From Maridesulfovibrio hydrothermalis AM13 = DSM 14728 (lineage in GTDB: Bacteria > Desulfobacterota > Desulfovibrionia > Desulfovibrionales > Desulfovibrionaceae): a stretch of 64,000 nt of DNA. The translations under genes and the position numbers were made by a program. Of the stretch, positions 1-64,000 are shown piece after piece; the first letter of the stretch is position 1; every line of letters begins with the position of its first letter. The notes below the pieces were generated by a model, which ran no database searches, was not told where the DNA came from, and worked only from the letters and a program-made list of their open reading frames with translations. The stretch covers positions 1,830,370 through 1,894,369 of the forward strand of contig NC_020055.1 in NCBI RefSeq assembly GCF_000331025.1. Reading direction: 5' to 3'.

Positions 1-3000
1 GCCCGGTGTTTACAGTGAACATGATATTCAGGGACGTCTGTATTCTAATACTTATGCAATGCTTAAAGAATTGACTGCGTTTATGGGACAGTCTCATGAA
101 TTCAGAGCCAGTTATCCTACTGGGCGGCCTATTAAAGGACAGGTTCTTAAAAACTCACCCTTTGACCTTGTTTTTCTTCATGACGCGACTCTAGGCCCTG
201 ACCGGGTTGCATCGAATCCGCAAACTATGGCCGAACTCATTGGTGAATCCATTTACCTTGAAATCGGTAATTCCTACCTTAATCAGTCTCAGTCTTCGGC
301 TTTGACTAATATGGTTCAGTATTCGGGCGGTCAGGCTATGGATGAGATAGCGGGGAAAACCTTTTTCAACACAATGGGCAATGTAACCTTTCAATTGCCT
401 TCATTTAATGAGCTGTATGCATACTGGGCCAACAGGGCCGTTCTTGAAATTTTTTCGCCCGACCAGTTGCAGGAAATTCAAAAAGATAAAACAAATCAGC
501 TGGAAAGTGATTCTGGGCATATTAATGATTTTCGGCCAGCTTCCTCGTCGAAGCTGGAGGTTGAAAAAGATATACTGAAAATTGTGGATATGGCCGTAAA
601 GAAGTCAATCGCTTTTACAGAGTCTTTTATAATTCATGCGGGAAAAGAAATGGGCGCATCCATGTATGAGCATTCGCCGGACGTGGTGAGTCAGGATGTC
701 GAAAAGTACGTGACAGCTTTTTTAAATCCTCAATGGCACAGCAAAGGGGAAATGCCTTTTGCTCCATACCGTCTGCCCGACAACATGAATAAGGGGGAAA
801 ATGATAATACAAACCCCTCTCGTGCTCTTTCCGCAGTCTTGGATGAGGTTGATGAAGTTGTTTCTGCGTTGCTGGATGAGGTTCAGAATCCATTTCAACT
901 TGATCAGGCGAAAAGACTTATCACTTGCCTTGAAAACTGCACCGCTGTTTTTGATAAAAAAGCGGAAAAGTTCGACGAAAATGCTAAAGAGCGCACTCTC
1001 GGAGTAGGGGGAGTGCTGGAAAAATCCAAGGCGGAGCTTGAGGAGTTTATTCATGAAGTTTCAGCAGGAGTCCGGAAAGATGCATTGTGCCATTGGGCAG
1101 TAAGGTTTTTTCAAAAACTATCCTATATTTATGATGATGAGATCGGTCCGCTTCGTATTTACAGACTAGTTGCGGGAAGCCTCCGTGAGCAACGTGATAA
1201 ATTGCAACAGATCATCAACAATAAGGAAACAAAGCTGCAGGAGGCAGACGGCCTTCAGGAGCAAGTCCGGGTTGAACTTAAAGAACAGGCTCGGAGTGAA
1301 CTTGAGTCATTCAAGCGTAATTGCTCTAACCGGAGTACTCTGGTTTTGCGCACTATGGTGAATGAAGCTTTTCTCGAAAGGACGTGGAAAAAGATTGCTC
1401 CGGAACTGCAAAAGAAAACAGGAACGTATACAGCAAGACTCAGGCAAGTTGTATCCGGTCAGGATTTTGGCGGGCGGGAGATTTACTTAGCTGCCAAAAC
1501 AGTCATTTTCGGTATTCTCAAAGAACTCAAAAAAGAGTTTAGAAATTCACCTAAAGCCCGTCTTGGGTCAGATATTTTCGACCTTTGCGGATACATAGAT
1601 TACGGTGAACTCAAAGCTGAATTAGGCCGGGCGCGACATGACCATTTCATTGTCAATACTGTGGAGAATGAAAGTTCTCACAATATTGTATATGCATTGC
1701 TGCCGACATATGGTCCTGCCTCCTCAAAGCAGGAAAGCGGAATTTTCTACAAACGGTTCAGGGATTGTATAAATAATAACATGGAGTCCGTGGGCGGCAG
1801 TTCAGATACCTATTCCATGGAGGAAATGGGGCCTGATGAGCCGGGACGCATTGTTGTACGACACATTTCCATGAACCATCCTTCATATAATCTCAGGGAT
1901 ATCGGCTATTACTATTCTGCCTATTGCAAACACGGCAAAAATAAGGCTCTGGCTCATATCCACAAAGAATATGCCAGACTGCCGGAAATCGTTCTGGATT
2001 CTCAGGTCGAACGTTTTGTGACCTGCGGCAATAATGATTGCAGTTACGATATAACGCACCTTTCACGTGAAGAACTTACCTGTCCGGGCTGCAACCGTCC
2101 TATTCTCAGCCGTTGCGGGAATCCTGGCTGCCCTGAAGATCACTTGAATGAGCATGCAGCTATTTTATCCGGTGATGACAGGATTTTTTGCCCGACCTGT
2201 AAAAAACGTATCAAAACACGCTGGTGGTATTGCAACGATCATAATGTCTTAATCTCCAGAGAATCCAGTTATTGTAAACTTTGTCTGCAGGAATATGCCG
2301 CGGGTGATCGTTACTTTGAAGATGTATCCATGTCTGAGGAAGTTGTTCCCCATTTTCCTTGTCCGGGCTGCCTGACGACAGGGCAGGAAAATCCCTTCAA
2401 GGTGACATTCAGTAATGTATATGACGAAGTGAAAGATGAAGACGTTCCTGAAGCGTTGAAAATCTATTTCAGCACCAAGACTCCGCAAGGTCGCTGCCCT
2501 AAGTGCAGCTCTTTGCTTTTGCCGGTCTGCCCTTACTACGAACCAAATGACAACGAAACACCGCATTTTGTCCAGCGTGGAGAAGGCAGCAGGGCCTCTC
2601 AGTATCATTCCGAAGATGAAGCTCGTGAGATGGAACTCCAGTTCGGGCAGGCTAAAGAAAAGTTCTTTTGCACAAGCGATCAGGATCATGCACAGAAATG
2701 CATCCGTGAATGCTCGTATTGCGGTCTACCGCTACGTGAAGATGCTAAGTATTGCCCGCGCTGCCAGCGTAAACGGGTTAACGAAATACAAAATATTAAT
2801 GATGAAGCAAGCAAAGCAAAGAAGCTGCAAGAGATGAATCATCATAATCAATTGTATTTTGGAGATAATTTCAAGAAAGACATAACACATACGTGTACCC
2901 CCCAAAAGCAGCTTGATTCGGAACAGCTTATCCCCGGTAAGAAAAAAGCAATATCGAAGCAAAAATCAGAAGAGGCGTCTCATACCCGTTTGAAAAATGA

Positions 3001-3076
3001 ATTGGTGCTGGAGGAAAATCTGGATGCTCTTGAAGCCTTTAAATCCGGAAAGGAGGAGGGCTATGGAGGACAATAG
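1..3076 (+). CDS. Tubulin-like protein with C-terminal zinc ribbons (5' end outside window)
   Basis: The reading frame is open from base 2, so the gene begins upstream; the first in-window ATG is at 59 but has no reason to be the start. The first ~150 residues (segments like NTYAMLKEL and PFDLVFLHD) resemble the middle of bacterial tubulin-like (Tubulin_2-type) proteins. The glycine-rich GTP loop would lie upstream and cannot be checked. A long helical, charged stretch follows. From about residue 650 to 900 (counted from base 59) there are at least six CxxC-type pairs (CPGC, CPTC, CKLC, CPGC, CPKC, CSYC, CPRC), a chain of zinc ribbons. It heads a tightly packed operon and its last 14 bases overlap the next gene. 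Tubulin assignment is moderate; the zinc ribbons are plain in the sequence. Confidence 0.6.
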   Translation, partial: PGVYSEHDIQGRLYSNTYAMLKELTAFMGQSHEFRASYPTGRPIKGQVLKNSPFDLVFLHDATLGPDRVASNPQTMAELIGESIYLEIGNSYLNQSQSSALTNMVQYSGGQAMDEIAGKTFFNTMGNVTFQLPSFNELYAYWANRAVLEIFSPDQLQEIQKDKTNQLESDSGHINDFRPASSSKLEVEKDILKIVDMAVKKSIAFTESFIIHAGKEMGASMYEHSPDVVSQDVEKYVTAFLNPQWHSKGEMPFAPYRLPDNMNKGENDNTNPSRALSAVLDEVDEVVSALLDEVQNPFQLDQAKRLITCLENCTAVFDKKAEKFDENAKERTLGVGGVLEKSKAELEEFIHEVSAGVRKDALCHWAVRFFQKLSYIYDDEIGPLRIYRLVAGSLREQRDKLQQIINNKETKLQEADGLQEQVRVELKEQARSELESFKRNCSNRSTLVLRTMVNEAFLERTWKKIAPELQKKTGTYTARLRQVVSGQDFGGREIYLAAKTVIFGILKELKKEFRNSPKARLGSDIFDLCGYIDYGELKAELGRARHDHFIVNTVENESSHNIVYALLPTYGPASSKQESGIFYKRFRDCINNNMESVGGSSDTYSMEEMGPDEPGRIVVRHISMNHPSYNLRDIGYYYSAYCKHGKNKALAHIHKEYARLPEIVLDSQVERFVTCGNNDCSYDITHLSREELTCPGCNRPILSRCGNPGCPEDHLNEHAAILSGDDRIFCPTCKKRIKTRWWYCNDHNVLISRESSYCKLCLQEYAAGDRYFEDVSMSEEVVPHFPCPGCLTTGQENPFKVTFSNVYDEVKDEDVPEALKIYFSTKTPQGRCPKCSSLLLPVCPYYEPNDNETPHFVQRGEGSRASQYHSEDEAREMELQFGQAKEKFFCTSDQDHAQKCIRECSYCGLPLREDAKYCPRCQRKRVNEIQNINDEASKAKKLQEMNHHNQLYFGDNFKKDITHTCTPQKQLDSEQLIPGKKKAISKQKSEEASHTRLKNELVLEENLDALEAFKSGKEEGYGGQ

Positions 3077-3572
3077 TCACATCGGTCATTTAAAGGAGCG
3101 TCTGATCTGTATATATTGCGAAATCATCATTCCGGAACAGGTTCTTCCCGGAACATTTCCTGAAAATGCGGAGAAACCTGAAAAGGAAATTCTAGCCACC
3201 GCGCTTAAGGAAACCAAAAGGAAAGTTCAGGAGATTATTTTGACTATGGATACCGTCAGCAGTGATGCGTTACGCATTCGTATTCCTGATGTGGAGTACC
3301 TTCGTACTCTGCTGCGTGCGGAATATATGTACCATGCCAGCCTTTCCGGAAGGAAAAGTATCCTTCGCTATGCGACTGGGAACGGAGAGGATGATTCGCA
3401 GATCATGCGTAAATTCATGTGCTCATATGGATTGGAAAGGGATGAAGATCTCAAAAAATACCGGCGCCGGATTCTAAAGTATTTCAATGATTCCAGTACG
3501 GATAAACAACTAGCTCGCGAAGCCATCAACTTCATGCACCACTGTCTGAAAGACCCGTTTTCTAAGGAGTAA
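3063..3572 (+). CDS. Unknown soluble protein of the tubulin-like operon, 169 aa
   Basis: The start is the ATG at 3063, preceded by AAAGGAGGAG and overlapping the end of the upstream gene by 14 bases; an in-frame upstream extension lacks a ribosome site. The product is a soluble, charged, largely helical protein (CIYCEIIIPEQVLP near the N terminus, Arg/Lys-rich middle). I see no signal peptide, membrane segment or known catalytic motif. The overlap upstream and the one-base gap downstream make co-translation with the tubulin-like protein and the next gene very likely. Function unknown; likely a subunit or adaptor of that system. Confidence 0.75.
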   Translation: MEDNSHIGHLKERLICIYCEIIIPEQVLPGTFPENAEKPEKEILATALKETKRKVQEIILTMDTVSSDALRIRIPDVEYLRTLLRAEYMYHASLSGRKSILRYATGNGEDDSQIMRKFMCSYGLERDEDLKKYRRRILKYFNDSSTDKQLAREAINFMHHCLKDPFSKE

Positions 3573-3573
3573 T

Positions 3574-4050
3574 ATGGTGAGTACACAACTTGAACAAACA
3601 CGCAAAGCTGCAATCTCGGTAGTTCGTGGTATCGTTTTACCCCGCATTTCCCGGAAACTGCTTTCAGAGTTAATAAATGCGCACGAAAACGATTACCATC
3701 TGCTCGGCAAGGTCGTCGGCCTGCACGAGCGGACTCTGGAAGAGGATTTTGCCAGCATCAAAAGTGCTAAGGAACTTGAGCATCTGCGGCACACTTATTG
3801 TGAAGAAGAGCTGGAAAATTCTATTCGCTCCAAATATCTCATAGAACGATTTAAAAATCTGAAACCAATGGTGGACAATATAACCTCTCAGTTATCACGG
3901 ATTGAAAGCGAGATATCTTGTCTTGGCCGTATCTCCGTAGACTCACAGGTTTTGCCCGATGTTATTGATGATACGCTTAAGCGTTTTGGGATTGCTTCCC
4001 GTAACAAGTGCACAGCAGTGCAGAATCAAACCCCGGGCGAGGTGCTATGA
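3574..4050 (+). CDS. Unknown helical protein of the tubulin-like operon, 158 aa
   Basis: ATG one base after the previous stop, with the ribosome site AAGGAG inside the upstream gene's end. The protein is almost wholly charged amphipathic helix with coiled-coil-like heptads in the second half (LIERFKNL..MVDNITSQLSRIESEI). No known domain recognised. It ends in an ATGA overlap with the next gene, so the two are translationally coupled. Probably a structural or adaptor component acting with the tubulin-like protein; this is inference from position only. Confidence 0.75.
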   Translation: MVSTQLEQTRKAAISVVRGIVLPRISRKLLSELINAHENDYHLLGKVVGLHERTLEEDFASIKSAKELEHLRHTYCEEELENSIRSKYLIERFKNLKPMVDNITSQLSRIESEISCLGRISVDSQVLPDVIDDTLKRFGIASRNKCTAVQNQTPGEVL

Positions 4051-4994
4051 TGGATTATACAACTCCGCAATCTATGGAACATGCTCTTGTTCAGCGTCTT
4101 GTTCAAACCAGCACGCAGCTTCAGAGAGAAGAAGATTTTTCCACTGTAGAAAAACAGGATCTTGCCCGATCTTTGGGAATAAACTGGTTTCAGGCTACGT
4201 CTTTCAAACAGGCTTTAAAAAGTCTGGATACATTCCTGAAAGATAATAAATCAGAACCGACGAAGAAGCAGGCTCTTGTCAATGGACTCAAAGCATTGCT
4301 CAGCGAGTTGATTCCGACATTATTTGTTATTCGTCTGGGGGAAGACGATGACAACTATATGCCGGATGAAAACGGTTTAGTCTTGCGCCTGCGCCACCAT
4401 TTCCTGCTGGAGCGAATTTATCAAGATCACTATATGCAGCCCCGTTCCGGGGCTTCAGCTCATTGCTCGGAAGTGCTTTGCAGCCCAGCAAAAAATGCTT
4501 TCGGCCTTGATATCTGGTTTGCAAACCTTGAGTCGGCTATCCGGTATATTAATGAAGAGCTGGGATTAAATAAAGCCTACGCTGAGAATATTATTACAGG
4601 CAAGCTCGACTCTTTGTTGACTGATCCCGATATAAGTCAGGGGGAAAAAAGTCTGCTTTTGAAATTTGTTTCGGCTGTGGGGCGCACACGGAAAAATCTG
4701 GAAGAGGATTACGGGAAAAAATCCAGTCATGTGCTGCCTTCGCAGCTGGGGGCGTTTATTCCCACCATGAGGGACATCAGCCATTTGATCCGGTCGCACA
4801 TTCATGAAGTATACGCACCTGAAGATGGAGCTATGAATGCATCCAAGTTTGTGGTGAATGATAAAGATTCTTCGGCCGAAGAGGAACAAGTAAAACCGCA
4901 GCCGGCACAACCGCAGCCGGCACAACCGCAGCAGAAAAAGCAGGAAATAGCTCAACTGCTTAAGGACTTTATTAAAAATTCCGCAGGAGACTGA
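4047..4994 (+). CDS. Unknown protein with Pro/Gln-rich linker, tubulin-like operon, 315 aa
   Basis: I choose the ATG at 4047, which forms an ATGATG start and overlaps the previous stop; a longer in-frame extension from 4008 would overlap the upstream gene by 43 bases without a ribosome site. The body is soluble and helical. Near the C terminus an acidic stretch leads into a PQPAQPQPAQPQQ linker encoded by a 15-bp tandem repeat, then a final amphipathic helix (IAQLLKDFIKNSAGD). A flexible linker ending in a helix resembles a docking tail. No known family recognised. Confidence 0.75.
   Translation: MMDYTTPQSMEHALVQRLVQTSTQLQREEDFSTVEKQDLARSLGINWFQATSFKQALKSLDTFLKDNKSEPTKKQALVNGLKALLSELIPTLFVIRLGEDDDNYMPDENGLVLRLRHHFLLERIYQDHYMQPRSGASAHCSEVLCSPAKNAFGLDIWFANLESAIRYINEELGLNKAYAENIITGKLDSLLTDPDISQGEKSLLLKFVSAVGRTRKNLEEDYGKKSSHVLPSQLGAFIPTMRDISHLIRSHIHEVYAPEDGAMNASKFVVNDKDSSAEEEQVKPQPAQPQPAQPQQKKQEIAQLLKDFIKNSAGD
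4896..4931 (+). repeat. 15-bp tandem repeat coding for PQPAQ
   Basis: CCGCAGCCGGCACAA occurs twice in tandem (4896-4910 and 4911-4925) followed by a partial third copy. It lies in frame in the preceding gene and codes for the Pro/Gln/Ala linker. Such repeats change copy number easily, so linker length may vary between strains. Confidence 0.85.
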
Positions 4995-4996
4995 TA

Positions 4997-5446
4997 ATGC
5001 CACTTCCTAATGATGTTATAATGAGTCTGGTTGATACCTGTTGTCAGGGTGCAAATGTCAGTCATGTTGAGAAGCAGCACCTTATTGAAATCTCAAAAAT
5101 CACCCTCAATTCTTTTTATGATAACGGGGAGATCCCAGACGAATCCTATCTTGTGTACCTTAAAGAGCTTCAGAAATTTTGTGTGACGCTTTCTGATGAA
5201 AAAGAGAAGATCCGTAAAGAGTGGGAACAGAAAGTTCAAGCTGCGAAAAAGGAAAATGAAGAAGACATTTGTGAAGTCTCTGATTGCATCCAGGCCATTG
5301 CAGGGAAAAATAAAAATTCGGATGTTATCCGTCAGATTTTGACTGCGATTGTAAACTGTGAGCGTAAATCTGTCCCCGAAGAGTTCCGGAACGAATTTAC
5401 CAAACTCCAGAAAGCCTTAGGACTGGACAGATTTTTAGACAACTAA
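4997..5446 (+). CDS. Unknown soluble protein of the tubulin-like operon, 149 aa
   Basis: ATG two bases after the previous stop, with AGGAG 8 bases upstream. Soluble, helical and acidic, with a strongly charged predicted coiled coil in the middle (KEKIRKEWEQKVQAAKKENEED). No membrane segment, no recognised domain. The packing keeps it in the same transcript as its neighbours. Confidence 0.72.
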   Translation: MPLPNDVIMSLVDTCCQGANVSHVEKQHLIEISKITLNSFYDNGEIPDESYLVYLKELQKFCVTLSDEKEKIRKEWEQKVQAAKKENEEDICEVSDCIQAIAGKNKNSDVIRQILTAIVNCERKSVPEEFRNEFTKLQKALGLDRFLDN

Positions 5447-5461
5447 CACGGTGGGGATTCT

Positions 5462-6202
5462 ATGAATAACTCGCTTGAGCAGGCCCTCAGAGAGGTCATG
5501 AAAATTGAAAAAGAAAGACTCTCAAATATACAGCAGGCAGGCATTTGCAATTCTGCGGATCCGGCCGCTTTTTCCAGACTAGCCTTTGTTGTAAAGCCAA
5601 TGACCTTGGTGTTGTTAGGTGTTTCTGCAATTCTGGTTGCCTTATCAGTTTTCTTAGCCTTTTCTTCAATGAATCAGACAAAGATATTGAATAGCAATAT
5701 AGAATTACGTGCAGAACTGGAGGAGAAAAAAAGTACTGAGAATAAACCAAAAGCACCTTCTGCCGAGGTAATTACAGCTGGGTTACAAGTTAAGTTCGGG
5801 AACCATGCGTCAAAAGGATCTCTTTCGAAGTATTTTAAATATAGCAAAGCAAATGGGCACGAAATAATTTTTGATTCAAATGATCCAGTTTTTGAGGGAG
5901 TAGTAGCAAAGAACAATAACATATATTTGCACATTACAATTGAGAAAAAGATATCGTTCAAGCAGAAATATATGCTTTTGGAGTATTTAGCTGAAAATTT
6001 TCCGGCTATTAAGTTTATCTCAAAGAGCCACATTGAAAAGAATATAACACTGGAAAAGAGCTGGGTTGAATGGGATGAAGCCAGCGTTGAAGATCATGAA
6101 ATTATTATTCCGCTGAATCTGGATTTTAAAAAATTCAAAGGAATTGTGCTTACCGGGGCAGCTCTTGTGCTCCCTCATAGTGAAATAAAGGTAGATATAT
6201 AA
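5462..6202 (+). CDS. Single-pass membrane protein of the tubulin-like operon, 246 aa
   Basis: ATG 15 bases after the previous gene, with GGTGGGG upstream. A soluble N-terminal ~42 residues is followed by one membrane helix (about residues 43-66, LVLLGVSAILVALSVFLAF), a short coiled coil and a ~160-residue domain ending in alternating hydrophobic strands (FKGIVLTGAALVLPHSEIKVDI). The layout suits a bitopic protein with a cytoplasmic head that could touch the soluble partners and a periplasmic beta-rich domain. Its stop overlaps the next ATG by one base (TAATG). No family recognised. This gene and the two after it look more AT-rich than those upstream. Confidence 0.75.
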   Translation: MNNSLEQALREVMKIEKERLSNIQQAGICNSADPAAFSRLAFVVKPMTLVLLGVSAILVALSVFLAFSSMNQTKILNSNIELRAELEEKKSTENKPKAPSAEVITAGLQVKFGNHASKGSLSKYFKYSKANGHEIIFDSNDPVFEGVVAKNNNIYLHITIEKKISFKQKYMLLEYLAENFPAIKFISKSHIEKNITLEKSWVEWDEASVEDHEIIIPLNLDFKKFKGIVLTGAALVLPHSEIKVDI

Positions 6203-6930
6203 TGAAGTGGGATAAATTGCAGATGAGATCACGAGAATTTATCCGTGCTGCCTGCAACAAGTTAAAGAGAGAGTCTTCTGCGACAGATTTTCACTTGAAT
6301 CGGATAGCTAATGAAATAGAAAAATCTTTCAGGATTGATACAATACTACCTTCAATGATCGCGTTTTTGGCTTTGATATTCTCTATCTATGCAGCACAGC
6401 AAACATATAGTTTTTTTTTAAAAGAGCGACTGGATAGACGGGGAAGTATTGTGTGCAAAGCTTATATAGGTAAAAAAGATCTTAGTATCCATAATGTTAA
6501 AAAAATGTATGGTCTTTTGCCTCAGAATGGAAGTGATAGCCGCCAATTATATAATTGTGAAACAAAGTCAGATTTTATGAATTGCACTTTATTTTTAGTA
6601 TGGGAATCTGACAAAGATTCATCTGTGAATTTGAGCGATGTTGAAGATAAATTAGATTCTTTTGTATACACAGTAAAGATCGCACCTAGTGTAGGTGGGC
6701 GCCATTTTGTGTATGAAACTAAAGAAGGTGATATAGATTTTGTTATAGTTGAACCGCCATATGCTTTTTTACCTATAACTACGAAGGAGGTAGATGCGGT
6801 TGTTACTGAAACTATTTCTAAATTAGAAGGGGATGGAAAATTTGATTTGTATATCGTAGAGACAAGAAAGGAGAATCGGGGAAGTGAAAATAATCGTTCT
6901 GGCAATAATTTTTATGGTTATATTGATTGA
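6202..6930 (+). CDS. Second single-pass membrane protein of the tubulin-like operon, 242 aa
   Basis: Starts on the last base of the preceding stop. It has the same architecture as its neighbour: ~48 cytoplasmic residues, one membrane helix (about 49-72, MIAFLALIFSIYAAQQTYSFF), then a ~170-residue domain likely outside the membrane. It may be a diverged paralogue or heteromeric partner, though I cannot show similarity by eye. The last 47 bases overlap the next gene. No family recognised. Confidence 0.72.
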   Translation: MKWDKLQMRSREFIRAACNKLKRESSATDFHLNRIANEIEKSFRIDTILPSMIAFLALIFSIYAAQQTYSFFLKERLDRRGSIVCKAYIGKKDLSIHNVKKMYGLLPQNGSDSRQLYNCETKSDFMNCTLFLVWESDKDSSVNLSDVEDKLDSFVYTVKIAPSVGGRHFVYETKEGDIDFVIVEPPYAFLPITTKEVDAVVTETISKLEGDGKFDLYIVETRKENRGSENNRSGNNFYGYID

Positions 6931-7906
6931 TTCTTCAGCACAATGTGCAATGATATTCAGGGATAAGGGTAAAAAGCAATTGGTTTTGAAGGTAGATATG
7001 CGTGACCATATTAGAAGCTACTCAATAGGCGAAGGAAAACATGATGTTAAACAGATAACTATCGAAAAGAGACTTGGGGTTAATAGAGAGTGGGATGCAA
7101 AGAAAATATTCCGCCTGAGGGATTATGAATTAAGCCCTAACATCAGGAAAAAGCTTAAAGTAAGCGACGGTCATTATACGTATTTGACTCCGGGATTAAG
7201 TGAAAAGGGTGAACCTTTTGGCATCTTGCATTGCTTAAAAGACCTTGAAGATGTGTCGTTGCTTGATGAGGTTATAGAGTGCAGATACCTCCCGTTCACT
7301 GCGAATTATGATTTATCAAGTTTGACTGTAGATCATGTAAAAGTAGCCCTTACACACCCCATAGCGGGGCTTAGGTATACAGGTAACATAGATATACCGA
7401 ATAATAAATTTAAAAAAGCAATAATTCTAAGTTATACTGATAGCGAAATAGACACCTCGGTGGGTAAAAGGGCATATAAAGACGAAGAAAAATTTGCAAT
7501 AAATACAGTGTACTCTATCCTCAGGGCATTAAAGGTAAAGAACGACTTAAAAAAACGGAAAGGTAGCGAAGGTATTGCAATAAAGACTTATTTTTTCTCT
7601 GATACTTTTTCTTTGCCAGCCCGAGGAGGTTTGTCAAGCGAAAAGAGTGAAACTATAAGGAGGAAGGAGAGGAAAACAGAAATATATTATTATAATGGAG
7701 ATTTTTCCGGTCAGGACTTGTTAAATAAAGCAACACTTATTTTAAAAAAGAAAATTACAACGGAAACAATAGAAGTTCTTCATAGACTGAAAAGCAAAAA
7801 CCGCTTGCAAAAGATTTCTGATAAGGATTTTACAACAGTCATTGAGATTTTATCAAAGAGTATTAAGGCAAATAATTTTCAATCTATTGAAGAGCTTTTG
7901 GGCTAA
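6884..7906 (+). CDS. Exported unknown protein, last gene of the tubulin-like operon, 340 aa
   Basis: GTG start at 6884 preceded by GGGGAA, inside the end of the upstream gene. The first ~20 residues are a short signal peptide (MKIIVLAIIFMVILIDSSAQC), so the rest should be periplasmic. The mature part is Lys/Glu-rich with no recognised fold. About 65 bases downstream lies a perfect palindrome that probably ends the operon. Placing a periplasmic protein after two bitopic ones suggests a cell-envelope-spanning assembly. Confidence 0.7.
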   Translation: MKIIVLAIIFMVILIDSSAQCAMIFRDKGKKQLVLKVDMRDHIRSYSIGEGKHDVKQITIEKRLGVNREWDAKKIFRLRDYELSPNIRKKLKVSDGHYTYLTPGLSEKGEPFGILHCLKDLEDVSLLDEVIECRYLPFTANYDLSSLTVDHVKVALTHPIAGLRYTGNIDIPNNKFKKAIILSYTDSEIDTSVGKRAYKDEEKFAINTVYSILRALKVKNDLKKRKGSEGIAIKTYFFSDTFSLPARGGLSSEKSETIRRKERKTEIYYYNGDFSGQDLLNKATLILKKKITTETIEVLHRLKSKNRLQKISDKDFTTVIEILSKSIKANNFQSIEELLG

Positions 7907-7971
7907 AATACTTTCTTGAACCTTTCAAAAAAGGGGCGGGCTGATCTGCTCCAATAAAAAAGCATTACGTC

Positions 7972-8023
7972 ATAATAATAGGGCGGACCTGAGTCAGCTG
8001 ACTCAGGTCCGCCCTATTATTAT
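7972..8023. terminator. Perfect 52-bp palindrome, likely bidirectional terminator
   Basis: Two exact 26-base arms (left arm containing GGGCGGACCTGAGTCAG) meet at AGCT with no spacer. The outer arms are ATAATAATA/TATTATTAT, giving A/U-rich flanks on both strands. It lies just after the last gene of the tubulin-like operon. Terminator is the simplest reading, but perfect symmetry over 52 bp is unusual and a protein-binding site is possible. Confidence 0.65.
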
Positions 8024-8077
8024 TCTCAAGTTTGCAGTTAAAAAGTCTTAAACTATCATTTGCTAAGGACTTCGAAG

Positions 8078-8219
8078 ATGAACCTTAAATTTGAGATGAA
8101 TTTTACTGCTAGCCATTATTACCGGTATCTACATGAGTCTTATTCCGGTAATAGGTTTTGTGATTGGTAAAGTAGAGTATGAGCTTGAGTTGAAGCAGCA
8201 TTGTCAATCAATCATCTGA
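8078..8219 (+). pseudogene. Frameshifted small membrane protein gene
   Basis: An ATG at 8078 with AAGGA upstream opens MNLKFEMNF; about 30 bases in, the sense shifts by one frame to LLAIITGIYMSLIPVIGFVIGK followed by VEYELELKQHCQSII and a stop at 8217. The second part is a clear membrane helix with a charged tail, and the two parts join naturally if one base is removed near 8100-8104. I read it as a decayed or misread gene of about 46 codons; no family recognised. Confidence 0.4.
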
Positions 8220-8313
8220 TTTATTGAATTTATTTTCCATTAAAGGCTATTAATCTATGGGGCAGCCTGTCTGCTTTAGCTCAAAGAAAAGGCAATGATC
8301 TAAGCCATAAAAA

Positions 8314-8346
8314 AAAGGCCTTACGTCATATTAACGTAAGGCCTTT
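8314..8346 (-). terminator. Terminator of tRNA-Pro
   Basis: AAAGGCCTTACGT and ACGTAAGGCCTTT form a 13-bp stem with a 7-base loop. On the minus strand the stem is followed by a run of eight T, ten bases after the tRNA 3' end. A classic intrinsic terminator. Confidence 0.85.
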
Positions 8347-8355
8347 GAATTTACT

Positions 8356-8432
8356 TGGTCGGGGCAGGATGATTCGAACACCCGGCATCTTGCTCCCAAA
8401 GCAAGCGCGCTACCAGACTGCGCCATGCCCCG
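8356..8432 (-). tRNA. tRNA-Pro (anticodon UGG)
   Basis: The minus strand reads CGGGGCA at the 5' end pairing with TGCCCCG at the 3' end, with a D arm, the anticodon stem CTTGC/GCAAG around TTTGGGA (anticodon TGG), and GGTTCGA-type T loop (GTGTTCGAATC). The CCA end is encoded. 77 nt. Its 3' end points toward the tubulin-like cluster, the side where integrative elements usually insert. Confidence 0.95.
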
Positions 8433-8581
8433 ACTCGTTGCCGCAGAAAGAGAGCTAATGGAATCAGTGGTTGTTGGCAAGCATTAATTTTAATTATTTT
8501 GTTTTTAATTTGCTTATATATTTGTTAAGTCTTTAATTTCAGTGTGTTAGGAGGTTTTGCCTTTTTTTAGACTTTTTCATC

Positions 8582-9598
8582 CTAATCGAACACTCCACTG
8601 ATTTTGCATCCGCAATATTTACACTTACCGTGATCAAGCCCCACATTCTCCATGTCAAAGCCGAATCTTTTGATAATTTCCTCTTTGCATGATGGACAGA
8701 AACTGGATGAGTTCTCATTTCCGGGCACATTGCCGATATAAACGTACTTAAGTCCGGCATCCGTACCTGTTTTTCTGGCCAAATTGAGAGATTTCATAGA
8801 TGTGCTCGGGCAATCCTGCATTTTATAGTCAGGATGGAAACGGGAAATATGCCACGGCACTTCTTCGCCAAGTTCGTCGGCTATGAATCCAGCCAGTTTT
8901 TTAAGTTCATCGGGGGTATCGTTTCTGCCCGGAATAAGCAGGGTGGTTACTTCTATCCACCAGCCGTTTTTTTTCATGTGCTTCAGGTTTTCCAGAACGG
9001 GTTTAAGCTGGCCGTTGCAGATATCCCTGTAGAAATCATTATTAAAACTTTTAAGGTCGATGTTGGCCGCATCTATCAGCCCTGTCAGCTCATCAATGCA
9101 TTCCGGGCTTTGGTATCCATTGGAGACCATTATGTTCTTTAACCCTTTGGAATGGGCTACTCTGGCCGTATCCTGCATCAATTCGAAGAATATGGTAGGT
9201 TCTGAGTAGGTATAGGATATAGAATCGCAGTCATGGGCAATTGCGGCTTCAACCAGCGTTTCTGGAGATGCTTGCTGGCCTGTGATTCTTCGTCCTGACT
9301 TCGGATGCTGCGACAGGGATGCGTTCTGGCAAAAAGTGCATCCGAAGTTACAGCCCTGTGTGCCCAGTGAAAATGTATTTGTGCCGGGCCGGAAATGATA
9401 AAGCGGTTTTTTTTCAACCGGATCAATATTGAGGGCTGCGACCAGATCATAAGTTTTGGTCATAAGTTTTCCGTCAACATTTTGCCGGACTCCGCAAATG
9501 CCATGATCATTCGGTTCTATGACACAATAGTGACTGCAGAGGCGGCATTGAATTTTGCCTCCTTTTAAAATTTTCCAGAGCCGTGCAGGGTGGAGCAT
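8582..9598 (-). CDS. amrS: AmmeMemoRadiSam system radical SAM enzyme
   Basis: A radical SAM protein related to pyruvate formate-lyase activators. It has the cluster-binding motif CNFGCTFC about 90 residues in, an N-terminal cysteine pair (CRLCSHYC) followed by CGVR, and a C-terminal CPSC...CKYCGC zinc-site-like end, all typical of this family. The family is named for its association with AMMECR1 and Memo proteins; its reaction is unsettled, and neither partner is in this window. I use the ATG at 9598 (AAGGAA seven bases upstream) over a longer in-frame start. 338 aa. A small exported protein gene precedes it on the same strand by 10 bases. Confidence 0.85.
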   Translation of the reverse strand: MLHPARLWKILKGGKIQCRLCSHYCVIEPNDHGICGVRQNVDGKLMTKTYDLVAALNIDPVEKKPLYHFRPGTNTFSLGTQGCNFGCTFCQNASLSQHPKSGRRITGQQASPETLVEAAIAHDCDSISYTYSEPTIFFELMQDTARVAHSKGLKNIMVSNGYQSPECIDELTGLIDAANIDLKSFNNDFYRDICNGQLKPVLENLKHMKKNGWWIEVTTLLIPGRNDTPDELKKLAGFIADELGEEVPWHISRFHPDYKMQDCPSTSMKSLNLARKTGTDAGLKYVYIGNVPGNENSSSFCPSCKEEIIKRFGFDMENVGLDHGKCKYCGCKISGVFD

Positions 9599-9608
9599 AT
9601 GAAATTCC

Positions 9609-9875
9609 TTATGGTTTAATTTCCGGTACAACGAAAATAGGTCCTACGGACATGTTTTCTTCTTTATCATCCTTTTTGGGTATACTGCTCATTGTATTGG
9701 CATTTTTATCTGATTTTATGGTTATGCCGCTTTTATTGCTGGTGCTTGTCCCGTAACGGATGGTCTTGCGCTCTTTGGCGGTGTCCTTGTTAATGAACTT
9801 GGTTCCGGCAAAAGAGTTACCTGCGAGCATCAGGCCCGAAAGAAGGAACATTGCGAATAAAGTTTTTTTGTGCAT
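9609..9875 (-). CDS. Small exported protein, 88 aa
   Basis: ATG at 9875 with GGAGAA upstream. The first ~23 residues form a signal peptide (MHKKTLFAMFLLSGLMLAGNSFA). The mature part is short, basic and Ser/Thr/Lys-rich, ending in hydrophobic residues and PEIKP. No known family. It lies 10 bases upstream of the radical SAM gene, so they probably share a transcript, but a functional link is not evident. Confidence 0.6.
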   Translation of the reverse strand: MHKKTLFAMFLLSGLMLAGNSFAGTKFINKDTAKERKTIRYGTSTSNKSGITIKSDKNANTMSSIPKKDDKEENMSVGPIFVVPEIKP

Positions 9876-10040
9876 GGTTTTTCTCCGTGTCATAGTATAA
9901 ACTGTTATCCTGTCCTGTGCAAACACCGGGCCTATTAATTTCTGTCATCGGAAATAGAAAAACGGGTGGATGATGTTCCTTGAACTATTGTCAGATTCAG
10001 CATATACATTTCTTCTTAGAGATTGTTAGGAGATAATAAT

Positions 10041-11087
10041 ATGGCAAGTCGTTCTGATGCATACAAGGCCGCCGGTGTCGATATCGATGCGGCCAATGAT
10101 TTTATAGGTCGCATTAAAGGTATGGTGGGTTCCACGTTTACCAAAGGTGTGGTCACTGATATCGGTGGTTTCGGCGGGCTGTTCAAGCTTGACCTGACCC
10201 AGATGAAAGAACCCGTTCTCGTCGCAGGTGCTGACGGAGTGGGAACTAAGCTAAAACTCGCTTTCGCTGTGGACAAGCATGATACTATCGGTATCGACCT
10301 TGTCGCCATGAGCGTTAACGACATTCTTGTGCAGGGTGCTAAGCCCTTATTCTTCCTCGATTATTTTGCAACAGGGAAATTGGAATCCGGAGTTGCTGAA
10401 GAAGTTATCGCAGGAGTTGTAGAAGGATGTAAAATTTCCGAATGCGCGCTGCTTGGCGGTGAAACGGCTGAAATGCCCGGTTTCTATGCTGACGGAGAGT
10501 ATGACCTTTCCGGTTTCTGCGTAGGAATTGTGGATAACACCAAGATTGTGGACGGATCAACGATCACCATCGGTGATTCCATTATCGGTCTTGAGTCTTC
10601 CGGTATCCATTCCAACGGATATTCTTTGGTTCGCAAGATTTTTGATGAGTCCGGACTTAAAGCAGACGATCTGCTGCCCGGTACTGATGAAAAGCTTGGT
10701 GAAGCTCTGCTTAAGCCCACAAGAATTTATGTTGACGCTGTACGCAGCCTCTCCCGCGATATTGAAATTAAGGGAATGGTCCACGTAACCGGGGGTGGTT
10801 TTTACGATAACCTGCCTCGCGTAATGCCTAAGCAGGTAACAGCAGATATCAACTTCGGTTCCTGGGAAGTGCTGCCGGTATTTAACTGGCTCAAAGAACA
10901 GGGCAACCTCAGCTGGCCTGAAATGCTGCAGATTTTCAACACCGGTATCGGGTACATCCTTGTGGTTGCCAAAGACCGTGAAGAAGATGTGCTTAACAGA
11001 CTCACCGGAATGAAGATCAATTCATGGAAAATTGGTGAAATCACCGCCCGTGATGGAGATTCAGAGCAGGTCAATGTTAAGTTCTAG
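10041..11087 (+). CDS. purM: Phosphoribosylformylglycinamidine cyclo-ligase
   Basis: AIR synthetase: ATP-dependent ring closure of FGAM in purine synthesis, cytoplasmic. 348 residues, the usual length. Family blocks are easy to see: VLVAGADGVGTKLKLA, GIDLVAMSVNDILVQGA, GGETAEMPGFY and GLESSGIHSNGYSLVR. The ATG at 10041 has AGGAGA upstream; a TTG six codons earlier is less likely. A strong terminator follows at once, so it seems to be a single-gene transcript. Confidence 0.97.
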   Translation: MASRSDAYKAAGVDIDAANDFIGRIKGMVGSTFTKGVVTDIGGFGGLFKLDLTQMKEPVLVAGADGVGTKLKLAFAVDKHDTIGIDLVAMSVNDILVQGAKPLFFLDYFATGKLESGVAEEVIAGVVEGCKISECALLGGETAEMPGFYADGEYDLSGFCVGIVDNTKIVDGSTITIGDSIIGLESSGIHSNGYSLVRKIFDESGLKADDLLPGTDEKLGEALLKPTRIYVDAVRSLSRDIEIKGMVHVTGGGFYDNLPRVMPKQVTADINFGSWEVLPVFNWLKEQGNLSWPEMLQIFNTGIGYILVVAKDREEDVLNRLTGMKINSWKIGEITARDGDSEQVNVKF

Positions 11088-11104
11088 TTTTTAGCTGTCC
11101 AGAT

Positions 11105-11142
11105 AAAGCCCCCTGAGTATCATACTCAGGGGGCTTTTTTTG
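11105..11142 (+). terminator. purM terminator
   Basis: AAAGCCCCCTGAGTAT and its exact reverse complement flank one base, followed by a T run. It lies 17 bases after the purM stop. Confidence 0.93.
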
Positions 11143-11256
11143 TAATTAATTCATGGTGATGTATCGCAAAAGTTTTGCAGGATCTGTTCTCCGGATTTAA
11201 AGATATTCATATCCTTCTCTATCACGGGTTTGGAACTGCTGTCTGAATGGAATTGG

Positions 11257-11856
11257 TTATTTTTTTGCCCAGTTGCCATTGGTGTCTTGAATAAGCCAGC
11301 CGGAAGGAGCACGTTTTTGCCAGACATCGGCGAAGATGGTCTTGATTTTATTAATTTCGCTTCCGGGGATATTCATGGAGGCTGCGACTTCGCTGTATAA
11401 CTGTTCGCGGGTATTATTGTCCTGTGAAACAAGGCGGCGCAGTTTGGCTGTATCTTTGATGTTCAGTCCTGTCTTATTAATTATTTCAATATATCCCTGA
11501 TTATTAATCCCGATGTTGCCGGAGTTGTAATAAGGCAGAAGTTTCCGGTGGTCGTCGGCGATGGTTTTTTTGAGTCCCCGGATAGCTGAGTTGGACTTGT
11601 TTAATCCCTCTATATCTGATTCGCTTACGCTTTGAGCATGGGCTGCATCTGGAGTTATCAGTGCCAGAAACGAATCCAGAGAGGACTGATCGTCTTTATT
11701 TTTATGGGTGTCGGGAGTGGTTCCATATACATCTTCAACGATATCTTCGGCGGCTCTTTCAACCTGTGCTGCCGGGAAATATATATTCACTGTAACACAG
11801 GCGACGAAAGACAAAAGGCTTAGAATAGTTAAAACCTGAGCGGTTTTTTTGATCAT
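11257..11856 (-). CDS. ydbL: YdbL family (DUF1318) lipoprotein-like protein
   Basis: 199 residues with a hydrophobic export signal ending at Cys20 (SLLSFVAC), so probably a lipoprotein. Just after it comes VTVNIYFPAAQVERAAEDIV, the hallmark of DUF1318/YdbL proteins. The rest includes the family's GLKKTIADDHRKLLPYYNSGNIG segment. The ATG at 11856 has GCAGGAG upstream. It follows the YdbH-like gene by 30 bases. In E. coli YdbL works with YdbH and YnbE in lipid transport between inner and outer membranes; no ynbE-like frame fits between the two genes here. Confidence 0.85.
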   Translation of the reverse strand: MIKKTAQVLTILSLLSFVACVTVNIYFPAAQVERAAEDIVEDVYGTTPDTHKNKDDQSSLDSFLALITPDAAHAQSVSESDIEGLNKSNSAIRGLKKTIADDHRKLLPYYNSGNIGINNQGYIEIINKTGLNIKDTAKLRRLVSQDNNTREQLYSEVAASMNIPGSEINKIKTIFADVWQKRAPSGWLIQDTNGNWAKK

Positions 11857-11886
11857 GATGAACTCCTGCGTATTTTAATTTGTTAA

Positions 11887-14010
11887 CTAGTTGCCAATGA
11901 CCCGTTTCAGTCTTTTAAGCATGTCGGCAAAGCTGATCCGGTTTTCAGGGTTGCTGTTAATTACGTTGATGCCGAAAAAAGTCGGTCTTTTAATAATGTA
12001 CTCGACTTTGTCCTCTCTTATCAAGCCTCGTATTTTGAACAGATCATTATCCAGTGTGCATTCCAGTCCCAGTCCGGCATAGCCGAATTCTTTGAAAAAC
12101 TGGGAAAACATACCGACCCCCGCTCCGGTCAGGCCGGAACCTGTCCCGATCACCGAGAGAGTGTTGACCGCTTTTAAACTGATGTCGCGGGAGGAATCAG
12201 AGTCGGGTGTAGTAACAGCACGCAGTTTAAATGACGCAGGCTGATCATAGGCAATGACAAGGTCCGTAAGGTCCAGATCCATGCTGCCGGTGATCCTGCC
12301 TATGTCAAGGGCCTTGCTGAGCGGTTCCAGATCAAGGTGTTTGACATGGAAGTCCGCCCCGTACTGCCTTGCATCAGTAAACATATCTTCTGCGTATATT
12401 TCAGATATGGTCATATTTCCGCCATAAACTTCACCATAGAATTTACCGCTGGTGGACAGGTGTTCTTTAAGCAGCCAGAACTCTATGTCACCGCCTATTT
12501 TCCCGTTAACAGGCAGAGAAGCAGGGGAAAGTGGTAGCAGGTTGATATTATCAGCATCAAGTATTCCGTGAAGCGCAAAGTCCTCAGAAAAAGGATTTTT
12601 TATGCGTAGCTCTGACAGTTTGATTGTTCCCCCTTCAAGGTTAATTGTCGGAATTTCGCCGAATTCAACTGAATTTGATGAGACTGTCAGAGGGAAATAA
12701 AATTTATTAATTTTGACCGGTCCTGCCTGAACTTTGTTGATTTGAATTACGCCCGGATCAGGCCGGGGCATATTTTCATCTCGGCGAGGCTTGAATTGTT
12801 TATCCAGCATTACGGAGAAGGGCAGCTTTGAATTAATTCCTGAAATATTTAAAAAGTCAGAATTAAAATTTCCATTTGTATAATTAATTATGCCGGTCAG
12901 CAGAGTTCCTGACACGCTGCTTTCGTAGCTGCTGCTTAGATTCAACTGTCCTGTTGCAGAGATATCCGTCAGTGAAAACGGTTCGGCAACAAGTGCCTTA
13001 AACGGTGTCCCCAGCTCGGTTGTTTTAAGATTTATTTTTCCGCGGTAGCTTAGCCTGTCATAAATATTCTCTAAAGTACCTGTGCCATCTAATTCGCCCA
13101 TCCCCTTCCAGTGCGCATTAATTTTGGTGGAAATGCGTCCTTTGCTGTCGGGAACAGTTGAAAAGAGCATTGCGTGCAGCGGATGCTCATTTAAATTTAT
13201 ATAGAAGGTATCAAATAATGCCTCGCCGGAACTAAGAGATATCTGAGCTTTAAGTTCATTTGTTTTTGCGGGGAAGGAGGTATGTACTGCTCCTGAGAGG
13301 GAATCTACGAGTATTGCCCCGTCTGGTGATGCAGTGGCAACTTTTTTGAAATTGAGTTTCAGTTCTGATTCGGGGGAAGTCTTGATATTTTTCATTTTCA
13401 GCATCAGTTCAAAGTCGCCTCGCTTGTCCCATTTATTGAATCCGGGAAGAAAGCTCTCAGCCAGCACTTCAAACACAGGAAGAGGGTTGCTGATCTTTAT
13501 GGTTGCGGTCCCTTTTTCATGCGGAGAGTATGACAGGTCAGCGATGATGGCAGGCAGGGAGCCGGCCTTGATGGTAAGTCCATTGAAGATTGCAGTTCCG
13601 GCATCCAGCCTGATAGTTCCATTTCCTGTGATGGAAATATCAGGATCGGAAAGTTGCAGAGCCGTTAGGTCGATGTCGAGTTTTTTGACTTTGACTGATA
13701 GATTGCGCAGCTTGATATATCCATCGCCAAGACTGAGCTGGGTTTCGATTGCGGCCGGCCCTGATTTGATGGGACTTTTATGACTTACATAGCTACCTGT
13801 GAATTTGAAATCTTTATTGCGCAGATGCTCAATGCGTCCTTTTAATATTCCGGAAATCCCGGATTGCGGTAGTTCTACTGAAAATTGCCAGTTTATGCCG
13901 AAATTTTCCTGCGTGCCGGATATGGATGTTTGCGGAAATACAAAAAACAGCAGCAAAGCTGCGCAGGCAATTATGAATACGGGACGCTTGTTCATGAATT
14001 TCTTATACAC
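11887..14010 (-). CDS. ydbH: YdbH-like AsmA-type intermembrane phospholipid transport protein
   Basis: 707 residues: an N-terminal signal anchor (VFIIACAALLLFFVFP) followed by long repeating beta-strand sequence typical of AsmA-like bridge proteins, and a C-terminal part (about 440-700) resembling the YdbH domain, with the typical INKVQAG, GVGMFSQFFKEFGYAG and LRGLIREDKVEYII segments. The family forms hydrophobic grooves spanning the periplasm that carry phospholipid to the outer membrane. Start is uncertain: GTG at 14010, or ATG at 13995. The linked ydbL supports the call. A 27-base element repeated elsewhere in the window lies just upstream (14020-14046). Confidence 0.75.
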   Translation of the reverse strand: MYKKFMNKRPVFIIACAALLLFFVFPQTSISGTQENFGINWQFSVELPQSGISGILKGRIEHLRNKDFKFTGSYVSHKSPIKSGPAAIETQLSLGDGYIKLRNLSVKVKKLDIDLTALQLSDPDISITGNGTIRLDAGTAIFNGLTIKAGSLPAIIADLSYSPHEKGTATIKISNPLPVFEVLAESFLPGFNKWDKRGDFELMLKMKNIKTSPESELKLNFKKVATASPDGAILVDSLSGAVHTSFPAKTNELKAQISLSSGEALFDTFYINLNEHPLHAMLFSTVPDSKGRISTKINAHWKGMGELDGTGTLENIYDRLSYRGKINLKTTELGTPFKALVAEPFSLTDISATGQLNLSSSYESSVSGTLLTGIINYTNGNFNSDFLNISGINSKLPFSVMLDKQFKPRRDENMPRPDPGVIQINKVQAGPVKINKFYFPLTVSSNSVEFGEIPTINLEGGTIKLSELRIKNPFSEDFALHGILDADNINLLPLSPASLPVNGKIGGDIEFWLLKEHLSTSGKFYGEVYGGNMTISEIYAEDMFTDARQYGADFHVKHLDLEPLSKALDIGRITGSMDLDLTDLVIAYDQPASFKLRAVTTPDSDSSRDISLKAVNTLSVIGTGSGLTGAGVGMFSQFFKEFGYAGLGLECTLDNDLFKIRGLIREDKVEYIIKRPTFFGINVINSNPENRISFADMLKRLKRVIGN

Positions 14011-14051
14011 TTCTGCAAGGCAGCTGAAAAGTTTTACAGTGCAAAAGGAAA

Positions 14052-14084
14052 AAAGCCGTCAGACATGGTTTGTCTGACGGCTTT
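14052..14084 (-). terminator. Terminator after the radical SAM gene
   Basis: On the minus strand AAAGCCGTCAGACA pairs with TGTCTGACGGCTTT around a five-base loop, followed by further T residues. It lies 28 bases past the radical SAM stop and separates that gene from ydbH. Confidence 0.88.
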
Positions 14085-14111
14085 CGGATGGTTTTATACG
14101 TGCGCAGTTTG

Positions 14112-15380
14112 TTACTTATCGCCGAGATACGGGTTGTAGTAACCGAACCCGATCCACGGACATTCGCTTTTGATTCGTTTGCGGAAATTCACAAAACCCA
14201 TGCCGGGGCCGAATTCATATGGCTCCATGAGTTCCATGTAAAGGTCAGGGTCGATGTTCAGGTTTCTGAGCTGGATGAAATCGAGCTTGCATTTTTTGGC
14301 AACATCAATGAGAGCGGCTATTTCAAATTCAGTATCGCTGATACCGGGAAAGTACAGATAGTTGAAGGAGACGTGCAGTCCGAGTTCTTTGGCTTTGTAA
14401 ATGGTCGCAACTACATCGTCAAATTTATATCCTTTAGGACGGTAGTATGCATCATAAACAGGTTCGCGCAGGCTGTTCAGGCTGACCCTGATGGAATTAA
14501 GGCCGGCAGCGGCCAGAGGTTCCATTGACTCGGTGATGGAGCCGTTGGTGTTGATGTTGACGGTCCCTTTCCCGTTTTCATCACGGTATTTCTGGATAGC
14601 TTCGGTGAGGAGAGCTGCTTCAGTAAGAGGTTCTCCTTCGCAGCCTTGTCCGAATGAAAATATTGGTTTGCGTTCACGTTTGGCGTGGTAATGCATTATT
14701 TCGGTTATTTCTTCGGCCGTAGGAGTGAACTTGATACGCTCCTGCGTTGATGGAAATCCGGAATCTTCCGGCTGTTCTGAAATACAGCCGATGCAGCGGG
14801 CATTACAGGTTCTTGATGTCGGAAGGGGGGCTTCAAATCTGCCAAGTGCAAGATTTTTTGCCGCCGGACAACCGTAAGTGAGTGCGCAGCTTGCCAAGTG
14901 TCGCACAAGCCTGTTTTCAGGCATGTCTTTCATCAGACGGCGGGCGCCGGAATCGATCTTCTGGCGGGGTATTTTAGTGAAAACCTGACGTCTGTCTTCA
15001 TCCACTACTTTGGCAGTGATCCAGAATTTCCCGTTGGCATAACCGACCGCGCCGTAGGCGAACATAGGCAGAATCGGGGCGTCTTCGCTGTTTGAGTAAG
15101 CCGCAAGGCCGGTCAGAGTGTTGCCGGGACAGGCGAAAGCAGCCACAGCGATGCCGTCAACTTCTTCAACCTCCCCTGTCTCGGGATTAAGGCCGATAGG
15201 ATGTCTGCCCGGTAGCAGGAAGAATTCACTGTCCGGTGGCAGCGGGATATATTCTTCAGGTTTAGGCTGGGCCAGTTCGTCACCCCTGCGGCACATCATT
15301 TGAAGTTCCGGATGGTCATATATCTGTCCGTCTTTGTCTGCGAAAACAAGCAGTGGACGGGGTTTCTTTTTAGAAGCCAT
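14112..15380 (-). CDS. Radical SAM protein of unknown substrate, 422 aa
   Basis: The cluster motif CNARCIGC lies at about residue 190, unusually far in; the first ~180 residues form a separate domain (PLLVFADKDGQIYDHPEL; GRHPIGLNPETGEVEEVDGIA) likely to bind a partner or substrate. The core shows SAM-enzyme features: GCEGEPL (GGEP-like), INTNGS, IRVSLNS and VSFNYLYFPGISD. Closest in look to MoaA/PflA-type radical SAM proteins conserved in Desulfovibrio. Upstream kinase gene ends 20 bases before, so they may be co-transcribed. Substrate not assignable. Confidence 0.8.
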   Translation of the reverse strand: MASKKKPRPLLVFADKDGQIYDHPELQMMCRRGDELAQPKPEEYIPLPPDSEFFLLPGRHPIGLNPETGEVEEVDGIAVAAFACPGNTLTGLAAYSNSEDAPILPMFAYGAVGYANGKFWITAKVVDEDRRQVFTKIPRQKIDSGARRLMKDMPENRLVRHLASCALTYGCPAAKNLALGRFEAPLPTSRTCNARCIGCISEQPEDSGFPSTQERIKFTPTAEEITEIMHYHAKRERKPIFSFGQGCEGEPLTEAALLTEAIQKYRDENGKGTVNINTNGSITESMEPLAAAGLNSIRVSLNSLREPVYDAYYRPKGYKFDDVVATIYKAKELGLHVSFNYLYFPGISDTEFEIAALIDVAKKCKLDFIQLRNLNIDPDLYMELMEPYEFGPGMGFVNFRKRIKSECPWIGFGYYNPYLGDK

Positions 15381-15400
15381 TTTAAGATCCTGTATGAAAT

Positions 15401-16810
15401 TTATTGAGGTTTAGGGATAGTTGTAGTGATGGTCGTTCCATTGCTGCGTGAGGAGGTGAATGAAATATCACCGCCGGAGGCTCTGGCTATGATTTTGGCA
15501 CTGTAAGTTCCAAGTCCTGTACCGTTCTTTTTGCCATAGGTGGCGTAGCGGTCAAAAAAATTGTTGCGGATGGTTTCGGGAATTTCCCCGAAGTTATGAA
15601 TCTCGGTAATGATGGAGTTCTCTTCTTCTCTGAGGTTTATTGTAATTTCAGTGCCTCGGGGAGCGGCTTCTGCTGCATTTTTAAGCAGGTTGGAAAACAT
15701 TGTGATGATAAGAGATGCTTCCCCGTAACATACAACGGTACTTTCTTCCTGGATAGGCAAGCCATCCAGAAGACAGTTTATGTTAAGTTCTTTCTCTTTA
15801 ATTATCTGGCTGAGATCACCTATACTGGCACTTATGGCACTGTACAAGTTAAAAGGGTGAGCATCAGCTTTAAGCGATCCAGTTTCGAGCCTGATGAGGT
15901 TCAGCGAAGTATCGATCTGACGAATCATTCTTTCACTTGTCTTACGTACAATTTCGGCTAAGGGCTGGTACTCTTCGTCAAGCCCTGCATCTGATTCCAG
16001 AATGCGTGACATGCTGACAAGCGTTGCAATCGGTGAACGCAGATCGTGTTTGGCGATGCGCTCCATCTCCTCGCGAAATTGCAGTTGCTCACGTTGCTCA
16101 GTCACATCGACAGCCAGTAGCATAAAAACTGAAGGAGCTACTTGATCAACGGTCAGATCCCAGTATCGTTCATAAGCGTGGACAGAACGAAGTGAGTGAA
16201 TGCTGTGAGAGTCAGTCTTTGAAAAGAGGGTACTTCGCACTTCCTCAGAAAGGGTTGAGATAAAGGGCGTATCATCTCCATAGTCGATGCTGGGAAGTTG
16301 TTTTAAGGCAGCTTTATTTGAAATAATCGGGGTTTTGTTTTTATCACTGATGAGCAGAGCAGGAAAAGGAAGACTTTGCAGAATCAGTTCGTAGAGTTTG
16401 GAATCTTGCTCGTTTTTCTTTTTACGGCCCACGCGTTCCTGAAATTTATTTATGGCAGAAAGTATTTTTTCTTTTGAAGCGGAAGCCGGAATAAATGATA
16501 CATTCTGGAAATCAAAAAGAGGTTCAAAACTCTCAGGCTTTGTTGAATCAATTATGAAGAGCGCTTCAGCATTTTGGTTGACTTCCCGAATACTGCTGAA
16601 GGTTTCAAAAATATCGTCTTGTTCAGCAAAAATGATCAGGTCCGGATGCCGGCTGGCATATGTGAAAAGAGTTTCTCTGGACTTTGCAGTTATGGAAACT
16701 GAATGCCCCATATTGTGCAGTTCCGGCATCAGGGTATGGATTACCGAATTTTTGCCTGTGATAAGAATGTTCATTTTAGTGTAATTCTTTTCAAAAGGGC
16801 TATCCGGCAT
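15401..16810 (-). CDS. Sensor histidine kinase with degenerate receiver-like N terminus
   Basis: 469 residues, no membrane segments, so cytosolic. Residues ~13-125 look like a receiver fold (MNILITGKNSVIHTLMPEL...LIIFAEQDDIF) but lack the normal Asp-rich pocket. A PAS-like domain covers ~140-240, and then comes the dimerisation H-box ERIAKHDLRSP with the phospho-acceptor His near residue 255. The ATPase domain shows NLLKNAAEA (N box) and GTGLGTYSAKII (G2). The GTCACG-ATG start at 16810 is used; ATG 16774 is an alternative. No cognate response regulator is adjacent; the EAL-HDOD gene upstream ends 86 bases before. Confidence 0.85.
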   Translation of the reverse strand: MPDSPFEKNYTKMNILITGKNSVIHTLMPELHNMGHSVSITAKSRETLFTYASRHPDLIIFAEQDDIFETFSSIREVNQNAEALFIIDSTKPESFEPLFDFQNVSFIPASASKEKILSAINKFQERVGRKKKNEQDSKLYELILQSLPFPALLISDKNKTPIISNKAALKQLPSIDYGDDTPFISTLSEEVRSTLFSKTDSHSIHSLRSVHAYERYWDLTVDQVAPSVFMLLAVDVTEQREQLQFREEMERIAKHDLRSPIATLVSMSRILESDAGLDEEYQPLAEIVRKTSERMIRQIDTSLNLIRLETGSLKADAHPFNLYSAISASIGDLSQIIKEKELNINCLLDGLPIQEESTVVCYGEASLIITMFSNLLKNAAEAAPRGTEITINLREEENSIITEIHNFGEIPETIRNNFFDRYATYGKKNGTGLGTYSAKIIARASGGDISFTSSRSNGTTITTTIPKPQ

Positions 16811-16896
16811 CGTGACTCCTACGTGGCTAGGCTGTGTTTATTGATTGGTAGGTGCGGTTTTTATATCCCGGCACATCTCATCAGTGTTGCAGGCTT

Positions 16897-18150
16897 TTAT
16901 GCTGAACCTGGAATCTGGAAAAAACTGTTAGCCCACTGGGCTGAATCATAATAACTTTTGGAGACAGTAACAGGATTTAAACCCAGTTCATCAATAACAG
17001 ATTCAAGGTTCTCCCAGTCTCCCTCCTCAAAGAAACCTACAAGTTTAAGATATTTCATGTAGATATTATCTTCACCGCAAAGGGCTGCGCTGATGTCATC
17101 ATCCAGTGGCAAATACTCAGTCAGCTTGGTCATGGGCATGTCAAACATTGCTCCCAGCAATGAAAATAAGCCTAAAATGAACATAGCGTCAGGCTGGAGT
17201 CCCTTTTGGGATTCTATCGTAATAAGCTGTAAAAATTTCGCTCGCTGTGTTGCCAGCTGCGGCAGCTCAAGACTTTTCTCTTTGGGAGTCAGATCAGTCA
17301 GCAGTATTACCCGCAGCCAGTTTTTAAGCATCTTCCAGCCAGCAAGTACAATGGCCTGCTTAATGGAATTGATTTTTTGCGAAAAACCGAAAGTAGGTGA
17401 ATTGAGCAGTGTCAGCAATCGATAACTGATGGATACATCGTTTTGCAGTGCCTGAGCGAGTTCTTCAAAATCTGGAACAGGTGATTCTATCAGTTTCAGG
17501 ATTTTCAGCTTAACAATTTCACCGGAGCGAAGTTTGCGGCCCTTTATATTTTCCGGGCGTTTGAAGTAGAATCCTTGGAAAAAATTGAAACCCATTTTTT
17601 GAGCCATGGTGAATTGGCTCATATTTTCTACGCGCTTGGCGATGAGCTTGGCATTATATTCTTTGCACAGCGCACATATTTTCTGAATCTTTGCTTCATC
17701 TGCGCAAAGAAAGTCAACAATGACAGCATCTGCGTATGCAATCAAAAATTCTCCTTGGGGGCGGCCTTCAAAATCATCAATGGCTATGGAGTAACCGTCT
17801 TTAGACAGCTCTTCAAGTGCTTTGATCAGGTTTGGAGTCGGGGGAGTGGTTTCGGGTAGCTGAACAACAGTTTTACCGGCAGGAAGCGAATAAGGAATTT
17901 TATCAAGAATTGACTTGTGAGAGAAATTTACAAACAGTTTGACATTCTTAGGGATGTTTTCTCCGGGGGCGGCGCATAAGTCTGCTGCAATATTGAGCGT
18001 AGCCTTGTAACTGTCAGAAATGATTGCAGTGGTAGCCTCACTGCTGTTGCGGAAAAGCAGTTCATAGCCCCAGAGAGATTGGTCCGGCATAAGAATCGGC
18101 TGCCGTGCAAAGAAAATTTTATCGTAAAGGGGATCTCTTTTTTTTGTCAT
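16897..18150 (-). CDS. EAL-HDOD signalling protein (YuxH-like)
   Basis: 417 residues in two parts. The N-terminal ~200 residues form an EAL-type fold with GYELLFR in place of the EAL motif, FVNFSH, AIDDFEGRP and QGFYFKRP. Several metal and c-di-GMP contacts look altered, so it is probably a binding or scaffolding domain instead of an active phosphodiesterase. The C-terminal half is HDOD (SISYRLLTLLNSPTFGF, INSIKQAIVLAGWKMLKNW), a degenerate HD domain common in signalling proteins. It precedes the histidine kinase on the same strand. Confidence 0.85.
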   Translation of the reverse strand: MTKKRDPLYDKIFFARQPILMPDQSLWGYELLFRNSSEATTAIISDSYKATLNIAADLCAAPGENIPKNVKLFVNFSHKSILDKIPYSLPAGKTVVQLPETTPPTPNLIKALEELSKDGYSIAIDDFEGRPQGEFLIAYADAVIVDFLCADEAKIQKICALCKEYNAKLIAKRVENMSQFTMAQKMGFNFFQGFYFKRPENIKGRKLRSGEIVKLKILKLIESPVPDFEELAQALQNDVSISYRLLTLLNSPTFGFSQKINSIKQAIVLAGWKMLKNWLRVILLTDLTPKEKSLELPQLATQRAKFLQLITIESQKGLQPDAMFILGLFSLLGAMFDMPMTKLTEYLPLDDDISAALCGEDNIYMKYLKLVGFFEEGDWENLESVIDELGLNPVTVSKSYYDSAQWANSFFQIPGSA

Positions 18151-18533
18151 TTTTATGCTTTCTGCTGAAAAGAAGTTTTGTTGAAATTTGTATTGGAAAT
18201 ATATTTTTTCTTGCAGAATAGCTAGTATTAGTTCTTAACTAAACTAAGATCAGGCTCACTTTCTGACAGCATATCATTTAAATTATTGTCAACTTTTGAT
18301 GCACCTTCGGTGGATGCATACGGTTGAGAGTACGAATCGTTGCAATTAATCAAGAAATGGAAATATTACTACAAGAACAGTCTTAGTGTTTGATTGGTAC
18401 AAAGACGCAGCCATGCTTTGAGTACTTAAAGGGGTTTGAAACAACTTATATTGTTGAGCAGGAAGGAGCGTCAGTCAGGGACAGCTTGAGAGAAGTGGAA
18501 GTTCAGGGGGGGGGAAACAGCAAACACTCAAAA
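18151..18533. other. Intergenic region without a recognisable gene
   Basis: About 380 bases between the rpsI terminator and the EAL-HDOD start. I see a short inverted repeat around 18298-18320 (ATGCACC..GGTGGATGCAT), several AT-rich promoter-like stretches near 18180-18260 for the minus-strand gene, and a run of nine G at about 18506-18514. No open frame with a ribosome site. Confidence 0.5.
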
Positions 18534-18561
18534 AGGCGGAATCGCTTGAGCGATTCCGCCT
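18534..18561 (-). terminator. rplM-rpsI operon terminator
   Basis: AGGCGGAATCGCT and AGCGATTCCGCCT pair exactly around two bases; on the minus strand the stem runs into TTTTT. It lies 33 bases after the rpsI stop. Confidence 0.9.
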
Positions 18562-18593
18562 GAATAAGCATGCGAGTGAATTCGCAGTACTTC

Positions 18594-18986
18594 TTAACGT
18601 TTGGAGTACTGGAATTTTGCGCGTGCGCCGGGCTGACCGTATTTTTTACGCTCTTTCTTACGAGCGTCACGAGTCAGGAGACCTGCGCGTTTGAGGAGAG
18701 GACGAAGTTCAGGGTCCATCTCGATAAGAGCGCGGGAGATACCGTGTCTTACAGCCTGAGCCTGACCAGCTACACCACCACCGTCAGCGTTGACTTTGAT
18801 GTCAAATTTGCCGAGGTTTTTGGTGAGTTTCAGGGGCTGCTGAACGATCATCTGCAAGGTTTTACGAGGAAAGTAATCTTCGTAAGGCTTGCCGTTAACA
18901 GTGATGATGCCGCTGCCCTGGTACATGCGAGTACGTGCAACAGCGTTTTTTCTTCTGCCGGTAGCGTAATTGAAATCTTTAGTCAT
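18594..18986 (-). CDS. rpsI: 30S ribosomal protein S9 (uS9)
   Basis: 130 residues, normal length. Typical features: [20 protein letters not shown] at the N terminus, [19 protein letters not shown] in the centre and the basic tail [22 protein letters not shown], whose end reaches the ribosomal P site. It follows rplM by 27 bases, the conserved bacterial order, with a terminator after it. Confidence 0.98.
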
Positions 18987-19013
18987 ATTAGTGCTCCACC
19001 CTGTAAATTGGTA

Positions 19014-19436
19014 TTAGAGGGTCTTAGGCTGCTGTGCTGTGTGAGGATGATCAGTGCCCGCGTAAACTTTGAGCTTTTTGATCATTTTTCTACCAAGGCT
19101 GCTCTTAGGAAGCATGCCGCGAACAGCTGTTTCCAGAACTACTTCAGGCTTCTTTTCCATCATAACCTTGAGGGTTCTGGACTTGATACCACCGGGGTGG
19201 TTTGTGTGCTTGTAGTAGTGCTTGTTTTCCAGCTTATTGCCGGTCACTTTGATTTTGTCGGCGTTGATTACGACAACGAAATCACCAGTGTCCATGTGAG
19301 GAGTGAACATTGCTTTGTCCTTACCTCTGAGCTTGATTGCAATCTGGGTTGCCAGGCGACCAAGCACCATGTCTGTTGCGTCAACTACGTACCACTCGTG
19401 GTTAACGTCTTCTTCTTTGGGAATATATGTTTTCAT
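19014..19436 (-). CDS. rplM: 50S ribosomal protein L13 (uL13)
   Basis: 140 residues. Family blocks: [65 protein letters not shown] and a C-terminal [13 protein letters not shown]. The ATG at 19436 is preceded by AAGGAGC. First gene of the rplM-rpsI operon. Confidence 0.98.
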
Positions 19437-19525
19437 TAGAAATGCTCCTTGCGTGAAATCTGGGAAGGGGATGTATACATATATTGACGATGCGCTGTCA
19501 AGTGTAAACTCCCTTTTTTATCAGA

Positions 19526-22168
19526 TTAGGCTTCTGCAACAATCTTTTTAAGTGTTGCGAATGCTTTTTCGATTCCTTCGGGATCGGTACCGCCGGCCTG
19601 TGCCATATCTGGCCTGCCGCCGCCACCGCCACCAACCTCTGCTGCAACGGGTTTGATCAGCGCACCGGCTTTGAACTTATCGTGCAAGTCCTTTGTCACT
19701 GCGATGATCAGGGAAACTTTTTTGTCATCAACTTTTGCCGCCAGACATATAATTCCAGAATCGAGTTTGGATTTAAGTGCATCTGTCTGATCGCGTAAGG
19801 CTTTGACATTAGTAACTTCGAGTTTAGCTGCGATGACCTTTACGCCGCCAATCTCTTCTACGGAACTCATAAGATCCGCTCCTGCTCCGGAAGCCAGTTT
19901 ATTTTGAAGCCGGTCATTGGCCCGGGTCAGTTCTTTCACCTGAGACATTAAAGCTGCGACCTTGTCAGCGAGCTGCCCCGGTGCTGCCTTGAGCATTGCG
20001 GAAGATTTATTAAGCTCTTCGCGCTGCCCTTGCAGGAATGCAAGTGAATTCCATCCGGTAGCGGCTTCGATGCGGCGGATACCCGCAGCTACGCCTGATT
20101 CGGATAGAATTACAAAGGTTCCAGCCTGTCCTGTTGCATTGAGGTGGGTTCCACCGCAAAGTTCCATGGATTCGTCTGGAATATCAACCACTCTGACAAC
20201 ATCGCCGTACTTTTCGCCGAACAGTGCTGTTGCGCCTTTTTCAGCCGCATCCTTGCTGCTCATTTCCTGAACAGCTACGGTTGTGTCAGCCAGTATAGCA
20301 CGGTTTACTTCATTTTCAACCTGACGCACCTCGTCGGGAGTCATAGCTGCAATGTGAGTGAAGTCAAAGCGCAGTCTTTTCGGTCCCACCAGTGACCCGG
20401 ACTGCTTGACGTGGTCGCCGAGAACTTTTTTAAGAGCAGCGTGGAGCAGATGAGTAACCGTGTGGTTACGCTCTGTCGCCGTTCTAAGTTCCGCATCGAC
20501 CTCAAGCTTGGCTTCCTGCTCAATGAGCAGTTCGCCTTCGCTAACGAAAATTTTACATACAGTGAGTTCAGGAGCAGCTTTGACTGTCTCCAGAACTTCA
20601 GCATTTCCGGTCATACTGCTGACAGTTCCGCTGTCACCCATCTGGCCGCCTGATTCACCGTAGAAAGGGGTTGCGGCAGTGATCATCCAGCCGCCCTGAC
20701 CCTGCGTGATCTTTTCCAAATGCTTACCATCTTCGGAAAGAAGGTTAACAATTCTGGATTCACTTACCAGTTCAGAGTAACCGGTGAAGCTGTTCTTAAG
20801 TCCTGCTTCAAGTACAGTACGGAAAGTCGAGGCGGTGTCTTTTTCGCCGGAGCCTTTCCATGCAGCTTTAGCGCGGTCTTTCTGCTCTTTCATGGCAGCG
20901 TTGAAGCCCTTTTCGTCAACCACGAATTTTTGCTTTTCAGCAACATCATTGATGATGTCTAAGGGGAAACCGAAGGTGTCATAGAGCTTGAAGGCCGTTT
21001 CACCGGAAATGGTGTTTTTGCCTTCGTTTTTAAGCTCTTCCATCTCTTCTTCAAGAATGATGAGTCCTTTATCAAGAGTCTGGCTGAAACGTTCTTCTTC
21101 TTCGCGGACCATGCGGGCCATGAAATCTTTGTTATCGGTCAGCTCCGGAAACTGTCCGCCCATATCGTTTACAACCATCTGTACGGTTTCGTACAGGAAT
21201 GGATCGGTCAGGCCGAGCAGACGGCCGAAGCGGAAAGCACGTCTGATCAGACGGCGTAGCACGTAACCGCGTCCTTCATTTGAAGGAAGAATCTGGTCCG
21301 TGATCAGGAAAGCTATGGAGCGGGAATGGTCGGCGATGACCTGCAATGCAGTGTCAATTTCGTCGTCTTCCTTGTATTTTACACCGGCCTTTTTAGCTAC
21401 GGCCTGAATCATGGGCTGAAAAAGGTCTGTTTCATAGTTGGACTGAACGCCCTGACAAACGGCTGTAATGCGTTCAAGTCCCATTCCGGTATCAATGGAG
21501 GGGTGAGGAAGCGGAGTCTGAACACCGTTTTCATCTTGATCATATTGCATGAAGACGAGGTTCCAGATTTCAAGGTAACGGTCACAGTCGCATTTTCCGA
21601 TACCGCAGTCAGGTCCGCAGCTCATATTTTCACCCTGATCAATGTGCACTTCGGAGCAGGGACCGCAGGGACCGGTATCGCCCATGGACCAGAAGTTATC
21701 CTTCTTGCCCAGCTTGTAAATGCGTTCGACAGGAAAATTGACGGCTTTCTGCCAGAGTTCTCCGGCTTCGTCATCGTCTTTATATATAGTGATATAAAGT
21801 TTTTCTTTGGGCAGCTTCAGTTCTTCAGTGAGAAATTCCCAGCAGAATTTGATGGCATCTTCTTTAAAGTAGTCGCCAAAGGAGAAGTTTCCGAGCATTT
21901 CGAAAAAAGTATGATGGCGGGCAGTACGGCCTACATTTTCGAGGTCGTTATGCTTACCGCCGACGCGCAGACACTTTTGAGAAGTGGTGGCACGTGCGTA
22001 ATCCCTTTTTTCCTGACCTAGAAAAGTTTTTTTGAACTGAACCATACCTGCATTGGTAAAGAGCAGGGTAGGATCGTCCTTAGGGATAAGGGAAGAGCTT
22101 GTCTCAATTTTGTGTCCGTTCTTTTCGAAAAACTTAAGGAATCTTTCTCTGATTTCACTGGCCTTCAT
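19526..22168 (-). CDS. alaS: Alanyl-tRNA synthetase
   Basis: 880 residues, usual length; charges tRNA-Ala and edits mischarged Ser/Gly. The start is the ATG at 22168 ([10 protein letters not shown], with GGAGAC upstream); the frame is open for 28 more codons but without a good ribosome site. Landmarks: [24 protein letters not shown], the zinc/editing motif HTVTHLLH and [13 protein letters not shown], and a C-terminal C-Ala domain ending [15 protein letters not shown]. It follows recA on the same strand after a hairpin, a common arrangement in deltaproteobacteria. Confidence 0.98.
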
Positions 22169-22230
22169 GGGCTGTCTCCGTAAAAAATATATTACCGTTA
22201 GGGACGTCCCTGACGGTTTTATCAAAGTAA

Positions 22231-22250
22231 GCCCCTGCCGTGGCAGGGGC
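22231..22250 (-). terminator. Hairpin between recA and alaS
   Basis: GCCCCTGCC and GGCAGGGGC pair around two bases. On the minus strand it is followed only by a weak T-rich stretch (TTACTTT), so termination is probably partial and alaS may be read through from recA as well as from its own promoter. Confidence 0.6.
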
Positions 22251-22277
22251 ACTATATTTAATGTGGGCCAAAAGGCT

Positions 22278-23333
22278 TTACTCTGCGGGAGTCTCTACGT
22301 CAACCTTCTCTTCGGGGGCTTCTTTGACTCCAAGGTGGATAAGCAGTTTATCTTCAATCTGCTGGCGCAGTTCCGGTGTTTCCAGCAGAAGCTGACGCAC
22401 GTTTTCTTTACCCTGTCCCAGTCTTTCAGATCCGAAGGCATACCATGCACCGCTTTTATCAACGATACCGTGCTCAACTCCCAGATCGATCAGTTCACCC
22501 TCGCGGGACATGCCTGTACCATAAAGGATATCAACAAGTGCTTCGCGGAAAGGCGGTGCAACTTTGTTTTTGATGATTTTGATACGGGTGCGGGAACCGT
22601 AGACTTCGTCTTTATCTTTCAGAGTCTGGATTCTGCGGATATCAAAACGAACAGAAGAATAAAATTTCAGAGCATTACCACCGGATGTTGTCTCGGGGCT
22701 GCCGTATCCAGTCATACCGATCTTCATGCGGATCTGGTTGATAAACATGACAACCGAATTGGATTTATGAATGGTACCGGTAAGCTTTCGCAGGGCATGA
22801 GACATAAGTCTTGCCTGACCGCCTACCTGAGTTTCACCCATGTTGCCTTCAAGTTCAGCCTGCGGGATAAGCGCGGCAACGGAGTCAATGATAACAATAT
22901 CCACAGCTCCGGAGCGAACCAGCAGGTCTGTAATTTCAAGTGCCTGCTCTCCGTAGTCCGGCTGGGAGATCAGCAGTTCATCGGTATTTACACCGAGGCG
23001 TTTAGCATATTTTACGTCGAGCGCGTGTTCAGCGTCGACAAATGCGGCAGTTCCGCCTGCTTTCTGGCATTCTGCGATAACATGCAGGGCCAGAGTTGTT
23101 TTACCTGAAGATTCCGGGCCGTATACTTCTGTTATTCTGCCCTTCGGGATTCCGCCGATACCTAATGCTATATCAAGGCCGATAGATCCGGTCGGGATAA
23201 TAGGCATAGCCTGGATTGCATCTGAGTCCATGCGCATGATGGACCCCTTACCGAACTTGCGTTCAATAGTGGTAAGTGCTGTTTTCAGGGCTTCTTTGCG
23301 AAGCTCGTCGGGATTTGCGGTTTTTCTGCTCAT
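22278..23333 (-). CDS. recA: Recombinase RecA
   Basis: 351 residues. Walker [13 protein letters not shown] at ~70, the catalytic glutamate region [10 protein letters not shown], Walker [15 protein letters not shown], loop L1 [14 protein letters not shown] and L2 region [19 protein letters not shown] are all intact. It forms filaments on single-stranded DNA for recombination and SOS induction. ATG at 23333 with ATGGAGAA upstream. The 368-base upstream region is shared with a divergent PP-loop ATPase gene. I did not find a LexA-type box I could name. Confidence 0.98.
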
Positions 23334-23576
23334 TTTTTCTCCATTTGGGGTTGGACGTTTGGTCGCATTGTCTTGGTTATTGTCACATGCACAAGAGCCT
23401 TACGGCGGGATGCGGAGAACGTCCTTCGCTCGGTAGCGGATTGTCTAAATCTTTTTTACCGAACCAAGCAACTGCATTCAATATCAAACCCCCATAAAGA
23501 ACGCAATCAATAAGCAGACCGTTATAAAAAAACGCACAATTGTCCGGTTGTTTGCAAAATATATATTTTTATTCAT

Positions 23577-23605
23577 TTATAAAACAGGTCAGTCTTGTTT
23601 TATAA
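23577..23605. promoter_or_regulatory. Operator-like inverted repeat in the recA/PP-loop intergenic region
   Basis: TTATAAAACA and TGTTTTATAA (10-bp arms) flank nine bases, about 100 bases before the PP-loop gene and 245 bases before recA. The arms are AT-rich and lack a following T run on one side, so an operator fits at least as well as a terminator. No known binding factor assigned. Confidence 0.35.
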
Positions 23606-23701
23606 GAGTTATATATTTGAAAGCTTTTCCGTACATTTTGTAGGGGAATTATCGGGCGGGATTTTGTTGCGGTTTATATAAAATAAAGTTACAGCCGCCC
23701 C

Positions 23702-24769
23702 ATGAACAAGAAGTATGATGCACTGGCCTTGTTTTCAGGCGGGCTGGACAGTATATTGGCATGCAAGGTTATTCAGGATCAGGGGCTTAAAGTTTTGGGT
23801 CTCCATTTTGTGACGCCGTTTTTCGGCAATCCTGAAAAGGTTGAACACTGGGAAAAGATCTACGGTGTTGAAATCATGGCTGTTGATATCAGCGACGAAT
23901 ATATTCAGATGATCATGGACATACCAAGTTACGGCATGGGGAAATTAATCAATCCCTGCGTGGACTGTAAAATAATGATGATCAGTCACGCCAAAGCCTT
24001 GCTTGATAGATTTGAGGCAAAATTTATAATTTCCGGCGAGGTTGTCGGACAGCGGCCTATGTCGCAGCGTCCCACTGCGCTTAATGCCATTAAAAATACT
24101 TCCGATACCAGAGATGTGCTTTTGAGGCCGCTTTGCGCTCAGAGTCAGCCTATTACTCCAGTGGAAGAAGCCGGTCTGGTGGATAGAGAAAAGCTTCCTA
24201 ATATAGCTGGAAGGGGGCGCAAAGATCAGCTTGCTATGGCCAGAGAATACGGCTTTACAGAAATTCCAACTCCCGGGGGCGGCTGCAAACTGACTGAAAT
24301 AGAAAATTCCGCCCGCTTTTTTCCACTTTTTAAAAAGCTGGATAAACCGGATGTGAATTTCTTTAAGCTCGCGATAACAGGGCGTCAGTACTGGGCCGGA
24401 AATAAGCTGCTTGCCATAGGCAGAAATCAGCGGGACAATGAAAGGGTTGAAGAACTTTTCCGTGAAAATGACTATATGTTTGAGGTTCGTGGGTTTCCCG
24501 GACCGTTGAGTCTCGGGCGAGCTGCCTGCAACGAAGAATGGACAAGACAGGAAATTATTGACGCAGCGGCTATGACCGCTTCTTTTTCTCCCAAGGCGGT
24601 CAAATCCGGCGAGGAAGTAAGTGTTGCCATAATTAGTCCCGAGGGTGAGATGGCTATCAACGTCATGCCTGCAAGGGAAACTGAAACCGGCTTTTCCGGA
24701 CCTGACCTTGAAGGGTTGAAAGAATGGAAAATTGCTCGTGAAAAGAGTAAACAGGTAAAAAGAGTTTAA
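23702..24769 (+). CDS. PP-loop ATPase, MnmA/ThiI-like tRNA thiolation family
   Basis: 355 residues. The N terminus has the PP-loop SGGLDSILACK for ATP adenylation; next come NPCVDCKIMM, like the catalytic NPCxxC of thiouridylases, and PTPGGGCKLT. These suggest sulfur transfer to tRNA. The C-terminal ~150 residues (AGNKLLAIGRNQRDNERVEELF; GPLSLGRAACNE) form a separate domain. A full MnmA would be expected to look different at the C terminus, so I keep the call generic. The ATG follows ACAGCCGCCCC directly, with no clear ribosome site; a GGGCGG at 23654 could pair with CCGCCC at 23695-23700 and cover the start. Confidence 0.75.
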   Translation: MNKKYDALALFSGGLDSILACKVIQDQGLKVLGLHFVTPFFGNPEKVEHWEKIYGVEIMAVDISDEYIQMIMDIPSYGMGKLINPCVDCKIMMISHAKALLDRFEAKFIISGEVVGQRPMSQRPTALNAIKNTSDTRDVLLRPLCAQSQPITPVEEAGLVDREKLPNIAGRGRKDQLAMAREYGFTEIPTPGGGCKLTEIENSARFFPLFKKLDKPDVNFFKLAITGRQYWAGNKLLAIGRNQRDNERVEELFRENDYMFEVRGFPGPLSLGRAACNEEWTRQEIIDAAAMTASFSPKAVKSGEEVSVAIISPEGEMAINVMPARETETGFSGPDLEGLKEWKIAREKSKQVKRV

Positions 24770-24901
24770 ACTGCAATTATCCTTTCTGCTTTATGATGTT
24801 TCGGGTAACAACCAACGTTGATCTGAATATATTGTGATAGGGTAAGGTGTTATGCAGCTCTTCTCATGCAGCTTTAAAGTTTTACAGTGTAAAAACACAC
24901 C

Positions 24902-24949
24902 CCTCCGGTTAAGAGGTTCAAGGGGGATTCTCCCCTGTGAATCCGGAGG
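24902..24949 (+). ncRNA. Structured leader candidate upstream of the Ca/Na antiporter
   Basis: CCTCCGG (24902-24908) pairs with CCGGAGG (24943-24949), and inside it AGGGG pairs with CCCCT (24921-24936), with GGTTCA/TGAATCC as a possible middle helix. No T run follows, so it is unlike a terminator for the upstream gene. It sits 58 bases before the antiporter start. It does not match the manganese (yybP-ykoY) riboswitch pattern I know. Could also be a protein-binding leader. Confidence 0.35.
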
Positions 24950-25006
24950 TTAAATCACCGATAAAAGCGCATAGCGCATTACAGTGCTTCATGTGCCGGA
25001 GTGTAT

Positions 25007-25954
25007 ATGATTTCCAATGCATTTTTCTTTATGCTCAGTATTTTTCTGCTCTGGTTCGGAGCGGACTGGATTGTAGGTTCTGCATCTAAAATTGCCCGTA
25101 AATACAAAGTGTCCGATCTGGTTATCGGCCTGACTATTGTCGCTTTTGGGACATCAGCTCCTGAATTTCTGGTTACTGCCACCGCAGCGTTTAAGGGAAT
25201 GTCTGATATTTCCCTGTCCAATGTGGTCGGTTCCAATATTTTTAATTTAGGCTTTATTCTCGGCCTGATGGCCTTGATTAAACCGCTGCCGACCAACCGT
25301 TCGCTGGCATTCAGAGATACTCCGCTGCTGCTTGCAACAACAGCCCTGATACTTGGACTGGCTTATTTTGATAAGCTGGACCGTTCAGCCGGAGTTATGC
25401 TGCTGGCAATCCTCGGCGGTTATATCAGCTATCTTATGGTGCATAGCAGGCGGGCAGCTAAAAGTCTGTCCGGCGTTGTTCCTGAAGTAGATGAGGATGC
25501 AACAGGTGAAGTTACCACCAAAGACTGGCTTAAACTTCTGGCCGGTTTTATAGGCATCGCGCTCGGCGGTGAGTTCATGGTTGATTCTGCCTCTGAAATT
25601 GCCAGACATTTCGGCGTTTCCAACTGGGTGATAGGCATGACTATTGTTGCTGCGGGAACATCACTACCTGAACTGGTGACCTGTCTGGCTGCGTCTCTTA
25701 AAGGACGTAATGAAATGTTGCTGGGTAACCTGATCGGCAGTGATTTTTTCAACTTTGCGGGAGTACTGGGACTGACCTGTGTATTGCGTCCGCTTGAAGT
25801 TACACCTGAAGCACTGCCCGGACTTACCATGCTGGTAGGGATGGTCGGGCTGGTACTTATTTTTATCCGCAGCGGATGGAAAGTCACCCGCCTTGAGGGG
25901 GCAATTCTGATCAGTTTAAGCCTTGGCCGCTGGGTGTTTGACTTCATGGGCTGA
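25007..25954 (+). CDS. CaCA-family Na+/Ca2+ antiporter (YrbG-like)
   Basis: 315 residues, about ten membrane helices in two inverted halves. Each half carries an alpha-repeat: GLTIVAFGTSAPEFLVT (with SNVVGSNIFNLGFILG) and GMTIVAAGTSLPELVTC (with GNLIGSDFFNFAGVLG), with the acidic cation ligands present. The halves are joined by a polar linker near residue 155. Inner-membrane cation/H+ or Na+/Ca2+ exchange expected. I choose the ATG at 25007 (CCGGAG upstream); GTG at 25001 also possible. Confidence 0.92.
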   Translation: MISNAFFFMLSIFLLWFGADWIVGSASKIARKYKVSDLVIGLTIVAFGTSAPEFLVTATAAFKGMSDISLSNVVGSNIFNLGFILGLMALIKPLPTNRSLAFRDTPLLLATTALILGLAYFDKLDRSAGVMLLAILGGYISYLMVHSRRAAKSLSGVVPEVDEDATGEVTTKDWLKLLAGFIGIALGGEFMVDSASEIARHFGVSNWVIGMTIVAAGTSLPELVTCLAASLKGRNEMLLGNLIGSDFFNFAGVLGLTCVLRPLEVTPEALPGLTMLVGMVGLVLIFIRSGWKVTRLEGAILISLSLGRWVFDFMG

Positions 25955-25988
25955 TCTGAAAATACGGGTTTAATTTCGTAATAAATTT

Positions 25989-26022
25989 AAGCTCCTGCGT
26001 GGAAACATGCAGGAGCTTTTTT
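25989..26022 (+). terminator. Antiporter gene terminator
   Basis: AAGCTCCTGC and GCAGGAGCTT flank ten bases and run into TTTTTT. It lies 35 bases after the stop. Confidence 0.9.
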
Positions 26023-26138
26023 AGGTTTATATATGATTTTAAAAGGAGTGTTTAAGATTTTTATATTCTCTCGCATTTTCATTTTATCTGTCGTATAAGG
26101 GGGCAAAATATCAGAATTACGGCAGTTGAGGAGTTGTT

Positions 26139-27587
26139 ATGTCACAGAATTCAAGTGGGGCTTTCAGCCATCCTAAACCGTTTTATCTTCTTTTCTCAGT
26201 GGAGATGTGGGAACGGTTCGGCTACTATGGAATGCAGGCCCTTCTGGTTCTGTTTATGGTCAAGAAGCTGGGATTCAGTGATGATCTGGCTGATACAACT
26301 TTCAGTGCTTTTGCAGCTCTTGTTTATGCTTTTATCTGCGCAGGCGGGTATATCGGGGATAAAATTCTTGGGAATCGCAGAACAATGTTTCTGGGAGCTG
26401 TCGTCCTCGCAGTCGGGTATGGATTACTCGGCATTGATTGCGAAAAATTTCTTTATCCCGCACTCGGTATTATCATTGCCGGTAACGGTCTTTTCAAAGC
26501 CAATCCTTCGGCACTTGTCTCCAAGCTTTATGATAAAGGCGATTCCCGTGTGGATGGGGCTTTTACGCTATATTATATGGCAATCAATATCGGTTCTTTT
26601 GCTGCCATGTCGCTTTGTCCTGTTGTGCAGAAACATTATGGCTGGAATGCCGGATTTTCTGTCTGCCTCATTGGTATGGGAATAGCAATTATCAATTATA
26701 TAATGTTCAGGTCTGTATTGGAACCGATCGGTTCTAAGGCTGACTTTGAGCCGCTTTCCATGCATAAATTACTGCTGACTGTCATCGGTACAGCTTTAAT
26801 TGCCGCAACTTCTGCTTTTTTACTCAAAAATCTGACCCTTGCCCATGAATTGCTCTACGCCGCTCTTGTGGTTGTTGCAGGTCTTTACGTGCGGGAAATC
26901 GTCAGGGCAGAACCGCACGAACGTGCAAACCTGATCATCTGCCTGATTCTTATGGCGGAGGCTGTTGTTTTTTTCGCTCTTTACCAGCAGATGCCGACTT
27001 CGCTTAATCTTTTTGCAGCCCGTAATGTACATCCTTTTGTGTTCGGTATTCCGGTTGAGCCGGCTTCTTTTCAGGCACTTAACCCGTTCTGGATTATGCT
27101 GATCAGTCCAGTTCTGGCGGTCGTTTATGCCAGACTCGGCAAGTCCGGCCGGGATCTTTCTCTGCCCGGGAAATTTGCCCTCGGCATGATGATGTGCTGT
27201 TCTTCTTTTTTGACCCTCGCTTTTGTTGCGGAATATCGGGCCGATGCAACTGGTTATGTTTCCGGTAACTGGCTGGTGCTCAGCTATGGGTTTCAGAGCC
27301 TTGGTGAGCTGCTGGTCAGCGGGCTGGGGCTGGCTATGGTTGCACGGCTGACCCCTGCGCGGTCTATGGGTTTTATGATGGGGGCGTGGTTTATGTTTCA
27401 GTCTATCGCTATGGTGCTCGGCGGCGAGATTGCAACGATGGCCAGTGTGTCTGAACATGGCGTAACCGCTGCGCAGTCTTTAATTATTTATGGTAATCTT
27501 TTTAGCCGGATCGGAATGGTGACCGGAGTCATCGCTCTGGTCATGGCCGCCTTCGCTCCATTGCTCAAAAAGTACATAAGTGAATAG
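26139..27587 (+). CDS. POT/PTR family proton-dependent di/tripeptide transporter
   Basis: 482 residues, twelve or more membrane helices. The N-terminal VEMWERFGYYGMQALLVLFM contains the ExxERFxYY motif coupling proton and substrate binding, and GGYIGDKILGNRRTM matches the family's first signature. FKANPSALVSKLYD is the second. Imports small peptides with protons across the inner membrane. The ATG has GAGGAGTTGTT upstream. Flanked by terminators, so transcribed alone. Confidence 0.95.
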   Translation: MSQNSSGAFSHPKPFYLLFSVEMWERFGYYGMQALLVLFMVKKLGFSDDLADTTFSAFAALVYAFICAGGYIGDKILGNRRTMFLGAVVLAVGYGLLGIDCEKFLYPALGIIIAGNGLFKANPSALVSKLYDKGDSRVDGAFTLYYMAINIGSFAAMSLCPVVQKHYGWNAGFSVCLIGMGIAIINYIMFRSVLEPIGSKADFEPLSMHKLLLTVIGTALIAATSAFLLKNLTLAHELLYAALVVVAGLYVREIVRAEPHERANLIICLILMAEAVVFFALYQQMPTSLNLFAARNVHPFVFGIPVEPASFQALNPFWIMLISPVLAVVYARLGKSGRDLSLPGKFALGMMMCCSSFLTLAFVAEYRADATGYVSGNWLVLSYGFQSLGELLVSGLGLAMVARLTPARSMGFMMGAWFMFQSIAMVLGGEIATMASVSEHGVTAAQSLIIYGNLFSRIGMVTGVIALVMAAFAPLLKKYISE

Positions 27588-27590
27588 TCC

Positions 27591-27607
27591 CGGGGCAAAT
27601 CACCCCG
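27591..27607 (+). terminator. Short hairpin after the POT gene
   Basis: CGGGG and CCCCG around seven bases, followed by TTTAAAATT, four bases after the stop. A weak terminator. Confidence 0.45.
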
Positions 27608-27654
27608 TTTAAAATTGACCTAAATGACTTGCCTGTTAGGCAGAAGATGTCTAT

Positions 27655-27673
27655 TTATACTTAAGAAGTATAA
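27655..27673 (+). promoter_or_regulatory. Operator-like palindrome upstream of the BI-1 gene
   Basis: TTATACTT and AAGTATAA flank three bases, 68 bases upstream of the start and ~40 bases downstream of a TTGACC -35-like hexamer. The position suits a repressor site over a promoter; the factor is unknown. Confidence 0.3.
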
Positions 27674-27740
27674 TTAAACCTGTGCAGATGTGCTGCATTT
27701 GTTTTTAAAAAGATCAAATTGAATTCGGAGGATAAAAACT

Positions 27741-28472
27741 ATGAGTAGATTCGGAACAGCCGGGTCCGTCAGTGCGAGACCGGAAGTCCTTAACGCCTTT
27801 ATGCGCGGTATTTACAGCTGGATGAGCGTTGGACTGCTTGCCACAGCGGCTGTCGCATGGGCAACTCTTTCCACTCCTGCTGTTATGGGACTGGTTCTGT
27901 CTCAGAACCCCGAAACCGGAGCTGTCGGACCGACTATGCTTTTCTGGGGAGCACTGATCGCAGAAATCGGACTGGTTTTTTATCTCAGTGCCCGTATTTC
28001 AAAACTTTCCGCCAGCGCAGCAACAGGGCTGTTCATGGCTTACAGCGCACTTAACGGATTGACCATATCTGTCATTCTGATTGCCTACACCACAGCATCC
28101 ATTTTTCAGACCTTCCTTGTTACTGCGGGTATGTTCGGGGCAATGTCTATCTACGGCCTGACCACCAAGCGTGACCTTGTAGGCATGGGCGCATTCATGA
28201 TGATGGGCCTGTTCGGTATTATCATCGCTTCTGTTGTAAACTTTTTTATGCAGAGTTCTGCTTTGAATTTTGCCATTTCCGTTATCGGCGTATTGGTTTT
28301 TGCAGGTCTTACCGCCTACGATTCCCAGAAGCTTAAGGATATGGGCGAAATGATCCCCGCGGATGATGAAACTGCTGTCAGACGCGGAACTATTATGGGC
28401 GCACTGACACTCTATCTCGATTTTATCAATATGTTTATCTTCCTGCTCCGCCTCATGGGCAACCGCGAATAA
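27741..28472 (+). CDS. Bax inhibitor-1 (BI-1/YccA) family membrane protein
   Basis: 243 residues with seven membrane helices after a short soluble start (MSRFGTAGSVSARPEVLNAF). Family features: FMRGIYSWMSVGLL, NGLTISVI, GMFGAMSIYGLTTKRDL, and LTAYDSQKLKDMGEM with the two conserved aspartates near the end. In E. coli the relatives YccA and YbhL are inner-membrane proteins, YccA modulating FtsH; calcium leak has been shown for a bacterial homologue. A typical ribosome site (CGGAGGA) precedes the ATG. Confidence 0.93.
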   Translation: MSRFGTAGSVSARPEVLNAFMRGIYSWMSVGLLATAAVAWATLSTPAVMGLVLSQNPETGAVGPTMLFWGALIAEIGLVFYLSARISKLSASAATGLFMAYSALNGLTISVILIAYTTASIFQTFLVTAGMFGAMSIYGLTTKRDLVGMGAFMMMGLFGIIIASVVNFFMQSSALNFAISVIGVLVFAGLTAYDSQKLKDMGEMIPADDETAVRRGTIMGALTLYLDFINMFIFLLRLMGNRE

Positions 28473-28493
28473 TTGAATTAGATTCATAAGTTA

Positions 28494-28534
28494 ATAGGCA
28501 CGGAAGACCTGAAGGTCTTCCGTGCCTATTTTTT
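28494..28534 (+). terminator. BI-1 gene terminator
   Basis: ATAGGCACGGAAGACCT and its exact complement (17-bp arms) around two bases, then TTTTTTT. It starts 22 bases after the stop. Confidence 0.95.
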
Positions 28535-28841
28535 TGATATATCCGCATGGATTTTGGGGAACCAGCAGGCGCTTAGGGGGAACCTTTTTAAAGTTTTAAA
28601 CGGTTTTTACTTCGTATTTTTGAAGTATTTTATAAATTAATTTGAATCATCTCTTTCTTTTACAAAATAGATAATTAAGAATAAAGCTGACTTGTTTTGA
28701 TTATTTCGGACACTAATATTTAAGTTCAGACAATGTGTTTTCCCGTCAAAACTATCTGGGAGCTTTACCTTTTTATAAGGAGGAGCTTCCAGAAGGGGAA
28801 ATTTGTTAATAAAAGAGTTTCAGATCCGCCGGAGCATTTCC

Positions 28842-29981
28842 ATGTCACTGCTGACCACAATGCAGAATATTTTAAGTCCCGTTCTGACTCCCATATCAAA
28901 AGGGTACAGTGCGGTTATGAAGCGTCGCGCTGCGGGCTATGAAAACGGTAGACACGAGCGGTTTGAGCCGCTCTGTCCGTGTATTTCGGTTGGAAATATA
29001 GGGTCCGGCGGCAGTGGTAAGACCCCTCTTGCAGACTGGCTTTTAAAATGGGCAGAAGCTGAGGGGATGAGAGCTGTGCTGCTTACCCGCGGTTACGGAG
29101 CAACTCCTTTGAGTCTGCCTTATCTGGTAAAGGCTGACAGTCCTGTGACTGAGGCTGGAGATGAACCGTTGATGCTCGCTGATGCCAATCCGGCGGCGCG
29201 GGTGGTTGTTGATCCTGTGCGAAAGCGTTCCGGTAAGTGGGCGACTGATGAATTCAATCCCGATTTGATGCTGCTTGATGACGGTTTTCAGCATATGGCA
29301 GTACGGCGTGATCTTGATTTTGTGCTCATGACTCCAGATGATTTTACGACTGGCTGGAATAAGGTTATTCCTCGCGGTACTTGGCGGGAAAGCAAGGCTG
29401 CCTTGGCGCGGGCAGATGTTTTTTTTGTGAAAAGTGCTCCGGCTGACTTTAATTTAATGCGGGAATTAGTAGAACAGAAACTTAGAAAATTCAGAAAGCC
29501 TGTTTTTCAGTTTGAACTCAAAGCGATGGGGTTAAAATTGCTCGGCGGTAGCAAGCGACTGGAATTCGGCAGTGACGAGTATTTGCTCTTTGCCGGAATC
29601 GGCAGTCCTGCACTGCTTTTAAATGACGCATGTATTTATATGGGAAGAAAGCCTGCCGGATTTATGGAATTTAAAGACCATCACGCTTATTCAGCACAAG
29701 ATGTGGAGCATATTCGCAACAGAGCATCTGCCGTTAAGGCTAAAAAAATCATATGTACCCCGAAAGATGCCGTTAAGCTTAATGCACTTGGCTGTGATGA
29801 TTTTTATGTGATAGATTTGGAGCTTGTTTTTACAGAATCTATTTTTTTTGAAGAAAATGATTTAAAATTTTTTAGGGCAGGTAATTCAGGCCGGTGCGGA
29901 TTTGATAAGTGGTGGACCAAGGAAATTTTAGAGGAAGCGTTTGGAAAAAAGTCTGATTTAATTAACTGTGTAAATAAATAA
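28842..29981 (+). CDS. lpxK: Tetraacyldisaccharide 4'-kinase
   Basis: 379 residues; phosphorylates the lipid A disaccharide at the 4' position on the inner membrane. The nucleotide loop GNIGSGGSGKTPLADW lies near residue 50 after a membrane-associating helix; LLTRGYG, DEPLMLA and LMLLDDGFQHMAVRRDLD follow, all standard for the family. The ATG at 28842 (CCGGAG upstream) is chosen over a TTG 13 codons earlier. It shows that the cell makes lipid A and so has an outer membrane. Confidence 0.96.
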   Translation: MSLLTTMQNILSPVLTPISKGYSAVMKRRAAGYENGRHERFEPLCPCISVGNIGSGGSGKTPLADWLLKWAEAEGMRAVLLTRGYGATPLSLPYLVKADSPVTEAGDEPLMLADANPAARVVVDPVRKRSGKWATDEFNPDLMLLDDGFQHMAVRRDLDFVLMTPDDFTTGWNKVIPRGTWRESKAALARADVFFVKSAPADFNLMRELVEQKLRKFRKPVFQFELKAMGLKLLGGSKRLEFGSDEYLLFAGIGSPALLLNDACIYMGRKPAGFMEFKDHHAYSAQDVEHIRNRASAVKAKKIICTPKDAVKLNALGCDDFYVIDLELVFTESIFFEENDLKFFRAGNSGRCGFDKWWTKEILEEAFGKKSDLINCVNK

Positions 29982-30158
29982 TCTATCCATAACCATCAGA
30001 CTTAAATAAGTTATGTAGAATTTATCCCGTCAGGGAGTCCAGAGGAGCTTAGACTTTCTGGTTCCCCGAAAAGGGTTGCCGTAGGTTTTTAAAAATTCCT
30101 CTGCGGCAGAATTATTAATAAAAGCGCGGAAGCGCAATCAAATATCAGGAATATAGAA

Positions 30159-32405
30159 GTGGGAAAAAAAAGAAGATCAAAGAATCCCGGAATGATTAAG
30201 CCGTATGAGGCTATGAATATATTTAAAGCAAGTAAAAAACCTTTGTCTGCCGGAGAGCTTGAAAAACGTCTGGGACTTACTAAAAGACACCGCAAGTTTG
30301 TTAAAGATATTTTAAAAGGACTGATAAAAACTGGTAAAATTATCAAAATAGGCAGCACTTACGGTGTTGTGGAAAAGATGAATATGGTTACCGGAAAGCT
30401 TCAGGTGCAGCGTTCCGGCGTAGCTTTTGTGCTGCCTGAAGAGAAGGGGCGCAAGGATATTTTTGTTCATCCTAAAAATATGCGTGATGCATGGCATGGC
30501 GACAGGGTCACGGTCGCAATTACTGGCGAACATTGGGGCGGTAAAAGAGAAGAGGGGCGCGTCGTTCGCGTTCTGGAGCGTGGCAAGCAGGTTTTTCCGG
30601 TACGTGTTGTCCGGCCTATGGGTGGTACTGCGCTATTGTGTAATCCGACTGATTCTCGGCTCGATTTCGGTATTGTGGTTGAACCTGATAAGCATGTGCC
30701 GGATGAGCCGCTTCTGGATGACGATGGTAATGAAATTTTTCCGGTCAAAGGTGCAGCGAGTCAACCTCCGGTCGATTTTTCAAAGGTTTCCAGAGGAGAT
30801 ATTCTGCTGGTTGCACCCGGTGAGCAGCTTAATCCCACGCTTTGGGAAGGGCGGGTATTGAAATTTCTCGGTCAGGAAGATGATGTTCTGGTGCAGGAAG
30901 CAATTGTTAAGGCAAATCACGGCGTTCCATCTGAATTTCCGGCAAAAGTGCTGGCGCAGGCTGATGCGTTACCGGATGAACCGGGAGAGGAAGATTTTGC
31001 AGACCGCGAGGATATGCGCGACATTGCTTTTGTCACCATTGACGGGGCTACTGCTAAGGATTTTGATGACGCCGTGCATGTGGAGGAAATCAAAGGCGGT
31101 TATCGCCTGCGGGTGGCAATAGCAGATGTAAGCCATTATGTTGCAATGGAATCTCCTATGGACCGTGAGGCCCTGAAGCGCGGGAATTCATACTATTTTC
31201 CGAAGTCTGTGGAGCCTATGTTTCCTGAAGCACTCAGTAACGGTCTTTGCAGCCTTAATCCAAACGTGGACCGGCTGGCAATGACTGCAACTATTGATTT
31301 TAATAAAGCCGGCGAGCCGCAATCTTCATCGTTCACCGCAGCGGTAATTAAGAGTCACGCGCGTCTTACTTATGATGATGTTTATGAGGCTGTTATTGAG
31401 GGGAACGAAGAGGAGCGGGCAAAAATAGCCGATGTTGTTCCTATGCTTGAAGTTGCTGAGAAGCTGGCCCGTAAAATCAATGCCCGCCGCAAAGGGCGCG
31501 GCAGTCTTGAATTTGATTTGCCGGAGCCGGAAATCCTTTTTAATCTACAGGGCAGAACTGTTGATATCAAGCCTCGCTGCCGCAACTTTGCTCACCAGAT
31601 AATCGAAGAGTTCATGATCGCAGCAAACGAAGCCGTTGCAGAATTTCTGACTGAAAAAGAGATAGGCTGTCTGTACCGTGTCCATCCCGGACCTGATTCG
31701 GAGAAGCTTACCAACTTATTTAAAGTTCTTAAAAAAATGGGCATCAGTCAGCAGATTCCTGATCCGGTGACGCCGCAAGCCTTGCAGCAGGTTTTGCAAG
31801 GTTCTGTCGGTTCAGATCAGGAATTTCTGATCAGCAGACTTATGATACGCTCTATGAAACAGGCGAAGTATGAGCCTGTTAACGAAGGTCATTTCGGGTT
31901 GGCATCTGATTGCTACAGCCATTTCACCTCGCCCATCAGGCGTTACGCAGACCTTGTTGTACACAGGCTTTTAAAAGTCGCACTCGGTGATACTCATCAG
32001 GCTATCCCGGGGCAAAAGCAACTGGTTAGAATCGGTTCTGATTTGAGTGGCCGTGAACGTGTTGCTATGGAAGCAGAGCGTGAGATATTAAAACGGCTGA
32101 CTCTGATATTTCTTAAAGATAAGGTTGGCGAAAACTTCACCGGAATTATTTCCTCTATGTCCGATTTCGGGTTCTGGGTGGAATTTCAAGAAGTAATGGC
32201 CGAAGGCATGCTCAGGTTATCCAGACTGGATGATGATTATTACACATTCTGGTCGGATCGACAGCTTATTGTGGGCGAACGTACCGGAAAAGCTTTTCGT
32301 ATGGGGCAGAAAATTGTGGTCAGGCTTGAAGCCGTAAGCCTTGAAATGCTGCAGGCGGATCTGTCTTTGGTGGAAGGTGGAGAGGATTATAAAAAATTTG
32401 TTTAG
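30159..32405 (+). CDS. rnr: Ribonuclease R
   Basis: 748 residues, the RNase II/R family size. Order: N-terminal winged helix (~10-70), cold-shock RNA-binding domains (~75-230), RNB nuclease core with ATAKDFDDAVHVEE carrying the metal-binding aspartates (~295), HFTSPIRRYADLVVHR near the end of the core, and a C-terminal S1 domain (GENFTGIISSMSDFGFWVEF). Processive 3'-5' exonuclease that degrades structured RNA. GTG start with CAGGA upstream. The last four bases overlap the convergent gene. Confidence 0.96.
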   Translation: MGKKRRSKNPGMIKPYEAMNIFKASKKPLSAGELEKRLGLTKRHRKFVKDILKGLIKTGKIIKIGSTYGVVEKMNMVTGKLQVQRSGVAFVLPEEKGRKDIFVHPKNMRDAWHGDRVTVAITGEHWGGKREEGRVVRVLERGKQVFPVRVVRPMGGTALLCNPTDSRLDFGIVVEPDKHVPDEPLLDDDGNEIFPVKGAASQPPVDFSKVSRGDILLVAPGEQLNPTLWEGRVLKFLGQEDDVLVQEAIVKANHGVPSEFPAKVLAQADALPDEPGEEDFADREDMRDIAFVTIDGATAKDFDDAVHVEEIKGGYRLRVAIADVSHYVAMESPMDREALKRGNSYYFPKSVEPMFPEALSNGLCSLNPNVDRLAMTATIDFNKAGEPQSSSFTAAVIKSHARLTYDDVYEAVIEGNEEERAKIADVVPMLEVAEKLARKINARRKGRGSLEFDLPEPEILFNLQGRTVDIKPRCRNFAHQIIEEFMIAANEAVAEFLTEKEIGCLYRVHPGPDSEKLTNLFKVLKKMGISQQIPDPVTPQALQQVLQGSVGSDQEFLISRLMIRSMKQAKYEPVNEGHFGLASDCYSHFTSPIRRYADLVVHRLLKVALGDTHQAIPGQKQLVRIGSDLSGRERVAMEAEREILKRLTLIFLKDKVGENFTGIISSMSDFGFWVEFQEVMAEGMLRLSRLDDDYYTFWSDRQLIVGERTGKAFRMGQKIVVRLEAVSLEMLQADLSLVEGGEDYKKFV

Positions 32406-32701
32406 GACACAGCTATTTGCTCGACGCGTCTTGCAATTTTGCAGAACAGCGTGAGTTCGCATACTTTTTCATCTATTTCACACTGATAAATGTCGTCACA
32501 TTCCGCAATGGCGTTGAGTGACTCATAAACTTTTACCAATGATTCCGGCGAAACGCTTCCGCATAGCTCACGTATTAATTGTTTGAGTTCTGCGGGAGCA
32601 TCGTTTTGCAAAGTCAGCACCATTCCTGCGTCCCCGAAATCAAAATCAAAGTGTTCTGCGTAGTCGGCAGCCAGATTTTTAACAGCCAAGTCATTACTCA
32701 T
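32402..32701 (-). CDS. Unknown acidic protein, 99 aa
   Basis: ATG at 32701 preceded by GGAGAGTTTG. Soluble, acidic, helical (AELKQLIRELCGSVSPESLVKVYESLNAIAECDD), with four cysteines but no CxxC pairing. Overlaps the rnr stop tail to tail by four bases. No family recognised. Confidence 0.65.
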   Translation of the reverse strand: MSNDLAVKNLAADYAEHFDFDFGDAGMVLTLQNDAPAELKQLIRELCGSVSPESLVKVYESLNAIAECDDIYQCEIDEKVCELTLFCKIARRVEQIAVS

Positions 32702-32862
32702 CAAACTCTCCAGAGTGCATATCTCTTAACTATTCACGGACATTACTACAAACATAGTTTTTTTAAAAGCTTTCTCTGTTTACAAAATGGTTGCAGTAAT
32801 GTTTTGTCTGAGTTAACTCTAACTGAACGTTGCTGTTAAATTGTTATTAATATGGGGAAGCA

Positions 32863-33519
32863 ATGCAAAGTAAAGATTTTGATTCGTTTTTTGAGAGACT
32901 CCGGAAACATACTGATATTTCAACTCAGGCCCAGCTGGCCCGTGAACTGGGTGTCGGACGCGCGGCAGTCTCGCTTGTAAAAAAGAAAGGAGCGATTCCT
33001 CCGCGCTGGATTCTCGAACTTTCGGTGCGTTACAACCTCGATTCAAACTGGCTTGAATCCGGTGTAGGCGCGGCCCGTCCTGAAGACAGCGCAGAAGAGT
33101 TTGCAGGAGAATTTTCAAGAATTCCAAAGGTCGCGGCGCGTTTGTCAGCCGGAGGCGGGTCTTTTGAGACGGGCGGTGAAGTAGAAGGTTACTTTGCTTT
33201 CCGTACGGACTGGATCAGCAGCAAAGGAAACCCTTCTGATATGGTGCTGATGGAAGTTTACGGAAACAGTATGGAGCCGGAACTTAAGGAAGGGGATATA
33301 GTCCTGCTTGACCAGTCGAAGCACAATATCCTTGCCGGAGGAATCTATGCCATCGGCGTTGAGGATACTGTGATGGTAAAAAGAGTTGAAAAGCGGCCCG
33401 GACAGGTGGTTTTGCATAGCGATAATACAGATTATTCACCTATTTTTCTTGGCGGGGACGAGCTTGAAAATGTGAGGGTGCTTGGCAGGGTGGTCTGGGT
33501 TTCCCGTGAGTACCATTAG
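32863..33519 (+). CDS. CI-like repressor with S24 peptidase domain
   Basis: 218 residues. An N-terminal helix-turn-helix of the phage CI type (STQAQLARELGVGRAAVSLVKKKGAIPPRWILELS) joins a LexA/CI-type S24 peptidase (MLMEVYGNSMEPELKEGDIVLLDQ with catalytic Ser in GNSMEP, and VKRVEKRPG containing the Lys partner). It probably dimerises and may cleave itself after RecA activation. GGGGAAGCA lies before the ATG. No phage genes are nearby, so it looks like a domesticated regulator. A terminator follows. Confidence 0.88.
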   Translation: MQSKDFDSFFERLRKHTDISTQAQLARELGVGRAAVSLVKKKGAIPPRWILELSVRYNLDSNWLESGVGAARPEDSAEEFAGEFSRIPKVAARLSAGGGSFETGGEVEGYFAFRTDWISSKGNPSDMVLMEVYGNSMEPELKEGDIVLLDQSKHNILAGGIYAIGVEDTVMVKRVEKRPGQVVLHSDNTDYSPIFLGGDELENVRVLGRVVWVSREYH

Positions 33520-33613
33520 TCTGGACAGGCTGTTCTAAGCTTGGTTTGTGTGTTTATTCATATTTAATATTTCTAAGCTATGCTTACTTCCGCTGCCTGA
33601 AAGTTAACAAATC

Positions 33614-33643
33614 AAAGCCTCCTTTTTTTGGAGGCTTTTTTCT
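33614..33643 (+). terminator. Terminator after the S24 repressor gene
   Basis: AAAGCCTCC and GGAGGCTTT flank seven T, followed by TTTC. It lies about 95 bases after the stop. Confidence 0.85.
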
Positions 33644-33826
33644 TTACTAATTAAGTCCTTAGGGTAAGCTTTGTATAGTGTGTAAACTTTTTGTGTATAA
33701 AGTGTTTATTTGAACTTGACATAGATGTTGTGTTGTGGTTGATTGGACTCGTCACATGGCAAGGGTTTGGCGGGAGGATGAATACCTTTTCGTTTCAGAT
33801 TTAGCTTAACGAGCAGGAGGACAGTC

Positions 33827-33994
33827 ATGCAGGAAAGATTTTGCAAGTGTGGAAATCAGGTCATGGTTCAATACCACAATAAAAAGTCTGAGTGTTGGTT
33901 TACCCGTTTCTGGGCTATTGGTTCCACTTTCGGTAAAACCATCAGGGTTTGTCCTGAATGCGGATGTCCTCTTGACATAAACAGCCTTAAATAA
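33827..33994 (+). CDS. 55-residue zinc-ribbon protein
   Basis: ATG with CAGGAGGA seven bases upstream. The protein has CKCG near the N terminus and CPECGCP near the C terminus, a four-cysteine zinc ribbon spaced by ~35 residues rich in aromatic residues (CWFTRFWAIGSTFG). TTGACA at about 33716 could be its -35 box. A single-domain DNA/RNA- or protein-binding protein is likely; partner unknown. Confidence 0.7.
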   Translation: MQERFCKCGNQVMVQYHNKKSECWFTRFWAIGSTFGKTIRVCPECGCPLDINSLK

Positions 33995-34464
33995 TTTAGA
34001 GACTTGCGCATATTTTGTGCGGGCAATCAGTAGGGAGCTATTTTGCCGCTGTCTGGCATTTGTAACAGCTTAGCCTGCGTCTGTTTGAATCTATTCGATT
34101 TGCAGCTCTGGTTTAGTTTACCGTTTTTATAATATTTTTAAAATTTCTGTCCGGCGTACTCCCCTGTTGCCGGATTTGAAAATGATCATCTAATCTATCA
34201 CACTTGATCCATCTCTCCCCCACCTATGGCAAAACCGCCCGCTCGGGCGGTTTGTCATTTCTGGTGTATGTGAAAATATTACCCTCTGTAATTTTAATGT
34301 GCAGTTTAGAGTGCTCACAGTTTAATCTGAGGTGGCGTATATTCTGGGCAAAACATACTTTTCATTCTGGACCCGTGGCGCAGAGGCTGTTAAATATCCG
34401 CTTGGTATTTGATGAAATAAACTTGATTACAGCTATATAACTCAGAAATTGTCTGGAGGTCGTG
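33995..34464 (+). other. Intergenic region with an isolated terminator
   Basis: Apart from an intrinsic terminator (AAACCGCCCG/CGGGCGGTTT at 34232-34253) I see no gene in these 470 bases. The terminator is 240 bases after the zinc-ribbon stop, leaving room for a small RNA or a long 3' UTR. Confidence 0.5.
34232..34253 (+). terminator. Isolated intrinsic terminator
   Basis: Ten-base arms AAACCGCCCG and CGGGCGGTTT around CT, followed by TTTG and T-rich sequence. Also A-rich on its left, so it may work in both directions. Confidence 0.75.
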
Positions 34465-35175
34465 ATGGGAGATTGGATTGTAGATTTTCAAGGGCGTAAT
34501 CATTCTACAGCCATCAAGCTTAATTTTCTCTACCGGTATGAAAATATATTTATCATGGATAATCATCGCGCTGCCTTGTGGTGCTGGCTGGAATGTCTGG
34601 AAAAGGAAAATAATCTGAATCTTTTTCATGTGGACAGGCATTATGACGCTCTTTTTTCACCGCAGGATTATGAGCATTTTCCTCATGATCACTTTGAAAA
34701 TATCAGCATTAGTGAATATCTGGCTTGCGGCTACGACAATGAATTTTTTGCAGTGACTCCGCTTTTTCGCTGGGATAATTACCTTGGCCTGTTTGTTGAA
34801 AAGTATCGCAGTAAAATAGACTCCTGGTCTTTTGCCACTCATGGAAAAGGAGCTGCGCCACACGCGGTCAGTTACACTGCTTATGAGCCTTGGGAGTTTC
34901 CGGTTGCGATCGGCGAGCTTTCAGGTAATTGGATTTTTAATTTAGATCTTGATTATTATTTCGGGCGCATGGGGAGCGGGCAGATGGGGCGGCTCTTTAC
35001 TGATGAATACATCAGAGACTGGGGAAGCTCCCTGCGCAAGTCGCTTGATGATGGAGTCATCAAAGTGCTGACCATTAGCATGAGTCCTGAATGCACTGGC
35101 GGCTGGGATGGTGCCGAGCGGGCTTTATCCGTTCTGACCGGAGGACTTGGAATTGAGTTTACGCTTCCCGGATAA
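34465..35175 (+). CDS. UPF0489 family protein (peptide-arginase-like fold)
   Basis: 236 residues. Arginase-like metal ligands are visible: DNHRAALWCW, FHVDRHYDALF (the HxDxHxD-type site) and NLDLDYYFG. This is the UPF0489 layout; one studied member (OspR) converts peptide arginine to ornithine. A hydrolase acting on guanidino groups is therefore plausible, but no precursor peptide or maturase lies beside it. ATG at 34465 with CTGGAGG upstream; GTG 34462 is less likely. Confidence 0.75.
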   Translation: MGDWIVDFQGRNHSTAIKLNFLYRYENIFIMDNHRAALWCWLECLEKENNLNLFHVDRHYDALFSPQDYEHFPHDHFENISISEYLACGYDNEFFAVTPLFRWDNYLGLFVEKYRSKIDSWSFATHGKGAAPHAVSYTAYEPWEFPVAIGELSGNWIFNLDLDYYFGRMGSGQMGRLFTDEYIRDWGSSLRKSLDDGVIKVLTISMSPECTGGWDGAERALSVLTGGLGIEFTLPG

Positions 35176-35188
35176 CGTCCGGTGAATG

Positions 35189-35938
35189 TTACGGATTAAG
35201 ATGTGCTACGTCTAAAAGCCTGAACTTGATTTTTGCCATAGTGCCGTCCTTTTCCATATTTTTTAAAACTCGGTTGAAATCTTTGGCCTGCATGGCCCCT
35301 TTGGGCGTGCGTTGAAAAGCTATGACAGCCGGCTCCTTGAAAAGAGGGTGCTTCAAGTTATAGCTTAGTTGCAGGTGCATTTTTTGAATTACTTTGATGG
35401 TAATATCGGGATCACCGATAAAGCAGTCAATGCGTCCCAGCAGCAGTTTATTAAGACTTGCCGGAAAGCTGTCTGCCCAGTCCACTTTGATTAAGGGGTT
35501 TTCGGTTATACTTTTGGGGTATGAATAACCTCTGGTCAGGCCTATTATCAGTCCTTTGAGTTCTGAGATGTTTGCGGGCGGTGTTTTACTCTTTACAGTG
35601 AATGCAAAAGCAGTCTTGTGGTGGATGGGAATTGTCTTGTATGCATTCTTGCTGTCAGGGATATCAAGTGATGGAAAAATCCCTTCAACTTTTTGGTTAT
35701 AAAAAGATTTTAAAGCCCGTTTGGGTGGGTATATTTTGATATGTGGAACAACATTCAGTCTTTTGCATGCGGTCTGAATTATTTCACTTAGAATACCTTC
35801 AGATTCATTTTCAACAAGCATGGGTATTTTATAACTGGCAAACGTGATGACCTTTCCGGCATTGCTTTCGTTTGCAGAAAAAAGTGTAGTCAGCAACAAA
35901 AATGGAGCTACGAAGATGATGATTTTCAGTGATCTCAT
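35189..35938 (-). CDS. Orphan periplasmic family-3 solute-binding protein
   Basis: 249 residues with an N-terminal signal peptide (to about residue 27, ESNAG). The body follows the family-3 binding-protein pattern: GILSEIIQTACKRLNV, PPKRALKSF, and INELKGLIIGLTRGYSYP with LLGRIDCFIGD. No permease or ATPase gene is adjacent, so it may be a sensor-like or scavenging protein, as is common in Desulfovibrio. A second one lies at 38094-38876. Confidence 0.8.
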   Translation of the reverse strand: MRSLKIIIFVAPFLLLTTLFSANESNAGKVITFASYKIPMLVENESEGILSEIIQTACKRLNVVPHIKIYPPKRALKSFYNQKVEGIFPSLDIPDSKNAYKTIPIHHKTAFAFTVKSKTPPANISELKGLIIGLTRGYSYPKSITENPLIKVDWADSFPASLNKLLLGRIDCFIGDPDITIKVIQKMHLQLSYNLKHPLFKEPAVIAFQRTPKGAMQAKDFNRVLKNMEKDGTMAKIKFRLLDVAHLNP

Positions 35939-36018
35939 GGCAAACTCATCAGGTTGTTTTTTTTGAAGTTATCATGCTGATGAGTTTGCAGCAAGTTGTG
36001 GAATAAAAATTAATACAT

Positions 36019-36357
36019 TTAATCTCTGTTCCAGACTTTGAATTTATGATTTGCAAAAAATTCAGAGTAGAGTTTTTCGGCTTTTTCTTTGAATTTATCA
36101 TCATGCATAATCAGGACACTCAAAGCTTCGTATTTGAAATAAGCGACCACATCATCCCAGTCGATTTCGTTCTCATCACTTTTAAATCTGAACCCGTCCA
36201 GCCCCGGTTCAACGAGTTTCTGGGTCATAGGATCGTCAACACCAGCGTTCTGGAAAAATTCACAAATTTCACTTTTTACTTCTTCGGGCCAATCTGTTTC
36301 TCCTAATGGTATGAGATCCTGAAATTTATTATCCTGCCCTTTTTTAAGAATATACAT
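36019..36357 (-). CDS. Unknown acidic cytosolic protein, 112 aa
   Basis: ATG at 36357 with CCGGAG about ten bases upstream. Acidic, soluble, Phe-rich; no signal peptide or domain I know. Lies alone between two minus-strand exported-protein genes. Confidence 0.6.
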   Translation of the reverse strand: MYILKKGQDNKFQDLIPLGETDWPEEVKSEICEFFQNAGVDDPMTQKLVEPGLDGFRFKSDENEIDWDDVVAYFKYEALSVLIMHDDKFKEKAEKLYSEFFANHKFKVWNRD

Positions 36358-36684
36358 ATATAATGTCTCCGGTTTGGTGATGTCTGAATCGCTTTTTTTA
36401 TTATGGAATAAAAGAAATCCATTTTCAAGAATAACTGTGGCCTTCTGGCTGTTTAACCCATTTTACTCTGGACTGAATTCGTAAATCAGTTCTGCTTATC
36501 TTTATATCAAAAGAATGTCTTTCCATTAATTGTAACCATCCTGTAAAGACGCAGGCTTCCATGATGTGTACTTCATCTTCATAACACCTCTTCATCCTCT
36601 GGATGGAAATGTACCAGCCTTTCCCGGCTGTCCCCCGGTCCTCCCCTTATCAGGATCGGGGGAATCTATTATCAATTCTTCCCG
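36358..36684. other. Intergenic region with a G/C-rich hairpin
   Basis: 327 bases without a gene. It holds a hairpin, CCCCCGGTCCT/AGGATCGGGGG at 36632-36662 with a nine-base loop and one G-U pair, lacking a T run. It could end the transcript of the exported protein gene to the right or protect its 3' end. Confidence 0.5.
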
Positions 36685-37275
36685 TCAATCTATTCTTATG
36701 AATCTTCCAATTATCTGTCCAGTGGCAGTGTCACGCAGTTCATCGTCAAATTCAGTTTTAAGAAATGTCAAGGCTGAATAGTCGCCAGAAAAGACCAGTG
36801 TCCGGATCTGAGAATTTCCACCGTTTCCGCCATAGTCAATAATATCTGTAATATATAAGGTAGAGCCCGATACCGTCACTGTCCTTTGCACATCATATTC
36901 ATCAAGCTTCCAGCTATGTTCAAGGTAATCTCCTGCATCGGGAATGAGGTAATAGTCGTAGTGACTGTTCCCCTGAGTTCCGTTTGTTGATATTGTCAGC
37001 GTTGCTTTAGTGCGGACCATTTTATTTTTATAATGAATTGTTACCAGTCCGCTGAATTTTCCGGCAAAGCGGGAATTGTCTGGTGTAACTTTTTGCCTTG
37101 CGACTTGCTTTATAGCTGCATTTTGGTGAGGGAGTTGTGGTGCTGGTCTTTTTTGAGGGGGAACTCCTGTTTCGTATCTGGGACGCTTGAGGTTCTGTAA
37201 ACTAGGTAAATTTTCAGCAGGGAGGGGCGTAGCTGAGAGCAGCAGGATAATAATTGATAGTAAAATTCTTATCAT
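36685..37275 (-). CDS. Unknown exported protein, 196 aa
   Basis: ATG at 37275 with GGAGAATGTT upstream. Signal peptide to about residue 20 (LLLLSATPLPAE), then a Pro/Gln/basic linker (PPQKRPAPQLPHQN) and a ~125-residue beta-rich domain (FSGLVTIHYKNKMVRTKATLTIS...). No family recognised. Divergent from the lectin-like gene, with 78 bases between the starts, so the two may share control. Confidence 0.7.
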   Translation of the reverse strand: MIRILLSIIILLLSATPLPAENLPSLQNLKRPRYETGVPPQKRPAPQLPHQNAAIKQVARQKVTPDNSRFAGKFSGLVTIHYKNKMVRTKATLTISTNGTQGNSHYDYYLIPDAGDYLEHSWKLDEYDVQRTVTVSGSTLYITDIIDYGGNGGNSQIRTLVFSGDYSALTFLKTEFDDELRDTATGQIIGRFIRID

Positions 37276-37353
37276 AACATTCTCCGGGGTTTTACTGGCA
37301 GCTTCAATATTTTTTATGTAGTGTTAATTCAATAACTTTTGAGGGAGTGTATC

Positions 37354-37818
37354 ATGAAATATATTTGCAGGAAAATTTTATCTCTGACTCTTATTCTTAT
37401 ATTTGTTCTGGCATCTTCGATTCTCCATGCTGAAATGAAGATTACTTTGAAAGACGGTAAAGTAATTAAAGTACCAGTTTCCGAAAAACAGATAGAGTCT
37501 ATTGATTTTGGAAAAGGAACGGATCAAAAGAAAGTTTTTAGTGAAAAAAAGATTCGAGTTCAAAGCGCAAAATATGGAAACGTCAGCTTTGAGCTTGGGA
37601 ATAAACTTGGTTATAAGCAGTATTTTTGTAATGCCAAAGAGGCCATTGTCCTGAAATGCGACGGGAAAAAGCTTTGCAAAATTATTGTAGGAAGCCAGAT
37701 TTGCGGTGATCCGTATCCCGGGAAAGGGAAGTATCTGTATGTTGAATACACATGCGGTGATAAGATGAAGCGAGCCAAAAATACTCAGACTGAGGTTATG
37801 GTTCTTAAGTGTAAATAA
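37354..37818 (+). CDS. Exported SUEL/galactose-lectin-like protein, 154 aa
   Basis: ATG at 37354 with GAGGGAG upstream; signal peptide to about residue 26 (SSILHA). A short beta region (MKITLKDGKVIKVPVSEKQIESI) precedes a ~90-residue domain with the SUEL-lectin pattern: IRVQSAKYGN, FCNAKEAIVLKCDGKKLCKIIV, CGDPYPGKGKYLYVEYTC. In animal lectins these correspond to AxYGR, the cysteine frame and the DPC..KYLxVxYxC motif. Sugar binding in the periplasm or at the surface is possible, but the Arg of YGR and the Cys of DPC are changed. Confidence 0.6.
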   Translation: MKYICRKILSLTLILIFVLASSILHAEMKITLKDGKVIKVPVSEKQIESIDFGKGTDQKKVFSEKKIRVQSAKYGNVSFELGNKLGYKQYFCNAKEAIVLKCDGKKLCKIIVGSQICGDPYPGKGKYLYVEYTCGDKMKRAKNTQTEVMVLKCK

Positions 37819-37898
37819 CGAAATTATTGCCTCTTGGTCAGGACTGTTTTTTGCAAGATAAGCAAAAGGTGAAAATTATTCCTGCCGGAGGTTTATGA

Positions 37899-38072
37899 AT
37901 GCGGAATATGATGGCCCTCGGGCTGGTCTTGCTTAGTGGAATGCTTTTATTTAGTTCAGTTTTACAGATTTACCGGTGTTTCAATCCTCAAACGATTAAT
38001 GATCCGGTTTCGGTACGTTTAGTCCGTATTGAGGGCAGGAACTGCCCGCTTTATTATCCGGAAGGGCAGTAA
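37899..38072 (+). CDS. Small membrane or exported protein, 57 aa
   Basis: ATG at 37899 with GGAGG eight bases upstream. It has a hydrophobic start (MMALGLVLLSGMLLFSSVLQIY) and a short polar tail with two cysteines (RCFNPQT, NCPLYYPEG). Likely anchored with the tail outside. Overlapped by a competing ATG four bases earlier that opens only 13 codons. No family recognised. Confidence 0.5.
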   Translation: MRNMMALGLVLLSGMLLFSSVLQIYRCFNPQTINDPVSVRLVRIEGRNCPLYYPEGQ

Positions 38073-38093
38073 TTATTAACAGGGACGATGCTG

Positions 38094-38876
38094 TTAGATT
38101 TCGGGAATTTTTTCAGTTTGAATAAATTTGTCGAAATCGCGCAGGAAATTGCTTTTCTGTCGTTTTACCAGCAGGTGCAGATTGAAGGTGTACAACGGGC
38201 TTTCAATAAGTCTGTAGTTCTTCATGGAAACTTTAGCTCTATTCATCAGGGCGGGCAATGTTGTTTTATTACATATTGCCCCGTCCACTCTTCCTTTCAG
38301 CACCAGTTCAAGGATTTGGGGGGTGCTGTACACAGCATGTTTTTTAATCATCCCATTTTCAAAATACTTATCGATCGGGCCATGCCCGTTTCCATGCAGC
38401 ACAGCAATTTTCTTACCGAGAAGGCTGCTTATATTGGAATCCTTTATCGGTGAATCTTTCCGAACCAGCAAATGGTCGCCGATTGACCATAGCGGAATGG
38501 AGCTGCTGAACCTGCTCTTGATTTCCGGATGTAAAAACATTGGGTTTGAAAGGGCAAAGGCATCAGCTTCGCCGTCTCTCAATACCTTGGTTATTCGCGC
38601 CCTGGGCAAGCATTTATATTCAAGTGTATATTGAGGATGACTTGCTTTAAATTTTTCTAAAATATTAATAAACACACCGCAAAGGGAACTGGACGGATCT
38701 TTTTTAGAAGTAACCGTATAAAACGGTGGAAAGCGGTATCCAAAAAGTATTTTGATATGTTCCGGTTGTGTTTGTTCCGTAAGTCCTGCATGTGGACTTA
38801 ATAGTAAAAGTGGAAAAAACATTATGGTCAATTTACAAATAGTTTTGAAGATTTTAGTGTGGTATTTTAAAAGCAT
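38094..38876 (-). CDS. Second orphan periplasmic family-3 solute-binding protein
   Basis: 260 residues; hydrophobic export signal ends near residue 33 (LLLLSPHAGLTEQ). Family-3 features: FPPFYTV, LCGVFINILEKFKA, CLPRARITKVLRDGEADAF, DSNISSLLGKKIAVLHGNG. It lacks transporter partners. No obvious ribosome site at the ATG at 38876; ATG 38822 would leave a shorter signal. Divergent from the EEP nuclease gene (33 bases apart). Confidence 0.78.
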   Translation of the reverse strand: MLLKYHTKIFKTICKLTIMFFPLLLLSPHAGLTEQTQPEHIKILFGYRFPPFYTVTSKKDPSSSLCGVFINILEKFKASHPQYTLEYKCLPRARITKVLRDGEADAFALSNPMFLHPEIKSRFSSSIPLWSIGDHLLVRKDSPIKDSNISSLLGKKIAVLHGNGHGPIDKYFENGMIKKHAVYSTPQILELVLKGRVDGAICNKTTLPALMNRAKVSMKNYRLIESPLYTFNLHLLVKRQKSNFLRDFDKFIQTEKIPEI

Positions 38877-38909
38877 AAAATTAATTAAACATCGGTTTAA
38901 GAGGTTGTT

Positions 38910-39956
38910 ATGAAAATGCTCTATACTTTTTTGAAATTTATTTCACCTGTTTTGTTTTTTTGCCTCATCTCTGGTTTAGGGTGGTTTATTTTTAAATGGT
39001 ACTCAGAGCCGGAATACAAAGTCGGTTCTGTAAAAAAAGGGGAAGTTTTAAATTTCAACAGTAATCATACTGCTGAAGTAAGAGAAAATAAGATCAGGAT
39101 TCTCAGTTACAATTTTGGTTTTGCAGCCGGCCCTATGCAGCATTCGCTTGCCGATGATCATCCTAAATCATATTTTATGAAAAATATGGATAACTTTGTA
39201 TCCACGGTTAAAGAAAAAGGCTCAGATATATTGCTTTTGCAGGAAGTTGATCTTGATTCAAAAAGATCATGGTATTTAAATCAGCTTGAATATTTAATGA
39301 AAGAGCTGGGCTGGGGATATGCCGCTCCAGTTGTTGACTGGGATTTTTATTTCCCGTTGCGCAAAGAACGCAAAATAGTAAAGGCGACCGTCGTTATTTC
39401 AAAATTCCCCATCATTTCAAATCAGTACACCCTGACATCAGGCAAACCTAATTTCAGCAGCAAACTGCTCAATATTTTTTATTACCCCCTGTTATGGAAA
39501 TCTACGATGCAGAGAGTCAGCATCGATATTCAGGGGAGGCCACTTGATATTTATAATGTTCACCTGTGTGTCTGGAACCGGGATGCCCGCGCGGCTCAGG
39601 CTGATTTTCTTGCTGAGTGGATCAGGCAAAGCAGTGACGGACGTGATTATCTAATCGGTGGGGATTTTAATTTTCAGGCATATATCCGGGGCACACCTAT
39701 TCCTGAAGAAGATATGCAGCGTCCGCCTTTTTTAAATATATTATGGGATAATTTAGATGGATTAAGCGAGCTGATGATTACGAAAAATGATTCCATTGAA
39801 ACTATCCATGAAGATTTTACCTTCCCTGAAAGAAAACACCGCTATGATTTTATTTTTTATTCAAATAAGTTAAAGTTGCTTGATAGTGAAGTGATAGATA
39901 GCTTAGATTCATCCGATCATTTGCCTGTGTCTGGAACCTTTGATATGAAGTTATGA
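38910..39956 (+). CDS. Endonuclease/exonuclease/phosphatase (EEP) family protein with membrane anchor
   Basis: 348 residues. One N-terminal membrane helix (about 8-28) and then an EEP fold: IRILSYNFG, ILLLQEVDL (catalytic Glu), DIYNVHLC, LIGGDFNF (Asp/Asn) and SDHLPVSG (catalytic Asp-His). The domain faces the periplasm if the helix is a signal anchor, so the substrate may be a phospholipid, phosphosugar or extracellular nucleic acid. AGAGGTT precedes the ATG. Confidence 0.85.
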   Translation: MKMLYTFLKFISPVLFFCLISGLGWFIFKWYSEPEYKVGSVKKGEVLNFNSNHTAEVRENKIRILSYNFGFAAGPMQHSLADDHPKSYFMKNMDNFVSTVKEKGSDILLLQEVDLDSKRSWYLNQLEYLMKELGWGYAAPVVDWDFYFPLRKERKIVKATVVISKFPIISNQYTLTSGKPNFSSKLLNIFYYPLLWKSTMQRVSIDIQGRPLDIYNVHLCVWNRDARAAQADFLAEWIRQSSDGRDYLIGGDFNFQAYIRGTPIPEEDMQRPPFLNILWDNLDGLSELMITKNDSIETIHEDFTFPERKHRYDFIFYSNKLKLLDSEVIDSLDSSDHLPVSGTFDMKL

Positions 39957-40103
39957 ATTATCAAATAAAGGGTATTAAGTAAATAATTCTATCTGTAACA
40001 GCTTACCTTTTTGAAAGTATGAAAAGGTGTTATGGTGATAGTCTATATAGTTTTTACTACCTGAAGACATGCAGGTATGCACTTTTTGCAAGCTGGAGCC
40101 GTG

Positions 40104-41159
40104 ATGAGTAAGTTTATATTTTTAGCTTTGAAAGCTGGATTGTTATTACTTTTGATGTGTTCTTATGCCATCGCATCTGCTCAGGATGTAAAGAAAGTTT
40201 TTATTGTCCAGAGTTATTCCAGCAAAAATATCTGCGGTGCTCCACAGAGGCAGGGCGTAGAAGAAAGCCTTGCTGAGCACGGTTTTGACGCGGGAAGTAA
40301 TTTGCGTATTTATGATTACGCAATGGATACCAAAAGGGTGAATAATACCCCTGAGTCAATATTGAAGCAGGCGGAAATTGTTCTTGCTAAAATTGAAGAA
40401 GTGAAACCGGACGTTCTGGTGTTGCTTGATGACAATGCTTTCAGGACAGTCGGGCTGGAGCTTGCCGGCTCGGATATGAATATTGTTTTCAGCGGTATGA
40501 ACGGCCAGCCGGAAGTATATAATCAGAAGAAAAAATGGCTTAATTCTCGGGAGAAACCGGGGCATAATATAACCGGTGTATATGAAAAGCTGCACGTGAC
40601 AGATGCCTTCAGGGTGCAAAAGATGATCCTTCCGGATCTTAAAAAAGTTCTGATTATTTCTGATGAATCACCTACAGGCAAAGCGGTTATGACACAGGTG
40701 AATCAGGAGATTGCCGATATTGATCTGGGAATTGATTTTGATATAAAAATTGCCTCATCATGGGAAGACTACAAATCCATTATCGGCAAAGCCTGCGCAG
40801 ATTCAGAGATAGGAACAATTTATCCGGCTGCGACTCTTCTTACCGATAAGTCCGGCGGTATCCATTCCACTTCTGATATTATAAGATGGACTGTTAAGAA
40901 TTGCCGTACTCCGGGGATTTCTATTAATTATTCATTTGCCCGTCTGGGAATGCTCGGCGGGGCGGGAGTTGATTTTATATCCATGGGCCGTCAGGCCGGA
41001 AACATGGTTGTTGAGATATTAAAGGGCGCATCTCCCGGCGATATCGCTATTGAGGACGCCAAAAGATATGCACTTGTTTTTAACCTTAAAAGGGCTAAGG
41101 AACTTGGAATTAAAATCCCCACTGATGTTTTGATGGCAGCTGATGTTGTCTACAAATAG
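40104..41159 (+). CDS. ABC-type substrate-binding protein linked to a hybrid kinase
   Basis: ATG at 40104 with GCTGGAGCC upstream; the signal peptide ends near residue 25 (IASAQD). 351 residues of a type I periplasmic binding fold, similar to ABC_sub_bind (TrpX-like) proteins: VFIVQSYSS, KPDVLVLLDDNAFRTVG, MNIVFSGMNGQPE, KKVLIISDESPTGKAV. It stops 13 bases before a hybrid kinase gene, and there are no permease genes. I infer that it presents a ligand to the kinase's periplasmic domain. Confidence 0.82.
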   Translation: MSKFIFLALKAGLLLLLMCSYAIASAQDVKKVFIVQSYSSKNICGAPQRQGVEESLAEHGFDAGSNLRIYDYAMDTKRVNNTPESILKQAEIVLAKIEEVKPDVLVLLDDNAFRTVGLELAGSDMNIVFSGMNGQPEVYNQKKKWLNSREKPGHNITGVYEKLHVTDAFRVQKMILPDLKKVLIISDESPTGKAVMTQVNQEIADIDLGIDFDIKIASSWEDYKSIIGKACADSEIGTIYPAATLLTDKSGGIHSTSDIIRWTVKNCRTPGISINYSFARLGMLGGAGVDFISMGRQAGNMVVEILKGASPGDIAIEDAKRYALVFNLKRAKELGIKIPTDVLMAADVVYK

Positions 41160-41172
41160 TTAATACAGGTAT

Positions 41173-44100
41173 ATGAAAAAAACAACTTCCTATCGGCTCT
41201 CAACTCTTGTGGCTGCTGCAATTTGCGGCATTGCCATTGTTACAGCTTTGGCTCTCGGAGGTGTTTTTTCATATAGTTATGTTAAGAGCCTTAAAAGTGA
41301 GTTCTGTGACCGTGTCAAAGCCGAAGGTGAGGAATACAGCCTTGAGGTTTACAGCTTTTTGCATCGGGCAATGGCCCGTCTGGGTGAATTGAGCCGGGAT
41401 AACTCAATCAGGGTTACAATGATGCTCGGGGTCGATTATCCTCTTTCTGAGAAGCTTGCAGAGTACGATCAGATTCCGGCCGGAATTGATTATTTCATCC
41501 TGCGTAAAGGGGATGACAAAATTTTTTCCTCCTCTTCAAAAGCTTATAATGAAACGCTTGTACGCAATGCTCTTGAAAGTGCTCCATTCCGCCGTTCTTT
41601 TTGTCCCGGGATGGGTGGAAAGTTTACAACAATTTTTTCTGTTCCCATCCGGAGCCGTTCGGAAATTGTGGGGAGTGCTGCCTGCCTTGTTGATATTGCC
41701 GGAACTGGAATTGATGCCTCCATTGAAAATACTGTCGGCGGCAAGCTTATTCTCTTTGAAGAAGGCCGGGCCTATGATTTGCTTAACGGCGATGAACTGA
41801 CGGTCACTTTTGAGGAGGACATAGAGGCCCATATGGTCAATGCCCGGCTTGGTGCTGATTTGGAGGGGGTTCTTTTTAAAAGTGCCCTTGTGCCCGGGCT
41901 TTCCTATTTTGTATCAAACGAGAGACTTGATAGTTCTTTGTACAGGACTTTCTGGCTTTTAATGCCGCTTTTCGTGGCAGTGATCGGGCTGAGTATTGTT
42001 TTGTCTCTTTTTATCAGTAACAAACTTTCAAAACCTTTACGGCTTCTTACCGCCTCTGCCGAGGATGTTTCGAACGGTCTTGATGCCAGCCTTCTGGAAA
42101 GGGACAGCCGGCTTTATGAAATTAATGCCCTCAGCAACTCTCTTTCCTCCATGCTTGAAAGTTTACGCAGAACTAAAGGGTTGGAGCAATATCAGTTCTT
42201 TTTTGATAACGTTGGTGACCTTGTCTGTATCACTGATATTGATGGATTGTTTCTTGAGGTCAACAGCAGGGTGGAATCTCATCTCGGTTATAATCACGCC
42301 GAATTTTTGCAAAAGACTTTTTATGAACTGGTTCCTGCGTATGAACGACAGTCTTTACGCGGGGTGCTTAATGCTCTTTTTGCCGGAAGCGGTACGGAAA
42401 GTTTTGAATGCCCCATGCTGACGAAAAGCGGTGTGGTGGTTCATTCTGAAGTGCGGGCCAGAAAAATAGAATATCGCGGGAAAGACGTTCTTTTAAGCGT
42501 TGTGCGTGATGTGACTGACCGCAAGAGAGACGAGGAGGAATTGCAGCGTTATGCTTCGGAACTTCTTAATGCCAAGGAAGTGGAAGAGCGCAATTCTGCC
42601 CACATGTCTGAGACTTTGAAAAAGCTTGAAGATGCTATGGCGCGTGCAGAAGTCGCCAGCCGTACAAAGAGTGAATTTCTGGCTCAGATGAGTCATGAAA
42701 TACGTACTCCAATGAATTCAATTCTGGGTATGGCGGACATGCTTTCTGAGACCTCACTTACTTCGGAGCAGGAAAGCTATGTGACTATTTTTCGAGATTC
42801 AGGCAAGGCTTTGATGAGTCTTATTAATGATATTCTTGATCTTTCAAAAATCGAATCAGGCAAGCTTGCTCTTGAAAATACCCGGTTTGATATTGATAAG
42901 CTTGTTGATGAAGCTGCAGGCATCATGTCGGTAAGTGCCTGGAAGAAAGGTTTATATTTTGCCTGTCATGTTGCGCCCTCCACCCCGTCTTTGTTTATGG
43001 GTGATCCTACCAGAATTAAACAGATAATCGTCAATCTGCTCAGCAACGCCATTAAGTTTACAGCTTCGGGGACGGTTCATCTGGAAATTTCGAGCAGCTT
43101 CATTGAAGGTGACAGAGTTCTTATAAACTTGACCGTACGTGATACCGGTATAGGTATTAATGAAGATAAGGTTAAAGTTATTTTCGATAATTTTGTTCAG
43201 GCAGATTCATCCACCACCCGCAAATACGGAGGTACAGGGCTTGGTCTTTCCATCACCCGCAACCTTGTAGAGCTTATGGGCGGCAATATTTCAGTGCGCA
43301 ACCTTGATTCAGGCGGAGCTGAGTTCAGGGCAGAAATTGTTGTAGGCAAAGTTGATGATGTCGGCCCCGGAGCAGCTAAAATAAGGGCTGCCCTGCTGGA
43401 CCGTGAAATTATGGTAATTGATGAAAATCCGCTTGTACGCAGTTATATTTGCAACTGTTTAAATGAATGGGGAGCGAAATGTACTCACGCAGGAGACTAT
43501 TCATTTGCATGCGTACAAAATGATAACTGCCGCAGTAATGCGGAGCTTGTGATTGTTTCTGATAAGCTGGGGGAAGAGGACGGACTTAGCGAAGTTGAGG
43601 CGATCAAGGCCCGTATGAATATTTCTGATCTTAAATTATGCACACTCTCCACTTCTCCGGGAGACAGCAGCAACCGCCCTGAAATAAATAAACTTTTCGG
43701 TGTGAAGGGCAGTGTGCGCTGGCCTGTGACCCGCGGCGCATTACAGCGGGCCATGATTGATATCTACCAAAAAGATATTGCTGAAGTTCCAAGTGACAAA
43801 GATGAGCCGGAGTTGCCCCCTTTACGTATTCTGGTTGCAGAAGATTCAGGGAACAACCGCATGCTGCTTGATTTTTATTTGAAGGATACCCCTTTCAGGC
43901 TCACCTATGCATCTACAGGTGTCGAAGCTGTTGATTTTTATAAAAGGCATAACTTTGATCTGGTGCTCATGGATATGCTGATGCCTGAAAAGAACGGCTA
44001 TGAGGCGACCAGAGAAATCCGGATGTATGAAAATTCTAAAGGATATCCTGAAACCCCGATAGTTGCATTAACAGCAACTATTTATGCCGAAGATAAAGAA

Positions 44101-44190
44101 AATTGTATTGATGCCGGATGTACTGATTATATGCCTAAACCGATCAAGAAGATTACCCTCATAAAAACAATTTTAAAATATTGTTCTTAA
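41173..44190 (+). CDS. Membrane-bound hybrid histidine kinase
   Basis: 1005 residues. Membrane helix 1 (~12-35), a ~220-residue periplasmic sensor (Cache-like look), membrane helix 2 (~259-281), HAMP, PAS (~340-455; LGYNHAEFLQ), H-box LAQMSHEIRTPMNSI with His near 506, ATPase domain (NLLSNAIKFT, GTGLGLSITRNLVELMGG), a degenerate receiver (~735-860) and a normal receiver (LRILVAEDSGNNRM, phospho-Asp in LVLMDMLMP near 934). In operon with the binding protein upstream. No output domain, so it probably passes phosphate to an unlinked partner. Confidence 0.92.
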   Translation: MKKTTSYRLSTLVAAAICGIAIVTALALGGVFSYSYVKSLKSEFCDRVKAEGEEYSLEVYSFLHRAMARLGELSRDNSIRVTMMLGVDYPLSEKLAEYDQIPAGIDYFILRKGDDKIFSSSSKAYNETLVRNALESAPFRRSFCPGMGGKFTTIFSVPIRSRSEIVGSAACLVDIAGTGIDASIENTVGGKLILFEEGRAYDLLNGDELTVTFEEDIEAHMVNARLGADLEGVLFKSALVPGLSYFVSNERLDSSLYRTFWLLMPLFVAVIGLSIVLSLFISNKLSKPLRLLTASAEDVSNGLDASLLERDSRLYEINALSNSLSSMLESLRRTKGLEQYQFFFDNVGDLVCITDIDGLFLEVNSRVESHLGYNHAEFLQKTFYELVPAYERQSLRGVLNALFAGSGTESFECPMLTKSGVVVHSEVRARKIEYRGKDVLLSVVRDVTDRKRDEEELQRYASELLNAKEVEERNSAHMSETLKKLEDAMARAEVASRTKSEFLAQMSHEIRTPMNSILGMADMLSETSLTSEQESYVTIFRDSGKALMSLINDILDLSKIESGKLALENTRFDIDKLVDEAAGIMSVSAWKKGLYFACHVAPSTPSLFMGDPTRIKQIIVNLLSNAIKFTASGTVHLEISSSFIEGDRVLINLTVRDTGIGINEDKVKVIFDNFVQADSSTTRKYGGTGLGLSITRNLVELMGGNISVRNLDSGGAEFRAEIVVGKVDDVGPGAAKIRAALLDREIMVIDENPLVRSYICNCLNEWGAKCTHAGDYSFACVQNDNCRSNAELVIVSDKLGEEDGLSEVEAIKARMNISDLKLCTLSTSPGDSSNRPEINKLFGVKGSVRWPVTRGALQRAMIDIYQKDIAEVPSDKDEPELPPLRILVAEDSGNNRMLLDFYLKDTPFRLTYASTGVEAVDFYKRHNFDLVLMDMLMPEKNGYEATREIRMYENSKGYPETPIVALTATIYAEDKENCIDAGCTDYMPKPIKKITLIKTILKYCS

Positions 44191-44246
44191 ATTGCAGGTA
44201 TTACCTTAAATCTGTACCCTTTTTAATTATGGCCTTTTTGTTTATG

Positions 44247-44675
44247 CTATTTTTGACCGATCCAGTTTCCCAGTGCTTCCTGTAGTGCCGAAGAAGCCAG
44301 ATGGGCGCAATGAGTCTTATCCTCAGGGAGTCCGCCGAGAGCTGTGAGAATGTCCTCACCGCTTATTTCTGAAGCTTGATCGACTGTTTTATTTACAGAA
44401 AGTTCGCAGGCCATGTCTCCGCTCACAATACTTGCTCCGCATCCACTGGTATAAAATGATGCCTCGTTTATTTTGCTCTCAGTAATTTTCAGAAAAATTT
44501 TAATGGTATCGCCGCATGACCCTGCCATATCGCCGGCTGCGTCAGGTGAGTTCATTATCCGCGCAAAGCTGGGGTTTTTCCAGCGGGCAGTAGTTTTTTC
44601 GCCAAACATATCTAAAGCGGCATCGTCACATTTGTGCTGAATGTCATTAAGCAGGGCATCGAGTGGATCGGTCAT
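44247..44675 (-). CDS. NifU/IscU-like iron-sulfur scaffold protein
   Basis: 142 residues; ATG at 44675 with AAGGAGC upstream. The three scaffold cysteines are in place: SCGDTIKIFL, TSGCGASIVSGDMACELSVNKT and KTHCAHLASSALQEAL. The variable A-S-region and the GSCGD form match the NifU_N-type proteins of anaerobes. It assembles Fe-S clusters for transfer. No IscS-type gene is adjacent. Confidence 0.88.
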   Translation of the reverse strand: MTDPLDALLNDIQHKCDDAALDMFGEKTTARWKNPSFARIMNSPDAAGDMAGSCGDTIKIFLKITESKINEASFYTSGCGASIVSGDMACELSVNKTVDQASEISGEDILTALGGLPEDKTHCAHLASSALQEALGNWIGQK

Positions 44676-44960
44676 AATAAGCTCCTTGTTCAAATAATGT
44701 GTGTGTGAAAATGGCCTAAGCAGAAAAAAAATGCAAATCTAAAAATATATAATCTGTTTTAGCAGCAGGTACGGCTTTGTTCTTTAAATATATTAGTATT
44801 GTCATCGGCTCTGATTTATTGTTGACTAAGCGAAAGAGGTGCAGTTTACGTTAATCTTTTCATCGCGGATAAAGCATTTGGCTGGGGACATGAACTGTTT
44901 GTTGCGATATCTTGTGGCGGTGGATTATTTTGTTCACGTTTTAATCTGCGGGTGCATGTA

Positions 44961-45875
44961 ATGGAATTGAGACAGCTCAGATATTTTGTTGCAGTAGCTG
45001 AAGAGCTTCATTTTGGGCGGGCAGCACGCAGGGTGCATATTGCCCAGCCTCCCTTTTCTCAGCAGATTAAGGGGCTTGAGGAAGAAATCGGGGCAAGACT
45101 TCTTGAGCGGAACAGTCGTAAAGTCCGCCTTACCGGCGAGGGCAGGTATTTTTACAAGCAGGCTTTATCCATTTTGTCGCAGGCCGAGGAGGCCGCCGCT
45201 ACTGTGGCCCGTATGGCAAAGGGGGAATATGGAAATATAAAAGTAGGCTTCATGGAGATTGCTATGGACAGCCTGCTTCCCGAAGCTGTCCGTTCCTTCA
45301 GGCACAGGTATCCGGGAGTATCTGTGCAGCTCAGTCAGTTCGGGGCCACTATCCAGTTGCAGAGAATTCATTCAGGCGAGCTTGATGTAGGTTTTTCCAC
45401 CGTTTACCTGCACGCTATGGAGGGGTTGTCCTCAGTTAAACTTTTTTCAAAGAATCACGTGCTGGCTGTGCCTGAAGACCATATATTTACCGGCAGGGAC
45501 AGTATTTCTCTGGAAGAGATAGCAGGTGAGCAGCTGATTATGTTCCCGCGTACCGGACAGCCTGACCTGCACGATGCTATTATGGAAGCTTTTACTTTCA
45601 AGGGGCTTACTCCGGTAATCAGTCAGGAGGTTTCCGGGCTTTCCGGGGCTTCGGCTCTTATTGCTTCGGGAATGGGGGTCACCTTTTTACCAGAGAACAG
45701 CCGGGTTTCGAGAAAAGGAATAACTTTGGTTCCTCTGGCGGAAGAATTTCCCAGTATGGATATTTATATGGTATGGAATAAGGAAGAGTATTCTAATACC
45801 GCCGGAGTTTTTATGGAGAGAGTGGCGGATTATTTTTCGGTAACAAAATCTTTTGCTGACGAAGTCAGCTCATAG
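44961..45875 (+). CDS. LysR-family transcriptional regulator
   Basis: 304 residues. N-terminal winged helix-turn-helix MELRQLRYFVAVAEELHFGRAARRVHIAQPPFSQQIKGLEEE-type region (only parts quoted elsewhere), followed by the LysR effector domain (VGFMEIAM, GELDVGFSTV). ATG at 44961 preferred over GTG 44952. Its nearest neighbour is the FemAB-like gene 28 bases downstream on the same strand; no divergent target gene is present. Confidence 0.93.
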   Translation: MELRQLRYFVAVAEELHFGRAARRVHIAQPPFSQQIKGLEEEIGARLLERNSRKVRLTGEGRYFYKQALSILSQAEEAAATVARMAKGEYGNIKVGFMEIAMDSLLPEAVRSFRHRYPGVSVQLSQFGATIQLQRIHSGELDVGFSTVYLHAMEGLSSVKLFSKNHVLAVPEDHIFTGRDSISLEEIAGEQLIMFPRTGQPDLHDAIMEAFTFKGLTPVISQEVSGLSGASALIASGMGVTFLPENSRVSRKGITLVPLAEEFPSMDIYMVWNKEEYSNTAGVFMERVADYFSVTKSFADEVSS

Positions 45876-45903
45876 TTTGTAAGCGCATTTAAAAGGCTGG
45901 TTG

Positions 45904-47091
45904 ATGACTGATATACTTGATGGATATGAAATTTCATGGGCGCCCTCCATCACTGATGTGGATCGGGGTGAGTGGAACAAACTAGCACAGCCTATGCATT
46001 TCCCTTTTTTGGAGTGGGACTGGCTTCGGATGGTGGAGGAGAGCAAAAGTGCCTCGCCGGAAACAGGATGGCTTCCGGCTCATCTTCTTGTGCGTTTCGA
46101 CGGCAGGCTTGTCGGTGCTGCTCCTCTTTATGTGCGTGATCAAAGTGAGGGAGAATTCATTTTTGACAGGGTCTGGGCTGAAGTGGCTCAGAAAGGCGGT
46201 ATAGCCTATTACCCTAAAGTGGTGGGCATGAGTCCCTTTACACCAGCAACAGGCTATAAATTTCTCGTTTCGCCGGATGCTCCGACCGGAAAGATTGTTG
46301 GTCTCATCTGTCATACGCTGGATAGATTTTGTTCGGTGAACGAACTGGGCAGCTGTGCATTCAATTTTGTTGATGCTGACTGGGTTGATGAGATGGAATC
46401 ATACGGCTATGCTGCATGGAGACATCAGGGATATGTCTGGACTAATAATGATTACCGGAATTTTGAGCACTGGTTGTCGACGCTGAACAGTAACCGCCGC
46501 AAGACCGTCCGCCGTGAGCGGAAAACATTGCGCCGGGATAATGTCCGGATTGAAGCATTGACCGGCTATGATATACCCGACCATTATTTTTCAAAGATGT
46601 ATCAGTGCTATGAATCCACCAACGATAAATTCGGGGTCTGGAGTTGTAAATATCTCAATGAGACTTTTTTTGATGAACTGAAAAAGTACATGCGGGAGAA
46701 TATCCTTTTCATTGTGGCGTACACCGAGGACAGCGATGAACCCATCGCTTTATCCATGTATGTGTTTTCCGGGGATAAGCTTTGGGGCAGGTACTGGGGA
46801 TGTTTTGAGGAAGTCCGCTTCCTGCATTTTGAATTATGTTACTACGCCCCTATCGAATGGGCGATTGCCAACGGTATCAGTACCTATGATCCGGGTATGG
46901 GAGGAGAGCACAAGGCTCGCCGCGGATTTTTTTCCACCCCGTGTTACAGCCTGCACAAATTCACCGATGCATCTATGGATTTAACTTTCAAGACTTATAT
47001 TCTTGAGGTCAACTCCCTTGAAAACGGTTACATCAGTGAAATGAATGCGCTGATGCCTTTCGTAAGTAAAGAGGAGCCAGACGAAATTTAG
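45904..47091 (+). CDS. FemAB-like (DUF482) peptidoglycan-type acyltransferase
   Basis: 395 residues. The protein follows the DUF482/FemAB-like pattern: PFLEWDWLRMVEES, HLLVRFDGRLVGAAPLYV, RKTVRRERKTLRRDNV, FIVAYTEDSDEPIALSMYVFSG, YWGCFEEVRFLHFELCYYAPIEWAIANG and PGMGGEHKARRGF. These are double-GNAT-fold enzymes thought to transfer amino acids or acyl groups using tRNA or CoA; the substrate is unknown. ATG at 45904 with AAAAGG upstream. Overlaps the esterase tail to tail by four bases. Confidence 0.85.
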   Translation: MTDILDGYEISWAPSITDVDRGEWNKLAQPMHFPFLEWDWLRMVEESKSASPETGWLPAHLLVRFDGRLVGAAPLYVRDQSEGEFIFDRVWAEVAQKGGIAYYPKVVGMSPFTPATGYKFLVSPDAPTGKIVGLICHTLDRFCSVNELGSCAFNFVDADWVDEMESYGYAAWRHQGYVWTNNDYRNFEHWLSTLNSNRRKTVRRERKTLRRDNVRIEALTGYDIPDHYFSKMYQCYESTNDKFGVWSCKYLNETFFDELKKYMRENILFIVAYTEDSDEPIALSMYVFSGDKLWGRYWGCFEEVRFLHFELCYYAPIEWAIANGISTYDPGMGGEHKARRGFFSTPCYSLHKFTDASMDLTFKTYILEVNSLENGYISEMNALMPFVSKEEPDEI

Positions 47092-47693
47092 TCTTGGTTC
47101 ATGAGTAAAAAATGTCTGACTTTCCGGTCGCTGGCGACCACTTCATCAAAACCGGTGAAGCGATGATCCGTGTCATATGAAATTATTTCAGCCCCGGCTT
47201 TGCGTAAAATCCCTTTCATAATTTCCTGATCAAGAAGCTCGTCCTGTTCCCCAATAAGAGCCATCACTTTGTTTCTGGCTATATGGTTGCCGGCGATGCC
47301 GCTTGCTATTTCTTTTTCCACTTCAGCGAACTGGGCTACGTGTTCATCAGAGATGACTATTTGATCTCCGTTGGAGAATTCGTATACTTCGCCTAGACGG
47401 TTGCCTACCAGAGTGGCAGGAGTCAGGGCCGGGTTAATGAGCAGTGCGGGGATATTATGACGTATGTGCATTACCAGAGCGTAAAGGCCGCCCATTGAGG
47501 AACCCTGCATTATCAGAGGACGGTTATCGGTGTCCTTTATAATGGCATCAAGAATACTCAGACTTTCCTGAGGGTTGGCTGGAAGATCCGGGCTGATCAG
47601 TTTATGATCAGGAAAAGCGCAGGTAAGAGCAGCAGCCTTTGAGTTGCTGCCTGAAGAACCGAAGCCGTGAATATTCAAAAAGATATTTTTCAT
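47088..47693 (-). CDS. YqiA/YcfP-like alpha/beta hydrolase
   Basis: 201 residues: IFLNIHGFGSSGSNSKAA (oxyanion side), MQGSSMGGLYAL (nucleophile Ser in GSSMGG), ALLINPALTP, IGEQDELLD (Asp) and TDHRFTGFDE (His). Matches small intracellular esterases such as YqiA. Natural substrate unknown. Confidence 0.88.
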   Translation of the reverse strand: MKNIFLNIHGFGSSGSNSKAAALTCAFPDHKLISPDLPANPQESLSILDAIIKDTDNRPLIMQGSSMGGLYALVMHIRHNIPALLINPALTPATLVGNRLGEVYEFSNGDQIVISDEHVAQFAEVEKEIASGIAGNHIARNKVMALIGEQDELLDQEIMKGILRKAGAEIISYDTDHRFTGFDEVVASDRKVRHFLLMNQD

Positions 47694-47954
47694 AATTTAT
47701 GTGTTTGATATTATTTTATAAAAGTCAGGTTGTTATCAAAATATATAGATGCTTGATAGTTCAAAGTACAGAACCATGCAAGAGGCATGATAATTATCAC
47801 AGCATATTAGGATTATTCTGCGGCATGCGGATAAATTAGTCAGCCCTATAGACGTAACTTTTGTTTACGGGCATAGTATCCACTATTATAAAGCTAATTT
47901 CTGTAACCGTAAGAAGTCTGACAGACTTCTTTTATCCTCTGCAAGGAGTTGAAT
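47694..47954. other. Intergenic region with two palindromes
   Basis: 261 bases between divergent genes. TGATAATTATCA (47788-47799) is a perfect 12-bp palindrome resembling half-spaced Fur heptamers but with the wrong centre. AAGAAGTCTG/CAGACTTCTT (47911-47931) flanks one base just upstream of the CofD-like gene. No gene seen. Confidence 0.4.
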
Positions 47955-49097
47955 GTGGGCAAGAAACATCCGGGAATTGTTTTTTTCAGCGGTGGAACGG
48001 CTTTAAACGGCCTTGCTGCCTACATCGCTGATCTCAATCCTGAATGTTCATATATTATTACCACTTTTGATTCCGGGGGAAGCTCGGCATATTTGCGTGA
48101 TGCTTTTGATATGCCTGCTGTGGGAGATGTCCGCAACAGACTTCTTGCTCTGGCTGATACCAGAAGCCCTGAACGGGCCAATATTGTAAAACTCCTTTCC
48201 ACACGGCTGCCCAGTATCGGAGTCCGGAATTCTCTTCAAGACCAGCTCGACCATTTGGCAAACGGTTCTCATCCTTTGATGGAAGGGTTGTCCGATGTTG
48301 TATGTAAAATTTTAGCCGACAGGTTTTCACTTTTTGTTGATATGTCAGAAGGCCGTTTTAATCCAACGTATGCCAGTCTTGGAAATATTATTCTTGCCGC
48401 CGGATTTATGGCTCATCAACGGGTTCTTGCCCCTCCGATTGCACAGCTTTCACGTCTTATAAATGCTCGCGGTGTTGTTCGTGCTGCAACTATTGATAAC
48501 GGGCATCTTGCTGTACGCCTGCAAAATGGTGAAATTATTGCCGGTCAGCATTTATTTACCGGAAAAGAAGTGGACCCCATTCCCTCTCCTGTTGACGGCA
48601 TGTGGATTTGTTCGGGGATAAATGATCCGTGGCCCCGTTCGGTGCATGCCTCGTCTCTTGCCATGATGCTGGTCAGCGAGGCGGATATGATTGTCTATCC
48701 CATGGGCAGTTTTTATTCGAGTCTTCTTGCGGCTCTTTCTCCTCAGGGACTTGGTCAGACTATTTCTCTCAACCCCTGTCCTAAAATTTTTGTTCCCAAT
48801 ATGGGCTATGATCCCGAGCTGATAGGTCATGATGTTACTCTTCAGGTTAAAAGACTGCTCGAAATTCTGCGCATGGATAATGCTGCTTACATTAAACAGG
48901 AAGACGTGCTTAATGCTGTTCTGGTTGATTCGGAGAACGGCGACTATCCGGGCGGACTTGATATTGCCGCACTTGAAAAACTGCCTGTAAAAGTAATTGA
49001 CCGCAGACTTGTTTCAGATGAATCTGAAGGCCTTATTGATCCGGCACTGCTTGCTCCTGAATTATTGAAACTGGCGAGCAGCAACATATTTACTTAA
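47955..49097 (+). CDS. CofD-like protein, GAK-type paralogue outside the cluster
   Basis: 380 residues. GTG at 47955 with AAGGAG six bases upstream; TTG 47949 is too close to it. CofD-fold features: IVFFSGGTALNGL (ligand-binding glycine loop), TTFDSGGSSAYLRD, PAVGDVRNRLLALAD, YPMGSFYSSLLAAL and KIFVPNMGYDPE. The same motifs and spacing occur in the GAK-cluster gene at 55408-56595, so they are paralogues (visible identity across the FSGGTA, FDSGGSSA and AVGDxRxRLxALAD blocks). CofD itself transfers phospholactyl groups to make coenzyme F420; whether this protein does anything similar is unknown. Confidence 0.85.
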   Translation: MGKKHPGIVFFSGGTALNGLAAYIADLNPECSYIITTFDSGGSSAYLRDAFDMPAVGDVRNRLLALADTRSPERANIVKLLSTRLPSIGVRNSLQDQLDHLANGSHPLMEGLSDVVCKILADRFSLFVDMSEGRFNPTYASLGNIILAAGFMAHQRVLAPPIAQLSRLINARGVVRAATIDNGHLAVRLQNGEIIAGQHLFTGKEVDPIPSPVDGMWICSGINDPWPRSVHASSLAMMLVSEADMIVYPMGSFYSSLLAALSPQGLGQTISLNPCPKIFVPNMGYDPELIGHDVTLQVKRLLEILRMDNAAYIKQEDVLNAVLVDSENGDYPGGLDIAALEKLPVKVIDRRLVSDESEGLIDPALLAPELLKLASSNIFT

Positions 49098-49127
49098 AAT
49101 CAAGCTTTTCAGGGATGTAGAAAAATT

Positions 49128-49979
49128 ATGTACATAGGCGCCCATATGCCCATTACCGGCGGCGTGGATAAGGCTGTTGAGAGAATTATTTCCATAGGCG
49201 GAACCGCTTTGCAGATTTTCACCCGTAATCAGCGGCAGTGGAAGGCAAAACCCCTCGAAGAACAGGTTATTGAAAGATTTAAACAGCTCAGACAGGATTG
49301 GGGAGGCTATCCGGTAAGCGTTCATGATTCGTATTTGATCAATCTGGCCTCACCAAAACCTGATGGAATAGCAAAATCCGTAAAGGCTTTTGCACAGGAA
49401 CTGCGCAGGACTGAAGCACTGGGCATTGAGTATATAGTGACTCATCCCGGGTCTCATCTTGGCTCTGGAAAAGTTGAAGCTCTTGAAAGATATGCGGCTA
49501 ACCTCGATCAAGCCATAAGCGACTCGGAAACTCAGGAAGTGCGGATTCTGATTGAAAATACAGCCGGACAGGGGACTAATCTAGGCAGCAGGTTCGGAGA
49601 ACTTGCTACGATTTTAGAAAATTCAGGATACACTGACAGGATGGGCGTGTGTTTTGATACCTGTCATGCTTTTGCAGCCGGCTATGATCTGCGCACCGTT
49701 GAAAGTTGCGAAGAAGTTTTCGCCCGTTTTGATAAACTTGTCGGATTGGATTTTATCCGTTTTTTTCATCTAAACGATTGCAAGGAAGGTCTGGGGTCCA
49801 ATAAAGATCGGCATGAGCACATCGGCCAGGGACTCATCGGTCTTGAAGGATTTAAATATATTATAAACGATGATCGCTTTTCTGCTGTTCCCAAAGTGAT
49901 TGAAACACCTAAAGGCGATGATGATTTTGTTTTTGATAAACGAAACATAGAATTGCTTCGTTCCCTGCATGATGGATAG
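49128..49979 (+). CDS. nfo: Endonuclease IV (AP endonuclease)
   Basis: 283 residues. Landmarks of the family: MYIGAHMPITGGVDKAVERI, NQRQW, VSVHDSYLINLASP, VTHPGSH, IENTAGQGTNLG, VCFDTCHAFAAGYD and HLNDCKEGLGSNKDRHEHIGQG with the metal-binding His/Glu/Asp residues. It cuts DNA 5' of abasic sites. ATG 30 bases after the CofD-like gene; ribosome site GGGATGTAG is modest. Probably the same operon. Confidence 0.97.
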   Translation: MYIGAHMPITGGVDKAVERIISIGGTALQIFTRNQRQWKAKPLEEQVIERFKQLRQDWGGYPVSVHDSYLINLASPKPDGIAKSVKAFAQELRRTEALGIEYIVTHPGSHLGSGKVEALERYAANLDQAISDSETQEVRILIENTAGQGTNLGSRFGELATILENSGYTDRMGVCFDTCHAFAAGYDLRTVESCEEVFARFDKLVGLDFIRFFHLNDCKEGLGSNKDRHEHIGQGLIGLEGFKYIINDDRFSAVPKVIETPKGDDDFVFDKRNIELLRSLHDG

Positions 49980-49994
49980 TCATATTTCGTCTGC

Positions 49995-50028
49995 CAGCGA
50001 AAGACCGTCTCCGGGCCGTCTTTCGCTG
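49995..50028 (+). terminator. Hairpin after endonuclease IV
   Basis: CAGCGAAAGAC pairs with GTCTTTCGCTG around twelve bases, 15 bases past the stop. No T run follows. Possible terminator or 3' protection. Confidence 0.55.
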
Positions 50029-50064
50029 CTGACTGCGTCTCGATAGCGATATGTTAAAAGTCGG

Positions 50065-50340
50065 TTAGAGCTTTTCAAGGCAATTTTTAAGAGTGGATAC
50101 TCCACATGAATGGAACATGTGCAGGGGAATCTGTTTCGCTTTGGTATATTTTACGATATCTTTTTTGGCGGCATGGGAAATCTGGTTGGTAAATATGATT
50201 ACGTGATCCGCACTGCCGAGTTTGGAGGAAACCTTATTTTCTTTTCCGGTAAATACCTTTAATTTTATTCCCTTTTGTTTTGCTGAAATAATGTAATCCC
50301 TTTTAAGTCTGTCCATTCCACCGATAAGAGCTGCGCACAT
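50065..50340 (-). CDS. DUF2325 family protein
   Basis: 91 residues from the ATG at 50340 (AAGGAG upstream); a longer in-frame start lacks a ribosome site and would cover the promoter. The Rossmann-like pattern ALIGGMDRLKRDYI, ADHVIIFTNQISHAAKKDIVKYTKAK and HSCGVSTLKNCL matches DUF2325. The upstream region carries a Fur box overlapping a TTGACA -35 box, so iron starvation should induce it. Biochemical role unknown. Confidence 0.85.
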   Translation of the reverse strand: MCAALIGGMDRLKRDYIISAKQKGIKLKVFTGKENKVSSKLGSADHVIIFTNQISHAAKKDIVKYTKAKQIPLHMFHSCGVSTLKNCLEKL

Positions 50341-50376
50341 GATGATCTCCTTTTTTAAAGTTAAGCTTGTTTTATT

Positions 50377-50395
50377 GAAAATGAAATTCATTGTC
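50377..50395 (-). promoter_or_regulatory. Fur box over the DUF2325 promoter
   Basis: GAAAATGAAATTCATTGTC matches 15 of 19 positions of the E. coli Fur consensus GATAATGATAATCATTATC and contains the perfect core AATGAA-A-TTCATT. On the minus strand it overlaps TTGACA, with an AATAAA/TAAAAC -10-like stretch 17 bases away, leading to the DUF2325 ATG at 50340. Confidence 0.75.
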
Positions 50396-50590
50396 AACAC
50401 AAAAAGGTAGAAATTTAATTTTGAGTTAACACCGTCTACTTGGTGATATATATTTTAAACGGTGTTATTGTGTATGATTAGATATGATTATGCCTCAAAA
50501 TAGCTGTGTTTTTTTGCTTTTTATTAAGTTATAAATTATTTTTGGCAGAGCAGGTCAGGCTTTTACAGCAATCAAATTACGGAAAATATT

Positions 50591-53500
50591 TTGGAAGAAA
50601 TAGAATTACATAAAGCAACGGGGCGGATCGCGTCCGGCTATTACCGCTACAGGCTGGTGCTTGTCAGTGCTCTTATTCTGTTCGCCGCGCTTGTCGGCTT
50701 TGCATTGTGGACCAGCTATTCATCCCAGCTTCAGGTGCGGAGCACAGCCAGAGAACTTTTTGCAGGGGAGTCTGCAAAACGTGCTATGGCTGTAAGTTTC
50801 TTTTTTTCAGGCAGGGTGGCAGAGCTTAAGAATCTGGCCTCCGTTGAATCGGTGCGGTCTTTTTTTTCTGAAAATAATGTGCCTGACTCAGGACAGGAGA
50901 AAGCCAGCTCTGCTGCGATCAACAGCGTATGCAAAAGTCTGCATGAAACTCTTGATGGGGTGATTGTCGGAGACGAGCATGTTTTTACAAAAATTGCAGT
51001 GCTGGACAGTTCTGGCAGGGTACTGGTTGATACCGACAGTGAGTGTGTATTGATCAAAGGAAACAACCATTTTGAGCAGTATAAGGCTTCTCACGGAGAG
51101 CCTGTTTTTTCAACAGGCGATTCCGGTGGAGTCATGACTATGGTTGTAAGTGTGCCGATTGCAGGTTTTGGTGGCAGAAACGGGACTGTGGCCGGATGGG
51201 TGCGTATAGAAAGTCTGCACCGGAGTCTGGAGGATATGACGGTCTCGCCATCGGTGGGCAGTGATTTTTTGCGTATTGGAGATTCATTTGTTGCCATTTC
51301 TGATACATCCGCCCGGCAGAGTGGACAGCTTTTATTGATGGATGCCCTGAAAGACTGGCGTGGGTTAACCGTACTTAAAGCTGAAGAGTCGGGGCGGGAA
51401 GTTGATTATCTGGCAATATCATCGCCTGTGCAGGGGACTTCTCTCAGCATCATAAGTCTGGTTGAAGAGCATAAAATTTTCGGTTTTATCAGCCTTGAGA
51501 TGCAGCTTTTTATAACCATGTTTATTTTTGCGGCAGTGGCATCAGGGTGTTATTTTCTGGTGCGTATAATTTTTACCCGCCATATTTATGAAACGAAAGT
51601 TTTTGAAGCTGCTAAACGGGAAGCAGCGATTAATGTTCAAAAGGAGAAGCTTGATCAGGAAGTTAAAAACAGACGGCTCGCTGATGCCCTGCGTAAACGC
51701 GCAGAAATTCGTTATCGGGATATTTTTGATAAAGCTCCGGTGGGTATCTTTCAGATTGCTTTGGACGGCAGATATCTGACGGCAAATAATGCCCTTGCCA
51801 AAATTTTCGGCTACGATAGTCAGGAAGAGCTGGTTTCTGAAGTTCACGATGTGCGAACTGAAATTTATGCTGACCCGCAAGACTGGGATCGCGGTTTAAG
51901 TAAACTGCGCAAGACGGAGCTGGTGGCCGGTTATGAAGTTAAGTGCAAGCGTAAAGACGGATCGTTTGTCTGGACATCACGCGATTTCAGGCTGGTTGAA
52001 GCGGGGCCGGAGCTACCCTCATATCTTGAAGGTTTTGTGATAGATATAACTTCCCGCAAAATGGCGGAGCAGGAGCTGATCGGCAGTGAAAAGCGTTTTA
52101 GGTCTCTTTTCCAGAATTCACCGGTAGCTTTATGGGAGCTTGATCTTTCCCGGGTTAAGGATGCGTTTGATTCTTATGGCAAGGGGCAGCTTGATCTGAT
52201 CCGTCGTGATCTTTTACAGAGCAAAGACCGTGTTGCGGAATGCGTAAGTCTTATTAATGTATTAGATATCAACAACCTGACCATTGAATTTCTGGGGGTT
52301 AATTCCAGAGAAGATTTGACCGTGAATGGAATACAGCCTTATGTGACGAATCGTTCATGGCGTTTTTTTAGAACGATATTGCTTGATCTTGTATCCGGGG
52401 CAACGCGGCATAGAAGTGAAGTTCAATTCATACGTGAAGACGGCAAAGAGCAATATATGATTGTGAACTGCCATATTGTTCCGGGCTGGGAAAAATCATG
52501 GGGGCGGGTACTGGCTACTATAGAAGATATTTCTGAGTTAAAACGTATTGAAAATGAGCTTAGGATAAGCAAGGAAGAAGCCCAGAAAGCCAATGAAGCC
52601 AAGGGCCATTTTCTGGCAAATATGAGTCACGAGTTCAGAACTCCTATGAGTGCGATTAAAGGCATGGTGCAGCTTCTGCAAGGATCTGAACTTTCAAAAG
52701 AGCAGCACGAGAATCTTAGGCTGATCAAGTCCTCGGTGGACAGTCTGCTTGCCATAGTCAACGATATTCTCGATTTTTCGAAGCTTGACTCTGTGCATAT
52801 GGAGCTTAATGAAGATAACCTCGAACTTCCCTCTTTTTTAAAAGAAATGCGCGATATCATGGATATCGGTGCTATGAACAAGCAGCTTGATGTTCTTTTA
52901 GACATTGAAAATATTCCGGCCTGTGTAAAGGTTGATGGACTCCGGTTGCGGCAGGTATTGGTCAACCTTCTGGGCAACGCCATCAAATTTACCGATAAAG
53001 GGACGGTCACCTTGAAGTGCAGAACGGTCTCTGAGGTAAAGCCGTCAACAAAGCTGAATATCCTTTTTGAAGTAGCTGACACCGGTATAGGGCTGCCTGT
53101 TGAAGGCGTTGACTCTCTTTTCAAGTCGTTTGTTCAGGCTGACCCGACCATTACCCGCCAGTACGGCGGAACCGGACTGGGGCTGGCTATCTGCTATCGC
53201 CTGGTTAAGCATCTCGGTGGTGATCTTTCCGCCTGCAATAATCCTTCAGGAGGTGCTTCTTTTTCATTTATCCTGCCCCTTGAACAGTGTGGAGATGATT
53301 TTGAAGATGATGCGCAGGATTCAGGTTTTAAAGAGCTTCCAGAGCGGGCTGACTTGTCAAAAGTAAAGGTTCTTGTCGCTGAAGACAGCAAAATGAATCA
53401 AATCTTATTGCGCAAGATCTTTGAAAAGAACGGGCTGTCCGACTATCTGATTGTTGAAAATGGTAAGTATGCTGTGGATGCTTTCACGCAGTCGCATGAT

Positions 53501-53728
53501 TTTGATATAATTTTTATGGATATACAAATGCCTGTCATGGATGGCTTTGAGGCAACAAGGGCAATTAGAAAACTTCATTCTCCGGTCAGAATTGTAGCAC
53601 TCACTGCAAATAGCGGCGAGGAGTATTGGGAGCAATGCAGGGAGTGCGGTATGGATTCACGAATTACCAAGCCTTTTAATGTAGATGATCTGCTAGATGA
53701 ACTTAGCAAAATTGCAGCTCAATCTTAG
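50591..53728 (+). CDS. Membrane-bound hybrid histidine kinase with two PAS domains
   Basis: 1045 residues from a TTG start (CGGAAAATA upstream). Membrane helix 1 (~18-42), a ~260-residue periplasmic double-Cache-like sensor, membrane helix 2 (~308-330), coiled coil, PAS 1 (~375-495), PAS 2 (~500-655, with an insertion), H-box LANMSHEFRTPMSAI (His near 680), ATPase (NLLGNAIKFT, GGTGLGLAICYRLVKHLGG) and a receiver (KVLVAEDSKMNQIL, phospho-Asp in IIFMDIQMP near 977). No output domain; partner unknown. Confidence 0.92.
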   Translation: MEEIELHKATGRIASGYYRYRLVLVSALILFAALVGFALWTSYSSQLQVRSTARELFAGESAKRAMAVSFFFSGRVAELKNLASVESVRSFFSENNVPDSGQEKASSAAINSVCKSLHETLDGVIVGDEHVFTKIAVLDSSGRVLVDTDSECVLIKGNNHFEQYKASHGEPVFSTGDSGGVMTMVVSVPIAGFGGRNGTVAGWVRIESLHRSLEDMTVSPSVGSDFLRIGDSFVAISDTSARQSGQLLLMDALKDWRGLTVLKAEESGREVDYLAISSPVQGTSLSIISLVEEHKIFGFISLEMQLFITMFIFAAVASGCYFLVRIIFTRHIYETKVFEAAKREAAINVQKEKLDQEVKNRRLADALRKRAEIRYRDIFDKAPVGIFQIALDGRYLTANNALAKIFGYDSQEELVSEVHDVRTEIYADPQDWDRGLSKLRKTELVAGYEVKCKRKDGSFVWTSRDFRLVEAGPELPSYLEGFVIDITSRKMAEQELIGSEKRFRSLFQNSPVALWELDLSRVKDAFDSYGKGQLDLIRRDLLQSKDRVAECVSLINVLDINNLTIEFLGVNSREDLTVNGIQPYVTNRSWRFFRTILLDLVSGATRHRSEVQFIREDGKEQYMIVNCHIVPGWEKSWGRVLATIEDISELKRIENELRISKEEAQKANEAKGHFLANMSHEFRTPMSAIKGMVQLLQGSELSKEQHENLRLIKSSVDSLLAIVNDILDFSKLDSVHMELNEDNLELPSFLKEMRDIMDIGAMNKQLDVLLDIENIPACVKVDGLRLRQVLVNLLGNAIKFTDKGTVTLKCRTVSEVKPSTKLNILFEVADTGIGLPVEGVDSLFKSFVQADPTITRQYGGTGLGLAICYRLVKHLGGDLSACNNPSGGASFSFILPLEQCGDDFEDDAQDSGFKELPERADLSKVKVLVAEDSKMNQILLRKIFEKNGLSDYLIVENGKYAVDAFTQSHDFDIIFMDIQMPVMDGFEATRAIRKLHSPVRIVALTANSGEEYWEQCRECGMDSRITKPFNVDDLLDELSKIAAQS

Positions 53729-53904
53729 TTTTCAAGATAAAAAAATATTGCTTATTGTTTCTTTTTTTATATTTTCTATTGATTTCAAATCCTTCTAGTC
53801 TTTTTTGTTTTTCCGATAATTCTTGAACGCAAATGATTACAATGGTAACTCCCTAGTCGTGGCGTATGAATTTTTATTTTTTACCAGTTTACAATTGAGT
53901 TGTG

Positions 53905-54402
53905 ATGATAAAGGCTCTTGCACAGAAAAAATATAATTATTTGCGTGTGGCCCCTTTACCCCACTTTGTTCTGGGACTTTGTATCGGGATGGTTGTTACT
54001 CTTGTCTGGATTGCAGCAGAGTTTTACCGTGACGGGCACAGTTTCGGGTTTATAACCTGCGTGGCTATAGCCATGAGCTGGGTTACCGGAGCTTTTTTTT
54101 CCGTGGCTGATATTATCAGCCGTTATCGTGAGTATATGCGCATTCGCAAAATGCTGTCCGATAAAGGGTACAGCGAAAAAATATTTAAAGCCGTTGCCTC
54201 ATCACGCTGCCAGCGTGATGCTGCAATCTGGGCCGCGAAACAGACAGGCTACGGATGTCTGGCCAAAAAAGTCTACCATAGTCTGGGATACCGCTGGTAT
54301 CACGTTATGCCTGATGTACTGGTTAAAAACCCCTTTCGACTCTTCACTCCGAGGTTCCTGCGCACCGCCTTTATGCCCGGTAAGCGACTCAAACGAGACT
54401 AA
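53905..54402 (+). CDS. Unknown inner-membrane protein with two membrane helices, 165 aa
   Basis: Two hydrophobic helices at about residues 14-37 (HFVLGLCIGMVVTLVWIAAEF) and 46-70, then a ~90-residue basic cytosolic domain (RKMLSDKGYSEKIFKAVASS; RDAAIWAAKQTGYGCLAKKVYHSLGYRWYHVMPD). ATG 53905 or GTG 53902; ribosome site weak. No family recognised. Confidence 0.65.
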   Translation: MIKALAQKKYNYLRVAPLPHFVLGLCIGMVVTLVWIAAEFYRDGHSFGFITCVAIAMSWVTGAFFSVADIISRYREYMRIRKMLSDKGYSEKIFKAVASSRCQRDAAIWAAKQTGYGCLAKKVYHSLGYRWYHVMPDVLVKNPFRLFTPRFLRTAFMPGKRLKRD

Positions 54403-54511
54403 GCTGCTTTTTTCATAACCAATGATGGAATCCTCAATAATATTTTATATTGATGTAACCGGTCAGTTGCAAAAATAGTCTTTTGCCGGTTGGTTAGAAG
54501 GGAATAATCAT

Positions 54512-54543
54512 AAAAAACCGCCCTGAAATCAGGGCGGTTTTTT
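54512..54543. terminator. Bidirectional terminator
   Basis: AAAAAACCGCCCTGA and TCAGGGCGGTTTTTT form 15-bp arms around two bases, giving T runs on both strands. It separates the convergent membrane-protein and PEP-CTERM-like genes. Confidence 0.93.
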
Positions 54544-54561
54544 ATGAGGTTCACTACGAAG

Positions 54562-55101
54562 TTAAAGAGCAAATCTTTTTGCACCTGCCACAACTGTTAA
54601 TCCTGCTGCGGCGAGCAGCCACGTTGAAGCGATGGGAACAGGGGCGGGAACCTGAGCAAGGAAGCCGAGCTTGCCATTTGCATGCAGCACCTTGTGTCCA
54701 TGATAGCCCATGTGTTTAAAGCGTACTTTCCTCGGTTCAAACTCAATGTAAAACGCATCTTCAATAGTCTGCTGCCCGGGAATCGCTGTGTAGTCAAAAA
54801 CGGTTTGAGGCGTAAGCTCTGTGTATTCAGCAAGGCTGGGCAGTCCAGTTCCGGCATAGAATTTAACAGGTGTTCCACGATCAATACGTGTTATTACATC
54901 TGCCAGTGTAAAAGTAGAAGTTGCACTAAGATCCTTAAATCCGATAGATCCGAGATAATTGTTGTTTCCGAGTCTCCATGTCTTACCCTTGTTTTCCATT
55001 ACAAATCTGAAGCTGGCGGCGTGCGATAACGTACTTGAAAAAATAAGCATTGCAGCCGTCAGAATGATAACAAATAAAGTATTAACTGCTGTTAACTTCA
55101 T
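54562..55101 (-). CDS. Exported protein with PEP-CTERM-like sorting tail
   Basis: 179 residues. Signal peptide to about residue 28 (SSTLSHAASF), a ~120-residue beta-rich domain (SATSTFTLADVITRID; PGQQTIEDAFYIEFEP) and a C terminus made of VPAPVPIASTWLLAAAGLTV, then VAGAKR and FAL. A VP-x-P motif, a hydrophobic helix and a basic end are the three parts of the PEP-CTERM/VPLPA-CTERM exosortase signals. The protein is probably anchored and processed by an exosortase encoded elsewhere. CAGGAGGA precedes the ATG. Confidence 0.7.
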   Translation of the reverse strand: MKLTAVNTLFVIILTAAMLIFSSTLSHAASFRFVMENKGKTWRLGNNNYLGSIGFKDLSATSTFTLADVITRIDRGTPVKFYAGTGLPSLAEYTELTPQTVFDYTAIPGQQTIEDAFYIEFEPRKVRFKHMGYHGHKVLHANGKLGFLAQVPAPVPIASTWLLAAAGLTVVAGAKRFAL

Positions 55102-55407
55102 TTTATCCTCCTGCGGCTTTATAAAATTATTTTAAATAATTAAAGTAAGATACATCATACATCCCTATTAATAAGGTAATAGCAGGAAAGTGAAAGTCAA
55201 TGCAGGGCAATTGGCATGAAGATTAAGGGTCATAAATATCAGGATATAATAGTAATGATTTTTAGTATTAATTTGAAACTTGTTCCCAGGCATTCATATA
55301 ATTAACAGTTTTGAAAGTAAGAAAATTTTGTCAGCGTAATTTGCTCTTTGTTGGTACTTGGCTTTAAACTTCCCATGCTTATGAAACTGCCGTTTCTTGA
55401 GAAGTAA
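55102..55407. other. AT-rich intergenic region
   Basis: 306 bases between the CofD-like stop and the PEP-CTERM-like start, both on the minus strand. It must hold the promoter of the latter. I see no gene or clear hairpin. Confidence 0.5.
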
Positions 55408-56595
55408 TCAAGTCAGGGAAAGCAGTGCTTTTGAAAGCAGTGCGGGGTCCAGATGCGGCGTACTTTTTTCACTGATAAGTTCGCAGTCGATGACCTGAAT
55501 TCCAAGTTTGTTTATCTCAGCTTTATTTACGCCTCCGGGATAAAGGCCATTAACAGAATCCAGCAGTATAAAATTAAGAACATCCTTTGTGGAAATATTT
55601 TCAGGATCATCTTTGCGGAGGTAACAAAGAAGCTTGTGTATCTGGTCTGTGAGGGAATGACATTTCAATTCGGGATCATTCCCTGTATTGGGGGTGAATA
55701 TTTTAGGGCATTTATTAGTTTTGATCGCATTTCCAATGCCTTGAGGGAGCAGATTAGCAACCACGCTGGAGTAAAAACTGCCTACCGGATAGCAGATGAG
55801 TTCCGCGCTTCTGATAAGTTCTTTTAACTTCTCACGGATTTCAACTCGGCATAAAGTGGAATCTTCAAGGTTTTTTGCCAGCCATAATTCTTTGATGCCT
55901 GAAGCCAGAGGGCGCGCCTCTTTGCCGGTAAGCAGGTGTTGTCCCACCACAAAGCTTCCATCATCAAGCTCCGCCGCCAGATGCAGATCCTCGTTCACTG
56001 TTGCACGGACAATTCCTTTCACCTCGACCAGTTTGGAAAAAATATAAATAACAGGGTCAATATGCCGGCGGTTGGCAATATAACCAGCGGTAAGTATGAT
56101 ATTTCCGATGCTTGCGCCGCGAAGATCAAAGTCGTCCATGATTTCGGAGAACTGTATAAAGTGGTTGCGGATGATTTTACGCATGGGAGCAGGAATGTCG
56201 CGGACCAGTGGATGTTCACTGGCTTTCATCAGGTCAAATTCAGCTCTGAGCGTTGCATCATCTGCTGTTTCGGGCAGTCGATAAGAAAATAATTTGTATA
56301 TTTCCGGGTTTCCCAGAACTGATTGATCAGCGAGAGCCATGAGCCTGCTGCGGATATCTCCTACAGCCAGCATTTTGAATTTATTGCGGATAACAGCTGA
56401 GCTTCCCCCTGAATCAAAGGGAGTTATGATGTGGATAGTGTTATGTGTGTATTGGGTCAGTTCTGTGGAGGTCTGTTTCATGGCAGTTCCACCGCTGAAA
56501 AAAAGAATTCGTGGACCCAAGTCCGGAGTTCTTCTGTAACGCTCCAGCTTGATCCAGTCTGGAACTCCGACTTCCCTTTCGATTTTGATTCGCAT
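55408..56595 (-). CDS. GAK system CofD-like protein
   Basis: 395 residues from the ATG at 56595 (AGGAAA upstream). CofD fold: ILFFSGGTAMKQT, TPFDSGGSSAVIRNKF, AVGDIRSRLMALAD, YPVGSFYSSVVANLLPQG and KIFTPNTGNDPELK. Last gene of the GAK-like cluster, 96 bases after the HprK-related gene. Relatives transfer a phospho-acyl group (CofD) or bind nucleotide sugars (YvcK); activity here unknown. A paralogue lies at 47955-49097. Confidence 0.88.
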   Translation of the reverse strand: MRIKIEREVGVPDWIKLERYRRTPDLGPRILFFSGGTAMKQTSTELTQYTHNTIHIITPFDSGGSSAVIRNKFKMLAVGDIRSRLMALADQSVLGNPEIYKLFSYRLPETADDATLRAEFDLMKASEHPLVRDIPAPMRKIIRNHFIQFSEIMDDFDLRGASIGNIILTAGYIANRRHIDPVIYIFSKLVEVKGIVRATVNEDLHLAAELDDGSFVVGQHLLTGKEARPLASGIKELWLAKNLEDSTLCRVEIREKLKELIRSAELICYPVGSFYSSVVANLLPQGIGNAIKTNKCPKIFTPNTGNDPELKCHSLTDQIHKLLCYLRKDDPENISTKDVLNFILLDSVNGLYPGGVNKAEINKLGIQVIDCELISEKSTPHLDPALLSKALLSLT

Positions 56596-56691
56596 GACGC
56601 TTTCCTGATGGCAGATGATCTGCAACGGATCATATGCCGATTAAATAAAGCCGCCCCGCTTAAATTCAGTGGAACACGGCTTGATAAACTA

Positions 56692-57783
56692 CTACTGAAT
56701 AATGCCTTCCTGCATGAATTTCAGGCAGGCATCGGCAGCTTTATCGAAATCAACACCGCCGCTGATTTCAATAATAGTGGTTCTTGACAGAATATCAGCA
56801 TACGCGTCAACATCAGGATCATTTTCTTTTTCAGGACTTGAGGGCAGGTAGAAGAGTCCTGTACCTTTCATAAAAGCTGGCAGCAGGTCTTTGCGCTGAG
56901 CCGGATCTATTATCTGGATGCTGGTTGTCTTCTGGCCTCTCTGCCAGTTGAGGATGACCAGTCCATTCATGGGCGCGCGCAGGATAAATTTATTTTTACC
57001 GAAGCATTCGTCGATAAGGGCATCATATTTATGTTCCAGCTCCCAAAGTTCTTCTTCAGGCAGGGCCTTGAATTTCGCCTTGTCTTTCTCGGGTACTATG
57101 CAATCCAGATCTGGGTTGTTCAGTGCGGTGCCGGGGTTGATACGGGGGTGTTTGGCAACTCCGTTTAGCGTTATGGTCTTACCGTTTTCTTCAATCATGA
57201 CCCGGTCATTGCTGAGGAAGGTCGTTCCGCGGCTCATAAGATGCAGGGCGAGGGTTGATTTACCCATGCCAGAAAAACCTGCGATTGCGATTGCGCGACC
57301 GTTCCTGATAACTCCGGCTGCGTGGCCAAGGAGGCTGCCTGTGTTCAGTTTATATTCAATGAAGCGGTTGTTGATAAAATTGATGACCTGATTCAAGTTT
57401 TCAACACAGGGGCCTACGGCAATATTTTCATCATCACCGAAGGCAAAAATTAATCCGGTCAATCGTTTATAAACTACGCGTCCATCACTTAAATCGGCGA
57501 ACTCTTCTTTTATTTTAGTTTTGCCCGGCTCCGGTTGCTTAACTGTATAATTCAGCCCCAGATCCACCGCAGGGCATTCGTGGGCGGTGATCAGGATATC
57601 ATTTCTGTCTGCGTCTATCAGAAATTCTTTGAAATAATTATTGAGGTCGGCTAGAAGCTTTGCACTGTTAACCTTTGTTTCAATTACGCAGCCTCCGAAA
57701 TTGATAAACAATGATTTGTCAGCCGGAAACTGCTTACGGTATGTTCTTACAATATCGGCTCTGGTAATATGGTTGCGGTTCAT
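56692..57783 (-). CDS. HprK-related kinase B, GAK system
   Basis: 363 residues. The P-loop AGFSGMGKSTLALHLMSRG lies near residue 170; it is followed by FLSNDRVMIEENG, as in HPr kinase/phosphorylase (which has a Walker A and an Asp/Arg pair to phosphorylate a serine in HPr). The N-terminal ~150 residues differ from true HprK. Predicted role: ATP-dependent phosphorylation of a protein partner or small molecule. The start overlaps the ATP-grasp stop by one base (TAATG), so the two are coupled. Confidence 0.88.
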   Translation of the reverse strand: MNRNHITRADIVRTYRKQFPADKSLFINFGGCVIETKVNSAKLLADLNNYFKEFLIDADRNDILITAHECPAVDLGLNYTVKQPEPGKTKIKEEFADLSDGRVVYKRLTGLIFAFGDDENIAVGPCVENLNQVINFINNRFIEYKLNTGSLLGHAAGVIRNGRAIAIAGFSGMGKSTLALHLMSRGTTFLSNDRVMIEENGKTITLNGVAKHPRINPGTALNNPDLDCIVPEKDKAKFKALPEEELWELEHKYDALIDECFGKNKFILRAPMNGLVILNWQRGQKTTSIQIIDPAQRKDLLPAFMKGTGLFYLPSSPEKENDPDVDAYADILSRTTIIEISGGVDFDKAADACLKFMQEGIIQ

Positions 57784-58655
57784 TATTGTACCTTTTTGAT
57801 TACAAAATCCACGTAAAGGGAAGCAGCATCTATGCCGCGAGCGTTAAGCAGTCCCCGAAAACCTCCGAAGGCCGATACTTCAAATATGAAAGGGCCGTCA
57901 TCGGTAATGGCAACATCTACGCAAGTGAAGTCAAGGTTGAAAATGGCCTGCGCTTTCTGCGCCAGATCGATTATTTCCTGCGGAGGATCAACCGGAGCGT
58001 ACCTGCCGCCGTTCACGGTGGTTGTGTTCCATGAATCCGTGGTTTTGCAGCGGGCGTAGGTAGTCAGGTATTTCCCACCGAGAAAAACGATACCCAGATC
58101 ACTGTCTTTGAGATCGATAGTTTTCTGGATGTACATGGTTTTATATTCTTTGCTGTATTCTTCGATGGTTTTGCGTGCATCAGGGCCGGGTTTAAGCACA
58201 AACATGCCTCGAGCCTTAGTGCTGTAGAGAGGTTTAAATACCGCTTCTCCATATTCTTCGACCGCTGCAAGTGCGTGGTTTACATCTTCTGTAATGGTGG
58301 TTGGCGGCATGGGGATGTCGCCCAGTTGCAGGGATATGGTGCAGGTCAGTCTGTCCAGTACTCTGAGGATAGAGCAGGGCGAGGAGAATATTTTCACCCC
58401 GCGCCCTTCAAGAAGACGCAGAATTTCAAGACGGTCCAGCAGGTCCGGAGAATATTGCTTGCCGATTTTTTTAATTATGAGTGCGTCAAATGTTGATAGA
58501 TCGTGGCCTTCGATCATAGCTTTACCTGACGGGAGGTCCAGACGGAGGTTCTGCATTTCAAAGAGCAGTTTTTCCTGACATGTTTTATCTGCAACAGCCT
58601 TTGCAAGCTGCTCGGATGACCACGCGCCTTTGATGCCGATTACGCCTATTTTCAT
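57783..58655 (-). CDS. ATP-grasp enzyme, GAK system (RimK-like)
   Basis: 290 residues with RimK-type ATP-grasp pattern: ALIIKKIGKQYSP, SPCSILRVLDRLTC, AVFKPLYSTKARGMFVLKPG (ATP-lysine and glycine loop), YIQKTIDLKDSDLGIVFLGGKYLTTYAR, FNLDFTCVDVAI and FIFEVSAFGGFRGL with metal-binding Glu. It should join a carboxylate to an amine or thiol using ATP. CAGGAGAAGG lies upstream of the ATG. Confidence 0.88.
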   Translation of the reverse strand: MKIGVIGIKGAWSSEQLAKAVADKTCQEKLLFEMQNLRLDLPSGKAMIEGHDLSTFDALIIKKIGKQYSPDLLDRLEILRLLEGRGVKIFSSPCSILRVLDRLTCTISLQLGDIPMPPTTITEDVNHALAAVEEYGEAVFKPLYSTKARGMFVLKPGPDARKTIEEYSKEYKTMYIQKTIDLKDSDLGIVFLGGKYLTTYARCKTTDSWNTTTVNGGRYAPVDPPQEIIDLAQKAQAIFNLDFTCVDVAITDDGPFIFEVSAFGGFRGLLNARGIDAASLYVDFVIKKVQ

Positions 58656-58679
58656 AGCTGAAACCTTCTCCTGCTGTGG

Positions 58680-60338
58680 TTAATAATGAAGAATATCTTC
58701 AGGCAGAATGAAATTTTCCCATTTGCCGTTGTAGCGATTCACTTTTTCAAGAAGGAACATAGAGCGGTTGAACATTTCCTTTGCAAATGCGTAGTTAAAT
58801 TCAAAACGGGTGGAGGTGTAAAATGAACGGGCCAGTGCCAGAGCTAAACGGGCCTGCCATGTCGGATCATTATTCTCCTGCGCAAATTCTTCAGCAAAGT
58901 TGTAGAACCGGGTGATTACAGAATTGATTTTATTTCTGATGGGCCGGTCAAATACAGGCATGCGGAAACTGGAGACCATAAAAACTGATGCATCCTGAAT
59001 GTAGTCAAAGTTTCTTGAGCGGTAAAGATCGATGAATCTGATCCTTTCATCCGCGTTGGTATAAACTACATTGTTACAGTTGAAGTCACCGTGAATAAAG
59101 ACAGTGAATGGAGCAGGTATTAAGCTCTCTATAGCCATGCATTCATTAATAAGCTCTTCAGATGAAACAATTTCTGCTGTCCCCAGCTGCCTTGCATTGC
59201 GATGGAATTCAGGGTGTACTTGAAGCACACCGTTTCGGCGCGATTTCAGCTGTTCCATGAAAGTTGTCTGGAGCGGGCCGTCTTTTTTGGTTGTTCCCCA
59301 GATATGACGCAAAGTCTGTTCAAGCGTGAACAGCGCATTTTCGAGATCTGCATCATCAGAGGTAAGGATCATAGTATCCAGAGTGCAGCCGGGCAGGAAT
59401 TCAACCAGCATGGAGCCTTTGTTTTCATCAGTGTTTTCCTGAAAACCGAAAACTTCGGGAACCATACCCGGAAAATTGTTGTTCCAGATTTCGAGGTTGT
59501 TGCGTTCCAGTTTGATTTTATCAAGGTTGCCTTCTTTATAGATACTTCCCTGAGCAACCGGAGGACCGTCTTCTTTCTCTTTCCCTTTGGCCTGAACATG
59601 GCCGATTCGGCAGCCGGAACGCGATCCCCATATTCCCTGAAAGTCGATATCTGAAAACGAGCCGTCATAGCCGGAGACACTCAAGGTCTGCTGCAATGAT
59701 TCGAACTGTTCAATCTTGATGCGCTCCCCGAGGATGGAAAAAATGATCGCCTCCCCGATATTAAGCAGGGAGTCGCCAATTCTTTCAAGGTAGCGGAAAA
59801 TAAAGAGCACAGTCACAAGGTCGGGAATATTTTTGCCACTGCCCATCTCGGCCATGATCCTGTTGAAATTGTCCTTGTAAAGAGAATCAAGCTGATATTC
59901 AGATTTGCAGATTTCAAGTGCCAGAGGCATGTCATCCTCAATAAATCCGCCGATGATTTTTTCGGTGGTTTCCTCTATAATGTCGAAGGCTTCCGGGCAT
60001 TCAAACCGGTTAACAAAAGCCTTGTCCTCAAGGTAGGCCATTTGTTTTACGATGTTGACGCAATAGTCGCCGATGCGTTCAAGGTTAACAGAGGATACCT
60101 GTATGGCTCTGATCTTATTGAGAAGATTTTTATCTAGATCTTTATCAATATTAATGCGTGAGTAGCATTTGTTTTCGATTACGGTTTTCAGGTTATCAAT
60201 ATAGTCATCGCGTGAGGTTATCTTGCGGAAAAGCGAACGGGAGGGAGAGGCAACGAATTCCCGTGTTGCTTTAATCTGATTCAGAACCTCAATGATGAGA
60301 AACTTAAAATTTTCGTCTAAACCTTCGAATGTAAGCAT
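58680..60338 (-). CDS. PhoU domain fused to an aminoglycoside-phosphotransferase-like kinase
   Basis: 552 residues. The first ~210 are two PhoU-type three-helix repeats (SVNLERIGDYCVNIVKQM and FRYLERIGDSLLNIGEAI, each with the E-R-x-x-D metal site). The rest is an APH/choline-kinase-like fold: GSMLVEFLPGC (hinge), VFIHGDFNCNNVVYTN (catalytic Brenner-type HGDxxxxN) and IRFIDLYRSRNFDYIQDAS (metal-binding Asp). PhoU proteins link phosphate supply to other systems; the fusion suggests phosphate-dependent control of a small-molecule kinase. It starts two bases after the amphi-Trp gene. Confidence 0.88.
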   Translation of the reverse strand: MLTFEGLDENFKFLIIEVLNQIKATREFVASPSRSLFRKITSRDDYIDNLKTVIENKCYSRINIDKDLDKNLLNKIRAIQVSSVNLERIGDYCVNIVKQMAYLEDKAFVNRFECPEAFDIIEETTEKIIGGFIEDDMPLALEICKSEYQLDSLYKDNFNRIMAEMGSGKNIPDLVTVLFIFRYLERIGDSLLNIGEAIIFSILGERIKIEQFESLQQTLSVSGYDGSFSDIDFQGIWGSRSGCRIGHVQAKGKEKEDGPPVAQGSIYKEGNLDKIKLERNNLEIWNNNFPGMVPEVFGFQENTDENKGSMLVEFLPGCTLDTMILTSDDADLENALFTLEQTLRHIWGTTKKDGPLQTTFMEQLKSRRNGVLQVHPEFHRNARQLGTAEIVSSEELINECMAIESLIPAPFTVFIHGDFNCNNVVYTNADERIRFIDLYRSRNFDYIQDASVFMVSSFRMPVFDRPIRNKINSVITRFYNFAEEFAQENNDPTWQARLALALARSFYTSTRFEFNYAFAKEMFNRSMFLLEKVNRYNGKWENFILPEDILHY

Positions 60339-60340
60339 AA

Positions 60341-60613
60341 TTATGAATTGACTCTGATTGTTTTAGCTGTTTGGTTTTCATCGCGGCAGGATTCTTTCCA
60401 GGAAATTTTGATGGCGATTTTGTTGTTCTTATCTTTTCTTTTCGCTTTGACAGAAAAGTTAAGCAACCCCTTCGGGATCAGTTCAATTTCATCACCATTG
60501 GTGGAAAGACTTATTTTTCCGCTATCGAATCCATCCACAAGGGAATTTAAGAATCGGCGGATAGTTTCAGAATCCTGAAGGGATTCAAATACAAATTTTT
60601 TCTCAACAGACAT
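60341..60613 (-). CDS. Amphi-Trp domain protein, 90 aa
   Basis: Small protein with the amphi-Trp pattern: FLNSLVDGFDSGKISLSTNGDEIELIPKGL region, then alternating hydrophobic beta strands ending in AIKISWKE, whose Trp names the domain. The domain is recurrent beside GAK-system genes. No catalytic residues; probably a partner or carrier for the enzymes. ATG with GGGGAA upstream. Confidence 0.85.
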   Translation of the reverse strand: MSVEKKFVFESLQDSETIRRFLNSLVDGFDSGKISLSTNGDEIELIPKGLLNFSVKAKRKDKNNKIAIKISWKESCRDENQTAKTIRVNS

Positions 60614-60785
60614 GCTGGTTCCCCATGTTCCCGGCAGACTTATATATTATTTATCTGTGCGGGGTTGGATCGTTTCTGGTATATTTTCAGTTGTCTATCA
60701 CTGTTAGGCCGGATGGTACGTTGCAATAATATGAAGATTGCATGAAGACGAAGCAGCCTTTTGCTGTTTTATGGCCGTCCACTAG

Positions 60786-61928
60786 CTAACCGGCAAGTCT
60801 TTCGCGATACTGGGTGATGGCCGTTTGCCTGTCTATGCCTGCAACGATCAGTTTTTTTCTGATATTCAGGTCGTCCCATGCGGGCTGCAAACCTATTTCA
60901 CGCGCAGCTTTGGCAGGGTCTTGAGTGTCGAGCGGTTTAGTTTTTTCACTCATATGGCAGTCGTCTCCCATGAAAATGAGCAATTCGCGGCTTCCAGCCG
61001 GGCGGCTGTTATTTTGTTCATTAACAACCGAGATCAGAAATTCCGTGTAACGCTGTGACTGCGGATTCCATGCCTCAATACCGTCGACATCATACTTTGC
61101 AAGCAGGATAGGCCAGAATTCTTCAGGGTGCGGAATAACCACGCAACCGCCAAGGGAGCGGGCTTCTTCGATCACTTCAGTCGCTCTGTAGAAAAATTTA
61201 AGTGAAAAGTTAGCCTTAACCAGCAGCTTGATACCTTTAATGTAGGCTTGAACCCGATTGATAAGGTTGTCGCCGTATTTAGGGCGCAGTCCGTCAAAAT
61301 AGTTTTTGATCAGCTTGTTTTTGATGGATGATTTGGGGATGGATGACCAGTTTTCATCAAGCATGGTCTGCATTTTGGTTACGTATGCTTTAACCATTTT
61401 TACTAAATTCTCATCAGCACCTGTTTCACGGGCGGCAATATTAATACGCTCTTCATTGGGCTTGGTGATGGTATCCATGTATTCAAAAAGTTGTGATGAA
61501 CGGTATTTAAAAGTATGAGCGAGCATTGATTTGAGTACATCCGCATCTTTTACTTTTTCATTTTCAAAGTGCAGCAGTAATTGGACTTTCTGGTTGAACC
61601 CGCTGGCGTAGCAGTCAACCTCAACACCGGTATACGGACCGTAATTCATGAGTACATTATGCTGGGTCGGGATAAGCAGCTTGTCTGTTGCATTTGGAAA
61701 CATGGTTTCCACGCGTTGTGAAATCAGGTCAAGGGGGACGAATTCAGGATGCCAGTGTACGGCCAGCACTTTTTCCTGACGGGGATAAATTTTGGAGGGA
61801 GTTACAATCTGATCAACCTGCCAGTCGGCAAGTTCGGTGGAAATTACAGCTTGAAATAAGGCGCGTTCTTCATCAGTAATTTCGGGAGAAACGGTAACCG
61901 CTTCTGCGCATGATGTTGCTGTGTTCAT
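60786..61928 (-). CDS. PHP-like metal-dependent phosphoesterase, GAK cluster
   Basis: 380 residues. The order of metal-ligand motifs resembles the PHP family: VHWHPEF (HxH) near 56, TQHN, a Glu in GVEVDCY, LLLHFE, VIPHPEEFWP, GIEAWN and finally GDDCH (DxH-type) near 330. The central ~100 residues are helical. PHP proteins hydrolyse phosphate esters such as histidinol phosphate or DNA ends. Linked to kinases in this cluster, it may reverse phosphorylation. Nine bases after the XXXCH gene. Confidence 0.7.
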   Translation of the reverse strand: MNTATSCAEAVTVSPEITDEERALFQAVISTELADWQVDQIVTPSKIYPRQEKVLAVHWHPEFVPLDLISQRVETMFPNATDKLLIPTQHNVLMNYGPYTGVEVDCYASGFNQKVQLLLHFENEKVKDADVLKSMLAHTFKYRSSQLFEYMDTITKPNEERINIAARETGADENLVKMVKAYVTKMQTMLDENWSSIPKSSIKNKLIKNYFDGLRPKYGDNLINRVQAYIKGIKLLVKANFSLKFFYRATEVIEEARSLGGCVVIPHPEEFWPILLAKYDVDGIEAWNPQSQRYTEFLISVVNEQNNSRPAGSRELLIFMGDDCHMSEKTKPLDTQDPAKAAREIGLQPAWDDLNIRKKLIVAGIDRQTAITQYRERLAG

Positions 61929-61937
61929 TTTATATAC

Positions 61938-62510
61938 TCACTTATGCTGGGCGTGGCAGTGTGCTTTGATACTGTTTAATTCGTCACAGGCCTTATGTGC
62001 GGCTTTAAGATCTTCTGTATTGACAGCATCCTGAAAAGCGTCGCAGGCGGCAATGTATTCATCATAATAGTCATCACCGTAGCCTTCGTGTTCAACCATG
62101 AGATGGGAGTAGGCGATGAATTCTTTAACTGCTTCAGTCGGGGGCAGCGATCCGGCATGAATTGTTGAAAAAATAGTTTTGAAGGAAGATTTCATACGTT
62201 TTTTAAGTGATTTATATTTAAGCTTGCCCAATTCATCCGCATGGCTGGCGTTATCAATAACGGCTTCTATGCCATCAGGGCCTGTCGGAGAATATTGTAC
62301 AGGGGTGGATAAAGGTTTGGCGGTAACTTTAACAGCAGTGTGTCCGAATTCATTACGGATATTGATTTTCAGTTTTTTAAAACCTTCAATAACTACAAGG
62401 TAAGCATCGTCTTCAGATGCGCCGTGTTCAAGGGCATCGGCTATTTTACGCAAAAAATCAGGGAGTTCACTTTGGCTGATATGTTTTTTTATTTTACTTT
62501 TTTTTGCCAT
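61938..62510 (-). CDS. GAK system XXXCH protein
   Basis: 190 residues; ATG at 62510 with AGGAGA upstream. The N-terminal ELPDFLRKIADALEHG and following strands look like a relaxed amphi-Trp unit. The C terminus ends SIKAHCHAQHK, the xxxCH tail that gives the domain its name. First gene of the seven-gene cluster, so the promoter should lie in 62511-62810. Confidence 0.85.
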   Translation of the reverse strand: MAKKSKIKKHISQSELPDFLRKIADALEHGASEDDAYLVVIEGFKKLKINIRNEFGHTAVKVTAKPLSTPVQYSPTGPDGIEAVIDNASHADELGKLKYKSLKKRMKSSFKTIFSTIHAGSLPPTEAVKEFIAYSHLMVEHEGYGDDYYDEYIAACDAFQDAVNTEDLKAAHKACDELNSIKAHCHAQHK

Positions 62511-62870
62511 CAATCTTCTCCTGAGAGTTGAGCCGTGACAGGTGGACTTATTTTTTTGATAAATTATCCATGCTGGTTATATATGAAGAGAATATCATAA
62601 CAATTGCAGAGGAGTTACAGACTTGAAACTATCTGATATGTTTTGGTGGTAGTTAACCGCATATTTTTTTCATATGTTTAAGTACGCCTTGGAAGAATAA
62701 ACCCAAGCGGGCCGGTTTACCAGTATTTATTATCTACACTGATGTTTGCATGCTATCGTCTGGTGATGATTCATGCTTGCTCTGGGACAGATTGAAGTTT
62801 TGTCCAGAAAAAAAGCCGTAATCGATTGATTACGGCCAAAATATGTATTTCTAAACCTGTTATGGTGGAA
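62511..62870 (-). other. Intergenic region upstream of the GAK cluster
   Basis: 357 bases with the GAK promoter region and, at 62815-62836, the terminator of the HD gene. No open frame with a ribosome site seen. Confidence 0.5.
62805..62836 (-). terminator. HD-domain gene terminator
   Basis: GCCGTAATC and GATTACGGC flank four bases; on the minus strand a run of seven T follows at once. 34 bases after the HD gene stop. Confidence 0.9.
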
Positions 62871-63407
62871 TCAGTTTTCAGCAATGGCAAGCTCTTCCAG
62901 ATTTTTTCCGGTCTCCTGTTCAATGGCGGTTTTGATTCTTAGTGCCGTTTTTTTTCGTTGCTTTAGGTCTGAAACAGCCAGAGGGTCATCTGAATATGCC
63001 GCTATTTTATGATCGTACATGTAAATTACAGTAACCAGCTGGTCGCCTTTGACCAGTTTATCGGCAATAAAAACGATCTCTTTTTCAGTGACAAACGATC
63101 CTTCAGGGAAATCAATATCATTGTGTGCTTCAACAATTTCAGCGACCAGACCATATCCAAGTCCGCGCAGGATAGTTCCGCCCGTTGCAGCGTGATCTGC
63201 TTGCCCTTTCGCAATATCATGGAGCAGTGCACCGGCAGTGATAAGCGCGATATTCGGTCCCCGGTCACGCAGCCATTTTAGATCGCGTCCGATACGCAGT
63301 GCAACATCGCAGACCATGCGGGAATGGTTGATGACCGTTTCCGGCAGGTTTTGTGAGGCGAGTATAGTTTCACATTGCTCCGGGGTGGGGATATCAGGGT
63401 GTGTCAT
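62871..63407 (-). CDS. HD-domain phosphohydrolase
   Basis: 178 residues with the metal-site order INHSRMVCDVALRIG (first His), ALLHDIAKGQ (HD), EIVEAHNDID (His) and IFIADKLVKGDQ-type Asp. A small-molecule phosphohydrolase is expected. It is separated from the GAK cluster by a terminator, so membership of that system is unsupported. Confidence 0.88.
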   Translation of the reverse strand: MTHPDIPTPEQCETILASQNLPETVINHSRMVCDVALRIGRDLKWLRDRGPNIALITAGALLHDIAKGQADHAATGGTILRGLGYGLVAEIVEAHNDIDFPEGSFVTEKEIVFIADKLVKGDQLVTVIYMYDHKIAAYSDDPLAVSDLKQRKKTALRIKTAIEQETGKNLEELAIAEN

Positions 63408-63591
63408 ATATATAGTTCCTTTAAAATTTGGGCAAAGACATTAAAAGTTGCAGAAAATTTTTATGAGCGAAGGCAGTTAACAAAAATATACATGCTCAGC
63501 AAGGAGCTGTGAAGTTCTGTCCGCGTGATGTTTGATACTCCCAGCAAGTTTTGAGATAAATCTTTTGTAATAGTACAGTGCTTAGATAAAA

Positions 63592-64000
63592 TCATTTTCC
63601 CAGTCTATCTTTATAAAACTCCAGAAAATTATTTACTAGAGGGGTCATTCTATCGGGGTTCCAGATCATCGCCACTTCGAAGGGGGCATAGTCGCAGTCA
63701 ACCGGTTTTAGAACTACACCGTCAGGGATAATGTTGTGGGAGTCGCAGTTGATGAAGGTCCAGCCCATACCTGCTGCCACAAATACTGTTCCGGTGTGTT
63801 TGCGTCTGTACTGCATCCCCAGTTTTAATTCCAGACCTGCCTTATGGAATTGCTCCCGGACTTCTGCAACCCTCATTTTGCAATATGATTCTTGGCTGCA
63901 AATGTAAGGAATCTGCGCTAAATCGGCCAAGGTCAGAATTTCTTTTTGTGCTAGAGGATGGTTGGCAGAAATAGCAGCGCAAGGGTTGGTGCGCTGCACA
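63592..64000 (-). CDS. LysR-family regulator, effector-domain part (runs off the right edge)
   Basis: 136 residues of the C-terminal effector domain (ILTLADLAQIPYI, GTVFVAAGMGWTFIN, FEVAMIWNPDRMTPLVNNFLEFYKD). The DNA-binding half lies beyond base 64000; the in-frame GTG at 63999 is internal. Confidence 0.8.
   Translation of the reverse strand, partial: VQRTNPCAAISANHPLAQKEILTLADLAQIPYICSQESYCKMRVAEVREQFHKAGLELKLGMQYRRKHTGTVFVAAGMGWTFINCDSHNIIPDGVVLKPVDCDYAPFEVAMIWNPDRMTPLVNNFLEFYKDRLGK

Follow-up and report, generated by a model that had tools for sequence, protein, structure and literature searches.

The closest described counterparts of the locus analysed here are the phosphate-starvation (Pho) response of Desulfovibrio and a set of database families named GAK. 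Under phosphate limitation D. alaskensis G20 replaces more than 90% of its phospholipids by way of the glycosyltransferase agt (Dde_3613) and OlsF (Dde_3661), and in low phosphate its membranes are remodelled and polyphosphate granules are absent, according to the available text of PMC5193443. PhoB of D. vulgaris (DVU1083) binds (c/t)GT(n)AC repeats, described in the available text of PMC3333781 as 6 bp long and spaced by 4 bp, and the E. coli box cited there has an 11-base period. The GAK system has until now consisted of NCBIfam family names, and searches of open-licence papers with these names, the TIGR accessions and phosphate-starvation combinations retrieved no paper on it. A GAK-type cluster is present in the window, by which we mean the whole 64,000-nucleotide stretch of Maridesulfovibrio hydrothermalis DNA analysed, and what is new here is its tie to phosphate starvation. 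We put at about 0.5 the probability that in many carriers GAK belongs to the Pho response and acts on amphi-Trp proteins. The gene content and conservation of the cluster, the predicted fold of its PHP protein, its linkage to Pho genes and the enrichment of PhoB boxes before it are computational results. The phosphate tie makes the function of GAK testable, through a condition for growth, through a regulator and through pst, glycolipid and ornithine-lipid genes as neighbours.

The GAK-type cluster of the window

Seven genes form one run on the minus strand (55408..62510; Table 1), as the sequence-only reading had described. That description is confirmed: five of the seven products (amphi-Trp, HprK_rel_B, grasp_GAK, CofD_rel_GAK and XXXCH) exceed the curated cut-offs of the NCBIfam GAK set in this single locus, Pfam recognizes PhoU and APH domains in a sixth, and the seventh has a predicted PHP fold. 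The same reading had stated that NCBIfam names the GAK parts and that no role is established, which the profile matches and the literature search bear out. The cluster thus resembles the NCBIfam GAK system in these five matches and in a gene order shared with other carriers. However, the NCBIfam families exist by name only, with no function found, and the PhoU-APH and PHP proteins, neither of which matches any GAK-named NCBIfam model, are nevertheless regular members. The hairpin 3' of the upstream HD-domain gene is the probable upstream border of the operon; the pattern behind this match occurs at 15 sites in the scanned region against 8.8 expected. The operon's CofD-like gene also contains an in-frame ATG at 56595. 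The locus tags DVU0670-0675, which had been guessed for the GAK genes of D. vulgaris from the nifU/nifS/cysK neighbourhood of related loci, were dropped; in the available passages, the literature mentions of DVU0670 (three times) and DVU0671 (once) are unconnected with GAK.

Table 1. Positions of the GAK-type genes and associated sites in the window.
Feature	Position	Strand	Basis
Second GAK CofD-like gene, outside the operon	47949..49097	+	402.6 bits, cut-off 340
GAK CofD-like (YvcK-like) protein	55408..56625	-	TIGR04357 548.9 bits, cut-off 340
HprK-related kinase B (HprK-B)	56692..57783	-	TIGR04355 568.6 bits, cut-off 200
GAK ATP-grasp ligase, nearest MptN/RimK glutamate ligases	57783..58655	-	TIGR04356 466.1 bits, cut-off 300
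PhoU-APH, two PhoU domains and an APH-type kinase domain	58680..60338	-	Pfam PhoU and APH above gathering scores
Amphi-Trp protein, 90 aa	60341..60613	-	TIGR04354 66.7 bits, cut-off 31
PHP-fold metallo-phosphoesterase-like protein	60786..61928	-	Predicted fold
XXXCH protein	61938..62510	-	TIGR04358 109 bits, cut-off 40
Degenerate three-repeat PhoB-box-like site	62589..62630	-	AGTTTC-n5-TGTAAC-n5-TGCAAT, then TATGATAT; 11-base period
Terminator-like hairpin 3' of upstream HD-domain gene	62814..62837	-	10 pairs, then T run; pattern match

Distribution and gene content

A scan with an HprK-B alignment gave the best 80 of 300 relatives, which together with the window make a set of 81 loci. By title, these best 80 of 300 come from Desulfovibrionales, other Desulfobacterota, Zixibacteria, Nitrospinota, a Phycisphaerae, an Eisenbacteria and a GN15 genome. 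Genes in the loci were located by profile search on all open reading frames combined with codon scoring, greedy longest-ORF calling having missed genes in GC-rich loci. The recurring order is XXXCH, PHP, amphi-Trp, PhoU-APH, ATP-grasp, HprK-B and CofD, and a second amphi-Trp gene often comes next. A filter of 7 kb or more upstream and 3 kb or more downstream of HprK-B, outside which the window extract falls, retains 51 loci from the best 80 of 300; in 45 of these the full set of six genes apart from XXXCH is present, in any position, and in 31 all seven are, while PhoU-APH is found in 50 and PHP in 46. Two genes are fused in a single frame in L096 (HprK-B and CofD, 779 aa) and in L111 (HprK-B and amphi-Trp, 477 aa), which suggests a tie of HprK to CofD and to amphi-Trp, respectively.

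HprK-B exceeds its cut-off in 12 of 148 sampled genomes of the phylum, and the PHP protein is found in 11; both are present in 10; the two genomes with HprK-B and no PHP protein (G042 and G078) are drafts, 67% and 62% complete, and one (G118) has the PHP protein without HprK-B. By its PHP gene GAK is a conserved element of 145 of the 348 genomes surveyed in the class, spread over 35 of 59 genera, and by title of several other phyla, with no role found in the literature. A compact multi-enzyme cassette of such patchy occurrence could also be a defence system of the anti-phage or toxin-antitoxin type. This reading is very improbable: PADLOC models match none of the seven proteins at E<=0.01, and defence families are not leading among the first 25 Pfam families listed for the flanking genes scanned (105 of 120 upstream and 103 of 132 downstream). 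In that survey no family is constant among the families listed for the scanned genes, and no biosynthetic or transport family in particular. Genes for two-component systems, GGDEF proteins and chemotaxis turn up often there, all of them common in such genomes. A link to glycogen genes was considered and rejected, as L048 is the one locus matched by the GlgA and GlgC seeds and L075 the one matched by the GlgP seed, with phosphorylase in 2 of 103 downstream genes by Pfam.

Conserved features of the enzymes

Residue conservation was counted over proteins covering at least 70% of the model, leaving out the fused L096 (CofD and HprK) and L111 (HprK), and also L038 and L098 (CofD). In PhoU-APH the residues E87/D91, E185/D189 and H416/D418/N423/D437 are kept in at least 97% of 68 proteins; its PhoU domains exceed the Pfam score, and the protein falls below the cut-off of the phosphate signalling protein family TIGR02135 (99.2 bits against 130.25). 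The ATP-grasp ligase retains K141, D247, E259 and S261 in at least 97% of 77 proteins, position 261 usually being Asn. It exceeds the PF08443 cut-off (36 against 21) and stays below that of the RimK-type TIGR00768 (95 bits against 143.4). HprK-B has its P-loop within 169-177, H154 and N192-D193-R194 in at least 97% of 79 proteins; the P-loop/His region is shared with HPr kinase/phosphorylase, but HprK-B remains below the cut-off of that family (TIGR00679, 28.6 bits against 240). The PHP protein matches no Pfam or NCBIfam PHP profile at E<=1, and its predicted fold is PHP.

The CofD-like protein lies above the gathering cut-off of the CofD superfamily (PF01933, 115.3 bits against 30). It resembles YvcK but scores below the cut-off of the YvcK family (TIGR01826, 106.6 bits against 196). 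A motif D71-SGGSS is conserved in at least 97% of 62 proteins and is one that we take to be typical of YvcK-type sugar-nucleotide binders rather than of 2-phospholactate transferase. The transfer of a phospho-group by CofD is therefore doubtful. The whole cycle proposed from the sequence, in which this transfer would act together with phosphorylation, ligation and a reset by PHP, gains no support here.

The small proteins and their bearing on the substrate

The XXXCH protein is predicted to consist of an N-terminal amphi-Trp domain (about residues 1-70) and a C-terminal four-helix bundle ending in Cys-His. Its N-terminus matches amphi-Trp proteins in profile comparison with a probability of 94-95% (E about 1e-7), and in the structure model (pLDDT 86) the bundle appears similar to cytochrome c' and other bundles. 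Compared with PDB sequences, the XXXCH profile also retrieves designed porphyrin bundles and, at E 0.16-0.37, histidine phosphotransfer proteins. C186 and H187 are conserved in at least 97% of 35 proteins. In its C-terminal Cys-His, and possibly in its predicted four-helix bundle, the protein resembles cytochrome c' and b562. However, the heme attachment motif CXXCH is absent from the window protein, which has XXXCH only and so lacks the first Cys, and no signal peptide is seen by eye. The amphi-Trp protein encoded between PHP and PhoU-APH is the sole TIGR04354 match in the genome. Among 64 amphi-Trp proteins of this operon position W72 is found in 100% and S11 in 93%, and no Ser, Thr or His acceptor is invariant. 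Up to three such small non-enzymatic proteins occur per cluster; the second amphi-Trp protein, where present, has a disordered tail, Lys/Ala-rich or acidic, that is too variable for interpretation.

Two substrates come into question. An HprK-type kinase and a RimK/MptN-like ligase are encoded beside small proteins, and in L111 one such protein is fused with the kinase, which makes the amphi-Trp proteins candidate clients. A serious rival to this scheme, in itself tentative, is a pathway in which a small phosphorylated metabolite, cofactor-like or a sugar-phosphate, would be made or recycled: APH and HprK would phosphorylate it, the ATP-grasp enzyme would add an amino acid and PHP would hydrolyse it, with the amphi-Trp proteins as carriers or scaffolds and Pho control reflecting the phosphorus content. 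Small molecules are the usual substrates of APH kinases and PHP enzymes, and the structures nearest to the PHP protein include one with AMP and phosphate bound. The best named equivalog of the ligase after GAK is MptN, the tetrahydromethanopterin glutamate ligase (143.5 bits, cut-off 350), and the missing invariant Ser/Thr in amphi-Trp likewise speaks for a metabolite pathway. On the other hand, as many as three amphi-Trp proteins in a cluster and the fusion of one of them to a kinase argue for protein clients, and a metabolite pathway sits poorly with flanking genes of which those scanned contain no constant biosynthetic or transport family.

Linkage to phosphate-starvation genes

In 4 of the 81 loci (the best 80 of 300 and the window) the cluster lies directly 3' of pst/phoU genes. 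GAK follows pstS-pstC-pstA-pstB-phoU at a distance of 65 bases in L067 and comes directly after pstB-phoU in L075, while the genes preceding it in L074 and L076 are pstS-pstC-pstA, from which phoR/phoB-like genes diverge. Pst or stand-alone PhoU genes are present in 7 of these 81 loci (L045, L052, L067, L069, L074, L075 and L076), a count that treats PstB matches at 27-36% identity as belonging to other ABC proteins and attributes the PhoU matches of L044 and L099 to PhoU-APH itself. The same 81 loci contain a PHP-glycosyltransferase gene in 15 cases, its PHP part being assigned by eye from a motif as Pfam lacks that part, and an OlsF-like acyltransferase gene in 7. The PHP-glycosyltransferase, which is probably a low-phosphate glycolipid synthase, is encoded in 65 of 72 further GAK genomes, mostly in one copy, and absent from 7. 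In 12 of these 65 genomes no more than 20 kb separate it from the GAK PHP gene (binomial p about 4e-11 assuming independence, the genomes being related). These neighbours are likely homologues of Dde_3613 and Dde_3661. GAK resembles the low-phosphate lipid genes agt and olsF of G20 in having such neighbours in some loci, some with similar boxes, but differs in encoding no lipid synthase itself. Table 1 of PMC5193443, as available, annotates no gene as a GAK part, a statement about the annotations of that table and not about the G20 genome; GAK may belong to a low-phosphate response of the G20 kind.

PhoB boxes were sought first as TGTYAY-N5-TGTYAY and then with YGTNAC, in all with three half-site forms, spacers of 0-11 and two mismatch levels. 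The GAK promoters were the 59 with a usable upstream region among the 81 loci, and the controls 414 promoters of other genes in the same loci; the latter include pst, phoB and glycosyltransferase genes, and the test of enrichment is thus conservative. Exact YGTNAC-N5-YGTNAC boxes are found in 14 of the 59 GAK promoters (loci from the best 80 of 300) against 21 of the 414 controls (p 1.5e-5), and boxes with at most one mismatch in 24 against 41 (p 2e-8); these and the following p-values are optimistic, the sequences being related. Over spacers 0-11 the YGTNAC half-site peaks at 5 and no other spacer reaches p <0.01. This N5 peak, an 11-base period, is unlike the 4-bp wording in the available text of PMC3333781. 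A held-out set of 90 further sequences (30 loci from the class survey and 60 more) was reduced to 71 by dropping 4 without an XXXCH or PHP match and 15 near-duplicates; against the same 414 controls it has the exact box in 10 of 71 (p 0.008) and a box with at most one mismatch in 32 of 71 (p 1.6e-11). Lesser excesses at one mismatch or fewer appear in this set at spacers 3 (7/71 vs 6/414), 4 (11/71 vs 12/414) and 8 (7/71 vs 12/414).

Throughout the 81 loci (1.35 Mb; the best 80 of 300 and the window) the exact site gives 54 strand hits, equal to 32 places in 20 loci. Of these 32, 17 immediately precede XXXCH or PHP, more than the 14 exact promoters because predicted starts differ, and the remaining sites include ones before pstS/phoB-like, PHP-glycosyltransferase and OlsF-like genes. 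Outside the genus of the window a comparison of the box with the glycosyltransferase (23/52 vs 1/6, p 0.20) is not significant. With PhoB-box repeats upstream in many carriers and pst/phoU adjacent in some, GAK resembles the Desulfovibrio Pho regulon, whereas it is not named among the PhoB targets in the available text of PMC3333781 and the box in the window is degenerate. In carriers with a good box, control by PhoB is likely.

A possible mode of action

GAK would be a cytoplasmic module. At low phosphate PhoB would bind and turn the GAK operon on, and the presence of PhoU domains beside a kinase domain suggests that PhoU-APH is a kinase gated by phosphate status. This kinase, together with HprK-B and the ATP-grasp enzyme, which is like a glutamate ligase, may then act on the amphi-Trp protein, the XXXCH protein and, where present, the second, tailed amphi-Trp protein. 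The PHP protein might take off a phosphate or nucleotide, and the YvcK-like CofD protein may bind and report a sugar nucleotide. Such modification of proteins, which the sequence-only reading had already entertained, is possible but falls short of being the favoured outcome. The effect would most likely be a tuning of envelope or storage metabolism while phospholipids are exchanged for phosphorus-free lipids. In its fullest and rather improbable form, GAK would be an undescribed system of phosphate-status signalling and protein modification, in which kinases and a ligase mark an amphi-Trp family, one member of which has a cytoplasmic cytochrome c'-like bundle, PHP erases the marks, and the shift of anaerobes to phosphorus-free membranes is aided.

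The promoter in the window and in its genus

No PhoB box with at most one mismatch is present near the window operon. The three-repeat site before it (Table 1) is off consensus at 4 of 15 positions, and as 53 of the 414 controls score as well it is not significant alone. The genome does use the motif, with a perfect TGTTACGTTTCTGTTAC 129 bases before a pstB-like gene. Phosphate control, as proposed from the sequence, is independently supported for many carriers by pst/phoU adjacency, PhoB-box enrichment and linkage to low-phosphate lipid genes; the copy in the window has a degenerate box only. In the genus a three-repeat row that departs from consensus at no more than 4 of 15 positions, a cut chosen after seeing the data, is found in 10 of 16 promoters, that of the window included, 76-104 bases before the reference point, and two of these 10 also have an exact pair. 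The row is present in all 10 examined genomes with the PHP-glycosyltransferase and in none of the 6 without (G400, G401, G402, G405, G407 and G409), of which G405 is 84% complete; a 17th genome, G399, has the glycosyltransferase and lies outside the 16 promoters examined.

Six of the 16 genomes thus lack the row though they have the PHP gene, and 35 of the 59 GAK promoters and 39 of the 71 held-out ones have no box at one mismatch or fewer. Both observations would suit an older general module that came under PhoB later and in some lineages only, with a core function, such as redox or nucleotide-sugar signalling via the cytochrome c'-like XXXCH protein, that is unrelated to phosphate. We consider this less probable than a Pho role in many carriers: PhoU-APH, itself carrying PhoU domains, is retained in 50 of the 51 loci with enough flank (from the best 80 of 300), and loci titled Desulfovibrio, Desulfobacteraceae and Desulfarculus or relatives include cases of pst adjacency and of exact boxes. 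The genus varies in its CofD genes. The operon-type gene is also absent in four of the six row-less genomes (G400, G401, G402 and G409), and two GAK-type CofD genes are present in 13 of 17 genomes and one in the other 4.

A second CofD-like gene, predicted gene fusions and the flanks of the GAK operon

GAK-type CofD genes occur twice per genome in 13 of the 17 genomes of the window's genus, the second copy of the window lying outside the operon and ahead of a gene for a xylose-isomerase-like protein (table below). G400, G401, G402 and G409, also among these 17, carry a single such gene, which by score is of the second, non-operon type. The GAK PHP gene is matched twice, on separate contigs, in four genomes of the class Desulfovibrionia (G356, G361, G362 and G369), in each of which a PHP-glycosyltransferase, probably a low-phosphate glycolipid synthase, is found near one of the two matches.

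Next to the window operon, the HD-domain protein aligns with the DVU_1551 NTP-transferase family over family positions 196-359 alone and scores below the cut-off (155.9 bits vs 315); a relative of its gene (55% identity) is located immediately 5' of GAK in L038. The protein encoded on the 3' side ends in a stretch that bears a weak likeness to PEP-CTERM signals (16.2 bits vs a cut-off of 100).

Features outside the operon and predicted HprK-B fusions
Feature	Location	Strand	Remark
Second GAK-type CofD-like gene	window 47949-49097	+	6.3 kb off the GAK operon
Xylose-isomerase-like TIM-barrel gene	window 49128-49979		follows the above
HD-domain protein gene	window 62871-63407	-	DVU_1551 NTP-transferase family profile, partial match
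Protein gene right 3' of the GAK operon	window 54562-55101	-	PEP-CTERM-like C-terminal stretch, weak
HprK-B + CofD-like, predicted single-frame fusion	L096:3874-6213		frame as in MAG assembly
HprK-B + amphi-Trp, predicted single-frame fusion	L111:1013-2446		frame as in MAG assembly

Both fusion frames are predicted from the assembled sequence of GAK-carrying loci in MAGs. The second amphi-Trp protein has Lys/Ala/Pro-rich tails in L038-L042 and L084, which recall histone H1, and acidic tails in other lineages. At L048, a locus titled Desulfamplus magnetovallimortis, a polyphosphate kinase 2 gene (L048:1261-2756) adjoins a stand-alone amphi-Trp gene on the opposite strand.
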